Assembly (NCBI GenBank): GCA_016794225.1
Contig: JAEUKQ010000004.1
Coordinates: 22,177 to 70,287 of the forward strand
Length of the DNA: 48,111 bases
Direction of reading: 5' to 3'
Origin: Alphaproteobacteria bacterium
GTDB taxonomy: Bacteria > Pseudomonadota > Alphaproteobacteria > JAEUKQ01
Positions 1 through 48,111 of this stretch are shown in pieces (position 1 is the stretch's first letter; the number at the start of each line of letters is the position of its first letter). The notes under the pieces are model-generated. The model was not told where the DNA came from, did no database searches, and worked only from the letters and a program-made list of their open reading frames with translations. Both the position numbers and the translations under genes were made by a program.

Positions 1-77
1 AATCCCCACAGCACTCTTTAACGTTCTGATCCTCGCTTTGTACGCTACTCAGTTTAAAAGCTTTTTTAACTTCAGGG

Positions 78-105
78 TTGTCCTTAATGGGTTAAGCCTT
101 ATATT
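78..105 (+). promoter_or_regulatory. Candidate sigma70-type promoter for folE
   Basis: TTGTCC (78-83) and TATATT (100-105) are separated by 16 bases. A transcript starting near 112 would leave a leader of about 34 bases before the ATG at 146. It would leave almost none before the alternative TTG at 116. Identified by eye only; one -35 base pair beyond TTG matches the consensus. Bases 1-77 hold nothing I can support. Confidence 0.35.
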
Positions 106-145
106 TTAATATTGATTGAAGTTGTTGAAAAAAGAAAGTAAAGAA

Positions 146-796
146 ATGAAAGAAGTTAAAAAACGTACAACCCAGCAGAAACCTACAAAAGAAATAGATA
201 GTATCGTGAAAAACAGCCAATTACGTCCGACCCGCCAAGAAGCAGAAGAAGCTGTTCGTACACTTATTCGCTGGGCTGGAGACAACCCAGAAAGGGAAGG
301 GTTGTTGGAAACTCCCAAAAGGGTTACAAAGGCGTACGCAGAATTTTTTGCTGGATATCAAGAAAATCCTGAACAAATCTTATCGCGTACTTTCGATGAG
401 GTTGAAGGGTACGACGAGATTGTTTTGTTGCGTGATATTCGGTTTGAGTCGCACTGTGAACATCATTTGGTACCAATTATTGGCAAAGCACACATAGCTT
501 ATCTACCGGCTACAAAGGTTGTTGGTATCAGCAAGTTAGCGCGGTTGGTGGATGCCTTTGCGAAAAGGCTACAAATCCAAGAAAAATTGACTGTTCAAAT
601 CGCACAGACCCTGCAACAAGCATTGAAGCCAAAAGGTGTGGCTGTGGTTATCGAATCGGATCACGCTTGCATGACAACACGCGGTGTTCACAAACCCGGT
701 GTTAAAATGATTACATCACGTATGATGGGCGTTTTTAAAACTGACCTTGAAAAACGCAAAGAATTTTATACGCTGGCCGGTATTTCAGGTTCCTAG
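146..796 (+). CDS. folE: GTP cyclohydrolase I (FolE, type I)
   Basis: Converts GTP to 7,8-dihydroneopterin triphosphate, the first step of tetrahydrofolate synthesis, in the cytoplasm. From the ATG at 146 the protein has 216 residues, close to the usual ~220. The zinc ligands are visible in CEHH (Cys104, His107) and in [11 protein letters not shown] (Cys175). The [11 protein letters not shown] stretch is also typical of the family. The frame stays open upstream to a TTG at 116, but that start has no Shine-Dalgarno sequence and lies almost on the predicted transcription start. AGAAAG precedes the ATG instead. The N-terminal ~30 residues are lysine-rich and variable. The gene is convergent with kdpD, with 20 bases between the stops and no obvious terminator hairpin. 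Confidence 0.95.
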
Positions 797-816
797 GATC
801 CTTGGTTAAGATAACT

Positions 817-3393
817 TTACTTTTCCATCAACAAAGGTAGTTGCATTTCAAGCAAGAAGGGGGTTTTCTCGACGTTTAACGATCCTTGGTGAAGTTCAAA
901 AATAATACGCGCAACCGATATTGCCAAATTATTTTGTGGGGCAGAGTTATTTTGATGATGGTTGTTAAATTCTATTGTCCAACATACAAAACCTTTCTTG
1001 TATGAAACTTCACCTTTTACAAAAGGTCCATAGATTCTGTTAATCTCAAGTATGTTTGCCAATGCTTTTTGAAGCAAAGCTGCATCTACAAGAACCAAGC
1101 GATTGGCGTCAAAATCTTGGTGGTTCCAGATAATTGAATCAGTGGTTGTTTGCGTTTCTAGCGTTTTAGAAACCAGCAAATCCAGTTCATGAACTGATAA
1201 TGTTTGATCATTAAAGATAATCTTTTTTTGTTCATAATTACCAAGAAATTGTAGGTTTTGTACAAACCGGTCGATATCTTGAAGACTTTTGCTAAGCTTA
1301 ACATATTCCATTTGTTGGTGATCAAGGGGCAGGGACGTTGCCTGTATGCGCATTTGCTTTAGAAATGGTTCAAGATCTTGGGTAATCCAGGACAGAAATA
1401 AAGATCGGAAACGGCCAGTTTCAGAAAATATTTTAGCCTGATCTATATCTTCAGCAAGATGAACACGTTCAACCGCTACGGCAATCTGGTCAGCAAGTGC
1501 ATCAAGCAATCTTCTCTCTTCAGGGCGTAATAAAAGTTCTTCGTCATCACGGTATAACCCAAGCAAGCCCACTTGACCGCGCTCGGTTCGCAATGGAATA
1601 AAAAGCCTTTTGGCACCGGGCAATGTGTCTGTTCCCGGTCCGGTCATTGTATCGTGATCCCATGCCCATTTAGCTGCGGCATAATCAGAGGATTCAAGAA
1701 CCTCTTGTGTGGGATAACTTGATCTAATCGTTAGCTTGTCACCTTCTGGTTGTAACAAAACAACTTGCGCTTTTAGCATATCAGCTATTTGCCGACTGGC
1801 TGCATCCAATAAATCATCAACATCACCAATCGCTGCAATCTTGCGGCTAAAATTATATAAATCAGTAGTTGTTTTGGCCCGTTCTTGTGCACTTTTTGCT
1901 TGGTTTCTTAGGCGAACATTAAGTTTACTCGCTAAAATGGACACCAGCAATAAAAACCCGAAAGTAACAAAATTTAGGGGTTCTGCAATGGTTAAGGTAT
2001 AATAAGGCGGTGTTAAAAAATAATTATACGCAAGCGCACTTAAAGCTGATGCATAAAGCGCTGGCCCAAGACCAAAACGTGTTGATGCGCCAAAAACCGC
2101 TGCCAGAAAAAAGATTGCCAAATCCCGATTTTGTCCGGCTGAATGCAAAAGCCAGCTTATTAATAGCGCTAGTCCTACAAAACCACTTGCCATCACATAA
2201 CTAAAAAAACTTTTCATCTCATTTGGTAGGGGCTGACCGGACGGAGTGTTTCCAGATTCGGCCTGGGCAGAAATAACGTGGATGCCAATTTTTCCAGATT
2301 CACGCACGAGGTCACGAACAATAGATCCATGAAGAAATTCAAACCATTTTGACCGCGGCGATTTGCCAAGAATAATTTGGGTAATATTATTTTCACGCGC
2401 ATAATTTAGCAAATCTGAAGCTATCTGCCGCCCAGGAATAACAACGGTATCTCCACCCAATTGTTCTGCAAGTCGCAAAGATTTTGCAATACGTTCATGT
2501 GCTTCAACAGGTAATGTATGATGGCGGGTTGACTCAATATAAATTGCTACCCATTTTGCTTGGATTCTGTCTGCCATTCGTCTGGTATAGCGCACCAAAT
2601 CCTGCGAACTACTATTTTCGTTAATGCAAACCAAAATTCGTTCACCAGCAGGCCACGGGCCATCAATAGAATTGTTCTGCATGTACTGAACCATGTCATC
2701 ATCGACATGCTGGGCGGTTTGTCGTAAAGCGAGTTCCCGAAGCGCTGTTAAATTTCCTTCAGTGAAGTAGTTCTGCAAAGCCTTTTGGGCTTGATCACCC
2801 ATATAAACTTTGCCTTCTTGAACACGCCGTATCAAATCTTGAGGCGTAAGATCAATAAGTTCGATTGCGTCAGCTGTATCAATAAGTCGGTCGGGAATTG
2901 TCTCGCGAACCCGCACACTGGTAATTTGTGCAACCACATCATTGAGACTTTCGACATGCTGAATATTCAGGGTCGTATATACATCAATCCCTGCGGCCAG
3001 AATTTCCTCAACATCCATATAACGCTTTGGATGGCGACAATCGGGCGCGTTTGTGTGCGCAAATTCATCTACTAAAACAAGTTGAGGTGCACGCTTTAAA
3101 ATAGCGTCCAAATCCATTTCTTCTAACAAACGACCCTTATAATGTAGCCGCTGCCTTGGAATAATTTCCAATCCAGTGACAAATGCTTCTGTTTCCCGGC
3201 GACCATGGGTTTCGACCAGCCCAATGACAACATCCACGCCTTGTTTTTTTTGATCTTGGGCATTTTGCAACATATGATACGTTTTACCAACACCCGGAGC
3301 TGCCCCTAAAAATATTTTTAACCGACCACGTTTTTGTCTGTTTGTTTCATCAAGCAAATTGTCAGGCAACAAGTGGTTTGTGGTTTGTGGCAT
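817..3393 (-). CDS. kdpD: KdpD-type potassium sensor with a degenerate histidine-kinase half
   Basis: Membrane sensor that normally autophosphorylates and passes phosphate to KdpE to control the Kdp pump. The 858 residues are near full length. The N-terminal KdpD domain has an intact Walker A (GAAPGVGKT, residues 30-38) and a Walker-B-like LVLVDEFAH (105-113). A USP-like domain follows (~250-375), then four membrane segments (~395-495, DUF4118) and a GAF-like domain (~515-640). The transmitter half is eroded. The H-box SHDLRTPL is replaced by TQDLEPFL, so the phospho-acceptor His is Gln672. The N-box reads NILEINRIY, with Ile784 in place of the key Asn. No DxGxG or GxGLGL glycine boxes can be found before the C-terminus. 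The reading frame is uninterrupted, so this looks like a maintained pseudokinase and not a simple pseudogene. It lies 8 bases after kdpC, and no kdpE follows. Confidence 0.92.
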   Translation of the reverse strand: MPQTTNHLLPDNLLDETNRQKRGRLKIFLGAAPGVGKTYHMLQNAQDQKKQGVDVVIGLVETHGRRETEAFVTGLEIIPRQRLHYKGRLLEEMDLDAILKRAPQLVLVDEFAHTNAPDCRHPKRYMDVEEILAAGIDVYTTLNIQHVESLNDVVAQITSVRVRETIPDRLIDTADAIELIDLTPQDLIRRVQEGKVYMGDQAQKALQNYFTEGNLTALRELALRQTAQHVDDDMVQYMQNNSIDGPWPAGERILVCINENSSSQDLVRYTRRMADRIQAKWVAIYIESTRHHTLPVEAHERIAKSLRLAEQLGGDTVVIPGRQIASDLLNYARENNITQIILGKSPRSKWFEFLHGSIVRDLVRESGKIGIHVISAQAESGNTPSGQPLPNEMKSFFSYVMASGFVGLALLISWLLHSAGQNRDLAIFFLAAVFGASTRFGLGPALYASALSALAYNYFLTPPYYTLTIAEPLNFVTFGFLLLVSILASKLNVRLRNQAKSAQERAKTTTDLYNFSRKIAAIGDVDDLLDAASRQIADMLKAQVVLLQPEGDKLTIRSSYPTQEVLESSDYAAAKWAWDHDTMTGPGTDTLPGAKRLFIPLRTERGQVGLLGLYRDDEELLLRPEERRLLDALADQIAVAVERVHLAEDIDQAKIFSETGRFRSLFLSWITQDLEPFLKQMRIQATSLPLDHQQMEYVKLSKSLQDIDRFVQNLQFLGNYEQKKIIFNDQTLSVHELDLLVSKTLETQTTTDSIIWNHQDFDANRLVLVDAALLQKALANILEINRIYGPFVKGEVSYKKGFVCWTIEFNNHHQNNSAPQNNLAISVARIIFELHQGSLNVEKTPFLLEMQLPLLMEK

Positions 3394-3401
3394 GTAATTT
3401 C

Positions 3402-3983
3402 CTAGGGTTTAATGGGATAAAGCTGATCAAGAACAAGGTTTATTTGCAAAACATTTATTCTTGGTTCGCCCAAGATAAAAAAAGTTCTTGGTATGGTATT
3501 GTCTTCAATCAGTTTTAATAATTCATCTTCTGATACTTGGCGTGATCTGGCTATTCGAGGAACTTGGAAGCGTGCAGACTCTGGGGTAATGTGTGGATCA
3601 AGGTTGCTGCCTGAAACAGTTACAATGTCCATCGGAATAGGTTGAGAACTGCCTTGGTTTTTTACCAATAAATATTTAGCTTTCTCGATAACGTCCCTTA
3701 ACAGAACATGGTTTGTTTGGCCAAGATTACGTCCTATAGAAATTGCCCGGTTGTCGGTGTTGATCAGGGAAGGGCGGCCATGAAAATAATGATCTTGCTC
3801 AAAAGACTGGGCAATTAATATCGATCCTTGAGAAACACCATGATGGGTAAAAACAAAACTGCCATTTGCCTGGTTTTGGAAAAATATTTGTCCAATTAGG
3901 GTAATAAAAGCCGGGTACACTACACCTGTTAGGATCAGCAAACATCCAAAAATCAATATTGTTGTACGTAGTAGCCGGACCAT
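3402..3983 (-). CDS. kdpC: Potassium-transporting ATPase subunit C (KdpC)
   Basis: Single-span accessory subunit of the KdpFABC pump, thought to raise the ATP affinity of KdpB and stabilise the complex. The 193 residues match the usual ~190. There is one hydrophobic N-terminal segment (about residues 7-34). A periplasmic domain follows with family-like stretches such as YFHGRPS and the SGSNLDPHITPESA block. It sits 8 bases after kdpB and 8 bases before kdpD, so it is probably translated from the shared kdp mRNA. Nothing is missing compared with the family. Confidence 0.95.
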   Translation of the reverse strand: MVRLLRTTILIFGCLLILTGVVYPAFITLIGQIFFQNQANGSFVFTHHGVSQGSILIAQSFEQDHYFHGRPSLINTDNRAISIGRNLGQTNHVLLRDVIEKAKYLLVKNQGSSQPIPMDIVTVSGSNLDPHITPESARFQVPRIARSRQVSEDELLKLIEDNTIPRTFFILGEPRINVLQINLVLDQLYPIKP

Positions 3984-3991
3984 AGATAACT

Positions 3992-6055
3992 TTACACCAA
4001 TTTCAGAAAATTAATCATCAAATCAATTATTTTAATGCCAATAAAAGGAACAATAATGCCACCTAGGCCATAAATTAATATATTTCTCCTTAGAATAGAA
4101 GACGCATCCTGGTTTAAATAACGAACCCCCCGTAATGCAAGTGGTAACAAGGCAATAACAATTAAAGCATTAAAAACAATGGCCGATAGCATAGCACTTT
4201 CCGGACTAGCCAGATGCATAATATTAAGAACTTCTAGACCCGGGTAAATATCACTAAATAGGGCAGGAATAATCACAAAATATTTGGCCACGTCGTTGGT
4301 AATAGAAAAAGTTGTTAAGGCACCGCGTGTCATTAATAATTCTTTACCAATCCGCACAATTTCGATCAGTTTTGTTGGATTGCTGTCAAGATCAATCATG
4401 TTACCAGCTTCACGCGCGGCTTGTGTGCCGGTTTGCATCGCAACACCTACATCAGCCTGTGCTAATGCTGGTGCGTCGTTTGTCCCGTCGCCACACATAG
4501 CAACCAATTTACCTTTTGATTGTTCGCTGCGAATAAGTTTTAGCTTGGTTTCGGGTGTTGCCTGGGCTAGAAAGTCGTCAACACCTGCTTCTGCGGCTAT
4601 TGCGGCTGCTGTTAGTGGATTATCGCCCGTGATCATAATTGTACGAATTCCCATACGACGTAGTTCAGAAAATCGCTCGCGGATTCCGCCTTTGATAGTG
4701 TCCTTCAAATGAATAACACCCAAAAATATGTCATCCTTGGCAACTACAAGTGGTGTTCCGCCTTGTTTGGCAATCTTTTCGGTTATTTTGATCAGCTCGG
4801 TCGGCGTTTGAAATGATGATGTTTGGTTTTTTTGTTTCACAAAATCAATAATGACATCAACGGCTCCTTTGCGAACTTGATGCCCGTCAATGTCAACGCC
4901 GCTCATGCGCGTTTGTGCTTTAAAAGGAATAAAGACAGGTTGTTGTTTTAATAAGTTTTGGCCGCGCAACCCATATTTTTCTTTGGCTAACACAACAATT
5001 GACCGACCCTCAGGTGTTTCATCGCTTAAAGAAGCTAGTTGTGCGGCTTCCGCTAAATCCTGCAAGGAAGATGTTGATAAAGCAATAAATTCGTGTGCCA
5101 GCCGATTGCCAAGAGTAATAGTTCCGGTTTTATCAAGCAACAGAGTGTTGACGTCTCCAGCAGCTTCTACGGCACGACCCGAAGTTGCAAGAACATTAAG
5201 ACGAATTAGACGGTCCATGCCTGAAATGCCGATGGCCGACAACAATCCGCCAATCGTGGTTGGTATCAATAAAACAAAAAGCGCAAGCAGCATCATCAAC
5301 GATGAATCGGACCCGGCATAATGGGTGAAAGCCGGGATAGACGCTGTTGTAAATAGTAAAAACAATGTCATTCCTGACAACAGGACATTAAGTGCTATTT
5401 CATTGGGGGTTTTTTGCCGCTTTGACCCCTCAACAAGTTTAATCATACGGTCTAAAAAACTATTTCCAGCGTCTTGGGTAATACGAATCCTGATGTGATC
5501 AGAAAGAACCCTGGTTCCACCTGTTACTGCCGATCTGTCGCCGCCACTTTCGCGAATGACCGGTGCTGATTCACCGGTTATGGCTGACTCATCAACAGAA
5601 GCTATTCCCTCGATAACCTCGCCATCTCCGGGGATAAAATCACCAGCTTCAACTAACACAAGATCATTAATTTTTAACTGGGATGCCGGAATGCGTTGAA
5701 AATTTTGGGCTGCAGCATCATCAAGTTTTTTAGCCATTGTTGCTTTTTGACTGGCGCGCAGCGAATTTGCTTGGGCTTTGCCGCGACCCTCGGCCAAGGT
5801 TTCTGCAAAAAGGCCAAATATAACAGTAAGCCAAAGCCAAAACACCAGCTGTGCGTAAAAACCAGTGTTGGAAGACCCTAAATATAGGCTTTGTACCAGT
5901 AAAATGGTTGCACATAAAGTAGTAATTTCCAAAACAAACATAATTGGATTTTTAAGCGAGTAATAAGGATTCAACCTTGCTAAAGCTTGAACCATTGCTT
6001 GACCATATAGTAACAAATCTGTATTTAGGCGTTTTTTAAGTGTTTTGTTTGTCAT
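3992..6055 (-). CDS. kdpB: Potassium-transporting P-type ATPase subunit B (KdpB)
   Basis: Catalytic P-type ATPase subunit of the KdpFABC potassium pump in the inner membrane. The 687 residues match the family length. The actuator TGES loop (AITGESAPV), the phosphorylation site [11 protein letters not shown] and the hinge [19 protein letters not shown] are all intact. Hydrophobic spans occur at the N-terminus, around the SIPAFT region and at the C-terminus. The gene lies 22 bases after kdpA. By its motifs the enzyme should be active, in contrast to the neighbouring KdpD kinase domain. Confidence 0.97.
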
Positions 6056-6077
6056 GATGCTGGGTATATTCCGGTTA

Positions 6078-7793
6078 CTAAGGGGGGGTAGCAGATATTA
6101 ATAAAAAATGTTCAGCTATTGGACCCAACGCTAAAGCCGGTAAAAGTAACGAAAAGACAAAAATGACCCCGATTAATAAGATAATAAAAGTAAAATTATG
6201 GGTCGGTAAACTGCCAACGGTTATAGGGCTTAAGCGCTTAGCAGCAAGTGATCCGGCGATTGCAAGTACCGGTATCATCACTAATAATCGACCAAGCAGC
6301 ATGACAACAGCGCCAGTTATGTTAAAAAATGGCGTATTAGCGTTAAATCCAGCAAAAGCACTTCCATTACCGGTTGCGGTCGAGGTGTAGAAATAAAGTA
6401 ATTCGCTAAATCCATGCGCACTTGGGTTTGCCATATTTTGCGTGATATCTGGACGGTATAGAGTTAATGCCGTAAAGCTCAAGATAAGAAAAGGTATTAC
6501 TAATGTTGCCAGCACAGTCATTTTTATTTCCCGAATTTGCAGCTTATTGCCTTTATATTCGGGTGTCCTACCAACCATAAGACCAGCAATAAAAGCAGTT
6601 AAAATAACAAACAGCAGCATCCCGTAAAGCCCTGATCCTGCGCCGCCAATCAAAATACCCCCAAGCATCATATTCCATAACATGATGCCCCCGCTTAGGG
6701 GCATAAAGCTGCTGTGCATTGCGTTAACCGCACCTGTTGCGGTGGCTGTGGTTAAATTTGCATAAAATATCGAATTAAAAAGACCAAAACGTACTTCTTT
6801 GCCCTCCATATTAATGCCAGTTAAGATAATGTTATTTTCAGCAGCCATTTGCTGTAGGATGGGATTTGGCTGTTGTTCAAAGTAGTACATTAGGCCTGCG
6901 TGGATAAATAAAAGGCAGGCCATGGCTGTAAAAATAGCCCATCCCTGCCGCTGATCACCAATCATTCGACCAAAAACATTGGTCAAAGCGGCCCCAATAA
7001 TAGCCATCATCATCATCTGCAGGAAATTGCTTAAGGGTGTTGGGTTTTCATAAGGATGGGATGAATTTGTATTAAAAAATCCTCCACCATTCGTGCCAAT
7101 AATTTTGATAGCCTCTTGTGCGGCAACAGGTCCTTGCGGAATCATTTGGTTTTTCTGTTCAAGAGTTGTAACAGCAATATCACCAGAAAAATTTTGGGGT
7201 ACACCCTGCCAAATCAGAAAAATAGCTAAAATAATTGATAACGGTAATAATACATATAAAATAGCCCGAGTAACATCGACCCAAAAATTGCCAATAGTTT
7301 GTTTTTCTTGACGACTAAATCCACGAATTAGCGCAATGGCAACCACCATTCCGCTGGCGGCTGAAAAAAAGTTCTGGACAGTTAAGCCGACCATTTGCGA
7401 CAGATGGGAAAGACTTATCTCCCCACTATAATTTTGCCAGTTTGTGTTGGTTAAAAAGCTGATAGCTGTGTTTAAAGCTAAATCAGGGGACAGATTGGCA
7501 ACATGGTTTGGATTAAATGGCAAATATGCTTGTAAGCGCAAAATAGCATAAAGAACAACAAAACCAACGGCATGAAAAATTAAAAGGCACGCTATATAAG
7601 TAATCCAATGTTGCTCAACATCAGGGCGAATTCTTGCAATCTTGTAAAAAGTGGTCTCTATTTTTGCTATCTTGGGTCGCAACCAAAATTCTTCACCGCT
7701 AAAAACGCGCGTTATGTACCAACCCATGGGCTTTATGGTCGCAATCAGCAGAGTTACGTACATCAAGAACTGAAAAAGATCAGCTATACTCAT
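6078..7793 (-). CDS. kdpA: Potassium-transporting ATPase subunit A (KdpA)
   Basis: Potassium-binding, channel-like subunit of KdpFABC, related to the SKT (Trk/Ktr) channel superfamily. The 571 residues form many membrane spans. The selectivity-filter regions can be recognised as [11 protein letters not shown], the [19 protein letters not shown] block and [15 protein letters not shown]. The start ATG is preceded by AAGGAT at good spacing. kdpF ends 26 bases upstream. Length and motifs are normal. Confidence 0.97.
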
Positions 7794-7819
7794 CTTATAT
7801 CCTTGGCCTTATGCTTATT

Positions 7820-7906
7820 CTAAAACCGTTCTGGCCACAACAAGGTTATTACCATATACACAAAAACTACAATAACCAACAAACCCCCTAAAATAAGGTC
7901 CAGCAC
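7820..7906 (-). CDS. kdpF: KdpF, 28-residue subunit of the Kdp potassium pump
   Basis: A 28-codon gene found by reading the leader upstream of kdpA. A GTG start (7904-7906) sits 8 bases after AAAAGG. The product is one hydrophobic helix ending in WPERF, and the PERF ending is the hallmark of KdpF (commonly LLRPERF). KdpF packs against KdpA and stabilises the complex. A second GTG lies three codons upstream, but it overlaps the AAAAGG, so the inner GTG is preferred. The stop is 26 bases before kdpA, as expected for kdpFABC. Position, length and C-terminal motif all agree. Confidence 0.85.
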   Translation of the reverse strand: MLDLILGGLLVIVVFVYMVITLLWPERF

Positions 7907-7924
7907 GGTCAGCACCTTTTCAGA

Positions 7925-8014
7925 TCAAACACGGGAACAGAAAAGCCCGTAAAGATAAAAACAAAAAAACGCCATTAGTGTGGCGCCAATCAAGATAAAA
8001 TCAAGTATAAACAT
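7925..8014 (-). CDS. 29-residue single-span membrane peptide leading the kdp operon
   Basis: The ORF runs ATG to TGA (29 residues) and ends 18 bases before kdpF. The product begins MFILDFILIG, is hydrophobic throughout with several aromatics, and ends with Cys-Ser-Arg-Val. It lies about 20 bases inside the predicted kdp transcript, and GAGG is 11 bases upstream of the ATG. Tiny hydrophobic ORFs ahead of kdpF occur in other bacteria to my recollection, usually annotated as hypothetical; I have not verified homology. It could be an extra Kdp subunit, a leader peptide or a chance ORF. Confidence 0.5.
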   Translation of the reverse strand: MFILDFILIGATLMAFFCFYLYGLFCSRV

Positions 8015-8040
8015 GGTTATTTCAGCCTCAAAACACTATC

Positions 8041-8069
8041 ATGATATTGCGATCAGGTATTTTTGTCAA
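8041..8069 (-). promoter_or_regulatory. Near-consensus sigma70 promoter of the kdp operon
   Basis: On the reverse strand, TTGACA (8069-8064) and TATCAT (8046-8041) are separated by exactly 17 bases. All six -35 bases and five of six -10 bases match the consensus. Transcription would begin near 8034, about 20 bases before the first small ORF. Such a strong core promoter is unexpected for an operon that usually depends on activation by KdpE. Confidence 0.6.
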
Positions 8070-8147
8070 ATATTGCAACCGGTGATGGTGGTAATCAGCA
8101 AAAGAACTATTGTTTTTTCAATGATTTTTACTAAGTTGGTGACCATT

Positions 8148-8166
8148 GCCAGATTTTTGGTCTGGC
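8148..8166. repeat. Inverted repeat between the kdp and glpD promoters
   Basis: GCCAGA and TCTGGC are perfect 6-base arms around a 7-base spacer (TTTTTGG). It lies 32 bases before the glpD start and about 80 bases upstream of the kdp -35. It could be an operator or a short leader hairpin for glpD. The arms are short enough to arise by chance. Confidence 0.3.
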
Positions 8167-8197
8167 TAATCATTCACAACCTTCCGCAGGATTAGGT

Positions 8198-9760
8198 ATG
8201 ACAGATCAGCAGCCAATTACCCTAACAAATAATTCCCAAGTCGCAACAGAGTTAACCTATGACTTATTAGTAATAGGCGGTGGAATTAATGGTGTGGGTG
8301 TCGCGCGGGACGCGGCTGGCCGCGGATTGCATGTATTACTGGTCGAACAGGGCGACCTTGCACAATCAACCTCGTCTGCTAGCAGTAAATTAATTCACGG
8401 TGGTTTGCGATACCTGGAATACTACGAATTCCGACTTGTACGTGAATCATTACTCGAGCGCGAGATTTTATTAAAGAACGCCCCTCATATTATTTGGCCT
8501 ATGCGTTTTATTATGCCACATAACAAGTTGTTGCGTCCAGCTTGGATGATTAGACTCGGGCTGTTTTTGTATGATCATTTGGCCCCCCGTCGCAAGCTAC
8601 CAGGGTCAAATGGAGTAAGATTGCGCAAACATCAATACGGTTATCCATTAAAGTCTAATCTGGTTAGAGGTTTTGTTTATTCAGATTGCTGGGTTCAGGA
8701 TTCGCGGTTGGTTGCACTAAATGCCAAAGATGCCCAAGATCGGGGGGCGGTTGTCAAAACTAGGACAAAATGTACAGAGGCAATTGTTGATCGGCAAGAA
8801 TGGCTAGCTACTCTGCTTGATAAACAAACTGGCCAGCAACGCCAAGTGCGTGCTAAGATGCTAATTAATACAGCAGGACCATGGGTCGATCAGTTCTTAA
8901 CACAAGCGCTACAGATTCAGCCCAAACATCGCTTAAGGCTTGTTAAGGGTAGTCATATAATTGTGCCTAAGCTATATGAAGGGTCACAGGCTTACATTTT
9001 ACAAAATAATGATCGTCGTGTTATTTTTGTCATTCCCTACGAAGAAAAATTCACCCTAATAGGAACAACTGATTTACCGGTCGATGAATCCACTCTAGAT
9101 AACATGCGTATATCACCAGAAGAGGTTAATTATTTGTGTCAGGCTGTTAATCAGTATTTTAAGACACAAATAACAGCGCGGGACGTGGTTTCAAGTTATG
9201 CCGGGGTGCGGCCGCTTTATGATGACGCCAAAGCTAATGCATCGGCAGTGACGCGGGATTATGTTTTACAGCTACATACCGATTTGGGTGCCCCATTATT
9301 GTCTGTTTATGGTGGTAAAATTACGACCTATCGGCGATTGGCCGAACATGTTATGCAAAAAATACACCCGTTTTTTCCCAACTTGGGAAAATCTTGGACC
9401 GCAAAAACACCCCTGCCAGGGGGCAATATAACCACATCATTTACTGAATTTTGTCATCAATTGTCTTTAATATATCCCTGGCTTCCTAAAGAATTGTGTT
9501 ATCGTTATGCCCGAGCATATGGCGATAATATAACTGTATTATTAAAATCGACCCATTCTATTGCTGAGCTTGGGCTTGAAATATTACCAGGTCTTTATGA
9601 ACAAGAAATTGCTTATTTAAAAAAATACGAATTTGCCAAAACAGCAGAGGATATTTTGTGGCGGCGCAGTAAATTAGGCTTACATTTGCCATCAAACGCT
9701 GTAGAGAAATTACAAAAATTTTTGGATCAGCAAAATTCTGTCTCAAAATCTGCAATCTAA
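8198..9760 (+). CDS. glpD: Aerobic glycerol-3-phosphate dehydrogenase (GlpD)
   Basis: FAD-linked, membrane-associated enzyme that oxidises sn-glycerol 3-phosphate to dihydroxyacetone phosphate and passes electrons to quinone. The 520 residues are slightly longer than the ~500 usual. The N-terminal FAD dinucleotide fold reads DLLVIGGGINGVGVARDAAGRG. It is followed by the family blocks SSASSKLIHGGLRYLE and SYAGVRPLY. The ATG is preceded by AGGATTAGGT. The gene diverges from kdp and ends overlapping the convergent nitrilase gene by 4 bases. No glpK, glpF or glpR is in the window. Confidence 0.96.
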   Translation: MTDQQPITLTNNSQVATELTYDLLVIGGGINGVGVARDAAGRGLHVLLVEQGDLAQSTSSASSKLIHGGLRYLEYYEFRLVRESLLEREILLKNAPHIIWPMRFIMPHNKLLRPAWMIRLGLFLYDHLAPRRKLPGSNGVRLRKHQYGYPLKSNLVRGFVYSDCWVQDSRLVALNAKDAQDRGAVVKTRTKCTEAIVDRQEWLATLLDKQTGQQRQVRAKMLINTAGPWVDQFLTQALQIQPKHRLRLVKGSHIIVPKLYEGSQAYILQNNDRRVIFVIPYEEKFTLIGTTDLPVDESTLDNMRISPEEVNYLCQAVNQYFKTQITARDVVSSYAGVRPLYDDAKANASAVTRDYVLQLHTDLGAPLLSVYGGKITTYRRLAEHVMQKIHPFFPNLGKSWTAKTPLPGGNITTSFTEFCHQLSLIYPWLPKELCYRYARAYGDNITVLLKSTHSIAELGLEILPGLYEQEIAYLKKYEFAKTAEDILWRRSKLGLHLPSNAVEKLQKFLDQQNSVSKSAI

Positions 9761-10581
9761 CTTTTAAAAAAATCTGGTTTTTTAATCTGCCAGGCTGGAA
9801 TTTGTTGCCTGACTTGCTGAACCATATCTAAATCAAGGGTTGCTTGAATAGCGGTTGGTTCACTGCCTGCTTCTGCCAAGATGCGACCCCATGGGTCGAT
9901 CATAAGTGAATGTCCATAGGTTTGGCGACTGCCGCTATGCATGCCTGTTTGACCAGGTGCGCAGATAAAAGCACCTGTTTCAATAGCACGGGCGCGCAGC
10001 AAAACATGCCAGTGTGCCTGTCCGGTTATTTGTGTGAAAGCCGATGGCACAGCAATAATACTTGCACCTCCCTGAGCTAGGTAACGGTATAAGTATGGAA
10101 ACCGCAAATCATAACAAATGCTTAAGCCAAGCAAGCCCCAATCCGTTTTAACCAAAACAGGTTTTGTCCCGACATGGTAGGCTTCCGATTCACGGAAATG
10201 CCGGCCATCAGGCAAGCGGGCATCAAAAAGATGTATTTTGTCATAGCGCGCTTTAATATCGCCCTTAGGGTCAAATAAATAACTGCGATTATAGCATAAA
10301 CCACTTGGCCCTTTGATGGTTAATGATCCAATCAATAACCAGCATCTGAACTCCTTGGATAAATCAGAAAATAAGGGGATAGCAGGATGGTTTTCTTCAA
10401 AAAAGGCTTTTTGCCATCGTTGTGTATGGCGATGTTCCATAAGACACGTATTTTCCGGGGTTATCACAAGTTGGGCGCCGTTATCACACGCCTGCCGAAT
10501 TGCGGCTGCCACTGTTTTCAGATTCACTTGAACATCATCGCCACTGGATAGTTGAAGACAAGCCACTTGTAATAAGGACAT
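9757..10581 (-). CDS. Carbon-nitrogen hydrolase (nitrilase superfamily, Nit1/Nit2-like)
   Basis: Cytoplasmic amidase-type enzyme of the nitrilase superfamily, 274 residues from the ATG at 10581. The catalytic triad is visible: Glu in ITPENT, Lys in YDKIHLFD and Cys in LSICYDLRFP. This subgroup resembles Nit1/Nit2 proteins that hydrolyse deaminated glutathione or related omega-amides. The link to glutathione fits its coupling to a glutaredoxin gene, but the substrate is inferred. One base separates the grxC stop from this ATG. A TTG four codons upstream overlaps grxC and has no better ribosome site. Confidence 0.88.
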   Translation of the reverse strand: MSLLQVACLQLSSGDDVQVNLKTVAAAIRQACDNGAQLVITPENTCLMEHRHTQRWQKAFFEENHPAIPLFSDLSKEFRCWLLIGSLTIKGPSGLCYNRSYLFDPKGDIKARYDKIHLFDARLPDGRHFRESEAYHVGTKPVLVKTDWGLLGLSICYDLRFPYLYRYLAQGGASIIAVPSAFTQITGQAHWHVLLRARAIETGAFICAPGQTGMHSGSRQTYGHSLMIDPWGRILAEAGSEPTAIQATLDLDMVQQVRQQIPAWQIKKPDFFKS

Positions 10582-10582
10582 T

Positions 10583-10843
10583 TTATAGTCCAAGCAATGT
10601 TTTCAAAGCGTTTTTATGGTGCAAAGCATATAAATCGTCACATCCCCCAACATGCTGATTATTGATAAATATCTGCGGTACTGTTTGCCGACCCTGGCTG
10701 CGTTTAACCATCTCGTCGCGTTTTGATGAATCGGCGCTAATATTAATTTCTGTATAAGGCGCTTGATACCGTTGCAACAATTGCTTGGCGCGGTCACAGT
10801 AAGGACATGTCGATGTAGTGTATATTTCAATATTAGCCATCAT
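10583..10843 (-). CDS. grxC: Glutaredoxin 3 (GrxC type)
   Basis: Small dithiol glutaredoxin (86 residues) that reduces disulfides and protein-glutathione mixed disulfides at the expense of glutathione. The active site CPYC is near residue 15. TVPQIF carries the cis-proline, and GGCDDL forms the glutathione-binding end. The protein begins Met-Met, and either ATG may be used. It is followed immediately by the carbon-nitrogen hydrolase gene, a pairing I recognise from other alphaproteobacteria. Confidence 0.95.
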   Translation of the reverse strand: MMANIEIYTTSTCPYCDRAKQLLQRYQAPYTEINISADSSKRDEMVKRSQGRQTVPQIFINNQHVGGCDDLYALHHKNALKTLLGL

Positions 10844-10914
10844 AAAACTGCCTTTTAATATTTAACTTCCATGACCAGCGTATATTTTTTAACAAAATTT
10901 GGCAAGGTAACCCG

Positions 10915-11778
10915 CTAAAGACGCGTAAAAATACATCCTGTAACCACCAACATTGCCGCCATAACGCGCGCCCAGCTACAACGTTCTTTAAGAAAAAAAA
11001 TACCCAAAATCGTGCCAAAAATAACGCTTGTTTCGCGCATCGCCGCTACCTGTGCGGCCGGCCCAAAGCGCAAAGCCACAAGTGCTAAGCCATAACTGCC
11101 TAATGATAAAATGGCTGCCAGCAAGCCCATACCCTTATGGGGCCACAGAGCTGATAATAACCGTCCTTTATATCGCCGGTTTAAGTATAAAATCATTAAG
11201 GTGTTTTCGCTAATCAAAAAATACCACAGAATATAGCTCCATAAATTTTCGCTTAAGCGAATACCATGGGTATCAATTAGGGTATACGATGTAATCCCAA
11301 GTCCGGTAAGCAAGGCGAGAAAAATTCCCAGTTGTTTGGAATTATTATGTCCAGAAGATCTAAAACCATTTTCAACAGCCAATAATAAAATACCACTGGT
11401 GATTAAAGCAATTCCAAAACCAGATTGCAGGTTAATTTGTTCATCCAGAAAAACTAAAGCACCCAGTGTAATCATTAAGGGTGAAATGCCCCGGGCAATT
11501 GGGTAAACAACAGTTAGGTCTGCCAAACGGTATGAATTAATTAAAAGTATTTGGTAAAAAAAATGAACAATTCCTGAAAGACCAAGATAAATCCATACGT
11601 TTCCAGACGGAAAGGGCACAAAAAAAATAAAAGGAAATGAAATAATGGCTGCGCCAAACCCCATCCAGGCACGCAATAGCAAGCGTTCATGGCTTTTTTT
11701 AAGCAAGACACTATTGGTCGCATGCATTATTGCCGAAATAAGGGCCAGGATTATAGCCAGAGTAGGGGCGCTTATCAT
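10915..11778 (-). CDS. EamA/DMT-family transporter
   Basis: Inner-membrane protein of the drug/metabolite transporter superfamily with two EamA repeats and about ten hydrophobic segments. The N-terminal repeat begins MISAPTLAI. The frame extends 33 codons upstream to 11877, but that extension is polar and cysteine-rich and reads like non-coding sequence. I therefore use the ATG at 11778, giving 287 residues, typical of the family. The substrate cannot be told from sequence. It diverges from yejA, and the upstream region is shared with the yejA promoter. Confidence 0.8.
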   Translation of the reverse strand: MISAPTLAIILALISAIMHATNSVLLKKSHERLLLRAWMGFGAAIISFPFIFFVPFPSGNVWIYLGLSGIVHFFYQILLINSYRLADLTVVYPIARGISPLMITLGALVFLDEQINLQSGFGIALITSGILLLAVENGFRSSGHNNSKQLGIFLALLTGLGITSYTLIDTHGIRLSENLWSYILWYFLISENTLMILYLNRRYKGRLLSALWPHKGMGLLAAILSLGSYGLALVALRFGPAAQVAAMRETSVIFGTILGIFFLKERCSWARVMAAMLVVTGCIFTRL

Positions 11779-11882
11779 AAGGTAAGGCTGCTTGGTAAGA
11801 AGGGATAAATTATATTGGCAACTGACAAAACAAGCAATATTGTAAAACCGAATACAGCTGAAAGCAATCTTCAACAAGATAT

Positions 11883-11911
11883 TTGATTGTTACAGACCTT
11901 TTGGTTATAAT
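11883..11911 (+). promoter_or_regulatory. Sigma70-type promoter for yejABEF
   Basis: TTGATT (11883-11888), a 17-base spacer and a perfect TATAAT (11906-11911). The predicted start near 11918 would leave an ~80-base leader before the yejA ATG at 12000. I saw no riboswitch-like structure in this leader. Confidence 0.55.
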
Positions 11912-11999
11912 ATGACAACGGTTAGCTGATATTTAATATTTTAATACCAATAAGTAACAATATAAAAGCAACAATATAGATTTGGGAGAGTGTGACATC

Positions 12000-13844
12000 A
12001 TGATACGATTGTGGCAAAAAAGAATAAAAAGCCTGTTGTTGATGCCATTTTTTCTGTCGTTTGCATACTATGTACAGGCATTTGCCCAGGTATCAAACCA
12101 AAGCCCGGTGCATGCGCTTACATTACAGGGCGCACCCAAATATGGGCCAAAATTCACCCATTTCGATTATGTTAACCCAAATGCACCCAAGGGCGGGTCT
12201 GTGAACATGGCCGCAACAGGAACTTTTGATAGTTTTAATCCCTATATTGTTAAGGGTACGTCATCGGGTGTTGTGGCCTATGAGACATTAATGGTATCCA
12301 GCAAAGATGAGTCATTTAGCCAATATGGGCTTATTGCCGAAAGTGTTGAATTATCCCCTAATCGGGACTGGATTATTTTTAATCTGCGGCCAGAAGCCCG
12401 CTGGCATGATGGTCAGCCAATAACCGCCGCCGATGTTGTCTTTTCATTTAACCTTTTAAAAGAGAAGGGCAAAAATTTATACCGCACTTATTATGCCGAT
12501 GTTATTAAAGCCGAAATGATTGACCAAAAGAAGGTCCGTTTTTTATTTGCTAATGGCGATAATCTCGAATTGCCCCTGATTATTGGTCAATTGCCAATTT
12601 TGCCCAAACATTATTGGGAAAGCCGTGATTTTACCCAACCAACACTTGATGTTCCACTTGGAAGTGGCCCCTATAAAATTGTTTCTTTTGATCCTGGACG
12701 TTCGGTAACCATTGCGCGGGTTAAAGATTATTGGGGGCAAAATTTACCGGTCAATCGAGGCCAGAACAATTTTGATCAGATAACATATCGTTATTACCGC
12801 GACTCAACTGTGATGTTTGAAGCTTTTAAAGCGGGCGAATACGACTGGCGACAGGAAAATATTGCTCGTCAATGGGCTACCGGATACGAATTTCCAGCTG
12901 TTCGGGATGGGCGTGTCGTTAAAAGACGTGTTGATCACCAGAGGCCTATGGGATTACAAGCATTAATCTATAATATTCGGCGCCCCTTTTTCCAAGATCC
13001 GCGGGTGCGCGAAGCACTGGTATATTTATTTGATTTTGAATGGATGAATAAAACGCTTTTTTGGAATCAGTATCAAAGATCGCTTAGTTATTTTAATAAC
13101 AGCGAAATGGCTGCGCGTGGATTACCATCATCCGAAGAAATGACAATTCTTAATCCCTTGCGTGGTCAAGTTCCTGATCGGGTTTTTACCCAGGAATTTA
13201 AGCTGCCGGTAACAGATGGATCAGGCAATATGCGCAGCCAAACCCGACAGGCACTTGAATTGTTGAAGCAGGCTGGTTACGAAGTTCAACAAGGAATTAT
13301 GGTTCAACAAAAAACCGGTCAGCCACTTTCCTTTGAGATTTTGCTTTATGACCAAAGCTTTGAACGGATAGTTACCCCCTTTGCAGAAAATTTAAAGAAA
13401 ATTGGTATTCGCGTAACAATACGCACAATTGATATTGGGCAATATCAGAAAAGGTTAGACAATTTTGACTTTGACATGATCCAACACATTTTTGCACAGA
13501 CTGATTCGCCCGGTAACGAACAACGTGATTTTTGGGGATCGACCAATGCCCAAGTACCAGGCAGTTTGAACCTGATAGGCATTCAAGACCCTGCTATTGA
13601 TCAATTGATCGAACTTGTAATCAGGGCACCCAATCGCCAAAGCCTTATTCATCATGTGCGGGCACTGGACCGGGTGTTGCTGGCGCACCATTTTGTTATT
13701 CCTGAATGGTATGCCAATTTTTATAATATAGCCTACTGGGATATTTTTGGATATCCAGCGGTTGCACCCAAATATGATATTGGTTTTAGTACCTGGTGGG
13801 TTGACCCCAAGAAAGCAGAGCAGCTTAACCGTCGTGGGCGCTAA
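12000..13844 (+). CDS. yejA: YejA-type periplasmic oligopeptide-binding protein
   Basis: Periplasmic solute-binding protein (SBP family 5) of the YejABEF ABC importer, which takes up oligopeptides. The 614 residues match the ~600 of YejA. The ATG at 12000 follows GGGAGAG at 8-9 bases, so the in-frame TTG at 11982 is rejected. A signal peptide runs to about AFA (residues ~1-29). The mature protein shows the family pattern, including SFDPGR and the DFDMIQHIFAQTDSPGNEQRDFWG region. First gene of the yej operon, 6 bases before yejB. Confidence 0.93.
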   Translation: MIRLWQKRIKSLLLMPFFLSFAYYVQAFAQVSNQSPVHALTLQGAPKYGPKFTHFDYVNPNAPKGGSVNMAATGTFDSFNPYIVKGTSSGVVAYETLMVSSKDESFSQYGLIAESVELSPNRDWIIFNLRPEARWHDGQPITAADVVFSFNLLKEKGKNLYRTYYADVIKAEMIDQKKVRFLFANGDNLELPLIIGQLPILPKHYWESRDFTQPTLDVPLGSGPYKIVSFDPGRSVTIARVKDYWGQNLPVNRGQNNFDQITYRYYRDSTVMFEAFKAGEYDWRQENIARQWATGYEFPAVRDGRVVKRRVDHQRPMGLQALIYNIRRPFFQDPRVREALVYLFDFEWMNKTLFWNQYQRSLSYFNNSEMAARGLPSSEEMTILNPLRGQVPDRVFTQEFKLPVTDGSGNMRSQTRQALELLKQAGYEVQQGIMVQQKTGQPLSFEILLYDQSFERIVTPFAENLKKIGIRVTIRTIDIGQYQKRLDNFDFDMIQHIFAQTDSPGNEQRDFWGSTNAQVPGSLNLIGIQDPAIDQLIELVIRAPNRQSLIHHVRALDRVLLAHHFVIPEWYANFYNIAYWDIFGYPAVAPKYDIGFSTWWVDPKKAEQLNRRGR

Positions 13845-13850
13845 GCTGCT

Positions 13851-14927
13851 ATGAGAAATTATATTATCAAGCGATTATTGCTAATAATTCCAACGATGGT
13901 TGGGATTATGCTGATTAATTTTTTAATTATTCAGTTGGCACCTGGCGGTCCTATTGATTTGCTTCTTGCTCAGCAAGAAGGACATCAGGATTTATTACCA
14001 AACCGCCTGACAAATTCTGGGCAGGAAGATGTGGTCACATCTGCTCCGACATCAAGCAGGTCAAGGGGGATAGATCCAAAATTACTAGCCGATCTTAGGC
14101 AAGAACTGGGTTTTGACAAACCGCTTTTCGAACGTTTTGGGTGGATGATGGGCAAGTACCTAACCTTCGATTTGGGAAATAGCTTTTTTAAAGGACGACC
14201 GGTTACAGATTTACTGCTGGAGCGCCTACCCGTATCAATTTCGCTTGGTTTTTGGAGTATGCTGATTATTTACGCAGTAAGCATCCCCCTAGGTATTCGG
14301 AAAGCGGTTCGTGATGGAACAGCCTTTGATGGATGGACCACAACGCTTATTGTAGCTGGTCACGCAATCCCAGGGTTTTTATTTGCCATATTTTTAATTG
14401 TTTTTTTCGCCGGAGGTAGTTTTCTCAATTGGTTTCCCCTCGGTGGACTTGTATCTGATAATTGGCAAGAACTAGGATGGTGGCAATTAGTGGGTGATTA
14501 TCTGTGGCATCTGGTTCTACCGGTCAGTGCTATGGTTGTTGGTGGTTTTGCAAGCTTAACCATGTTAACCAAAAATACCTTTCTTGACCAAATTCGACAA
14601 CAATATGTGTTGACGGCACGAGCTAAAGGGTTGACCGAAAAAAGAATTTTATATGGACATGTTTTTCGCAATGCCATGCTGCTTGTGATTGCGGGTTTAC
14701 CAGCCAATATCATTGGTATTTTATTTACCGGTTCCTTGTTAACCGAAGTTATTTTCTCGCTTGATGGTCTTGGTCTTTTAGGGTATGAAGCCGCAATAGG
14801 TCGGGATTATCCGATTTTGTTTGGTACATTGTATTTGTTTACGTTGCTTGGGTTGCTGGTTAAGATTATCAGTGACATTTGTTATGTCCTGGTTGATCCA
14901 CGGATTGATTTTGCGGCAGCAAGGTAG
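13851..14927 (+). CDS. yejB: YejB-type oligopeptide ABC permease
   Basis: Inner-membrane permease of the YejABEF importer, 358 residues (about 360 in YejB). The first membrane segment begins at residue ~8. The loop around residues 45-75 is longer than in typical DppB-like permeases, as in YejB. The EAA loop that docks with the ATPase is seen in ARAKGLTEKRILYGHVFRNAM. It follows yejA by 6 bases, and its TAG is 10 bases before the yejE ATG. Confidence 0.93.
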   Translation: MRNYIIKRLLLIIPTMVGIMLINFLIIQLAPGGPIDLLLAQQEGHQDLLPNRLTNSGQEDVVTSAPTSSRSRGIDPKLLADLRQELGFDKPLFERFGWMMGKYLTFDLGNSFFKGRPVTDLLLERLPVSISLGFWSMLIIYAVSIPLGIRKAVRDGTAFDGWTTTLIVAGHAIPGFLFAIFLIVFFAGGSFLNWFPLGGLVSDNWQELGWWQLVGDYLWHLVLPVSAMVVGGFASLTMLTKNTFLDQIRQQYVLTARAKGLTEKRILYGHVFRNAMLLVIAGLPANIIGILFTGSLLTEVIFSLDGLGLLGYEAAIGRDYPILFGTLYLFTLLGLLVKIISDICYVLVDPRIDFAAAR

Positions 14928-14937
14928 GGGTTGTATT

Positions 14938-15975
14938 ATGATCCATGTATCCAAAATAAATCCGATGCGCAAACGCCAGTGGCAAAAATTTCGTGCACAT
15001 CGGCGCGGTTGGTGGTCATTATGGATTTTTGCCGTGTTATTCACTGTGTCGTTATTTGCAGAATTTATCGCTAATAACAAGCCACTGGTTGTGTGGTATA
15101 ATGGCGCATGGTACTGGCCTATTTTTTATAATTATCCAGAAACAACTTTTGGTGGTGAATTTGCAAGCACGGCTGATTACCAAGACCCTTATGTTGCAGG
15201 CCTAATTCAAGAAAAAGGCGGCATGCTTTGGCCGCTGATTACCTATAGTTATAATACCATAGCTAAAGATTTAAAAGTGCCTGCACCATCACCCCCAGAC
15301 TTGGAGCACTGGCTTGGAACAGATGATCAGGCCCGCGATGTTTTGGCACGCCTTATTTATGGTTTTCGCATTTCCGTATTATTTGGTCTTGCCTTGACCT
15401 TTTTTAGTACGCTAATTGGCTTGGCTGCTGGTGCGGTGCAAGGATATTTTGGTGGTAAGATTGATTTGTTTTTTCAGCGATTTTTGGAAATCTGGGGGGG
15501 GTTACCAAGCCTGTTTATTCTGATAACGGTTGCTAGTATTATTCAGCCAGGTTTTTGGACGTTATTGTTTATTATGATGCTGTTTAGCTGGACTTGGCCT
15601 GTTTCAGTTGTTCGAGCAGAGTTTTTAAGATCGCGCAAGCTTGACTACGTTCGGGCAGCTAAATCAATGGGCGCCAGTCATTTAAGATTAATTTGGCATC
15701 ATATTTTACCAAATGCCTCGGTTGCGGTATTAACTTTTCTGCCATTCACGCTGGCCGAGTCTATGGTTTTACTAACCGCCTTGGATTTTTTAGGCCTTGG
15801 TCTTCCGGTTGGTTCAGCATCATTAGGTGAATTATTGGCGCAGGGCAAAGCTAATTTACAAGCACCATGGCTTGCCATAAGCGGGTTTGTAGTTACAGCC
15901 TTAACCTTGATTTTAATTATGTTTATTGGAGAGGCTGCGCGTCACGCAATTGATCCGCGCGGAATACAAAAATGA
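14938..15975 (+). CDS. yejE: YejE-type oligopeptide ABC permease
   Basis: Second permease of the importer, 345 residues from the ATG at 14938, which follows AGGTAGGGG. The frame is open to 14821 inside yejB, but that extension is a shadow of yejB. The family's large periplasmic loop after the first membrane span is present (NKPLVVWYNGAWYWP). The GTDDQARDVLARL block is typical of DppC/OppC-like permeases. The EAA loop is AAKSMGASHLRLIWHHILPN. The stop overlaps the yejF start by 4 bases (ATGA), so the two are probably translationally coupled. Confidence 0.93.
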   Translation: MIHVSKINPMRKRQWQKFRAHRRGWWSLWIFAVLFTVSLFAEFIANNKPLVVWYNGAWYWPIFYNYPETTFGGEFASTADYQDPYVAGLIQEKGGMLWPLITYSYNTIAKDLKVPAPSPPDLEHWLGTDDQARDVLARLIYGFRISVLFGLALTFFSTLIGLAAGAVQGYFGGKIDLFFQRFLEIWGGLPSLFILITVASIIQPGFWTLLFIMMLFSWTWPVSVVRAEFLRSRKLDYVRAAKSMGASHLRLIWHHILPNASVAVLTFLPFTLAESMVLLTALDFLGLGLPVGSASLGELLAQGKANLQAPWLAISGFVVTALTLILIMFIGEAARHAIDPRGIQK

Positions 15976-17606
15976 ATGATTTAAACCTATTATTAGATAT
16001 TCGTAATCTGGCGGTTTCATTCGGGCATGGGCCGCGTCAAATTGCAGCGGTTCAAAATTTTAATCTGTCAATGCAAGCTGGCGAAGTTGTTGCCCTAGTT
16101 GGCGAGTCAGGGTCTGGTAAAACAGTTAGTGCTATGTCGATTCTTCAATTGCTGCCTTATCCCCAGGCACATCATCCAGCAGGCCAAATTTATTTTAAGG
16201 GCCAAGATTTATTAAAAGCATCAGCCCAGCAAATGCAAAAGATTCGTGGCAAGGAAATTTCTGTTATTTTTCAAGAACCCATGACATCGCTCAATCCCTT
16301 GCACCGGATTGAGAAACAGATTGCAGAAATTATAACAATTCATCAGTCAATCAGCCAGAAATTGGCAAACAACCGTTGTCATGAATTATTACATCTGGTT
16401 GGTATTGATAACCCAAAACAAAAAGCCCAGTCTTATCCTCATGAATTATCGGGTGGCCAACGTCAACGGGTGATGATCGCCATGGCTTTGGCGAATAACC
16501 CCCAATTACTAATTGCTGATGAACCAACAACAGCACTGGATGTAACAATCCAGGCCCAGGTGTTGAAGCTTTTAAAAAAATTACAAGCAGAATTTAAAAT
16601 GGCGATGTTGTTTATTAGCCATGATTTGGGGCTGGTTGCCAAAATAGCCGACCGGATCTTAGTGATGCGGCAAGGGCAGGTTGTAGAGGAAGGACCGGTT
16701 AGTCAGATGTTATCGTCACCGAACCATCCATATACCAGACAACTTATTCAATCTTATCCGCAACCAAAACAAATACAACCGGCTGGGGATAAAGATATTT
16801 TATTACAAGCTCAAAATGTCCGGGTTTGGTTTCCTATTCGCCGTGGATTCTTGATGAAGGTTAGCGATTATGTTCGTGCGGTGCAAGACGTTTCGTTGAC
16901 AATAAAAACAGGTCAAACGATTGGCCTTGTTGGTGAAAGTGGGTCAGGAAAAAGCACCCTTGCTATGGCGCTGTTACAGCTAGTTTCTTATCAGGGGCAG
17001 GTTGTTTATCAGGGGCAAGAATTACACAAGTTGCGCATGCGCCAGTTGCGGCAGTTACGCCAGCATATGCAGGTTATTTTTCAAGATCCCTATGGATCGC
17101 TGTCGCCAAGGCTTTCGGTTGCAGAAATTATTCGAGAGGGCTTGGATATTCATTGCCGTAATCTCAGCTTGCGGGATAAAAATGAACGGGTAATGCATTC
17201 CCTTACGCAGGTGGGTTTATTACCCGAACACCTAAACCGTTACCCGCACGAATTTTCAGGTGGTCAACGTCAACGCATCGCAATTGCCCGCGCCTTGGTT
17301 TTAAGACCACAGCTACTCATTCTCGATGAACCAACATCTGCGCTTGATATGACTACCCAGGCACAGATTATTCAGTTACTTCAAAAACTGCAGCAAGAAT
17401 ATCAGCTAACATATATTTTTATTAGCCATGATCTCAGGGTTATTCGGGCAATGGCAGACTACTTGATCATTATGCGGCAAGGCCAAGTGATTGAACAGGG
17501 CGTTTCTGCTGATATTTTTGCTAATCCTCAGAATGCGTATACCAAAAAGCTATTGAATGCGGCAATTTCATTTGAAACTGCCGATGACGAGCAAAACCAA
17601 GAATAG
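15972..17606 (+). CDS. yejF: YejF-type fused double ABC ATPase
   Basis: Cytoplasmic ATPase powering the YejABEF peptide importer, with two complete ABC domains in one chain (544 residues; YejF is ~530). Domain 1 has Walker A GESGSGKT (44-51), signature LSGGQRQR (159-166) and Walker B LLIADEPTT. Domain 2 has Walker A GESGSGKS (321-328), signature FSGGQRQR and Walker B LLILDEPTS. Each is followed by an ISHDL switch histidine. The stop is 3 bases from the convergent aminopeptidase stop, with no visible terminator between them. Confidence 0.96.
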   Translation: MNDLNLLLDIRNLAVSFGHGPRQIAAVQNFNLSMQAGEVVALVGESGSGKTVSAMSILQLLPYPQAHHPAGQIYFKGQDLLKASAQQMQKIRGKEISVIFQEPMTSLNPLHRIEKQIAEIITIHQSISQKLANNRCHELLHLVGIDNPKQKAQSYPHELSGGQRQRVMIAMALANNPQLLIADEPTTALDVTIQAQVLKLLKKLQAEFKMAMLFISHDLGLVAKIADRILVMRQGQVVEEGPVSQMLSSPNHPYTRQLIQSYPQPKQIQPAGDKDILLQAQNVRVWFPIRRGFLMKVSDYVRAVQDVSLTIKTGQTIGLVGESGSGKSTLAMALLQLVSYQGQVVYQGQELHKLRMRQLRQLRQHMQVIFQDPYGSLSPRLSVAEIIREGLDIHCRNLSLRDKNERVMHSLTQVGLLPEHLNRYPHEFSGGQRQRIAIARALVLRPQLLILDEPTSALDMTTQAQIIQLLQKLQQEYQLTYIFISHDLRVIRAMADYLIIMRQGQVIEQGVSADIFANPQNAYTKKLLNAAISFETADDEQNQE

Positions 17607-17609
17607 CAA

Positions 17610-18995
17610 TTAGTTTAATAAAGCTGCAGAAGCTTTTTGTTTGATCAAGGCATATACAGCCCGAAGTGCCATAGCTTCGCCCCCAACCGGACGACCAGGA
17701 GAATTTTTGCTATTCCAAGCCATCAGATCCAAATGAATCCATGGTGTTTTCGGAGTTACAAATTCTTGTAAGAACAGAGCAGCTGTAATGGCGCCCCCAT
17801 AGCTACTCTCGCCCGTGCTGTGGATATTGGCTACTTTGCTCTCTAATAATTTTCGGTATGGTGTGAACAATGGAAGACGCCAGATTGGGTCATGCTGTTG
17901 CTGGGCATGGTGTATCAGATTTTGTGCTGTTTCTTCGTGGTTACAAAAGAAAGCCGGCAGATCAGGCCCAAGAGCAACACGAGCAGCCCCTGTTAAGGTT
18001 GCAAAATCAACAAGCAGATCGGGTTTTTCACTGCAGGCTTCCGTTAGAGCATCGCTTAGAATAAGGCGTCCTTCGGCATCGGTGTCACCAACCTCAACGG
18101 TAAGACCGTTTCTGCTGCGGATAACATCAAGCGGCCGATAGGCATTACCTGAAATGCTATTATCAACAGCCGGCACCAAAAGGCGCAAGCGAACTTTAAG
18201 TTGGGCAGACATGATTAAAGCCCCCAACCCTAAAACATGGGCGGCACCCCCCATATCCTTCTTCATTAGCAACATGTTGCTGGCGCTTTTAATGTCAAGC
18301 CCACCCGAATCAAAACAAACACCTTTGCCAACTAAAGTTATTTTGGGACCTTGTTCCCCCCACCGCAAGTCAATTAGGCGTGGTTGACGGCTGCTGGCAC
18401 GGCCAACCATATGAATAGATGGATAATTCTGTTTTAATAGGTCGTCCCCAATAATACAGCGGTAGTTTGCTTGGTGTTGTTTGGCAATTAGTTCAGCGGT
18501 TTTTGCTAGTTCGGCTGGCCCCATGTCTTCGGCAGGGGTGGTAATCAGGTCGCGAATCATAAAAATAACCTGTGCCAATTGTTCAACTTCCGGCCTATTT
18601 ACAGATACAGGCCACTCAAGTGTTGCTGGCTGGCGTTCCGAACTTTTATATTTATCATATTGATATCCCCCCAAAGCCCATCCCAAGCAGGCTTGGTGTT
18701 GAGAAATATTTTGGAGGCTATCAACCAATTGATAATGAGCATTCGGTAGTGATAAGGGTAGGGCACTATAGCTCCAAATATCTTCAACAGAGGCAATTCC
18801 TAGTAACACCATTGCCACGGTACCGTTAGGGGCTGGTATAAGAATAAACTTGCCAGCTTGGGCTGTAAAGCTGTGAAGTCGCACCCAATTTTTTGTTGTA
18901 TCATTTTGGGTGGCTAACCATGATTCCAGGTCTGATGACATTAAGGGAATAACGGGGATAGAATTTTTTTTGGATTGGGCAAAGCTATTTAACAA
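17610..18995 (-). CDS. M17 leucyl aminopeptidase family protein
   Basis: Cytosolic dizinc/dimanganese aminopeptidase of the M17 (leucyl aminopeptidase) family, 461 residues. The metal and catalytic residues lie in VGKGVCFDSGGLDIK (Lys, Asp) and DTDAEGRL (Asp, Glu, Arg). The usual NTDAEGRL has Asp for Asn here, a variation I believe occurs in this shorter alphaproteobacterial subgroup. The N-terminal domain is short and divergent compared with E. coli PepA. Its end abuts yejF, and a peptidase next to a peptide importer suits peptide scavenging, though the genes are on opposite strands. I leave the symbol blank because PepA versus PepB grouping is uncertain. Confidence 0.92.
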   Translation of the reverse strand: MLNSFAQSKKNSIPVIPLMSSDLESWLATQNDTTKNWVRLHSFTAQAGKFILIPAPNGTVAMVLLGIASVEDIWSYSALPLSLPNAHYQLVDSLQNISQHQACLGWALGGYQYDKYKSSERQPATLEWPVSVNRPEVEQLAQVIFMIRDLITTPAEDMGPAELAKTAELIAKQHQANYRCIIGDDLLKQNYPSIHMVGRASSRQPRLIDLRWGEQGPKITLVGKGVCFDSGGLDIKSASNMLLMKKDMGGAAHVLGLGALIMSAQLKVRLRLLVPAVDNSISGNAYRPLDVIRSRNGLTVEVGDTDAEGRLILSDALTEACSEKPDLLVDFATLTGAARVALGPDLPAFFCNHEETAQNLIHHAQQQHDPIWRLPLFTPYRKLLESKVANIHSTGESSYGGAITAALFLQEFVTPKTPWIHLDLMAWNSKNSPGRPVGGEAMALRAVYALIKQKASAALLN

Positions 18996-19027
18996 TTATA
19001 CCTCCATCAATGGTGCACCAAGCTAAC

Positions 19028-19056
19028 TTGTTAATATCATCGTTATATCCTATAAC
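19028..19056 (+). promoter_or_regulatory. Candidate sigma70 promoter for the GT39-like gene
   Basis: TTGTTA (19028-19033), 17-base spacer, TATAAC (19051-19056). Five of six -10 bases match. The leader to the TTG start at 19116 would be about 53 bases. Confidence 0.4.
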
Positions 19057-19115
19057 ACATGATATTATTTAGCAATTCGATCAGCTTAATAAAAAATAGC
19101 TTTTGGAGAGATTAA

Positions 19116-20744
19116 TTGACGGGCATATCAACAGCCTTTTTACCCTTAGGTCGACCGCGTAGAATTGTATTTCTGCTTGTCTTATTATGGATAGGTATGA
19201 CGATGGGCACGCTTTTTCTGAGACCCGTTATTCTTGCCGGAGAACAAAAGATTCTTTCCGAAGCTTGGTGGGCTTGGCAGACTTTGGATTGGTTTGATAC
19301 GCGTAATTTTGGTATCACAGGAATTATACAGCTAACATGGCTTATAACAGGTGTTGCTGAGTGGTCGGCACGATTAATTATTCCGGTAATAGGGTTGCTA
19401 ACTTTATGGCCGCTTGTTGCCATAACCCGTTCTTTGTGGCCTGATGAACCAAAACTTCCATTAATTGTAGGTATCATGTGGTTTGGCAGTGGTGCTTATG
19501 TCATTTATACGGGGTTAATATCACAAGATTTGCTTGTGATTTTTTTGGTTCTTTTGTTAATTCAAAATCAACTGGTCCTGGCCGCTGGATATACAAATCA
19601 AGCATATCGGTTCATTAAAAGTTTTCTAATTTTGCTCATGGTTTTTATTTTTTCGGGATTATATGGGTTGGTTTTATCTTTAATCCCTGTTTTAATGGCA
19701 AGTTGGGTACATGTTGATCGCCTGCATATGAAACACAAAACCTATCTGCGTTTTACCGGGATTTTGTACATTTTGGCAATTCTTTTAGGTTCTTTTATTA
19801 TTTTGATAGCCGCAGGTAACCAAATATGGTCAAAATATTTAAGTGTGGCCGCTGATATCAAGGACGCTTTGATACGTGATGCAGTGATGTTGCCCTTTGT
19901 TTTATTTCCATGGCTTTGGTGGCCCCGCTTGTGGCGTTTTTTTAGAAAACAGCCACATTTTTGGTACCAGCGGCCCATAATATACATGACCCTGTCTGCA
20001 TTAGGGGTTATTGGCGCTATTTTTTTTCGACCAACCCAACATTTTAGTGTTTTGATGCCTATTGTACCATTTTTAGCTGTTGTGGCTGCTAAAGCCTGTT
20101 CCCTGTTACAAGATCGCCAGCGGGATTTTCACGCCCTGATTCCATCTTTGTTTTTAATTCTTTTTGGGATCATTGCCTTTTTGTTAAACATGATTCCGCT
20201 TGCACATGTTGATGTTGTTTTTTTTGAAATGATTGGCACAGGTCTTCCTTTGTGGCTAGATGGGTTTAGTTGGGCATCTGGATTCATTTTGCTGGGTGGT
20301 GGCTATATACTGGCTCAGATATCACCACGGCGCTTTATGTCACAGATCAGCCAACTAGCTTTTTTACCTTTTATCTGGGGCACGGCTATCAATATAGAGT
20401 TTTATTTTTCTTTAAATAAATTTTTTGACACGCAAATAACAGCCAAAAATATTGCCGAACGACAACGACAAGGACAAACAATAGCGGTAATGGGGTCTTA
20501 TAATTACCAATTTGATTTATCAGCTCGGCTGCGTGTGCCATTACCAGCGTTGCTTTCTGTGCAGCAAGCTGTGGATTGGAGTACAAACAACCCACAAGGT
20601 CTTGTCATCATGTATTATGATGGTGGCCCATTTCTAGCAGCTGTGCCAGAACGTGTTGCCTGGGGAGGGCAATACCAAATTATCTTTTGGTCTTCAGCCA
20701 AAATATTTGCAACCAAGGGTGCGGTCTTGAATAATTACCGCTAA
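19116..20744 (+). CDS. Divergent GT39-like (ArnT/PMT-type) membrane glycosyltransferase
   Basis: Polytopic inner-membrane protein of 542 residues with about a dozen hydrophobic segments and a C-terminal soluble tail, the architecture of GT39-type enzymes that use polyprenyl-phosphate sugars. It starts with TTG: GGAGAG lies 5-6 bases upstream and no ATG or GTG offers a better site. The first periplasmic loop aligns with the family's DEAYYxW pattern as SEAWWAW (residues 48-54). The catalytic Asp of the Asp-Glu pair is therefore Ser48, and the usual DxPP is DTRN. It may have altered activity or use a different acid. The neighbourhood is rich in LPS genes, so lipid A or O-antigen decoration is possible but unproven. 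Confidence 0.7.
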   Translation: MTGISTAFLPLGRPRRIVFLLVLLWIGMTMGTLFLRPVILAGEQKILSEAWWAWQTLDWFDTRNFGITGIIQLTWLITGVAEWSARLIIPVIGLLTLWPLVAITRSLWPDEPKLPLIVGIMWFGSGAYVIYTGLISQDLLVIFLVLLLIQNQLVLAAGYTNQAYRFIKSFLILLMVFIFSGLYGLVLSLIPVLMASWVHVDRLHMKHKTYLRFTGILYILAILLGSFIILIAAGNQIWSKYLSVAADIKDALIRDAVMLPFVLFPWLWWPRLWRFFRKQPHFWYQRPIIYMTLSALGVIGAIFFRPTQHFSVLMPIVPFLAVVAAKACSLLQDRQRDFHALIPSLFLILFGIIAFLLNMIPLAHVDVVFFEMIGTGLPLWLDGFSWASGFILLGGGYILAQISPRRFMSQISQLAFLPFIWGTAINIEFYFSLNKFFDTQITAKNIAERQRQGQTIAVMGSYNYQFDLSARLRVPLPALLSVQQAVDWSTNNPQGLVIMYYDGGPFLAAVPERVAWGGQYQIIFWSSAKIFATKGAVLNNYR

Positions 20745-20747
20745 GGG

Positions 20748-20776
20748 CTTGATTTTTGGCTGGTGCTTGCCTATCT
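20748..20776 (+). promoter_or_regulatory. RpoH (sigma32) heat-shock promoter of hsp20
   Basis: CTTG (20748-20751), an 18-base spacer and CCTATCT (20770-20776). This fits the alphaproteobacterial RpoH consensus CTTG-N17/18-CYTATNT. The start of transcription would fall near 20783, giving a ~60-base leader that contains the thermosensor. It begins only 4 bases after the GT39-like stop. Confidence 0.65.
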
Positions 20777-20784
20777 AAAAATTG

Positions 20785-20838
20785 CAGGTAGCGCCATGAA
20801 CGGGGTACCTGTTTTAACCGCTCGCTTACTTAAGGAGC
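20785..20838 (+). promoter_or_regulatory. ROSE-like RNA thermosensor in the hsp20 leader
   Basis: Two hairpins follow the predicted RpoH start. The first pairs CAGGTA (20785-20790) with TACCTG (20806-20811). The second, at 20820-20838, pairs GCTC-[G]-CTT with AAGGAGC, leaving one bulged G and the loop ACTT, so the whole Shine-Dalgarno is buried. The strand opposite the ribosome site contains TCGCT, matching the U(U/C)GCU signature of ROSE elements. On heating, this weak stem should open and allow translation from the ATG at 20844. Confidence 0.75.
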
Positions 20839-20843
20839 TATTG

Positions 20844-21266
20844 ATGACAAAACTGTTATTCTCTCAAAATCCCTTTTTGCTGGGCTTTGACCGTGTTGAA
20901 GAAATGATGGTTAAGTTAGGCAAGCAAGCAGGCGAAAATTCTTACCCACCTTATAATATCGAACATGATAGCCAGACGGATACAATTAAGATTGTTGTTG
21001 CTGTTGCCGGTTTTGGCGTTAACGATTTGGAAATACAATTGCAGGATAATCAGTTAACAGTCAGGGGAAAACAACAGGAAGCAAAGGAGAAAAACTATCT
21101 TTATCGGGGAATTGCAGCCCGCCAGTTTCAGCGCAGTTTTATATTAGCATCTGGGGTTGAAATTACCGAAGCAGTTTTGGAAAAGGGGTTGTTAATTATT
21201 GGGTTACGCCGTCTTCTCCCCGACCTGACTACTAAAAATGTCCCCATCCGACAGGTGGGTAAATAA
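20844..21266 (+). CDS. Small heat-shock protein, Hsp20/IbpA family
   Basis: ATP-independent holdase chaperone that binds unfolding proteins. The ATG at 20844 follows TAAGGAG at 6 bases and gives 140 residues, the usual size. The longer frame from 20763 would run through the promoter and thermosensor. The alpha-crystallin domain covers about residues 35-125 and includes VAVAGFGVNDLEIQ, YLYRGIAARQFQRSF and the LEKGLLIIGL strand. The C-terminal anchoring motif reads V-P-I-R in place of the usual I-x-I. Likely controlled twice, by RpoH and by the ROSE-like leader. The DUF1150 gene follows 20 bases later. Confidence 0.93.
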   Translation: MTKLLFSQNPFLLGFDRVEEMMVKLGKQAGENSYPPYNIEHDSQTDTIKIVVAVAGFGVNDLEIQLQDNQLTVRGKQQEAKEKNYLYRGIAARQFQRSFILASGVEITEAVLEKGLLIIGLRRLLPDLTTKNVPIRQVGK

Positions 21267-21286
21267 CAGTATTAAGGGGGTTTATC

Positions 21287-21505
21287 ATGGAACTTTCACG
21301 CGAACAATTACGCCACATCAGCAAAAGCGACTTGGCAAAACTGGGTCTTAATGGGGTTGCCTACATTAGGCCAATGATCGTAGATAACGAGCAGGTATTT
21401 TCGGTTCATGCCGCTGATGGCAGCCAGCTGGGCATCGTGCCATCACTAGAAGTTGCAATTATAGGCCTTCAGGAAGGCGATATTCAGCCTGTGATGCTGC
21501 AATAA
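21287..21505 (+). CDS. DUF1150 family protein
   Basis: A 72-residue soluble protein. The pattern VAYIRPM, then FSVHAADGSQLG, then a C-terminal Pro-Val resembles the DUF1150 family, which in alphaproteobacteria commonly follows small heat-shock genes. The function is unknown. The start ATG follows AAGGGGG at good spacing. The 20-base gap after hsp20 suggests co-transcription from the heat-shock promoter. Confidence 0.85.
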   Translation: MELSREQLRHISKSDLAKLGLNGVAYIRPMIVDNEQVFSVHAADGSQLGIVPSLEVAIIGLQEGDIQPVMLQ

Positions 21506-21539
21506 ACAGGAAAGACTACATGCTGCTGAACAATTTATC

Positions 21540-21568
21540 AAGGCATCCTGTAGGTCAAAGGGTGCCTT
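21540..21568. terminator. Hairpin between convergent DUF1150 and hpf, probable bidirectional terminator
   Basis: AAGGCATCC (21540-21548) pairs with GGGTGCCTT (21560-21568), nine pairs including one G-U, with an 11-base loop. It sits between two convergent stops. There is no long T-run on either side, so termination strength is uncertain. Confidence 0.5.
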
Positions 21569-21585
21569 GCATCATTACTATACCA

Positions 21586-22200
21586 TTAGGACTTTTTCGT
21601 ATTGCTGCTGCGTGCAGGGACTGATGCTAGTTTTTTATTTCCCTCGGGGTCAATCCAGCCGATATTACCATCAATTCGCCGGTATACCATGTTTAGTTGC
21701 CCATGGGATTGATTGCGGAACATAAGTGCTGATATTTTAGCAAGGTCAAGGCGCATAACAGCCTCGCTAACAGTCAGGGTATCTATTTTGGCTTCCATTT
21801 CAGCAACAATTACGGGTGATGCATTGGTGGGTGATTGATGATTGGCCTCGTCTTCTTCAGGCGACAGGACAGAATACCAGGCGGGTTCAACGGTAACTTT
21901 GCGACGGCGATGGTCTTGTAGGCGTTGTTTGTACTTACGCAGCTGCTTACCCAGATTTTCACAAGCCATGTCAACGGCAACATAAGCTGTATCTGCCTTT
22001 GCATCGGATTGCACCAAAATCGAACGGCTGACATGAGACGAGATATGCGTTAGAAACAGATGGCCTTCTTGAGAAACGGTGACGGTTGTATCGATCGCCT
22101 CGCCAAAAAATTTCTCATAAACATTCTTTAAACGATCATTCACATGCTGGCGCAGGGCTTCTGTAATATCTAGGTGTTTTCCTTTTACAACAATTGTCAT
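21586..22200 (-). CDS. hpf: Long-form ribosome hibernation promoting factor (HPF/RaiA family)
   Basis: Binds idle 70S ribosomes and, in the long form, drives 100S dimers. From the ATG at 22200 it has 204 residues. The N-terminal S30AE domain starts IVVKGKHLDITEAL and covers about 100 residues. A charged linker follows (~105-145), then the C-terminal dimerisation domain with SEAVMRLDL and a MVYRRIDGNIGWI ending. A TTG six codons upstream (22218) lacks a ribosome site. In many alphaproteobacteria hpf follows rpoN and precedes ptsN; here it is separated from lptB by a gene-free gap and ptsN is absent. Confidence 0.93.
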   Translation of the reverse strand: MTIVVKGKHLDITEALRQHVNDRLKNVYEKFFGEAIDTTVTVSQEGHLFLTHISSHVSRSILVQSDAKADTAYVAVDMACENLGKQLRKYKQRLQDHRRRKVTVEPAWYSVLSPEEDEANHQSPTNASPVIVAEMEAKIDTLTVSEAVMRLDLAKISALMFRNQSHGQLNMVYRRIDGNIGWIDPEGNKKLASVPARSSNTKKS

Positions 22201-22260
22201 GATAATAAAAACCGCCAATAATTAAGGTTATAGATTTTTTGGGTGTTGAAACCGCCCCAC

Positions 22261-22288
22261 ATGGTAATTTAGTTTTCTGGTGAGTCAA
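22261..22288 (-). promoter_or_regulatory. Candidate promoter for hpf
   Basis: On the reverse strand TTGACT (22288-22283), a 16-base spacer and TACCAT (22266-22261). It lies in the gap after lptB, where rpoN is found in many relatives. The -10 is weak (four of six). Confidence 0.35.
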
Positions 22289-22337
22289 CAGGAATTAAAA
22301 ATATGATATGTGTAGGTATATAAGGTGCTATTAGTCG

Positions 22338-23105
22338 TCAATCATTTTTGTCAAACGAGCTACCCAGATATACTTTTTTAACCAATTCATCCTGAATAAT
22401 TGCGTCTGGCGTTCCTTGACGTAGAACTTGACCACTGTGAATGATATAAGCTCTACTGACGATATCGAGTGTTTCGCGTACATTGTGGTCGGTGATTAAA
22501 ATACCAATACCGCGTTCGCGCAATAAACCAATTAATAAACGGATTTCCGTAATAGCAATGGGATCGATACCAGCGAACGGCTCGTCCAATAGCAAAAATT
22601 TTGGATTACTGGCTAAGGCGCGGGCAATTTCTGTTCGCCGCCGCTCGCCGCCCGACAAAGCAATAGCAGGGCTTGTGCGCAGATGATTTATTGAAAATTG
22701 TTCAAGCAGCTGGTTTAATCGTTCATACCGTTTGTTGCGATCGGAATAAAGCATCTCTAAAGCAACTAAAATATTTTGCTCAACAGTTAAGCCACGAAAA
22801 ATTGAAGATTCTTGCGGTAAGTAACCAAGACCAAGTTGGGCACGCCGATACATGGGTAAAGCAGTAATATCCTGACCATTTAACAAAACCTGGCCAGAAT
22901 CCGGCCTTATTAGACCGCTAATGATATAAAAACTGGTTGTTTTACCGGCGCCATTCGGACCAAGAAGACCAACAATTTCACCAGGATTAACCGTTATTGA
23001 TACATCATGTACAACCGGACGTTTACGAAACTGTTTAGATAAATGGCGACACTCAAGCGCGTTAGATAAGGATGGCTCTGGGGCAGGGGTGGTTAAAGAC
23101 ATCAT
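22338..23105 (-). CDS. lptB: LPS export ABC ATPase LptB
   Basis: Cytoplasmic ATPase that powers extraction of LPS from the inner membrane with LptF/LptG (not in this window). From the ATG at 23105 the protein has 255 residues. It shows Walker A GPNGAGKT, signature [15 protein letters not shown], Walker [14 protein letters not shown] and the switch TDHNVRET, all typical of LptB. The frame extends upstream through lptA, but that part is a shadow. The start is 4 bases after the lptA stop, suggesting coupling. rpoN, often next in this cluster, is missing. Confidence 0.95.
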
Positions 23106-23109
23106 AATA

Positions 23110-23964
23110 TTAATCTGGTGACAGTAAAACCAACACCGGTGCATTAGTATGCGTGGAATTGGTAATGACAATTGATTGCGTTTTAGTGTTGATTTTGGCT
23201 GTTTCACCAAGAATTTGATTTGACCCATCACTAAGCCGTACGTTACCTTGCAGATTGGCGATGTTGCTGGAATCATGATAGATCATTCTATCAGAAAAAC
23301 CCCGTAGCTTGCGTTGCTGAATATGAACGTTACCTTCTGCCTGTATTTGTTCCAGAACTGTTTTGCCGTTATTGGAGTTGATTAAATTAAGGATCAGTTG
23401 GTCGGCGGTAACTAAAAGTTGTGAACTTGGATCATTGATTTTGGCAGCACCTGTAGCTGTAAGCTGTTGATTTTGGCGGTTGTACACTATTTTTTCCTTA
23501 GCCGTTAGAATCTTTTTGTTAAGCTCAATTGTTAAGAGCGACCCTTCCAGGGTAAAAATACCCTGATCTAGGTTAAACACGGCTTGTGCGGAATTGATTT
23601 GATAATCACTACCCACGATAACAACTTGACCATCTGCTTCAATTTTCCAAATATCAACACCACCCTGTTCTTTTTCGCGATAATGTGCAATCAGCTGTGC
23701 GCTGCGAATTTGTGTGGCTCCTTTCTTTAAAAGAACATCACCCCGAGCTATGTATATTTTTTCCTGCTGGCGAATTTCAACGCCGTTACTGGCCTCAAGC
23801 GACGTAGGTTGGTTACCGGCGCCAAAATCAAAAAAGTCACCATAGCTTAGTGTATAGGTAGAAAAATAAGCTGATATAAGCAGGCTTAAGCTTAGCAAAA
23901 GCTTGCCAGGTCGATAAAGAAAGCCATAAAAGCTAGTTGCTAAGTTGGATCGTTGTTTTACCAT
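23110..23964 (-). CDS. lptA: LptA/OstA-type periplasmic LPS transport protein
   Basis: Periplasmic bridge protein that carries LPS from LptC to LptD. It has 284 residues, longer than the ~185 of E. coli LptA, as is common in alphaproteobacteria. An N-terminal hydrophobic segment (about 20-40) serves as signal or anchor. The rest is rich in OstA-type beta-jellyroll repeats, such as [19 protein letters not shown] and [19 protein letters not shown]. Its start overlaps the lptC stop by 32 bases, so the two are probably coupled. Confidence 0.88.
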
Positions 23965-24514
23965 TTAAGAAAATAATCTTTTGTTGCTCATCAAAAACAA
24001 AGCCTTCTGCTAAAACCTGACCAAACGTGCCAGAACCACTAACGTTTGATGAAGTGCTTAACTGACTTTTGGAAAGGTCGATATGAACCGCATGGGCGCG
24101 TAATTCGGTTTGGGTATCTAATTTTAATAAAACATTATCTGTTAATGTTAATATTTTTTCTTTAGGCTGAAACATTCCAGTATCAGATGAAAAAAGCAGC
24201 TGGCGATTAGCAGAAAGACTAATATCACCGCTTGGCTTTTGTAATCTTAATGGGGTATCGTCTAGTCCACCATTCATCGTGGACGTTATGTCTGTTTGCA
24301 GCCTGAAATGCCGATTTTCTTGATCCTGTCCCTGGAATACAGCTTGCTGCATTGCCATGGACATAGGCTGGTTGGTAACAACACGGGTCTCGGAGAGACG
24401 TAATTGTGTTGCCGCTAATTCACGTTGTGGTAGCCACAACAATAAAGCGGCCGCCACCAAACCTAAACCAGGCAATCCATATTTTAAAATTTTCCTTACC
24501 AACAGGGCAGACAT
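23933..24514 (-). CDS. lptC: LPS export protein LptC
   Basis: Bitopic inner-membrane protein that passes LPS from LptB2FG to LptA. It has 193 residues with one membrane anchor (about 9-28) and a periplasmic OstA-like beta domain. The pattern FRLQTDITSTMNG, GDISLSANRQLLF and ENVLLKLDTQTE-like strands fits LptC. It lies between kdsD and lptA in the usual order. Sequence conservation in LptC is low, so position is part of the argument. Confidence 0.85.
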   Translation of the reverse strand: MSALLVRKILKYGLPGLGLVAAALLLWLPQRELAATQLRLSETRVVTNQPMSMAMQQAVFQGQDQENRHFRLQTDITSTMNGGLDDTPLRLQKPSGDISLSANRQLLFSSDTGMFQPKEKILTLTDNVLLKLDTQTELRAHAVHIDLSKSQLSTSSNVSGSGTFGQVLAEGFVFDEQQKIIFLNGKTTIQLSN

Positions 24515-24573
24515 GCTACGGCACCAAGATAAAAGTATAATTGCTCTGAATCACTATACATGATTTCTTTCGT

Positions 24574-25551
24574 TCAAACAATACCTGCTTGTAAACAGTC
24601 ATGAACATGAATGATACCGATCGGTTTTTGTGCTTCAACAACAAAAAGGGTGGTTATCGGACGATTGTTAATATTCATCTCGGCTAAGGCTGAAGCCACC
24701 AGAGCATCTGGTGCAATAGTGCGTGGTTTAGTGCTCATAATCAGTTTGACCGGTTGGCTTAAAAGATCTTTATTCATATGGCGCCGCAAATCACCATCGG
24801 TGATGATTCCGGCCAAGCAACCATTGCTAAGAATAATACCAACACACCCAAAACCCTTAGAAGTCATCTCGAGTACGGCATGGTCCATATGGCTATCAAT
24901 CGGTACCAAAGGCATTTTTTCACCGCGGTGCATGATATCTGCAACTTTTAACAGTTTTTTCCCAAGCGCGCCACCCGGATGATAATTGCGAAATTGTTGT
25001 GATGAAAAACCCTTTCGCTCTAACAAACAAATTGCCAAAGCATCACCAAGAGCCAACATCATTGTTGTTGATGTGGTTGGGGCCAACCCCATGGGACAGG
25101 CCTCGGCAACCTTGGGTAAAAGCAAAACAACATCGGCCGATGTTGCTAAAACGCTATTGTCGTTACCGGTTATGGCTAGCAACGGGATACGAAAACGACG
25201 CGTATATTCAATGATTCCCAAAAGTTCTTGTGTGTTGCCAGAATATGATAAAGCAATAACGGTATCATCCTGTGCAATCATGCCAAGGTCGCCGTGAATG
25301 GCCTCGCCCGGATGTACGAAATAAGCGGGTGTTCCGGTCGAAGCAAAGGTAGCTGCAATTTTATTGGCAATGTGACCGCTTTTCCCCATCCCTGTTAATA
25401 TCAACCGCCCTTTAGTTTTTTCGAGAATCTCAATTGCTCGTATATGGTGCAGGTCAAGATTTTTAGATAGTTGGATAATACCTTCTGCCTCCGTGATTAA
25501 ACTTTGACGCAGCAAATCAAAAGGTGCATGGGATGAAACGATTTTATTCAT
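24574..25551 (-). CDS. kdsD: D-arabinose 5-phosphate isomerase (KdsD/KpsF)
   Basis: Interconverts D-ribulose 5-phosphate and D-arabinose 5-phosphate, the first step to Kdo for LPS. The ATG at 25551 gives 325 residues (E. coli KdsD 328). The N-terminal SIS domain has GMGKSGHIANKIAATFASTG, HPGEAIHGDLG and ALSYSGNT, and two CBS domains follow (from about residue 205). A TTG five codons upstream is possible but has no ribosome site. It sits between rnd and lptC, 38 bases after rnd. The kdsB gene in this window completes CMP-Kdo activation. Confidence 0.95.
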   Translation of the reverse strand: MNKIVSSHAPFDLLRQSLITEAEGIIQLSKNLDLHHIRAIEILEKTKGRLILTGMGKSGHIANKIAATFASTGTPAYFVHPGEAIHGDLGMIAQDDTVIALSYSGNTQELLGIIEYTRRFRIPLLAITGNDNSVLATSADVVLLLPKVAEACPMGLAPTTSTTMMLALGDALAICLLERKGFSSQQFRNYHPGGALGKKLLKVADIMHRGEKMPLVPIDSHMDHAVLEMTSKGFGCVGIILSNGCLAGIITDGDLRRHMNKDLLSQPVKLIMSTKPRTIAPDALVASALAEMNINNRPITTLFVVEAQKPIGIIHVHDCLQAGIV

Positions 25552-25604
25552 AAGCCTTTTCGTCAATCAATATAGGGTGAATCATCATAAAAAAAACCAG
25601 CAAT

Positions 25605-26246
25605 CTATTGGTGGGCAAAAATATCCACTTCTTCAAGCCCCAGCAAATCAAGTTCAACACGACTTGTTAAGAAATTAAAACAGCTCTGAGCTAAATTAAG
25701 CCTATCCTCACGTTTCAGTAAAAAATCAAGCTTCTCTTTCAGCCGGTGTAAATATAAAACATCTGATGCCGCATATTTTAATTGTTCAGCTGTAAGGGTT
25801 TCCGCACCCCAATCAGATGATTGTTGCTGTTTTGATAGCTCGATATCAAGCAAATCCTTGCATAAATCTTTAAGACCATGCCTATCTGTAAATGTGCGTA
25901 CCAACTTCGATGCAATTTTAGTGCAATAAATTGATTTACATTCAAGGTTAAGGTAAAATTTTAAAACATGCACATCAAAACGCGCAAAATGAAATATCTT
26001 GGTTACCAGTGGATTTTCCAACATTTTTTTCAGGCGCGGGGCGTGATAAGGACGTTGTGTTGGTTTAAACTGAACCAGATGGCAAACACCGTCACCAGAC
26101 GACATTTGTATAAGACATAATCGGTCGCGCACCGGCTTCAGACCCATTGTTTCCGTGTCAATGGCAACTATTGGGCCTAAATCCAGATGTTCTGGTAAAT
26201 CATCTTGGTGAAGAAAAATTTGAGGGGTTGGATTTGATGGTAACAT
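25605..26246 (-). CDS. rnd: Short ribonuclease D (DEDDy 3'-5' exonuclease)
   Basis: RNA 3'-5' exonuclease for tRNA and other stable RNA maturation. It has 213 residues and consists of the exonuclease domain only, without the HRDC domains of E. coli RNase D, as is usual in alphaproteobacteria. The DEDDy residues are visible: Asp30 and Glu32 in AIDTETMGL, Asp91 in FHFARFDVHVL, Tyr158 and Asp162 in YAASDVLYL. It is the first gene of the leftward cluster rnd-kdsD-lptC-lptA-lptB, 51 bases downstream of tRNA-Leu on the same strand, so the tRNA and rnd could share a transcript. Confidence 0.93.
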   Translation of the reverse strand: MLPSNPTPQIFLHQDDLPEHLDLGPIVAIDTETMGLKPVRDRLCLIQMSSGDGVCHLVQFKPTQRPYHAPRLKKMLENPLVTKIFHFARFDVHVLKFYLNLECKSIYCTKIASKLVRTFTDRHGLKDLCKDLLDIELSKQQQSSDWGAETLTAEQLKYAASDVLYLHRLKEKLDFLLKREDRLNLAQSCFNFLTSRVELDLLGLEEVDIFAHQ

Positions 26247-26297
26247 AGGATTCCAGAGTTATTAATTACACTTTTAGATTAAGGCACACAATTGCAG

Positions 26298-26384
26298 TGG
26301 TGCCCAGAATAAGACTCGAACTTACACAACCTCTCGGTTACAGGTACCTGAAACCTGCGCGTCTGCCAATTCCGCCATCTGGGC
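26298..26384 (-). tRNA. tRNA-Leu (anticodon CAG)
   Basis: The reverse strand folds as a class II tRNA. The acceptor stem is GCCCAGA/TCTGGGC with discriminator A and an encoded CCA. The anticodon stem CAGGT/ACCTG encloses the loop TTCAGGT, giving anticodon CAG, which reads CUG. A long variable arm (CCGAGAGG type) and the TTCGAGT T-loop confirm a leucine tRNA. Length is 87 bases including CCA. Confidence 0.95.
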
Positions 26385-26449
26385 AATAAGATTTTGGGTC
26401 AAATTATCAAAATTTATAATATCAAAGTTTATGGGTAAAAACTTTACTA

Positions 26450-26479
26450 TTGTCAATCTCTTTGCTTTTTGGCTATTTT
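26450..26479 (+). promoter_or_regulatory. Weak candidate promoter for the NDUFA9-like gene
   Basis: TTGTCA (26450-26455), 18-base spacer, TATTTT (26474-26479). The leader to the ATG at 26539 would be ~53 bases. The match is modest in an AT-rich gap. Confidence 0.3.
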
Positions 26480-26538
26480 GGGCAAAACTGACTGTAATAG
26501 GACAAAATGTTCTTAAAATTACAATAACTGGGTGATTG

Positions 26539-27498
26539 ATGGCAAAAACAGTTACGATATTTGGTGGAACAGGGTTTATTGGACGTTATGTTGTTGCCTT
26601 GTTGGCAAAGCACGGTTGGAATATTCGAGTTGTTCTGCGGCGACAGGATCGTGGATTGTTTTTGAAACCGATGGGTTCACTGGGTCAAATCCAACTGTTG
26701 GTTGCAGATATTCATAAACCTGAAATGCTTACTGCTGCTTTGCAAGGTAGTGTGGCCGCAATCAATTTACTTGGAATACTGAGGCAACGTGGTCGGCAAA
26801 CATTTAAGCGAATTCATATTCAAGCCGCAGAGAATATTGCGCGTAGTGCTGCTGCTTCTGGTATTCGACATTTAATACATATATCAGCAATTGGAGCTGA
26901 TGACCAGAGTACATCTCAATATGCCAGAACTAAGGCGATGGGTGAAAAGCAGGTTCGGCACCATTTTCCCCAGGCCGTAATATTACGCCCAAGTGTTGTT
27001 TTTGGCCCGGAAGACAGTTTTTTCAACCGTTTTGCACGCTTGGCACGTTATAGTCTTGTTCTGCCAATAATTTGTCCCAAAACCAAATTCCAACCCATTT
27101 TTGTCCAGGATGTAGCGCAAGCCATTATTAAATGTCTTGAACAACCGCAAACAGAGGGACATATTTATGAGCTTGGCGGCCCAAAGATTTATACGTTCCA
27201 GGATATCTGGAACTATACGCTAAAAGTTGTTGGCAGATCACGCTTTTTGATTAGCCTACCGATGATTTTGGCCAAACCCATGACGTGGCTTACGGGATGG
27301 ATGCCAGGATCGCCATTAACCTTGGATCAATTGCGTCTATTAGAAATGGATAATCTTGTCTCGAAACAATCATTGTCGTTGTCGGATTTGGGTATTGTTG
27401 CAACAAATCTTGAAAAAATTGTTCCAGCTTACCTAAGCCTGTATAAAGCAAAAATCCAAAGAAATATAACAAATTATGGATATACCCAGTTCGACTAA
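26539..27498 (+). CDS. Complex I NDUFA9-like NAD(P)-binding protein (atypical SDR)
   Basis: Atypical short-chain dehydrogenase related to the 39-kDa NDUFA9 accessory subunit of complex I, which alphaproteobacteria share with mitochondria. It has 319 residues from the ATG at 26539; a TTG sits directly before it. The Rossmann motif GGTGFIGRYVV starts at residue ~9. The family block ILRPSVVFGPEDSFFNRFA and the GGPKIYTFQDI region are clear. In this family the pyridine nucleotide is often structural. It overlaps the next SDR gene by 23 bases, so the two are probably coupled. Confidence 0.85.
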   Translation: MAKTVTIFGGTGFIGRYVVALLAKHGWNIRVVLRRQDRGLFLKPMGSLGQIQLLVADIHKPEMLTAALQGSVAAINLLGILRQRGRQTFKRIHIQAAENIARSAAASGIRHLIHISAIGADDQSTSQYARTKAMGEKQVRHHFPQAVILRPSVVFGPEDSFFNRFARLARYSLVLPIICPKTKFQPIFVQDVAQAIIKCLEQPQTEGHIYELGGPKIYTFQDIWNYTLKVVGRSRFLISLPMILAKPMTWLTGWMPGSPLTLDQLRLLEMDNLVSKQSLSLSDLGIVATNLEKIVPAYLSLYKAKIQRNITNYGYTQFD

Positions 27499-28432
27499 TA
27501 ATAAATCTGCCATTTTTTGCTTTGGTATTGGCTATACAGGCCAGTTTTTGTTGGAATGTCTTAAGGTCAAGGGCTGGCAGGTTGGTGGAACGGTTCGTGA
27601 TGCCAAAAAACATACGTATTTCAAGCAAAAAAACTGGCATGTTTATTTAACCCAAGGAAATAATCCTATAACAGATATTAAAAATGTTTTGGAAAATTTT
27701 CCTTATGTTATTTGGACAATTCCACCGGATCAGGGTGGGCACGATATGTTTTTATCCAATTACTACCCTATACTTGCTAATAACAAAATAGCAAAATGGG
27801 TAGGTTATTTATCAGCCACAAGTGTTTATGGTGATTTTCAAGGTGCGTGGGTCGATGAAGAAAGCATCACTTTGCCAACCACGGAACGTGGAAAAAGCCG
27901 TTTGGTAGCTGAACATGATTGGGTTAGCCTTTATCGAAAGTATAATGTACCGGTACATATTTTTCGCTTGTCAGCAATTTATGGTCCTGGGCGTAATGCC
28001 CTTCAGTCAATTTTATCAGGACAGGCGCGGCTTGTTAAACAAGATGGTATACGACCAGCACAAATTTTTAACCGAATGCATGTTGCTGATATTGTTGAAA
28101 CATTAATTAAATCAATGCAGCAACCAAGACCAGGGGCTGTCTATAATTTAGCCGATGATTTGCCCACACCACCCGAAGATGTTTTACATTATGCACAAAA
28201 ACTGCTGGGTATACAAAGTATACCTGAGGTGTCAATCAACCAAGAGACAATTTCACCAATGACACGCAGTTTTTATCAAGAAAGCAAAAGGGTTGCCAAT
28301 CATTTAATCAAACAGGAATTAGGTATCTGTCTGCGTTATCCAACCTACAGACAGGGGTTGGATGGTATCTGGCATAGTCTTTTAACACCTGAAAGCCAGA
28401 TGTCGATATGCTCAGGCCCCGACAAGCGATGA
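27476..28432 (+). CDS. SDR-superfamily NAD-dependent epimerase/dehydratase-like protein
   Basis: A 318-residue Rossmann-fold protein with a degenerate nucleotide motif (CFGIGYTGQFL, residues ~15-25) and the block SATSVYGDFQGAWVDEES, like YeeZ-type extended SDRs. A canonical YxxxK is not obvious; the RLSAIYGPGRN block is present. The substrate is unknown. Its start lies inside the 3' end of the NDUFA9-like gene. Its last 88 bases overlap the convergent hydrolase gene, so its last ~29 codons are read on both strands. Confidence 0.75.
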   Translation: MDIPSSTNNKSAIFCFGIGYTGQFLLECLKVKGWQVGGTVRDAKKHTYFKQKNWHVYLTQGNNPITDIKNVLENFPYVIWTIPPDQGGHDMFLSNYYPILANNKIAKWVGYLSATSVYGDFQGAWVDEESITLPTTERGKSRLVAEHDWVSLYRKYNVPVHIFRLSAIYGPGRNALQSILSGQARLVKQDGIRPAQIFNRMHVADIVETLIKSMQQPRPGAVYNLADDLPTPPEDVLHYAQKLLGIQSIPEVSINQETISPMTRSFYQESKRVANHLIKQELGICLRYPTYRQGLDGIWHSLLTPESQMSICSGPDKR

Positions 28433-29127
28433 TCGCCGTCATTAAGCAGTGTTAGGCAATTATTGAGGTTGGTGGTTCTCTCAAGCACTTCGTAAGACAG
28501 CCGCCACGGCACCACACTGTCGGCTGTACCGTGAAATAGCAATAAGGGTTGTGACAAGGCCTGCAGCTTGTTGCTACTTAAAACCAGATGCGCTTGTGAA
28601 TCAGCAAGCAAGAGGGATGTTATTTGATACGGGGTCTGACTGTAGGGTGATTGGATGTGGGTTATGCCTGTTTTATCCAGCGCACGTTTCTGAGATAGCG
28701 ATAATGATGGCCTGATCAAGCGTTCTGTGAAATCTGGAGCTGCAGCTAAGCCAATCAACCCCTTAATACGTGCCGGACGTATGAGCGCAAGTAGCATCAT
28801 AAGCCACCCACCCATGCTGGATCCAACCAGAATCAGATCACCGGTTGTTAAGTGATCAATCAGAAATAACGAATCGTCACGCCACGCGCCGATAGAAGCC
28901 TGTGGATCAGGGCTGGAAAGACCGTGATCACGATAATCAAAACGCAGAAATTGTCGCCCATGATCAATGCATAATTGCCGTAATACGGATGCTTTAACGC
29001 CGCTCATCGACGATTGAAAGCCCCCTAAATAAACAATCCCAGGATTTTGTCCAGCCAAAAATTCGTAAGCCAGTTTTACGGAGCTGGGGTGGGTAATGAA
29101 ACCAAATTTTGGTGGTCTAACATTCAA
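28345..29127 (-). CDS. Alpha/beta hydrolase (ABHD10-like)
   Basis: A 260-residue serine hydrolase. The nucleophile elbow is GSSMGG (Ser104), the acid lies in HGTADSVVPW and the His in GDHRLS, in the right order. The oxyanion region reads YLGGFQSSMSG and the RFDYRDHGLSS block follows, as in ABHD10-like thioesterases/carboxylesterases. No signal peptide. It begins 13 bases after the cytochrome c stop, so the two form an operon. Its 3' end overlaps the SDR gene by 88 bases. Confidence 0.85.
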   Translation of the reverse strand: MNVRPPKFGFITHPSSVKLAYEFLAGQNPGIVYLGGFQSSMSGVKASVLRQLCIDHGRQFLRFDYRDHGLSSPDPQASIGAWRDDSLFLIDHLTTGDLILVGSSMGGWLMMLLALIRPARIKGLIGLAAAPDFTERLIRPSLSLSQKRALDKTGITHIQSPYSQTPYQITSLLLADSQAHLVLSSNKLQALSQPLLLFHGTADSVVPWRLSYEVLERTTNLNNCLTLLNDGDHRLSGPEHIDIWLSGVKRLCQIPSNPCL

Positions 29128-29140
29128 GGATTATAAGGTT

Positions 29141-29683
29141 TCAAGGGGCAGGAAGTGGTGGTGGATTATCGCTTTGTAATCTAAGCCAGGCAATTAAATT
29201 AACACGTTCTTGAAGCTTTTTAATGCCCGCAAAACTCATTTTTGTGTTGCCAGCAAAACCTTTGGGCGAGAAAAGAAACTGGTTTAATTCCTCGTAACCC
29301 CAATTTTTGTTTAATCCCAACAAGGCCTGACTATAGGCAAAACCATCTATATGACCAACTTTATTATTCACAATATTCCAAAGATTCGGCCCAATTTTGT
29401 TAGCGCCACCTTTTGTGAAAGTATGGCAGCTCGTGCACCGTTTGGCTACCGCCTCGCCAGCAGCGATATCGGCCTTGGCAAGCAAAGCGCTAACAGGCTC
29501 AATCTCGGACGCGGTTGTATTGGGTGCATTATTATTGGTGTTACTATCCGATTCTGTTGGCGTAGTTGCAGCAACAACAGTTGGTGTATGTACCAATAAC
29601 TTGCCAACCTGCATGGAAACCATCACGGTAAGACCAGCCAACAGGAAAGCAGCGGCAATTTTATTCATGTCAAATGAGTTCAT
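29141..29683 (-). CDS. Membrane-anchored class I cytochrome c (CycM-like)
   Basis: Monoheme c-type cytochrome with an uncleaved N-terminal anchor (residues ~8-30) and a Thr/Asn-rich tether (~38-65). The heme site is CTSCH. The distal ligand Met is in NTKMSFAGI, and GPNLWNIVNNKVG is the usual connecting block. This fits the membrane-anchored c552/CycM group that carries electrons between the bc1 complex and oxidases. It diverges from kdsB across a 285-base gap. Maturation would need Ccm proteins, which are not in this window. Confidence 0.9.
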   Translation of the reverse strand: MNSFDMNKIAAAFLLAGLTVMVSMQVGKLLVHTPTVVAATTPTESDSNTNNNAPNTTASEIEPVSALLAKADIAAGEAVAKRCTSCHTFTKGGANKIGPNLWNIVNNKVGHIDGFAYSQALLGLNKNWGYEELNQFLFSPKGFAGNTKMSFAGIKKLQERVNLIAWLRLQSDNPPPLPAP

Positions 29684-29968
29684 GGAAATACCATTCTTCG
29701 CACAACCTATAGATAACTTAGCATAATCCCTAAAAACCGTCGCTAGGCAAGAAAAAAATTACAAAGACGTTAATTTGTAAATCCCAAAACCAGTTAGATA
29801 AAAATACGTAATCACAGGACTTATTTATTAACGCGTCAACAGGATTGTAAATTAACAATTTCAAATTTTATTGCTTTAGTGTATATATTAAGACTATTTT
29901 CAATCACAGGGATTGGCCAGATTATCCCTATATTTACGCGGCATAATGCCGCATTAGGATATTGATCG

Positions 29969-30775
29969 ATGCGCAAGCAGCAGCAACCAGCCAACAACAT
30001 AACCCCAAAAAATAGTGGTCCGAAAAATATAGATAAAACTATTGTTTTGATTCCGGCACGCATGGCAGCTACCCGCTTACCGGGAAAACCGTTGGCTGAC
30101 TTACATGGGCGCCCCATGATTGTTCATGTTTGGCAGCGTGCGGTACAGGCCAATATTGGGCGGGTTGTTGTTGCTGTTGCTGAGCAGGAAATTGCCAATG
30201 TCATACGCCAAAATGGCGGTGAGGTTGTCCAAACAGATCCAAACCTTCCTTCGGGATCAGACCGAATATATGCAGCTCTACAGCAGATAGACCCACAAAA
30301 GGATTACCAAATCGTTCTCAATCTGCAAGGTGATTTGCCAACGATAGACCCTAAAGCCTTAAAGCAAGCTGTACAGCTTATGGAAGAGCCGCACATTGAT
30401 ATTGCAACACTGGGTGTTAAGATTGTTAAAGAAGATGATCTGCACAATACCAATATTGTTAAGATAGCCGCGGATATTCCGGCGGGTTATAAGCGCGGAC
30501 GGGCAGTGTATTTTAGCCGTTTGCCCGTACCATATGGGGAAGGTGATTATTATCATCACATTGGTATTTACTGTTACCGCCGTTTAGCTTTACAGCGTTT
30601 TGTGGCCGCTGCGCCAACACCCCTTGAAAAGCGTGAAAAGCTTGAACAATTAAGGGCTTTAAGTCTTGGACTTCATATTGGTGTACAAATTGTTGACACA
30701 CTTCCCCTAAGTGTTGATACACCTGCCGATTTACAACAAGCCCGCAGACTGTTGAAAGGCGAAAATATCTTCTAA
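29969..30775 (+). CDS. kdsB: 3-deoxy-manno-octulosonate cytidylyltransferase (CMP-Kdo synthetase)
   Basis: Activates Kdo with CTP to CMP-Kdo for LPS inner-core assembly. It has 268 residues. The nucleotide loop is IPARMAATRLPGKPLADL. The metal-binding block is NLQGDLPTIDP, and HHIGIYCYRR and the EKLEQLRAL block are intact. About 20 polar residues precede the conserved start; the ATG at 29969 has AGGA ten bases upstream. The 285-base gap upstream holds the divergent control region with cytochrome c; I saw no confident promoter there. The DUF6134 gene follows 23 bases later. Confidence 0.95.
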   Translation: MRKQQQPANNITPKNSGPKNIDKTIVLIPARMAATRLPGKPLADLHGRPMIVHVWQRAVQANIGRVVVAVAEQEIANVIRQNGGEVVQTDPNLPSGSDRIYAALQQIDPQKDYQIVLNLQGDLPTIDPKALKQAVQLMEEPHIDIATLGVKIVKEDDLHNTNIVKIAADIPAGYKRGRAVYFSRLPVPYGEGDYYHHIGIYCYRRLALQRFVAAAPTPLEKREKLEQLRALSLGLHIGVQIVDTLPLSVDTPADLQQARRLLKGENIF

Positions 30776-30798
30776 CCAAAGAATAAAAGGATTTTAAA

Positions 30799-31455
30799 AT
30801 GCAAAAAAGCTTTATTAGATTGATGTTTATATTGCTGTTGGTTTTAGGATCGGTCGGTTCGTTATGGGCGCAATCCAATTCCAAGGCGCGGCAAATTAAC
30901 TATGATGTTTTGCGTAATGGACGTGTTATTGGAACGCATACCTTAACATTTAAACCGGAAGGCCAACAGCTACGCGTTATTGTTGATTCTGATATTCGGG
31001 TTAAGGGTGTTATTTTTACATGGTATACGTCAGATCACCATTCAGAAGAAATCTGGCAAAATAACCGGTTAATTTGGTTAACCAGCTTCAGTAACGACAA
31101 TGGCAAGGAACGACGCCTTTTGTTTGAGCAAACAGCAGATAAAGCTAAAATAATTTATAACGACAATGAAAAAACGACTAAGCCTTGGATATTACCCAGT
31201 AGTCTTTGGCATCCTGATACAATTCGACAAACAGTTTTACTCGATACAATGAAGGGTAGGTTGCGGCAAATTCAGGTTCGTTCGGTTGGACAGGAAACAT
31301 TAATGATTGGCCAGCAAGCGCTTTTAACCCAGCGCTATGAAATTACCGGTGACCTAAAGCGCCAGGTTTGGTACGACCAAAGCGGCGATGTTGCACAAGT
31401 TTCATTTCCAGCCAGTGATGGTTCAATAATTACCATTCGTCGACGTTCGCCATAA
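30799..31455 (+). CDS. DUF6134-like secreted protein
   Basis: A 218-residue protein with a signal peptide (cleavage probably after LWA, residue ~24). The mature part has the pattern YDVLRNGRVIGTHTLTF, then IRVKGVIFTWYTSDHHSEEIW and a strand-rich remainder. I associate this with DUF6134, periplasmic beta-rich proteins of unknown function. It follows kdsB by 23 bases, so the two are probably co-transcribed, suggesting an envelope role. Function is not known. Confidence 0.72.
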   Translation: MQKSFIRLMFILLLVLGSVGSLWAQSNSKARQINYDVLRNGRVIGTHTLTFKPEGQQLRVIVDSDIRVKGVIFTWYTSDHHSEEIWQNNRLIWLTSFSNDNGKERRLLFEQTADKAKIIYNDNEKTTKPWILPSSLWHPDTIRQTVLLDTMKGRLRQIQVRSVGQETLMIGQQALLTQRYEITGDLKRQVWYDQSGDVAQVSFPASDGSIITIRRRSP

Positions 31456-31473
31456 TTTAGCCACAATTGGGTG

Positions 31474-31510
31474 GATGATGGTGGTGGGTTGGGTGTGTAA
31501 TGATCAAGAA
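31474..31510. repeat. Direct repeat, left copy, flanking the DUF4139 gene
   Basis: Starts GATGATGGTGGTGGGTTGGG and continues through TGTGTAATGATCAAGA. The right copy at 32989-33024 matches closely, with one small gap and a few substitutions. Both are in the same orientation, one just before and one just after the gene. Confidence 0.6.
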
Positions 31511-31526
31511 AGAGGAGTCAAAAGGA

Positions 31527-32936
31527 ATGAATAAGATAATGATGGCAACGATGGTGGCGGTGGGGATAAATGGAATGAATGCATATGGACAGGAACAGCA
31601 AATAGGAATTGAAGCGCAAAGGGGTATTGCGGTAACGATTTACAACGAGAATCTAGCATTGGTGCGGGATCAGCGGAGTGTGGAATTTAGGAAAGGGATC
31701 AGCGACCTGGCGTTTTTGGATGTGAGTGGGCGGATTAGGTCTGAGACCAGTTTACTGCAGGTGGCTGGTGGTGGTGTTGGGATGCTGGAGCAGAATTTTG
31801 ACTTTGACCTGCTGACACCGGCGAAGTTGTTGGAGAAGTCTGTGGGTGGGAAAGTTAGGATTGCGGTATGGAACCATGTGACAGAGACAGAGGATATAGT
31901 TGAGGCGGAGGTACTGAGTGTATCGGAAGGTGTGGTATTGAAGATGGGGGATCAGATTGTAACGGATATACCAGGGCGGATTATTTATGACAAGGTGCCA
32001 AGCAATTTGCGTGCGCGACCGACCTTGGTGATGAAGGTGGATAGTGGGGTGGAGGGGAAGAGGGTGGTGGAGTTACAATATCTGACGGGTGGTTTATCGT
32101 GGAAGGCGGATTATGTGGCGTCATTAAGTGGGGATGAGAAGCAATTGAACTTAACGGGGTTGGTAACCTTAACCAACCAAAGTGGGGTTACCTATCACAA
32201 CGCCAAACTGCAATTGGTGGCTGGGGATTTAAACCTGGTGAAGGATGGTGGTGAAAACTATAGTAATCTGGCACCTGTGATGATGACTATGGATCAGAGT
32301 GAGAAACAGCTGCAACAAGAATCGTTATTTGAATATCATTTATATAGTTTAGAGCGGCCGACGACGATAGCCCAGAACCAAACGAAGCAGGTGGTGATGT
32401 TAACGGGTGTGGGTATAGGGGTGAAGAAAGAATATCGATTTGGTGGGATAACGAATGGGTATACAAGTGTGATGGGAGATCGTGCGTTGGTGAATGCATC
32501 GGTACGGATTAGCTTTAGTAACACCGAGGCTGGCGGGTTAGGGATGCCATTACCCAAAGGTATTGTGCGCGTATACAAGAATGACAGCAAGGGTCAGGCG
32601 ATTTTTGTGGGTGAAGATAGGGTAGAACACACACCGAAGGGCGAGGATGTAACCCTAACATTGGGAGAGGCGTTTGACGTGACAGCGCGGGCGCGGCAGA
32701 CCGAGTTGAGTAAGATCAGCAACAAAGTGTATGAAAGTGCGTATGAGGTTGAGTTTAAGAATGCGAAGAATGAAGAGGTAGAGGTGACATTGGTTGAAGC
32801 AGTACCGGGGGATTGGAAGATATTGAGAGAAAGTGTGGCTGGTATGAAGATTAATGCCCATCAGATGCAATGGAAGATTAAGGTACCGGCGAATGGGAAG
32901 ACGATCTTTACCTACCGGGTGCGTGTAACCTATTAG
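31527..32936 (+). CDS. DUF4139 domain-containing secreted protein
   Basis: A 469-residue protein with a signal peptide (to about AYG, residue ~21). The core pattern is YLTGGLSWKADYVASLSG, then LTGLVTLTNQSG and LQLVAGDLNLV. These are hallmarks of DUF4139, secreted beta-rich proteins of unknown function. The ATG at 31527 follows AGAGGAG at 9 bases and is preferred over the in-frame ATG at 31500, which lies in the direct repeat. The coding strand is strikingly G-rich with many G-ending codons (GTG, TTG, GGG), unlike all its neighbours. Imperfect direct repeats flank it and a terminator follows. This hints at recent acquisition. Confidence 0.8.
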   Translation: MNKIMMATMVAVGINGMNAYGQEQQIGIEAQRGIAVTIYNENLALVRDQRSVEFRKGISDLAFLDVSGRIRSETSLLQVAGGGVGMLEQNFDFDLLTPAKLLEKSVGGKVRIAVWNHVTETEDIVEAEVLSVSEGVVLKMGDQIVTDIPGRIIYDKVPSNLRARPTLVMKVDSGVEGKRVVELQYLTGGLSWKADYVASLSGDEKQLNLTGLVTLTNQSGVTYHNAKLQLVAGDLNLVKDGGENYSNLAPVMMTMDQSEKQLQQESLFEYHLYSLERPTTIAQNQTKQVVMLTGVGIGVKKEYRFGGITNGYTSVMGDRALVNASVRISFSNTEAGGLGMPLPKGIVRVYKNDSKGQAIFVGEDRVEHTPKGEDVTLTLGEAFDVTARARQTELSKISNKVYESAYEVEFKNAKNEEVEVTLVEAVPGDWKILRESVAGMKINAHQMQWKIKVPANGKTIFTYRVRVTY

Positions 32937-32988
32937 CGGGGTTGGGTGATGGGGCATGGGGTGACCTGAATGTGTTGAGGGGGATTAT

Positions 32989-33024
32989 GATGATGGTAGC
33001 GGTTGGGTGTGTCATGATCAAGAG
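32989..33024. repeat. Direct repeat, right copy, flanking the DUF4139 gene
   Basis: Starts GATGATGGTAGCGGTTGGG and continues through TGTGTCATGATCAAGAG. It matches 31474-31510. After ATGATCAAGA the two copies diverge: the left one leads into the DUF4139 start, the right one into an 11-codon frame. Confidence 0.6.
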
Positions 33025-33061
33025 ACGGCATGTTGTGAACATGGCGTAACGATAAAGGATA

Positions 33062-33095
33062 AGAGGGGGCGAAATCTTTCCCCCTCTCTTTTCTT
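33062..33095 (+). terminator. Intrinsic terminator after the DUF4139 gene
   Basis: AGAGGGGG (33062-33069) pairs perfectly with CCCCCTCT (33080-33087) around a 10-base loop. CTTTTCTT follows. A GC-rich stem plus a T-rich tail is the standard form. Confidence 0.85.
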
Positions 33096-33117
33096 ATCAT
33101 TTCTTGTCTTTTCCTTT

Positions 33118-33147
33118 CCTGTCTTGTCATAAGACAGGACAGTGTCC
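33118..33147. repeat. Two abutting palindromes after the terminator
   Basis: CCTGTCTT/AAGACAGG (33118-33125 and 33131-33138) has a 5-base loop. GGACA/TGTCC (33137-33147) shares two bases with it. A pyrimidine-rich stretch with repeated CTTGTC precedes them. No T-run follows on either strand. Confidence 0.45.
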
Positions 33148-33264
33148 ATAGAACTGCAGGTAAATTTAAGTATCCTTGATAAAGGGTAACGATCTTTACT
33201 CTTCTAAACCAACCAAGGGTATTAAACTAGGCGTATTTTTCTTTAAGACATCGATAATTAGTGG

Positions 33265-34308
33265 CTAGAAACCATAAGAGATATGATGTAGTAAGTAGTA
33301 AAAAGTAATAAAAGCACCCAGCACTAAAAAATGTTCACCCACTAAAGCGCCCGATTCTTCGTAAGATGGCCATTTGGGAATTCGGAAAAGTCGGTTTAAC
33401 TTGGATGGACCGGTAATAAACAGAACACTAAGTGACACAATAATTAACGAATGCCCAACCAGGTCAATTTTGCCAAAGTCGATAACGGCAAGTAAGAATA
33501 CGACAATAAGTGGTGCTGTGGCTATTCTTGCAATAAAACCACTGTCAACCAGCATTAAAAATGGCAGGGTGAATTCGGTAAAAGCAGCCAGCAGCATAAA
33601 AGTTTCTTGATCAAGGCCCAAAAGAATGTGCGAATGCTTGGTCAGAACACCAGTGTACCAATGGGCGTATACAAATTTTTCAATACTTGCCCACATCAGG
33701 GTAAATACAACTGTTCCATGCAGAATCATTAATTTGGTTTCTTCATATTTTTTTAGTTTTTCTAAACTGCTGAAAATAAGAAAGCCAGCAACCCCAAGAA
33801 AAATAGGATAGTTAAAAGCGTGAAAGACCCCATAAATGGTCATGGCATAAAAATACAAAAATATAATGCCAAAACCAGCAATGAAACTTGTTTTTCGACT
33901 TATCAAGGCTATGGCCATTAATAATTGTACCCAAGAAATCCACTGTTGGTCCGTTTGCATTTCAGGGGTTAGAATAGTTCCGCCAATCAACCACAACGAT
34001 ATCAAGAAAAATCCCGCAGAAACCCGAAAACCATCAAAAATATATGGCTTGGCTTGCAGCAAAAAACCAACCATACGCGATGATTCAAAGCGGTCACCAT
34101 AACGGCGATCTAGAATAAAGGCTGCATAAATAGGAATAATTAATACCGATGCAAACAAAAGCCAGTTTATGTCAAAAGCTTCGTGTAATGGCGGTATCTT
34201 TTCACCAAAATCGACTGTTGAAAACCACTGAACATGCGCAAAAACATTATTGCTTGTTAGTAATAGGGTCTGGAATAAAATAGCCAGGAAGAAAAGTTTT
34301 CTTGACAT
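33265..34308 (-). CDS. DoxX-like polytopic membrane protein with mature N-terminus AHVQWF
   Basis: A 347-residue membrane protein. The ATG at 34308 follows a perfect GAGGAGG at 7 bases; the 11-codon extension to 34341 is rejected. A signal peptide (residues 1-~24) ends VFA before HVQWF. About eight to ten hydrophobic spans follow. I recall proteobacterial membrane proteins of this size beginning AHVKWF and sharing DoxX/DoxD-like features; their function is unknown to me. The ASIEKFVYAHWYTGVL stretch resembles the DoxX-type conserved region. It stands alone with its own ribosome site, between the G-rich DUF4139 segment and hslO. Confidence 0.7.
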   Translation of the reverse strand: MSRKLFFLAILFQTLLLTSNNVFAHVQWFSTVDFGEKIPPLHEAFDINWLLFASVLIIPIYAAFILDRRYGDRFESSRMVGFLLQAKPYIFDGFRVSAGFFLISLWLIGGTILTPEMQTDQQWISWVQLLMAIALISRKTSFIAGFGIIFLYFYAMTIYGVFHAFNYPIFLGVAGFLIFSSLEKLKKYEETKLMILHGTVVFTLMWASIEKFVYAHWYTGVLTKHSHILLGLDQETFMLLAAFTEFTLPFLMLVDSGFIARIATAPLIVVFLLAVIDFGKIDLVGHSLIIVSLSVLFITGPSKLNRLFRIPKWPSYEESGALVGEHFLVLGAFITFYYLLHHISYGF

Positions 34309-34410
34309 GATCAACCTCCTCGATAATCGGCAATCAAACATTGCTAATTATGGGAATTTTGTCATAAGCTTATTAACAAAAGGTGAAAATCCTGGCTACG
34401 TATATTATAA

Positions 34411-34435
34411 ATCATAAAAAGCAAGTTTTTTATGA
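34411..34435 (-). terminator. AT-rich hairpin after hslO, probable terminator
   Basis: ATCATAAAAA (34411-34420) and TTTTTATGAT (34426-34435) are perfect 10-base arms around GCAAG. Read leftward, it begins 2 bases after the hslO stop and is followed by TTTATAATA. The stem is almost all A-T, so the strength is uncertain. Confidence 0.5.
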
Positions 34436-34436
34436 T

Positions 34437-35348
34437 CTATTGTTTTGATAAATCTTGTTCTTTGAAAGAATATTGCTGATTACAGATTTCACAATGAACA
34501 TGAATCATACCGTTAATCTGCATAAGCTTTATCTCGTCTTCAGGAAAAGATAAAAGCATGTGCTGAACTTTTTGACTTGAGCAGCGGCATTGTGCAATCA
34601 AAGGTCGTTGTGCTTCAAGATGCAGTGATTGATCGGTAAATAATAGCTTCAGTAATTGTTCCGAAGGTAATTGCTGATTAAGAATTTCATTTCTCTTCAA
34701 GGTTGATAAATATAACATTGCTTCATGCCAGCGCTCGGTGGCGTTGGCCTGTTGTACCGTATTTGTCGACGCATTGGGGGATAAGGGAATTTGTTGCAAC
34801 AACACAAGACGCCCATACCACGAATTCTTTATGCGTTCAACCGCCAAAAATATCGATTGCTGCAGCTGTTCGGACTGGCGAAAATATTCTTCAATACACG
34901 CGCTAAGTGTTAGGCCGATTAATTCAACAATACCCTGATATCTTTTGCCATCTTCGCCTTGATCAACCGTAAAAGCTAAATAACCAGACCCAAAAATTTG
35001 CGGAATACTTAAAAACTGCTGGTCTGGTGTTTCTAAAATTGAATTGGGGGTGAATTGAGCATATCCCCGCATATGACCTTCCGCAGTGCAATCAATCAAC
35101 AAAAGCTTGACCGGCCCAGACCCTTTAATCTGTAGTGTAAAAACGCCGCGATATTTTAAACTACTGGATAGGGCAGCAGTTATTAGAAGCCCCTCGGCTA
35201 ATAGTTGCGCTACTGGGTGTGGATATTGGTGACGCGATAAAATTTCATCAAGCGTTTGCTTGAGTTCAATGACCCGGCCGCGCACGTCGCTTTTTTCTAA
35301 ATAGAAAGGCAAAATGCCATCACTATTTTTGGTTGTGAAAATAGCCAT
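34437..35348 (-). CDS. hslO: Redox-regulated chaperone Hsp33
   Basis: Cytosolic holdase switched on by oxidation, 303 residues. The C-terminal zinc switch is intact: CRC, 29 residues, then CEIC, fitting CxC-X27-32-CxxC. The N-terminal domain shows the family features ALSSSLKYRG and the GSGPVKLLLIDCTAEG block. It follows argD by 3 bases, so the two are co-transcribed. In many alphaproteobacteria argF lies between them; here it does not. Confidence 0.95.
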   Translation of the reverse strand: MAIFTTKNSDGILPFYLEKSDVRGRVIELKQTLDEILSRHQYPHPVAQLLAEGLLITAALSSSLKYRGVFTLQIKGSGPVKLLLIDCTAEGHMRGYAQFTPNSILETPDQQFLSIPQIFGSGYLAFTVDQGEDGKRYQGIVELIGLTLSACIEEYFRQSEQLQQSIFLAVERIKNSWYGRLVLLQQIPLSPNASTNTVQQANATERWHEAMLYLSTLKRNEILNQQLPSEQLLKLLFTDQSLHLEAQRPLIAQCRCSSQKVQHMLLSFPEDEIKLMQINGMIHVHCEICNQQYSFKEQDLSKQ

Positions 35349-35351
35349 GGC

Positions 35352-36548
35352 TTATTTCGGCTTTAAGGCAAGTTGCTGGCAGGTTAGTGCGATAATTTTA
35401 ATCGCTTCATCAACATGTTGTTCTGTAATAATAAGGGGGGGTAGAAAACGAACAACATTATCACCAGCAATTACCGTTAATAAGCCATTCGCGCGTAATT
35501 GATCAACAAAATCGGTGTTTGCAACATGGCATTTTAGGCCAATCATCAAACCTTTCCCGCGAACGCTTGCCAGTATTTTGGGAAAGCGAGCCAGCAATTT
35601 TTCCAACTGTTGATGTATATAATCGCCCATTTTCACCACTTGCGACAAAAAGCCTGGCCCCAATAAAATATCCAAGGCAGCGTTACCAACTGCCATTGCA
35701 AGTGGATTGCCCCCAAAAGTAGTTCCATGACTGCCAGCTTGCATAACAGCACCAACTTTGGCTGTGGTTAGGCAAGCGCCAATCGGAAATCCACCACCAA
35801 GACCCTTGGCGACTGCAACAATATCGGGTTTTATGCCAGCCCATTCATGGGCAAATAATTTTCCGGTTCGCCCCATTCCGCATTGAATTTCATCTAAAAA
35901 CAGTAATAAACCAAATTCGTCAGCAATTTTTCGAACTTCACGCAAATAATCAGCCGACAGGCTGCGCATGCCGCCTTCACCCTGAACTGGTTCGAATAAA
36001 ATACCTGCTGTTTCTGGCCGAATTGCTGCGCGTAGTTCGTTTAAATTACCAAATGCTATCTGGTCGAAACCATCAACAACCGGGTCATAACCTTTTGAAT
36101 ATTTCTCTTGTCCGGTTGCGGCTAAGGCAGCTAACGTTCGTCCATGAAAGGCGCCCTCGAAGGTTATTAAACGGTATCGTTGTGGCTGGCCAATCTCATC
36201 GTAATATTTGCGCAAAATTTTAAAACCACATTCGATGGCTTCAACCCCGGAATTACTGAAAAAAACAGACTCGGCAAACGAGTTCTCTACCAAACGTGTC
36301 GCTAATCTGGTTTGATCAGGAATCTCGAATAAATTTGAACAATGCCATAGTAACTCGGCCTGCTTAAAAAGTGCCTGAAGTAGGTGGGGATGATTATGAC
36401 CAAAAGCCGTAACGGCAATACCACTAACAAAGTCAAGGTACTTTTTCCCATCATTACCAAACAGATAGGCACCATCACCCTTTATAAAAGATAAAGCAGT
36501 GCGTTTATAAGTTGGTAACAGTACAGGAAATTTTGGATCTATAGTCAT
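35352..36548 (-). CDS. argD: Acetylornithine aminotransferase (ArgD)
   Basis: PLP-dependent class III aminotransferase, 398 residues, converting N-acetylglutamate semialdehyde to N-acetylornithine in arginine synthesis, and possibly acting in lysine synthesis as well. The PLP lysine lies in VAVAKGLGGGFPIGA. FFSNSGVEAIE, EGAFHGRT, EPVQGEGG and LFLDEIQCGMGRTG are intact, and the C-terminal RFLPPLIIT block is present. The ABC-2 permease ends 13 bases upstream, so permease-argD-hslO may be one transcript. Confidence 0.93.
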   Translation of the reverse strand: MTIDPKFPVLLPTYKRTALSFIKGDGAYLFGNDGKKYLDFVSGIAVTAFGHNHPHLLQALFKQAELLWHCSNLFEIPDQTRLATRLVENSFAESVFFSNSGVEAIECGFKILRKYYDEIGQPQRYRLITFEGAFHGRTLAALAATGQEKYSKGYDPVVDGFDQIAFGNLNELRAAIRPETAGILFEPVQGEGGMRSLSADYLREVRKIADEFGLLLFLDEIQCGMGRTGKLFAHEWAGIKPDIVAVAKGLGGGFPIGACLTTAKVGAVMQAGSHGTTFGGNPLAMAVGNAALDILLGPGFLSQVVKMGDYIHQQLEKLLARFPKILASVRGKGLMIGLKCHVANTDFVDQLRANGLLTVIAGDNVVRFLPPLIITEQHVDEAIKIIALTCQQLALKPK

Positions 36549-36561
36549 GATGTTATCGATC

Positions 36562-37377
36562 TTAGCCTTTTAAACGGTAACCGCTGTGAAACAGGCGGTA
36601 AACAATGAGAGTTAGGGCAACGCTGGTGCCACACAAAACAACAATCCCCAGCCACAATGAGCCGTCTGCATGGTTGGTAAAGCCATACCTGAAACCATCG
36701 ATCATGTAAAAGAACGGATTAGCATGGGCAACTTGCTGCCAAAAGGTAGGAAGCTGGTGAATCGAGTAAAATGTACCCGACAAGAAAGCCAACGGTGTCA
36801 CAATAAAATTGGTTAAGGCCGCTAAATGATCGTATTTCTGGGCAATCAAACCGCTGATAATCCCTAACAAAGATAAAATCAAACTGGCAACAGTACCATA
36901 AAACAAAATATAAATTGCATGATGGATACTAAGCGGGGTTAGCAACCACAAAAATAAACCAACCATCAGACCAACCAAAAGCCCCCGAGTAATACCACCA
37001 GCCGCCAGGGCAATGGTTAGTTCGGCGGGGCGTAGGGGTGGCATTAAAATATCCACCACATTACCCTGCATTTTCGATAAGATTAACGATGACGATGTGT
37101 TGGCAAAAGCGTTTTGCACCATAGACATCATCATAAGCCCAGGGGGTAAAAATACCGCATAGCTAATATCGGCAACAACTACAGTCTGATGACCGGTTGC
37201 AAGTGCAAAAATTGCATAAAACAACAAAGCACTAACGACTGGGGCAAAAAGCGTTTGGGTTGAAACGTTTAAAAAACGCCGAACCTCTTTCAAATATAAT
37301 GCCCAAAGACCAAGCCAATTAAGCAAACCAAAACGCCGACTAGTTGGCTGATAAAAAGTAATTTTTGATTTGGACAT
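36562..37377 (-). CDS. ABC-2 type transporter permease without a neighbouring ATPase
   Basis: A 271-residue inner-membrane permease of the ABC-2 family (YadH/ABC-2 membrane type), with six or more hydrophobic segments and the FLSGTFYSIHQLP-type signature. No ABC ATPase gene lies next to it, so it needs a partner encoded elsewhere or does something else. Its start codon region (ATG at 37377) was copied in the tandem duplication: residues KITFYQP occur again out of context at 38168-38188. It is followed 13 bases later by argD and preceded by a small membrane protein gene. Confidence 0.83.
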   Translation of the reverse strand: MSKSKITFYQPTSRRFGLLNWLGLWALYLKEVRRFLNVSTQTLFAPVVSALLFYAIFALATGHQTVVVADISYAVFLPPGLMMMSMVQNAFANTSSSLILSKMQGNVVDILMPPLRPAELTIALAAGGITRGLLVGLMVGLFLWLLTPLSIHHAIYILFYGTVASLILSLLGIISGLIAQKYDHLAALTNFIVTPLAFLSGTFYSIHQLPTFWQQVAHANPFFYMIDGFRYGFTNHADGSLWLGIVVLCGTSVALTLIVYRLFHSGYRLKG

Positions 37378-37398
37378 TGGAAAGTTCCTAACAAATGG

Positions 37399-38001
37399 TT
37401 AGTTGTTTTTTGCTTTATAACCCATAACCGGTATCATGATTAATCCGGCAGTAACAAGTAACATTAAGCCAACCCATATGCGCCAGGTAAAATAGAATGG
37501 GCTAATAATGTTCCAAATAATACTTAATGCGGGTAAAGCCATAATGCTGGCTGCAGCAAGAAATATGATCTGACAGATAACCATCAAAAAACGTCGGTTG
37601 CGAAAATGCAAAAGCACGCTGGCATAACTTAGATAAGCTGCAAGAATTGATAAGGTACATGTTATTTTAAACATCCCCTCGATGTTGCTAAAAACAACGC
37701 GTCTGTTGGCAATCCAGATTATATATAACCACATTGCCAGTCCTAGCACGGAACAAACAGTACCGGTATAACCCAGAATCTTCAGGTAAGAATCATTGAT
37801 CAACAAACCCGAAAATAGTAAACAGGCACTAAAAGCCATAACCGCAAAACTTGTCATAAGTATCTGCAGTTCAATACTATGCCTAAAATCACCAACCATG
37901 ATCATATATACCCCAATAGCTAGGCTTGCTGCAAAGGAAATAAGGAATGTTGTAAACAATAGCTTGCGGCTGGGAAGTGGTTGGGTAACAGCGTTGTTCA
38001 T
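37399..38001 (-). CDS. Small polytopic membrane protein, paralogue A
   Basis: A 200-residue membrane protein with about six hydrophobic spans; I do not recognise its family. The ATG at 38001 follows AAGGAG at 8 bases. A strong block near residue 75 (KILGYTGTVCSVLGLAMW) is repeated in paralogue B as KILGYGGFICSLLGLAMW. It lies 21 bases upstream of the ABC-2 permease gene and could be its partner. It carries its own near-consensus promoter. Confidence 0.75.
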   Translation of the reverse strand: MNNAVTQPLPSRKLLFTTFLISFAASLAIGVYMIMVGDFRHSIELQILMTSFAVMAFSACLLFSGLLINDSYLKILGYTGTVCSVLGLAMWLYIIWIANRRVVFSNIEGMFKITCTLSILAAYLSYASVLLHFRNRRFLMVICQIIFLAAASIMALPALSIIWNIISPFYFTWRIWVGLMLLVTAGLIMIPVMGYKAKNN

Positions 38002-38047
38002 CAAAATTGCTCCTTGCGGTAAACTGTTATTTTCTCAAAACAGCCCA

Positions 38048-38076
38048 AAGATAACAGGGGATTTTGATTGTGTCAA
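38048..38076 (-). promoter_or_regulatory. Promoter of membrane protein A
   Basis: On the reverse strand TTGACA (38076-38071), a 17-base spacer, TATCTT (38053-38048). The same promoter is preserved in copy B. Conservation of both boxes and the spacing after duplication supports function. Confidence 0.65.
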
Positions 38077-38125
38077 AGGCTCTAGGGCTCAGATATTTTA
38101 ATTATTTAACTCTTTTTTATATATG

Positions 38126-38200
38126 ACGACCAAAGACCACACCAATCAATCAAGCTAAGTTAGCGGCTGGTTGATAAAAAGTAATTTTTTATCTGGGGAC
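38126..38200 (-). pseudogene. 5' fragment of the ABC-2 permease gene left by duplication
   Basis: The reverse strand still encodes KITFYQP at 38168-38188, identical to residues 4-10 of the permease. The surrounding bases align with 37301-37380, including the shared GATAAAAAGTAATTTTT. A deletion of about eight bases and a stop soon after end the frame. It lies between the two paralogous membrane protein genes and cannot encode a permease. Confidence 0.7.
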
Positions 38201-38228
38201 TGGGCATTAGAACATTCCCAGCGAATGA

Positions 38229-38891
38229 TTAATTGTTTATGGCTTGATTGGCTTTATAAGTCATACCATAGGCTATTGACCATGTTACAATGACCGCAAT
38301 TATCGCGAATATGCCCAAGTAACTCAGATCTATAATTTCTATAACTGAAAGTGGGCCAGTCAAGTTTTCTAGCTTGACCAAGTCTGCTAGAATACCTAAT
38401 GGCAATAAGCTAATAAAACCAGTAATCATAAGAATAGTTAGAGAGATAAAAAACATAAGTGTTGTATTACAGAAACGAGATAATAAGATGGTATAACAAC
38501 TGAAGTGAATCGCCAAACCGGACAGTGTAAGTGATCCAAAAAATAATAACGACCATATCTGATCTTCTAAGCGAAATGTGTTAGATAGCAAATCGATGCT
38601 AGCTTTGTTGAACCAGATAAAATATACCCACATCGCCAGTCCTAACAGGGAACAGATAAACCCACCATAACCCAGAATTTTAAGATGTGAATTTTTAATC
38701 AACAAGCATGAAAAGACCAAACAAGCGTGGTGAAGCAAGTTCAATGCAAAAGTTGCTTTCAAAATGCCTTCTCGAAGGATTGAAGGGTTAATAATCATCA
38801 GAACTAATAGATACAACGTAGTTATACCTGAGGAAATCAGAATAACAAACAACCATTTAACATTGAAGTGTCCAGTTTTATTGTCGGCCAT
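38229..38891 (-). CDS. Small polytopic membrane protein, paralogue B
   Basis: A 220-residue membrane protein with about six hydrophobic spans, clearly a duplicate of paralogue A. Both share a CL-F-LLI-S-LKILGY-G-CS-LGLAMW-Y-IW pattern across their second and third spans. The rest has diverged a good deal, and this copy is 20 residues longer. The frame is intact, so it is probably still made. No ribosome site as good as that of A is seen before the ATG at 38891. Function unknown. Confidence 0.72.
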   Translation of the reverse strand: MADNKTGHFNVKWLFVILISSGITTLYLLVLMIINPSILREGILKATFALNLLHHACLVFSCLLIKNSHLKILGYGGFICSLLGLAMWVYFIWFNKASIDLLSNTFRLEDQIWSLLFFGSLTLSGLAIHFSCYTILLSRFCNTTLMFFISLTILMITGFISLLPLGILADLVKLENLTGPLSVIEIIDLSYLGIFAIIAVIVTWSIAYGMTYKANQAINN

Positions 38892-38933
38892 AAAGCTGCT
38901 TTTCTTACATGTATTATTACCAATAACAGCCTA

Positions 38934-38962
38934 AAGATAACAGGGGATTTTGGTTGTGTCAA
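38934..38962 (-). promoter_or_regulatory. Promoter of membrane protein B
   Basis: On the reverse strand TTGACA (38962-38957), a 17-base spacer, TATCTT (38939-38934). Identical boxes and spacing to the promoter of copy A; only one base differs in the spacer. Confidence 0.65.
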
Positions 38963-39096
38963 AAAAGACGTTTGTCTATTGCAACTTACCCAAATATCTG
39001 AAAAACCCAATATAAAATTAAAAATATTGTGTCGTCTTTGCGAATTAGTTAAGGTTGTTGTACTACGGTTTATAAACCAGAATCAGGATTAATCCG

Positions 39097-39774
39097 ATGA
39101 CACAAGATAATCCCTCCAAGGATAATTGGGGAACAATCAAGCAGAAGCTTATTGAAACCAAACAACAATGGGCTAAGGAAAAGCGGCTGATAACAGGGAC
39201 ATCAGGTGATCGTAATCAAGAACGATTACCACCAGGCCAGCGGGAAGTTAAAAATTGGCCGGTGCTGGATTTAGGAATTCAACCCGACATAGCAGCGCAA
39301 GACTGGCGGTTGCAAGTAGATGGGCTTGTTAAAAAACCGGTTGCTTGGGACTGGAGCAAATTTCAACAACTACCATTGCGCGAATTTGTTTCCGACATTC
39401 ACTGTGTAACCGCTTGGTCACGGTTTGACAATCATTGGCAGGGTGTAGCAACCCGTGCAATTTTGGATATTGTTACACCCCATGACCAAGCAAGGTTTGT
39501 TATTTGTCACAGCTATGATGGCTATACAACAAATTTAACCCTAGCTGATTTTGCAGCAGAAGATGCCTTATTAGCAGTAGCATGGGAAGGTAAACCAATT
39601 AGTCGCGAGCATGGCGGGCCAGTTAGGGTTGTTGTGCCAAAACTTTATTTTTGGAAAAGTGCTAAATGGCTTAAGCGCATTGAAATTACAGATCAAGATA
39701 AACCAGGCTACTGGGAAGTACGTGGATATCATAACCGGGGTGATCCTTGGGAGGAAGAACGTTATGGCCGTTAA
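39097..39774 (+). CDS. Sulfite-oxidase-like molybdopterin protein, no signal peptide
   Basis: A 225-residue protein with the sulfite oxidase/YedY-type molybdopterin fold. The molybdenum ligand is Cys103 in DIHCVTAWSRFDNHW, and the EHGGPVRVVVPKLYFWKSAKW block that binds the cofactor region is intact. There is no Tat or Sec signal: the N-terminus is charged and helical, so the protein seems cytoplasmic. The electron acceptor and substrate are unknown. The stop overlaps the glutathione peroxidase start by 11 bases, so they are coupled. Confidence 0.85.
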   Translation: MTQDNPSKDNWGTIKQKLIETKQQWAKEKRLITGTSGDRNQERLPPGQREVKNWPVLDLGIQPDIAAQDWRLQVDGLVKKPVAWDWSKFQQLPLREFVSDIHCVTAWSRFDNHWQGVATRAILDIVTPHDQARFVICHSYDGYTTNLTLADFAAEDALLAVAWEGKPISREHGGPVRVVVPKLYFWKSAKWLKRIEITDQDKPGYWEVRGYHNRGDPWEEERYGR

Positions 39775-40336
39775 GCAGGCAGTGCAAAATTTAAAGAAAG
39801 TGCTTGGGATGGTAAGGCCACCGAGGATGGTGTCAGACACCCCTATTACCAGTGTTTATGATTTTTCATTTCCCTTGCTGGATGGGACAATTCTGCGCCT
39901 TAAAGATTACCGTGGCCAAGTTATTTTAATTGTAAATACAGCTTCGCTTTGTGGATTTACCAAACATTATCTTGATTTGGAAGAATTATGGCAGCAATAC
40001 AAAGATCAGGGACTGTTGCTTTTGGCGATACCTTCAAACGACTTTGGCCAGCAGGAGCCAGGATCTAGTCAGGAGATAGCAGATTTTTGCCAGCGCAATT
40101 TTAAAACGAGCTTTCCTATCACCACCAAACAATCAGTTACAGGTAACCATGCGCATTTGCTGTATCAGTGGTTATATCAGCAATGGGGAAGGCGCGGCTG
40201 TCCACGTTGGAATTTTCACAAGTTTCTTTTTGATCGGACGGGTCAAATTGCCGCGGGTTGGTCGGCCTTTGTTGGGCCACGCGACAAGCGGGTGCAAAGT
40301 CGTGTTGATGCAGTATTATTGCAGAAAATTGCGTAA
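39764..40336 (+). CDS. Glutathione peroxidase family protein (Cys type)
   Basis: Thiol peroxidase that reduces hydroperoxides with glutathione or thioredoxin. From the ATG at 39764 it has 190 residues. GGGAGGAAG lies upstream inside the previous gene, and the longer frame from 39611 is a shadow. The peroxidatic Cys63 is in NTASLCGFT, Gln97 in SNDFGQQEPGS, Trp149 and Asn150 in WNFHKF. This is the complete tetrad, with Cys rather than selenocysteine. The usual second Cys in PCNQFG is Ser here. About 30 extra residues precede the core, with no clear signal peptide. Confidence 0.92.
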   Translation: MAVKQAVQNLKKVLGMVRPPRMVSDTPITSVYDFSFPLLDGTILRLKDYRGQVILIVNTASLCGFTKHYLDLEELWQQYKDQGLLLLAIPSNDFGQQEPGSSQEIADFCQRNFKTSFPITTKQSVTGNHAHLLYQWLYQQWGRRGCPRWNFHKFLFDRTGQIAAGWSAFVGPRDKRVQSRVDAVLLQKIA

Positions 40337-40393
40337 TTGCAGGGTGATAATTTTATATGTTAATTCTTTTAAAATTAACAAGGGATATGAAGC

Positions 40394-41074
40394 GTGGTTA
40401 AGGGTATTAAATCGGGGTCGCGGGTATTGGCCGTGCGGGTTAAAAAAGTGGCCGGACGCAGCGTTTCATCAACCCGGTGGTTACAGCGACAGCTAAATGA
40501 TCCTTATGTTCATGAGGCCCATAAGGTTGGATATAGGTCGCGTGCTGCCTTTAAGTTGCGGCAGTTAGACGATCAATACCATTTTCTAAAATCAGGACAG
40601 AAAATTGTAGATTTGGGGGCGGCTCCGGGCGGATGGACGCAGGTTGCGGTTGAACGTGGCTGCAAAGTTCTGGCCGTGGATTTAATTGACATGCCTGCGA
40701 TCGAAGGAGCGCGTTTTCTGCAGATGGATTTTAGTCAACCCGACGCACCGCAAAAATTATTACAAGAAATTGGCAGCAAAGTTCAAGTTGTACTTAGTGA
40801 CATGGCACCAAACACAACCGGTCATCTTGGAACAGATCATTTACGTATTATGGCGTTGGCAGAAATGGCCTATGATTTTGCCAAGCAGATTTTAGCCCCG
40901 GGCGGAACTTTTTTGGTCAAATTACGGCAGGGCGGTGCCCAGCAAAGTTTGCTAGCTATACTTAAGCATGATTTTGGACAAGTTCGTCATGTTAAACCAC
41001 CTGCTAGCCGGCCCGATTCGTCCGAGCTTTATTTACTTGCCTTGAAATTCAAAAGTATCGAAACCAAGAAATAA
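40394..41074 (+). CDS. rlmE: 23S rRNA 2'-O-ribose methyltransferase RlmE (FtsJ/RrmJ)
   Basis: Methylates U2552 of 23S rRNA (E. coli numbering) late in 50S assembly. It has 226 residues starting with GTG; AAGGGAT lies upstream. The SAM-binding block is VDLGAAPGGWTQVA. The catalytic K-D-K-E tetrad is Lys54, Asp136 (SDMAPN), Lys176 (FLVKL) and Glu211 (SSELYLLA). The N-terminal basic extension (residues ~1-25) is longer than in E. coli. The gene is preceded by an AT-rich inverted repeat (GTTAATT/AATTAAC, near 40360-40380) of unclear meaning. Confidence 0.95.
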   Translation: MVKGIKSGSRVLAVRVKKVAGRSVSSTRWLQRQLNDPYVHEAHKVGYRSRAAFKLRQLDDQYHFLKSGQKIVDLGAAPGGWTQVAVERGCKVLAVDLIDMPAIEGARFLQMDFSQPDAPQKLLQEIGSKVQVVLSDMAPNTTGHLGTDHLRIMALAEMAYDFAKQILAPGGTFLVKLRQGGAQQSLLAILKHDFGQVRHVKPPASRPDSSELYLLALKFKSIETKK

Positions 41075-41257
41075 TCACAAAAATGTTGTTTTGTTGATGG
41101 GATCGGTTTATAAATCGTACGTCCGCGCTTGTTTGATGATATTATTTAGAAATGCAGCAAAATCGCGCAGTACATCTGAAATCGCAATTGAAATTACAAT
41201 TTAATCTTGGCAAAGATTTGATATTGCCACGAGAATACGCCATAAAGGAAAACGGAA

Positions 41258-42232
41258 ATGAGCACAGTTGCCGGTTTTGCCGTTTATGAACATGGCATTC
41301 GTGCCACGGATGTCACCCTAGAGCAAGTAACCCAGCTGAAATGGGGCAAGGAGCGCTTTGTATGGATTGGCTTGCATGAGCCTGATGCAGAATTGCTTAG
41401 CAAAGTGCAACGGCTGTTTGGACTGCATGAATTGGCAATTGAAGATGCCCGGGTGGCGCATCAAAGACCTAAGATAGAATTGTATGGTAATTCGCTGTTT
41501 GTTGTTCTGCACACAGCACAAAAAACTGGCGACAACCCCATCGAATTTGGTGAAACCCACGTTTTTATGGGTAATGGTTATTTAGTGACTATTCGTCATG
41601 GCCCTTCTTCGGCTTATAGTGAAGTGCGGCAACGCTGCGAGAACCAGCCACATATGCTGCGAAAAGGCCCGGATTTTGTCTTATACTCGCTGATGGACTT
41701 TATTGTTGATAATTATATGCCAATTGTTGCCAGCATTAAAGACAGGGTAGAAGAGCTGGAAGATGACGTCTTTAAAAAACCCTTTGATTCGGCAACACTT
41801 GAGAATATATATAGCTTAAAACGTGATCTTATGTCGTTAAAACGAATCATCTCTCCCTTAACCGAGATGATCAATCGGTTAATGCGTTTTGACATTACGT
41901 TAATTGATCGGGACACGCATGCCTATTATCGCGATGTACAGGATCACGTTATTCGTCTTCTTGAAAGTATTGATTCAATGCGTGAATTGCTAACATCGGC
42001 TTTAGAAGCTCATCTTCTACTGGCAAACGTTCAACAGAACGAAGTAACTAAAAAACTTGCTGGTTGGGCAGCTATTTTAGCCGTACCAACGGCCATATGT
42101 GGAATTTATGGGATGAATTTTCGTTTCATGCCTGAAATTGAATGGGAATATGGATATTTTGTGGTTATGACCGGCATTATTAGTATTTGCAGTTACATGT
42201 TTTATCGTTTTCGCAAAGCTGGTTGGCTTTAG
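41258..42232 (+). CDS. corA: CorA-type magnesium/cobalt channel
   Basis: Pentameric inner-membrane divalent cation channel, 324 residues. A long cytoplasmic alpha/beta and helical region leads to two C-terminal membrane spans. The selectivity signature GMN is at residues ~285-287 (IYGMNFRFMPE). The positively charged tail RFRKAGWL is also usual. The 183-base gap upstream (41075-41257) holds a TGGCAA/TTGCCA inverted repeat near 41206-41227 and otherwise nothing I can support. The cupin gene follows after 8 bases. Confidence 0.94.
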   Translation: MSTVAGFAVYEHGIRATDVTLEQVTQLKWGKERFVWIGLHEPDAELLSKVQRLFGLHELAIEDARVAHQRPKIELYGNSLFVVLHTAQKTGDNPIEFGETHVFMGNGYLVTIRHGPSSAYSEVRQRCENQPHMLRKGPDFVLYSLMDFIVDNYMPIVASIKDRVEELEDDVFKKPFDSATLENIYSLKRDLMSLKRIISPLTEMINRLMRFDITLIDRDTHAYYRDVQDHVIRLLESIDSMRELLTSALEAHLLLANVQQNEVTKKLAGWAAILAVPTAICGIYGMNFRFMPEIEWEYGYFVVMTGIISICSYMFYRFRKAGWL

Positions 42233-42240
42233 GGGGATTA

Positions 42241-42621
42241 ATGTCGAATCCAACAACTTTTAAACAAGCTTGTCCTTTTCTTTTAACCACAAGCGGAATA
42301 ACACCAGAGCATGGAATACCCTCAAAGATTATCGGGGGTCAGCCACAAACGAAAACCTGGAATCAGTTTAGCGATGCTCAGCAGCAGTTTTTTTGTGGTA
42401 TATGGCACTCAAGCATTGGTTGTTGGCATGTGGATTATAGCGAAGACGAATTGTGTTTTTTATTAAAGGGGCGAGTCGTTTTAACAGGGGTAGACGGGCA
42501 AAAATATACCTTTAAAGCTGGTCAGGCTTTTGTAATCCCAAAAGGATTTAAAGGAAGTTGGGAAACGGTCGAGCCGGTTGAGAAAATATATGCTATTTAT
42601 CAGCCACTATCAGGTGAATAG
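42241..42621 (+). CDS. Cupin (DUF861 family)
   Basis: A 126-residue single-domain cupin. The ATG at 42241 follows AGGGGGA; the 18-codon extension back into corA is a shadow. The pattern GCWHVDYSEDELCFLLKG, VDGQKYTFKAGQAFVIP and GFKGSWETVEPVEKIYAIY is characteristic of DUF861 (PF05899-like). Such proteins lack the full histidine set of metal cupins and their roles are mostly unknown. It begins 8 bases after corA, so co-transcription is likely; no link to magnesium is known to me. Confidence 0.85.
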   Translation: MSNPTTFKQACPFLLTTSGITPEHGIPSKIIGGQPQTKTWNQFSDAQQQFFCGIWHSSIGCWHVDYSEDELCFLLKGRVVLTGVDGQKYTFKAGQAFVIPKGFKGSWETVEPVEKIYAIYQPLSGE

Positions 42622-42720
42622 ACCTATAGCCTATGACCAAAATTTTGGCCATTTATACTGGTTGTTAAGTGCTTAATGTTGCGCTATAATGGCGGGTAAG
42701 CTTTTATAGTATGGCAGGCG

Positions 42721-43425
42721 ATGAATAATAATTTTTTAAAATTAGCCACTTATAACATTCACCGTTCTACGGGTACGGATGGCGCTTGTGTTCCTGAACG
42801 TATCGCCCATGTTATCAACGGGCTTCAGGCAGATATAATCGGATTGCAGGAGGTGGGTTGGTATCATCGTAAGGGTCGGCGAACGAATCAGTTCGATTTT
42901 TTACGGGAAAAAACAGGGTATGATATTGTTCCTGGGTTAGTGCGCGATCATGATAATGCCTGTTTTGGTAATGCGTTGCTAACAAGGCATCAGGTAAAAA
43001 GTTATGCCTGTCTTAATCTAACTGTTTCAGGTAATGCGCCACGTGGTGCTGTTCAGGCTATTTTGCAGACAAATCATGGTGCGCTTCAGATTATTATTGT
43101 GCATCTTGGGTTATCGCCTTGGGAACGATATCGTCAAATGAAAGTAATTGCCGATTTTATCCGAACGCAACCAACCATACCAACAGTTGTTATGGGTGAT
43201 TTTAACCAGTGGTTATATCAAACTGAAGCTTCTAACCAAATTACCAACCTGTTGCCAGGGCATGTACATGACCTGACCTTTCCAGCCCAACTGCCCGTTG
43301 TTCGGTTGGATAGAATGTTTTTATCATCTAAAATAAAACTGTTAGGGAAAAAAGTTCTTAAAAACGAGATAACAAAAAAAGCATCAGATCACTTGCCGTT
43401 ATTAGCTGAAGTGATTTGTTCATAA
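42721..43425 (+). CDS. Endonuclease/exonuclease/phosphatase (EEP) family protein
   Basis: A 234-residue Mg-dependent phosphodiesterase/phosphatase fold. The active-site blocks appear in order: ATYNIHRS (Asn), IGLQEVGW (Glu), MGDFNQW (Asp, Asn) and ASDHLPLLA (Asp, His). No signal peptide. It sits 26 bases before cardiolipin synthase. I recall this EEP-PLD pairing in other alphaproteobacteria, which suggests a phospholipid head-group role, but a DNA substrate cannot be excluded. The 99-base gap upstream shows no clear promoter. Confidence 0.87.
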   Translation: MNNNFLKLATYNIHRSTGTDGACVPERIAHVINGLQADIIGLQEVGWYHRKGRRTNQFDFLREKTGYDIVPGLVRDHDNACFGNALLTRHQVKSYACLNLTVSGNAPRGAVQAILQTNHGALQIIIVHLGLSPWERYRQMKVIADFIRTQPTIPTVVMGDFNQWLYQTEASNQITNLLPGHVHDLTFPAQLPVVRLDRMFLSSKIKLLGKKVLKNEITKKASDHLPLLAEVICS

Positions 43426-43451
43426 ACTGGTTTTTCTAGGGAAGCACCACC

Positions 43452-44858
43452 TTGTTGTGGCAAGATTTTCTAATTCCTTATTTAGGAATTATTGTTGGAA
43501 GTATATTCGCACTGTTTGTATTAGGGCACATGCTGCGCCAGCGGCGGCCGCCGGCCAGTACAGTTGCTTGGTTACTTGCCATTATACTAATACCATATGT
43601 GGGTATTCCATTATACATTTTATTAGGCGGGCGCAAAATTCGCCGTTTGGCACGCCGCAAGAAAAAACTGTTGTTAGGTGGTTTTGAAGAAATACCGCTT
43701 GAAAAAACGGCGCTTGCCGATCGTTTTTTGCGTTCTTATGGGTTGCCTGGTGCTACGGCAAACAACCATATAGAATTTCACAATAATGGTCAAACATCCT
43801 ATCAGGCGTTGATTGATTTAATCGACCGTGCTGAAGTTTCGATCCATATCGCTATTTTTATTTTTGCTGCTGATCCAGTTGGTCAAGATTTGCTTGAGCG
43901 ACTTGAAAAAAAGGCTAAACAAGGAATTGATGTTCGGTTGCTTCTTGATAGTTTTGGCTGTCGCTTGCTGCCGAGTCGTCTTTTAAGGCCACTTAGAAGT
44001 GCGGGCGGGCGGGTTGCATATTTTATGCCAATGTTTTGGAAGTCGTTGCGATCGCATCTTAAATTTCCTGGAAATGCTCATCTTCGTAATCATCGCAAGC
44101 TTGTGGTCGTCGACGGGACAGAAGTTTGGGCAGGTGGTGCCAATTTAGCTCAGGAATATATAGGACCCCGCCGCTCAGCAAAACGCTGGAAAGATTTAAC
44201 TTTTATCATTCGCGGTGAGGCAGCCAAGGTTTATCAAGAAATATTTAGGCTAGATTGGAATTTTGCCAGTAGCGAACAGATGGATAAAACTCTGCCAGCC
44301 CATCGCTTGGTTACCGGCGGAACAGAGACGATTCAAGTTGTGCCATCTGGACCCGATATACCTGATGACCCTTTTTATAGTGCTGTATTAACGGCTTGTC
44401 ACACCGCAAATCATCGGTTGTGGGTTGTTACGCCATATTTTATTCCTGACGAACCTTTGCTGCAAGCAATGTCTATTGCTATTCACCGCGGGGTAGATGT
44501 ACGGGTCGTTGTTCCCTTAAAATCCAACCATTTAGTTGCCGATATAGCGCGCGGTAGTTTTTTACGTGATCTGCAGCAAGCTGGGGGAACCGTTCTGTTG
44601 CATCGGGGAAAAATGATGCACGCGAAGGCACTTATTTTTGATCAAAATTTGGCTGTTGTTGGGTCAGCCAATATGGATGCACGTAGTTTGTTTTTCAATT
44701 ATGAGGTAGTTAGTTTTTTATATAGTCCCCAGGCAATTGCAGCAGTCGATTCTTATATAATCAGTCTTTTGCGTCATTGTCGGGTTGGTGTCCGCCAAGC
44801 TGGCCGGTTTAGAGAATTTGGCGCAGGACTTATTCGCTTGATTGCCCCCTTGCTTTAA
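43452..44858 (+). CDS. cls: Cardiolipin synthase (PLD superfamily, ClsA-like)
   Basis: Inner-membrane enzyme that joins two phosphatidylglycerols into cardiolipin and glycerol. It has 468 residues with two N-terminal membrane spans (~8-25 and ~38-58) and two HKD motifs: NHRKLVVVDG with GGANLA, and MHAKALIFD with GSANMD. The start is TTG at 43452; AGGGAAG lies 8 bases upstream and no ATG is nearby. The adjacent TTG at 43455 is an alternative. Architecture and length match ClsA. Confidence 0.92.
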   Translation: MLWQDFLIPYLGIIVGSIFALFVLGHMLRQRRPPASTVAWLLAIILIPYVGIPLYILLGGRKIRRLARRKKKLLLGGFEEIPLEKTALADRFLRSYGLPGATANNHIEFHNNGQTSYQALIDLIDRAEVSIHIAIFIFAADPVGQDLLERLEKKAKQGIDVRLLLDSFGCRLLPSRLLRPLRSAGGRVAYFMPMFWKSLRSHLKFPGNAHLRNHRKLVVVDGTEVWAGGANLAQEYIGPRRSAKRWKDLTFIIRGEAAKVYQEIFRLDWNFASSEQMDKTLPAHRLVTGGTETIQVVPSGPDIPDDPFYSAVLTACHTANHRLWVVTPYFIPDEPLLQAMSIAIHRGVDVRVVVPLKSNHLVADIARGSFLRDLQQAGGTVLLHRGKMMHAKALIFDQNLAVVGSANMDARSLFFNYEVVSFLYSPQAIAAVDSYIISLLRHCRVGVRQAGRFREFGAGLIRLIAPLL

Positions 44859-44894
44859 TTAGGTGGGTATCAAGATACTTGATGAGGCACTAGA

Positions 44895-44925
44895 TTGACT
44901 TCATCACTAATTTAGTGATGATAAT
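44895..44925 (+). promoter_or_regulatory. pnt promoter with an embedded 19-bp perfect palindrome (candidate operator)
   Basis: CATCACTAA (44902-44910), one T, TTAGTGATG (44912-44920): nine-base arms match perfectly. TTGACT (44895-44900) lies directly to the left, and GATAAT (44920-44925) overlaps the right edge, with 19 bases between them. A dimeric regulator bound here would occupy the space between the -35 and -10. The site is 42 bases before the pntAA start. Confidence 0.6.
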
Positions 44926-44961
44926 GGAAGCGACCGAACTGTTCAAATTAGGGAATAAATT

Positions 44962-46119
44962 ATGGTCAAAATAGCTGTGCTTAAAGAAAGTGCTTCGCAC
45001 GAATATCGCGTTGCCGTTAGCCCAGAAAGCATTCGCAGAATAAAGGCATTGGGTCTTGATGTGCTTGTTGAAGCAGGAGCCGGCACTCGGGCTAATTTTA
45101 CAGATGAAATGTTTGTCAAAGCTGGCGCGCTTATCGAGCATGACGTACCCAAAATTCTTGGTCAGGCAGATTTTCTTTTTAAGGTTCAATCACCTTATGT
45201 CAGTGAAGCTGAAAATATTGATCATGTTAAATATCTTAAGCCAGGAACTATTTTAATTGGGTTGTTATCGCCCTATACACAGCGCGACATGCTGCGGCGT
45301 TATCAAGAACAAAAAATTATTTCTTTTGCCTTAGAGCTTGTCCCAAGGACAACAAGGGCACAAACGATGGATGTTTTGTCGTCCCAGGCGAATCTGGCTG
45401 GATACAAGGCTGTTTTAGAAGCAACAAATCTCTATGCCCGCAGTATGCCGATGATGATGACGGCTGCGGGTACTATTGCGCCGGCAAAAGTAATGATCAT
45501 GGGGGCTGGCGTTGCAGGATTGCAAGCCATTGCTACTGCCCGGCGGCTTGGGGCAATTGTGTGTGCAACAGATGTTAGACCTGCAGCAAAAGAGCAAGTT
45601 GAAAGTTTAGGTGCAAGCTTTATCGCTGTCATTGACGAAGAATTTAAGGCTGCTGAATCAGCGGGCGGATATGCCAAGCAAATGAGCGCATCTTATCAAG
45701 AAAAACAAGCCGCCCTGATTGCCGAAACGATTAAAAAACAGGATATTGTTATAACCACCGCGCAAATTCCAGGAAAGCAAGCACCAAGACTGATTACCAA
45801 GACGATGGTTGAAACAATGAAACCGGGCAGTATTATTGTTGATTTGGCGGTTGAGCAGGGCGGCAATTGCGAATTAAGCCGTGTTGGTGATGTTGTTGAA
45901 CATCAAAAAGTTAAAATTGTTGGTTTCCCAAACATGCCATCGCGCTTGGCCGAGGTTGCCTCAAGTCAGTATGCCAATAACCTTTACCAATTTTTTCTAT
46001 TGCTGTTTCACAAAAATGACCGTCGGGTACAAATACCGTGGGATGATGATATTGTTAAATCCTGTGCTTTAACGCGTGACGGTCACATTATTCATCCCGC
46101 TTTTCAGGTGAACACATGA
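44962..46119 (+). CDS. pntAA: NAD(P) transhydrogenase subunit alpha part 1 (PntAA)
   Basis: Soluble NAD(H)-binding domain I of the proton-translocating transhydrogenase, 385 residues. It resembles alanine dehydrogenase: the N-terminal [17 protein letters not shown] block, the Rossmann [19 protein letters not shown] (about residues 175-193) and the [15 protein letters not shown] mobile loop region. In this three-gene form, as in Rhodospirillum rubrum, domain I is a separate protein. The stop overlaps the pntAB start by 4 bases. A palindrome-bearing promoter lies upstream. Confidence 0.95.
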
Positions 46120-46553
46120 CACCAAATGAACTCATCGAACAAATTAAAAAACTAGCCGAACAGAGCGATAGCCTTAGTAATGGGTTAGTTAAGATAGCAG
46201 GCCAAGCGCAACAGATAATTTGGCATCAGGGTGCTAGTGGCGTGGATCACGGGCAGCAATTGGTTGTGGCTTTGACGGTTTTTGTATTGGCGTGTTTTGT
46301 TGGTTATTATGTAGTTTGGCGTGTCACGCCTGCGCTACATTCACCACTTATGGCCGTTACCAATGCCGTATCGTCAGTTATTATTGTTGGAGCCTTATTG
46401 GCAGTTAGCCAATCAGCCCCATTAATAACTCAAATTGCTGGTTTTACAGCTATATTGCTGGCTTCGGTTAATATTTTTGGAGGCTTTGTTATTACCGCGC
46501 GGATGTTATCAAAATTTCGCACAAAGAATCAGGTAAAGGGGAAAAAATCATGA
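46116..46553 (+). CDS. pntAB: NAD(P) transhydrogenase subunit alpha part 2 (PntAB)
   Basis: Small membrane subunit carrying part of the proton channel (domain II). It has 145 residues: a soluble N-terminus of about 50 residues, then three or four membrane spans. The block [24 protein letters not shown] is the conserved core; the C-terminus is basic. Its start overlaps the pntAA stop and its stop overlaps the pntB start by 4 bases each, so the three genes are tightly coupled. Confidence 0.95.
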
Positions 46554-47974
46554 ACCTTACCCAGTCAGGATTGCTTTATTTGCTTGCGGCGGTTTTATTT
46601 ATTTTCACCTTGCGGGGACTTTCATCGCCAACATCATCAAAATGGGGTAATTTTTTTGGCATCCTTGGCATGATTGTTGCAATCGTTACAACCATTTTAA
46701 TGATACCCGAAATTGATTATGTTTTAGCGACTTCGGCGATTATTATTGGTGGTACAATCGGTACGGTTATTGCCTTACGCCTACAGATGACAGCATTACC
46801 CCAGTTGGTTGCCGCTTTTCATAGTTTAGTTGGGCTTGCAGCCGTTTTTGTGGCAATGGCCGCCTTTTATGCCCCGGAATATTACGGTATTGCGAATCAA
46901 GCCTTGGGGGTATCTGGTGTAACGGTTCATGGACAAATCTTTAAAACAGGTAGTCTGATAGAGTTGTCAATCGGGCTTGCTATTGGCGCTGTCACATATT
47001 CCGGCTCGTTAGTTGCTTTTGCCAAGCTGCAAGGGATATTAGGTGGGAAACCCTTGGTATTTCGCGGACAGCATACGTTAAATGCCATATTATTCTTGAC
47101 GATCATTGCCTTGATTGTGCTGCTGGTGCAGCAACAATCTTCCTGGTTGTTGTGGTTGCTGGCCTTTGTAGCGGTTGTTTTTGGCTTTTTGCTTATTATG
47201 CCAATTGGGGGAGCGGATATGCCAGTTATCGTATCAATGCTCAATTCTTATTCCGGATGGGCTGCTTGTGGTATCGGATTTACGCTAAATAATTATTTGC
47301 TGATTATTACGGGGGCGCTGGTTGGGGCTTCTGGGGCTATTCTAAGTTATATTATGTGTAAGGGGATGAATCGTTCGATTATTAAGGTTGTGCTTGGCGG
47401 TTTTGGTGCAAGTGCATCGGGTGCAACAAATTCCAGCACACCCGACAAGCCGATTAAAACCGGTAGTGCCGAAGATGCAGCCTTTATTATGAAGAATGCC
47501 CGATTGGCGATTATTGTACCTGGATATGGAATGGCCGTTGCTCAGGCCCAGCATGTTCTACGTGAGATGGCCGATTTATTGAAAAAAGAAGGGGTACGGG
47601 TAGCTTATGCCATTCATCCCGTGGCCGGCCGGATGCCAGGACATATGAATGTCTTATTAGCTGAGGCTAATGTTCCTTATGATGAAGTGTTTGAACTTGA
47701 AGATATAAACCCTGAATTTGCAACTGCGGATGTTGCGTTTGTGATTGGAGCAAATGACGTTACGAACCCATCTGCTAAAACTGACCGCAGCAGTCCAATT
47801 TATGGTATGCCTGTTCTTGAGGTAGAAAAAGCCAAAACTGTACTTTTTATTAAAAGGTCGATGGCTTCGGGTTACGCCGGGGTTGAAAATCCACTATTTT
47901 TCCGCGATAATACACTCATGTTGTTTGGTGATGCTAAAAAAGTTTGTGAAGAAATCGTTAAGTCGTTGGCTTAG
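46550..47974 (+). CDS. pntB: NAD(P) transhydrogenase subunit beta (PntB)
   Basis: Membrane domain II plus the NADP(H)-binding domain III, 474 residues. About nine membrane spans fill the first ~270 residues, including the conserved [12 protein letters not shown]-like block. Domain III contains [45 protein letters not shown] and [10 protein letters not shown], the NADP-binding elements. The enzyme uses the proton gradient to reduce NADP with NADH and could supply NADPH for the glutathione-dependent enzymes in this window. Confidence 0.96.
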
Positions 47975-48031
47975 ATTCAGCATGCCAGACCTAATGATCG
48001 GACATGGTTTAACAAGCGAACAGGAGATAAA

Positions 48032-48111
48032 ATGCGACTCAATTTTATAAATAAACTGCTATTAACATTGATGTTTGTTGGTTTTTCAACATATGCCCAA
48101 GCGCAAACATC
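48032..48111 (+). CDS. Start of a secreted protein, cut by the window end
   Basis: The ATG at 48032 follows AGGAG at good spacing. The 26 visible codons read as a signal peptide: basic start (MRLNFINK), hydrophobic core and a YAQA-type cleavage site near residue 22-24. The gene continues beyond the window and the product is unknown. It is 57 bases after pntB on the same strand and may be co-transcribed. Confidence 0.7.
   Translation, partial: MRLNFINKLLLTLMFVGFSTYAQAQT

Follow-up and report, generated by a model that had tools for sequence, protein, structure and literature searches.

The window analysed here, a stretch of 48,111 nucleotides from a draft alphaproteobacterial genome (1.62 Mb in 147 contigs), carries a minus-strand operon in the order probable kdpF (7820..7915), kdpA (6078..7793; TIGR00680, above cut-off), kdpB (3992..6055; TIGR01497, above cut-off), kdpC (3402..3983; PF02669, E = 1e-59) and kdpD (817..3393), with the pump genes complete. 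The probable kdpF was assigned from position, length (31 aa, GTG start) and sequence (one hydrophobic stretch), not from a profile, and a second small ORF (7925-8014, minus strand, 29 aa, one hydrophobic stretch) lies just upstream of it. The kdpD frame, which adjoins kdpABC, runs through 858 codons (858 aa) with no internal stop, as the first-pass annotation had stated. Downstream of it is a convergent folE-like gene (116-796), named by reading its sequence and not by profile. No kdpE was found beside the kdp operon in the window. The genome encodes a CtrA, CckA, DivK, PleD, NtrY/NtrX and ChvG/ChvI set, by which it was assigned to the alphaproteobacterial class. Elsewhere in the window, a gene for a 478-aa DUF4139 protein (31500-32936) stands out by its GC skew, which is extreme (between +0.32 and +0.42 across 31-33 kb, compared with roughly 0 to +0.2 in the surroundings), and has no internal tandem repeats; it is perhaps a recent arrival or has an odd purine-loaded coding strand.

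Domain Architecture of KdpD

Pfam matched the KdpD, Usp, DUF4118 and GAF_3 families in the window KdpD, and the score for the KdpD sensor domain (PF02702, 333 bits against a cut-off of 26.1, E = 6.6e-100) places the protein in the KdpD family. On the minus strand, the KdpD domain (residues 21-230, 2704..3333), which corresponds to the domain that acts as an atypical serine kinase in E. coli KdpD and is 57% identical to it, is followed by a Usp domain (residues 251-366, 2296..2643), the four-helix DUF4118 membrane domain (residues 399-505, 1879..2199) and a GAF region (residues 506-643, 1465..1878), the last delimited by Pfam, the AlphaFold model and its similarity in Foldseek to structure 4y2f, the GAF domain of E. 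coli KdpD. The remainder is the transmitter half (residues 644-858, 817-1464), which had previously been placed at 817-1500, right to within a few codons. It consists of a pseudo-DHp domain (residues 644-735, 1189..1464) and a pseudo-CA domain (residues 736-858, 820..1188) with its ATP lid deleted. With the NCBIfam model NF038185 (KdpD_non_kinase) the protein scored 434 bits, below the cut-off of 550.

Degeneration of the Histidine Kinase Half

Neither HisKA nor HATPase_c was matched by Pfam in the full-length protein at E<=1, nor in residues 644-858 alone at E<=10 (subject to the HMMER filters). In the alignment to E. coli KdpD, the phospho-acceptor His673 is replaced by Gln672 (1378..1380) and the N-box Asn788 by Ile784 (1042..1044), while the G1 box, F box and ATP lid are deleted at the junction of residues 808/809 (967..972) and the G2 box is ruined (QNNLAISV). 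The features by which a functional sensor histidine kinase is recognised (the His, the N-box Asn, DxGxG in G1 and GxGxG in G2) are thus missing, in agreement with the first-pass annotation, except that one N-box Asn, the first (N784 in E. coli), which it had left unmentioned, is retained as Asn780. Misalignment of the catalytic boxes was rejected as an explanation on the evidence of Pfam and hhalign, of MAFFT alignments with 51-80 homologues and of the modelled structure. The histidine kinase of this protein is almost certainly dead, and the earlier prediction that autophosphorylation has been lost stands.

The degenerate half is a real pseudo-kinase in which the fold pattern survives, not a misread sequence. 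Homology to the kinase halves of intact KdpDs extends over all of this half (hhalign probability 95%, E = 3e-8, 206 columns), whose GC content by codon position (0.52/0.27/0.32) shows a coding pattern. A hydrophobic residue stands in 45 of the 49 core hydrophobic columns (92%, against a background of 43%; none of 20000 permutations was as high), while only 8/33 catalytic columns (invariant polar or glycine) are retained. AlphaFold predicted the GAF domain, a long helical hairpin (H119-181 and H189-216 in model numbering, in the pseudo-DHp) and an alpha/beta domain (the pseudo-CA) with a mean pLDDT of 87, although the underlying alignment included active homologues and the model may lean to their fold. 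Foldseek matched this model to histidine kinases, among them CpxA, HprS and RetS.

Because synonymous sites would be saturated, selection was assessed by the hydrophobic-core test and a simulation of neutral decay rather than by dN/dS; the two genomes of the order compared share about 50-54% overall identity, and outgroups differ in base composition. The simulation started from an intact half (2000 runs per identity level) and assumed neutrality from the onset of divergence. Stop-free sequences were obtained in 21/2000 runs at 70% identity and in 0, 0 and 1 of 2000 at 60, 50 and 45%, so that the frame stayed open in 1/6000 neutral runs at identity <=60%. This shows some selection maintaining the reading frame of the kinase half, whatever its purpose, and bears out the earlier proposal that the frame is kept beside a complete pump. 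The KdpDs of G020, G119 and G151 are truncated; the transmitter half is dispensable in those genomes, so the serine kinase by itself does not account for its retention in the window KdpD. It may be kept as a dimer module, a passive remnant or a surface for binding a regulator.

KdpE and Other Kinases in the Genome

The genome was searched for KdpE and none was found among its 147 contigs, which in a draft falls short of absolute absence. Among its OmpR-type regulators, four in all, the top-scoring identities are CtrA, OmpR, CreB (ChvI-like) and PhoB, and the best KdpE match reaches about 110 bits, compared with at least 175 for true KdpEs, far under the gap that divides true KdpEs from other regulators across 67 genomes. 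Only one KdpD match exists in the genome, and no complete KdpDE two-component system was recognised. Eight HisKA kinases are encoded, several paired with regulators of their own, and by our reading they would belong to other conserved pathways. A foreign Kdp-type kinase was also searched for in the genome, and none was found.

Nearest Relatives

Scanning GTDB contigs with the single window protein gave no matches, and an alignment-based scan yielded 80 KdpD loci. In these 80 nearest KdpDs, all from other GTDB species, His673 is present in every sequence that reaches the position, and relative to them the kinase loss is apparently particular to this order. G001, the one further genome of the order that was examined, encodes a KdpD with Lys for the His, Ile for the Asn and a largely intact G2 box, so the alignment with close relatives called for earlier reveals a loss common to both. 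A tree built from the non-kinase part places the window and G001 proteins as sisters (SH-aLRT 93), with an intact clade adjoining them (98). One ancestral inactivation would be the simplest reading, and two are possible. Identity between the two sisters falls from 79% in the serine kinase domain through 63% in Usp and 57% in GAF to 23% in DHp and 17% in CA, whereas intact pairs at similar distance (G038, G005, G015a) hold 43-55% in DHp/CA (51% and 45%, respectively, for G038-G005).

G001 retains KdpE together with a separate intact Usp-TM-GAF-kinase chain that has all boxes. Separate chains for the serine kinase and the histidine kinase occur in some published systems (PMC11018627); the dead KdpD transmitter is common to the window and G001, but KdpE and the separate intact kinase are found only in the latter. 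At locus L038 of G001 (2761-7478, contig C48), which does not share a contig with kdpABC, a KdpD-like kinase without a serine kinase domain is accompanied by a lone receiver, most similar to the receiver of KdpE, and a complete KdpE lies close by. To judge from its gene content, this locus is a split Kdp system with an additional receiver.

Survey of Alphaproteobacterial Genomes

Among 385 sampled genomes of the class, 67 had a KdpD match, and the following counts cover those with a serine-kinase KdpD and a readable kinase half (51 KdpE-bearing, 10 KdpE-less). At least one intact Kdp histidine kinase was present in 51/51 KdpE-bearing genomes, lying on a separate chain in G001 and G052 and on a second KdpD copy in G100. 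An intact Kdp histidine kinase was lacking in 10/10 KdpE-less genomes, where that of KdpD is damaged or missing (G110 being borderline), and in 0/51 KdpE-bearing genomes (Fisher test, P about 1e-11; counting G110 as intact gives 6e-10; both values ignore kinship). On the tree these represent only 4-5 independent losses, none contrary, a number with which a sign test cannot reach 0.05. The kinase half is damaged in place in four of the KdpE-less genomes, namely the window genome, G115 (Tyr for His, with the N box changed), G323 (N box and G1 lost) and G110 (only G2 altered), and is truncated or absent in six (G020, G151, G119, G036, G239 and G320). Walker A, Walker B and R190 are retained in the aligned KdpE-less proteins (that of G036 read in part).

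KdpDs with truncated or missing DHp/CA domains in KdpE-less species are described in the text of a published survey (PMC11018627), in which, supplementary tables apart, degenerate kinase halves go unmentioned. Our counts agree with those truncated forms, and the forms damaged in place, as identified by alignment, are an addition to that text. Two of the latter, at L181 (G323) and L176 (G115), are full-length KdpDs damaged at the kinase boxes in KdpE-less genomes and represent more natural pseudo-kinase KdpDs. Locus L166 belongs to G100, a genome marked as 10% contaminated, which encodes one KdpD with Arg in place of the His and without KdpE next to it, and a second, intact KdpD beside KdpE; possibly this reflects duplication and divided labour.

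Conservation of the Serine Kinase and Its Target

The N-terminal domain of E. coli KdpD acts as an atypical serine kinase: by phosphorylating KdpB at Ser162 it turns the pump off (PMC11018627, Silberberg 2024). The activity works via G36/K37/T38, W39/R190 and D109/E110 and is retained in H673A and in a protein lacking residues 663-894, KdpE being dispensable for it (PMC11018627). The window KdpD has the same residues under the same numbers in Walker A (G36, K37 and T38, within G30-AAPGVGKT-Y39, 3277..3306), Walker B (Asp109-Glu110, 3064..3069) and the adenine-coordinating Arg190 (2824..2826). In the adenine clamp R190 is kept and Trp39 is replaced by Tyr39, which is the state of nearly all alphaproteobacterial KdpDs examined; in E. 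coli, W39A was assayed only in combination with R190A (PMC11018627). The predicted target is also present, Ser163 of the KdpB TGES motif (5567..5569, minus strand) aligning with E. coli Ser162 and the preceding Glu being kept.

Potassium Transporters

TrkH/KtrB and Kup were not found by profile in the window genome. Lacking a recognisable Trk/Ktr or Kup, this genome may depend on Kdp as its main potassium importer, as judged from these two transporter groups alone. Both Trk and Kup are absent from five of the nine KdpE-less genomes tested (window, G110, G119, G151 and G323), and of the remainder G020 and G115 have Kup and G239 and G320 have Trk. In G001, however, Trk and Kup are missing although KdpE is retained, an argument against a simple rule. 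Control by c-di-AMP has been demonstrated for a short KdpD. Such control is unlikely here, since diadenylate cyclase (PF02457) was not found in the window genome, while 11/14 control genomes were positive.

Discussion

The window KdpD resembles the E. coli protein (PMC11018627) in its KdpD-Usp-TM-GAF-DHp-CA order, in the numbering of Walker A/B and Arg190, in the kdpFABC genes upstream and in the KdpB TGES motif, but lacks the His, N-box Asn, G1, lid, G2 and KdpE and has Tyr39 for Trp39. Like the truncated KdpDs of KdpE-less species, as these appear in the text of PMC11018627 and in NF038185, it has kept the serine kinase domain and lost the histidine kinase in the absence of KdpE; unlike them, it carries the other half in frame as a pseudo-kinase, and its potassium-sensing membrane and GAF domains remain. 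We consider it probable that this KdpD has been reduced to its serine kinase function and throttles KdpFABC after translation. The membrane and GAF domains would supply the potassium signal, and the residue set for phosphorylating KdpB is intact apart from Tyr39, which would allow direct shut-off of the pump as in E. coli; the serine kinase activity and its control by potassium are both inferred from the E. coli work. The transmitter half would phosphorylate nothing and would be held as a structural module, probably a dimer-forming one, dimerisation being a guess. With KdpE gone, transcription of kdpFABCD would be constitutive or under another regulator, in which case potassium uptake would be controlled mainly after translation. 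Among the points that may be held against a serine-kinase-only function are the following: Trp39, part of the E. coli adenine clamp, is Tyr here, and an irreversible off-switch sounds risky if Kdp is the sole importer, so that the set point would have to differ. A doubtful extension is that in this lineage Kdp is the sole importer without KdpE-type transcriptional control, with the pseudo-kinase half as a dimerisation and gating module relaying the potassium signal of the membrane and GAF domains to the serine kinase.

The first-pass annotation had offered a ligand-binding regulator, a scaffold or the action of a foreign kinase as explanations. These are not the best reading, because the intact N-terminal serine kinase had been overlooked and no foreign Kdp kinase was found. 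That a histidine kinase of other origin phosphorylates the protein or acts through it in trans is very unlikely: the separate Usp-TM-GAF-kinase chain, lone receiver and KdpE on one contig of G001 offer a precedent, but such a chain is missing from the window genome, whose eight HisKA kinases are read as serving other pathways and whose KdpD has no His to take the phosphate. Another regulatory role has an alphaproteobacterial precedent in Caulobacter DivL, a protein whose histidine-kinase region senses DivK~P without kinase activity (PMC4211667). DivL reads a response regulator, whereas KdpD has no known partner. The pseudo-kinase half might by analogy bind the phosphorylated regulator of another pathway and feed the serine kinase or the pump, as the retained DHp/CA fold pattern would permit. 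We regard this as improbable, since the helix near the former His, where a regulator would dock, is much altered (TQDLEPFL), identity between the two pseudo-kinases (23% and 17%) is unlike that of a conserved docking surface, and KdpE is absent.

Slow decay of the transmitter half as a passive remnant, its frame held open because truncation would unfold or destabilise the remainder of KdpD, is compatible with the serine-kinase reading and carries real weight, if less than an even chance. The truncated proteins of G020, G151 and G119 resemble its end point and the in-place damage in G115, G323 and one G100 copy its early steps, but here the frame and 92% of the core hydrophobic positions survive a divergence at which neutral sequence would hold several stops. 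An assembly or sequencing error hiding an active kinase is scarcely credible even in a draft of 147 contigs, given the full-length alignment with intact KdpDs, the coding GC pattern and the loss of the same two key residues in G001, a separate assembly.

Returning to the serine-kinase reading, a possible route of loss is suggested in which the kinase came to lie on a separate chain, as in G001, and this chain and KdpE were then lost, as in the window genome, with truncation elsewhere. If Kdp is the main importer, induction by KdpE would be superfluous and a direct brake more useful. The serine kinase role is so far known from E. coli mutants and, in the text of PMC11018627, from a survey of truncated forms. 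The window KdpD is full-length, with a histidine kinase almost certainly dead by substitution while nearly all tested serine kinase residues are kept, which would make it a natural separation-of-function allele. It favours the idea that selection has retained KdpD for pump shut-off, and it offers a system for studying how potassium controls the serine kinase when histidine kinase and phosphatase activity are absent.

Follow-up and report, generated by a model that had tools for sequence, protein, structure and literature searches.

Our results demonstrate that the window (the whole 48,111-nucleotide stretch of alphaproteobacterial DNA analyzed here) harbors a tandem duplication that is real and old, whose repeated unit runs from a promoter through a small membrane-protein gene into the 5' end of a permease gene. 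We consider it very likely that this cassette was duplicated long ago, with both membrane-protein genes probably in use, the middle of their products constrained and the outer parts drifting or diversifying. The features concerned are as follows.

39097..39774, plus strand: divergent molybdopterin oxidoreductase gene (Pfam Oxidored_molyb, 2.9e-42), which bounds the duplication upstream
38934..38962, minus strand: putative promoter B, hexamers and spacing identical to those of promoter A
38229..38891, minus strand: membrane protein B, open reading frame of 220 aa plus stop, six predicted transmembrane (TM) segments
38108..38207, minus strand: dead permease 5' remnant of copy B, from the alignment with 37282-37377
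38048..38076, minus strand: putative promoter A (TTGACA, 17 nt, TATCTT, with TG before the second hexamer), a consensus match and not functional proof
37399..38001, minus strand: membrane protein A, open reading frame of 200 aa plus stop, six predicted TM segments
37714..37827, minus strand: best-kept part of the membrane-protein gene, 75% identical to 38613-38726, including LKILGY and LGLAMW
37282..37377, minus strand: duplicated permease stretch of copy A, codons 1 to ~32, from the alignment with 38108-38207
36562..37377, minus strand: complete ABC-2 type permease of 271 aa (Pfam ABC2_membrane), behind copy A and upstream of argD

Along the minus strand, the order is thus promoter B, protein B, the permease-start piece, promoter A, protein A, the permease, argD and hslO. 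Membrane protein A has an ATG at 38001 with AGGAG upstream (the open reading frame list starts it at a TTG at 38004, giving 201 aa), and the permease starts 21 nt past its end. The draft assembly of the source genome totals 1.62 Mb over 147 contigs, with a listed completeness of 100% and contamination of 1.65%.

The two units, A (~37282-38101) and B (~38108-39002), are collinear, lie on the minus strand and share one internal order, a promoter followed by a small membrane-protein ORF and then the permease 5' end. The first-pass annotation had recognized this shared order and had placed the duplication at 37301-38963, an extent that proved slightly too small. Local alignment of the two units gave a score of 418.5; when one side was dinucleotide-shuffled 200 times, the maximum was 227 and the mean 179, ruling out chance similarity. 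With a stricter scheme, the score was 106 versus 35 in shuffles, and the alignment covered 37704-38077 with 38606-38963. The copies are adjacent and similarly oriented, they share flanking non-coding sequence, and a breakpoint falls inside a neighboring gene, as in a tandem duplication. A dispersed repeat was rejected, as the promoter block occurs at only two places in the draft genome, and the copies appear too different to result from misassembly of identical reads.

The similarity at the DNA level is not continuous. Collinear ungapped repeats were found over 114 nt (75% identity), 39 nt (95%) and 36 nt (83%). When 40-nt pieces were compared, 26 to 30 of the 40 positions matched in three places only, in pieces starting at 37300-37380, 37700-37780 and 38020, compared with at most 22 at control offsets; all other pieces had at most 20 matches. 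The earlier annotation had made the duplication depend on an unbroken dot-plot diagonal, and this expectation did not hold: the similarity forms three islands, at offsets of 823-830 (permease 5' piece), 899 (middle of the membrane-protein gene) and 886 (promoter). Between them the DNA is at background, but the islands remain collinear, and the gaps are spanned when the proteins are aligned.

It had also been proposed that the duplication truncated a permease gene. This part of the claim is incorrect: the permease is intact behind copy A, and decay is confined to the extra 5' piece in copy B. The permease matches ABC2_membrane (PF01061) with an E value of 1.3e-29 (103.7 bits versus a cut-off of 26.9) over profile positions 3-210 of 211; at E <= 0.001, the draft genome has no further match to this family. 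It aligns over its full length with eight relatives at 49 to 60% identity, the 60% being to a relative of the same order. The nearest NCBIfam entry is NF011648 (PRK15066), a YadH-like family; with 206.9 bits, below the curated cut-off of 225, the protein does not qualify as a member of that subfamily. The piece in copy B is broken, as had been noted, by frame-shifting length differences and by an in-frame TAA just before KITFYQP. The recurrence of KITFYQP was likewise borne out, as 38188-38168 reads this motif exactly in the permease frame, within the 36-nt repeat. Over 25 codons of the dead piece there are 16 differences, with 8, 4 and 4 at codon positions 1, 2 and 3 (counted in two hand-chosen ungapped blocks, without a control set). 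This distribution is not biased toward third positions, as expected upon loss of coding function.

The doubling of the membrane protein and the openness of both frames were confirmed. Proteins A and B are 41% identical over 122 aa (E = 3e-17) and 35% identical across the whole alignment, and their six predicted TM segments lie at roughly matching positions. In the middle of the gene, identity is 85% at second, 62% at first and 53% at third codon positions, pointing to selection on the protein middle. GC content by codon position is flat in both genes, a weak coding signature. We simulated frames of the lengths of A and B without selection (4,000 simulations each, substitutions only). Such frames stayed open in 0.5 to 4% of simulations at 0.2 to 0.3 substitutions per site in one copy, and in 17% (A) or 9% (B) at 0.1 substitutions per site. 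As unselected frames rarely stay open, both frames have probably been maintained.

Neither protein had a match in Pfam, NCBIfam or PDB sequences up to E = 1, and neither belongs to the ABC-2 permease family PF01061. A single PHROG match to protein B, at E = 0.4, was taken as chance. A fold model of protein A, built from two sequences, reached a pLDDT of 57.2 and a pTM of 0.44, and its 236 Foldseek matches to the PDB at E up to 10 included none at 0.001 or better; with so weak a model and no significant match, it allows no conclusion on the fold. Among the titles listed by a literature search, none was about this membrane-protein gene; such a listing says nothing on whether the gene has been published.

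The membrane protein is an orphan in the collections covered by our searches. Of 41 genomes, only the source genome itself gave a match to protein A; the nearest genome compared, from the same order and another family, had no match. Searching with a profile built from A and B gave matches in 2 of 385 genomes of the class, the second match (E = 0.01, 40 positions, internal stop) being taken as chance, and in 1 of 398 genomes of the phylum, again the source genome. We also searched 84 loci with tblastn at E <= 0.01, comprising three from the source genome, one from a genome of the same order and 80 from named records. A or B was found in the three source-genome loci only, and the other 81 loci had no match. 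The absence of A and B rests on tblastn because the upstream ORFs of 21 relative loci had been chosen greedily by length, and several of these (e.g., L007, L011, L018 and L033) were on the wrong strand or overlong. A phage or plasmid origin was considered and rejected: protein A had no tblastn match at E <= 0.01 in plasmid and phage collections, and 39 pattern matches in viral contigs included no confirmed relative of the A/B alignment. As no homolog was found outside the source genome, we saw no single-copy ancestor and could not date the duplication. The source organism appears to represent an isolated alphaproteobacterial lineage, judging from the named records nearest its permease and the absence of genomes of the same genus or family among the relatives.

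The promoter block is 95% identical over its 39 nt, and a search of the draft genome for a 27-base pattern of this block, with up to 3 mismatches allowed, found these two places only. This conservation probably reflects selection on promoter function. As each membrane-protein gene has an open frame and its own near-identical promoter, both are probably expressed.

We estimated distances between the copies with a pair-HMM summed over alignments. The promoter block gave 0.15 (0.1-0.3), the stretch between the stop codon of the membrane protein and the break in the permease 0.3 (0.25-0.4), and the central part of the membrane-protein gene 0.4 (0.35-0.6). The N-terminal third gave 1.0 (0.6-2.5) and the C-terminal half 0.8 (0.5-1.0), both with no DNA support; the 33-37 nt that separate the start codon from the promoter block gave 0.8 (0.3-2.5, no support). 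These distances and the 40-nt comparison uphold the earlier observation that the proteins have diverged more than the non-coding ends. The dead piece was free on one branch only, the other being the working permease, so a pair of freely drifting copies may have a neutral distance of up to ~0.6-0.8. We simulated neutral drift with in-frame indels at two indel ratios, with 200 runs of the N-terminal third and 100 of the C-terminal half. At 0.3 or 0.45, log-odds as low as those observed arose in 0/200 and 0/100 simulations, respectively, at both ratios. At 0.6 the frequencies were 0% or 4% (N-terminal) and 0% or 2% (C-terminal), and at 0.8 they were 4% or 28.5% and 1% or 44%, the larger value in each case belonging to the higher indel ratio. 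A plain duplication followed by uniform neutral drift at 0.3, the distance of the dead piece, thus fails to give background-level DNA in the outer parts, and this counts against our preferred explanation. The results, from a clock of ~120 nt, suggest, without being decisive, that the outer protein parts evolved at a rate near the top of the neutral range or above it. Values of dN/dS were 0.68/2.35 (NG86) and 0.81/1.40 (YN00) for the whole alignment and 0.30/1.38 (NG86) and 0.42/0.53 (YN00) for the core; they were left unused because the two methods disagree and the NG86 synonymous distance exceeds 2. The simulations give mild evidence that the outer parts of the proteins evolved at or above the neutral rate. 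The contrast between ends and proteins does not by itself demonstrate the functional divergence that had been suggested as a possibility, because the promoter is probably under selection, the dead piece had one free branch and the protein middle was kept.

We propose that the unit copied in tandem, ~0.85 kb long, comprised one six-TM gene with its sigma-70-type promoter and some 30 codons from the start of the permease behind it. The original permease remained intact behind copy A, and the extra start in copy B, lacking a gene body, decayed. Each membrane-protein gene retained its open frame and a near-identical promoter, B probably being transcribed as a short unit and A along with the permease and argD. 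The middle ~53 residues (TM2-TM3) would have stayed under selection, while the two ends diverged at a rate equal to or above the neutral one. From their position, A and B are perhaps paired small membrane proteins accessory to the adjoining permease. A bolder version, which we regard as improbable, is that they represent a lineage-specific six-TM family evolving fast, and possibly diversifying, outside a fixed TM2-TM3 core, with the copies specialized under the same promoter as partners or as variants for changing ligands.

The mosaic of similar flanks and outer gene parts at DNA background could also arise if the second copy had come from a diverged strain by recombination in conserved flanks, A and B then being already different alleles; the flank distance of 0.3, compared with 1.0 and 0.8 in the outer parts, fits such an origin. 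However, third codon positions hold no excess of the differences in the permease piece, which thus most probably arose after the loss of coding function, not in a donor's working permease, and no relative carrying the membrane-protein gene was found. A donor with near-identical flanks and a hypervariable gene could still account for the pattern, and we rate this origin as unlikely. The low flank distance would likewise follow if the dead permease piece had been kept for another job, as an RNA element, spacer or short peptide, and had diverged less for that reason. We give this quite a small chance: the piece carries length changes, no Rfam family matched 36500-39300 at gathering score, and the predicted folding of the piece was no better than that of 200 shuffled sequences, 89 of which were at least as stable (z = -0.07). 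An RNA element was rejected on the last two grounds. The six predicted TM segments of A and B and their position beside the permease might suggest that they are degenerate copies of the ABC-2 permease itself, but the comparison of their profile with ABC-2 in hhalign gave a probability of only 0.1% (from a profile of two sequences), and the lack of any Pfam match up to E = 1 further argues against this idea, which we consider scarcely credible.

Bacterial tandem gene duplications can carry a truncated piece of a neighboring gene. The present case has the same head-to-tail copies, the same junction inside a neighbor, the same diverging paralogs, and likewise an intact neighbor on one side with a dead piece on the other. 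It does not differ in principle, except that no described family was found for the duplicated gene. The event is thus of an ordinary kind and leaves the general picture unchanged, but it provides a small, clean example in which a tandem duplication has left a dead fragment beside two living paralogs as a local neutral clock.

The setting resembles the permease-argD-hslO cluster of other Alphaproteobacteria, in which the permease also lies upstream of argD. Among the 36 named loci listed (L005-L040), argD lies downstream of the permease in 20, and 11 of these 20 also have hslO within the retrieved sequence (some contigs being short). The window differs from that cluster in carrying A and B, which tblastn did not detect in the 81 loci from other genomes, in having a permease below the NF011648 cut-off, and in its gene spacing: argD (35352-36548) and hslO (34437-35348) are 3 nt apart here and ~1 kb apart in relatives such as L007, L009 and L011. 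The wider gap leaves enough room for argF, in the order argD, argF, hslO. The only ornithine carbamoyltransferase-type match in the source genome scores 124.7 bits versus a TIGR00658 cut-off of 280.85 and may belong to a different carbamoyltransferase, so a loss of argF from this genome is possible. Downstream of hslO lies a 358-aa ORF (33265-34341) that appears hydrophobic by reading, with no Pfam match up to E = 1 and a sole NCBIfam entry at E = 0.7. Another pair of neighboring paralogs is found in L005, L006, L016 and L017, in which a second permease, 32 to 34% identical to that of the window, lies directly behind the first.
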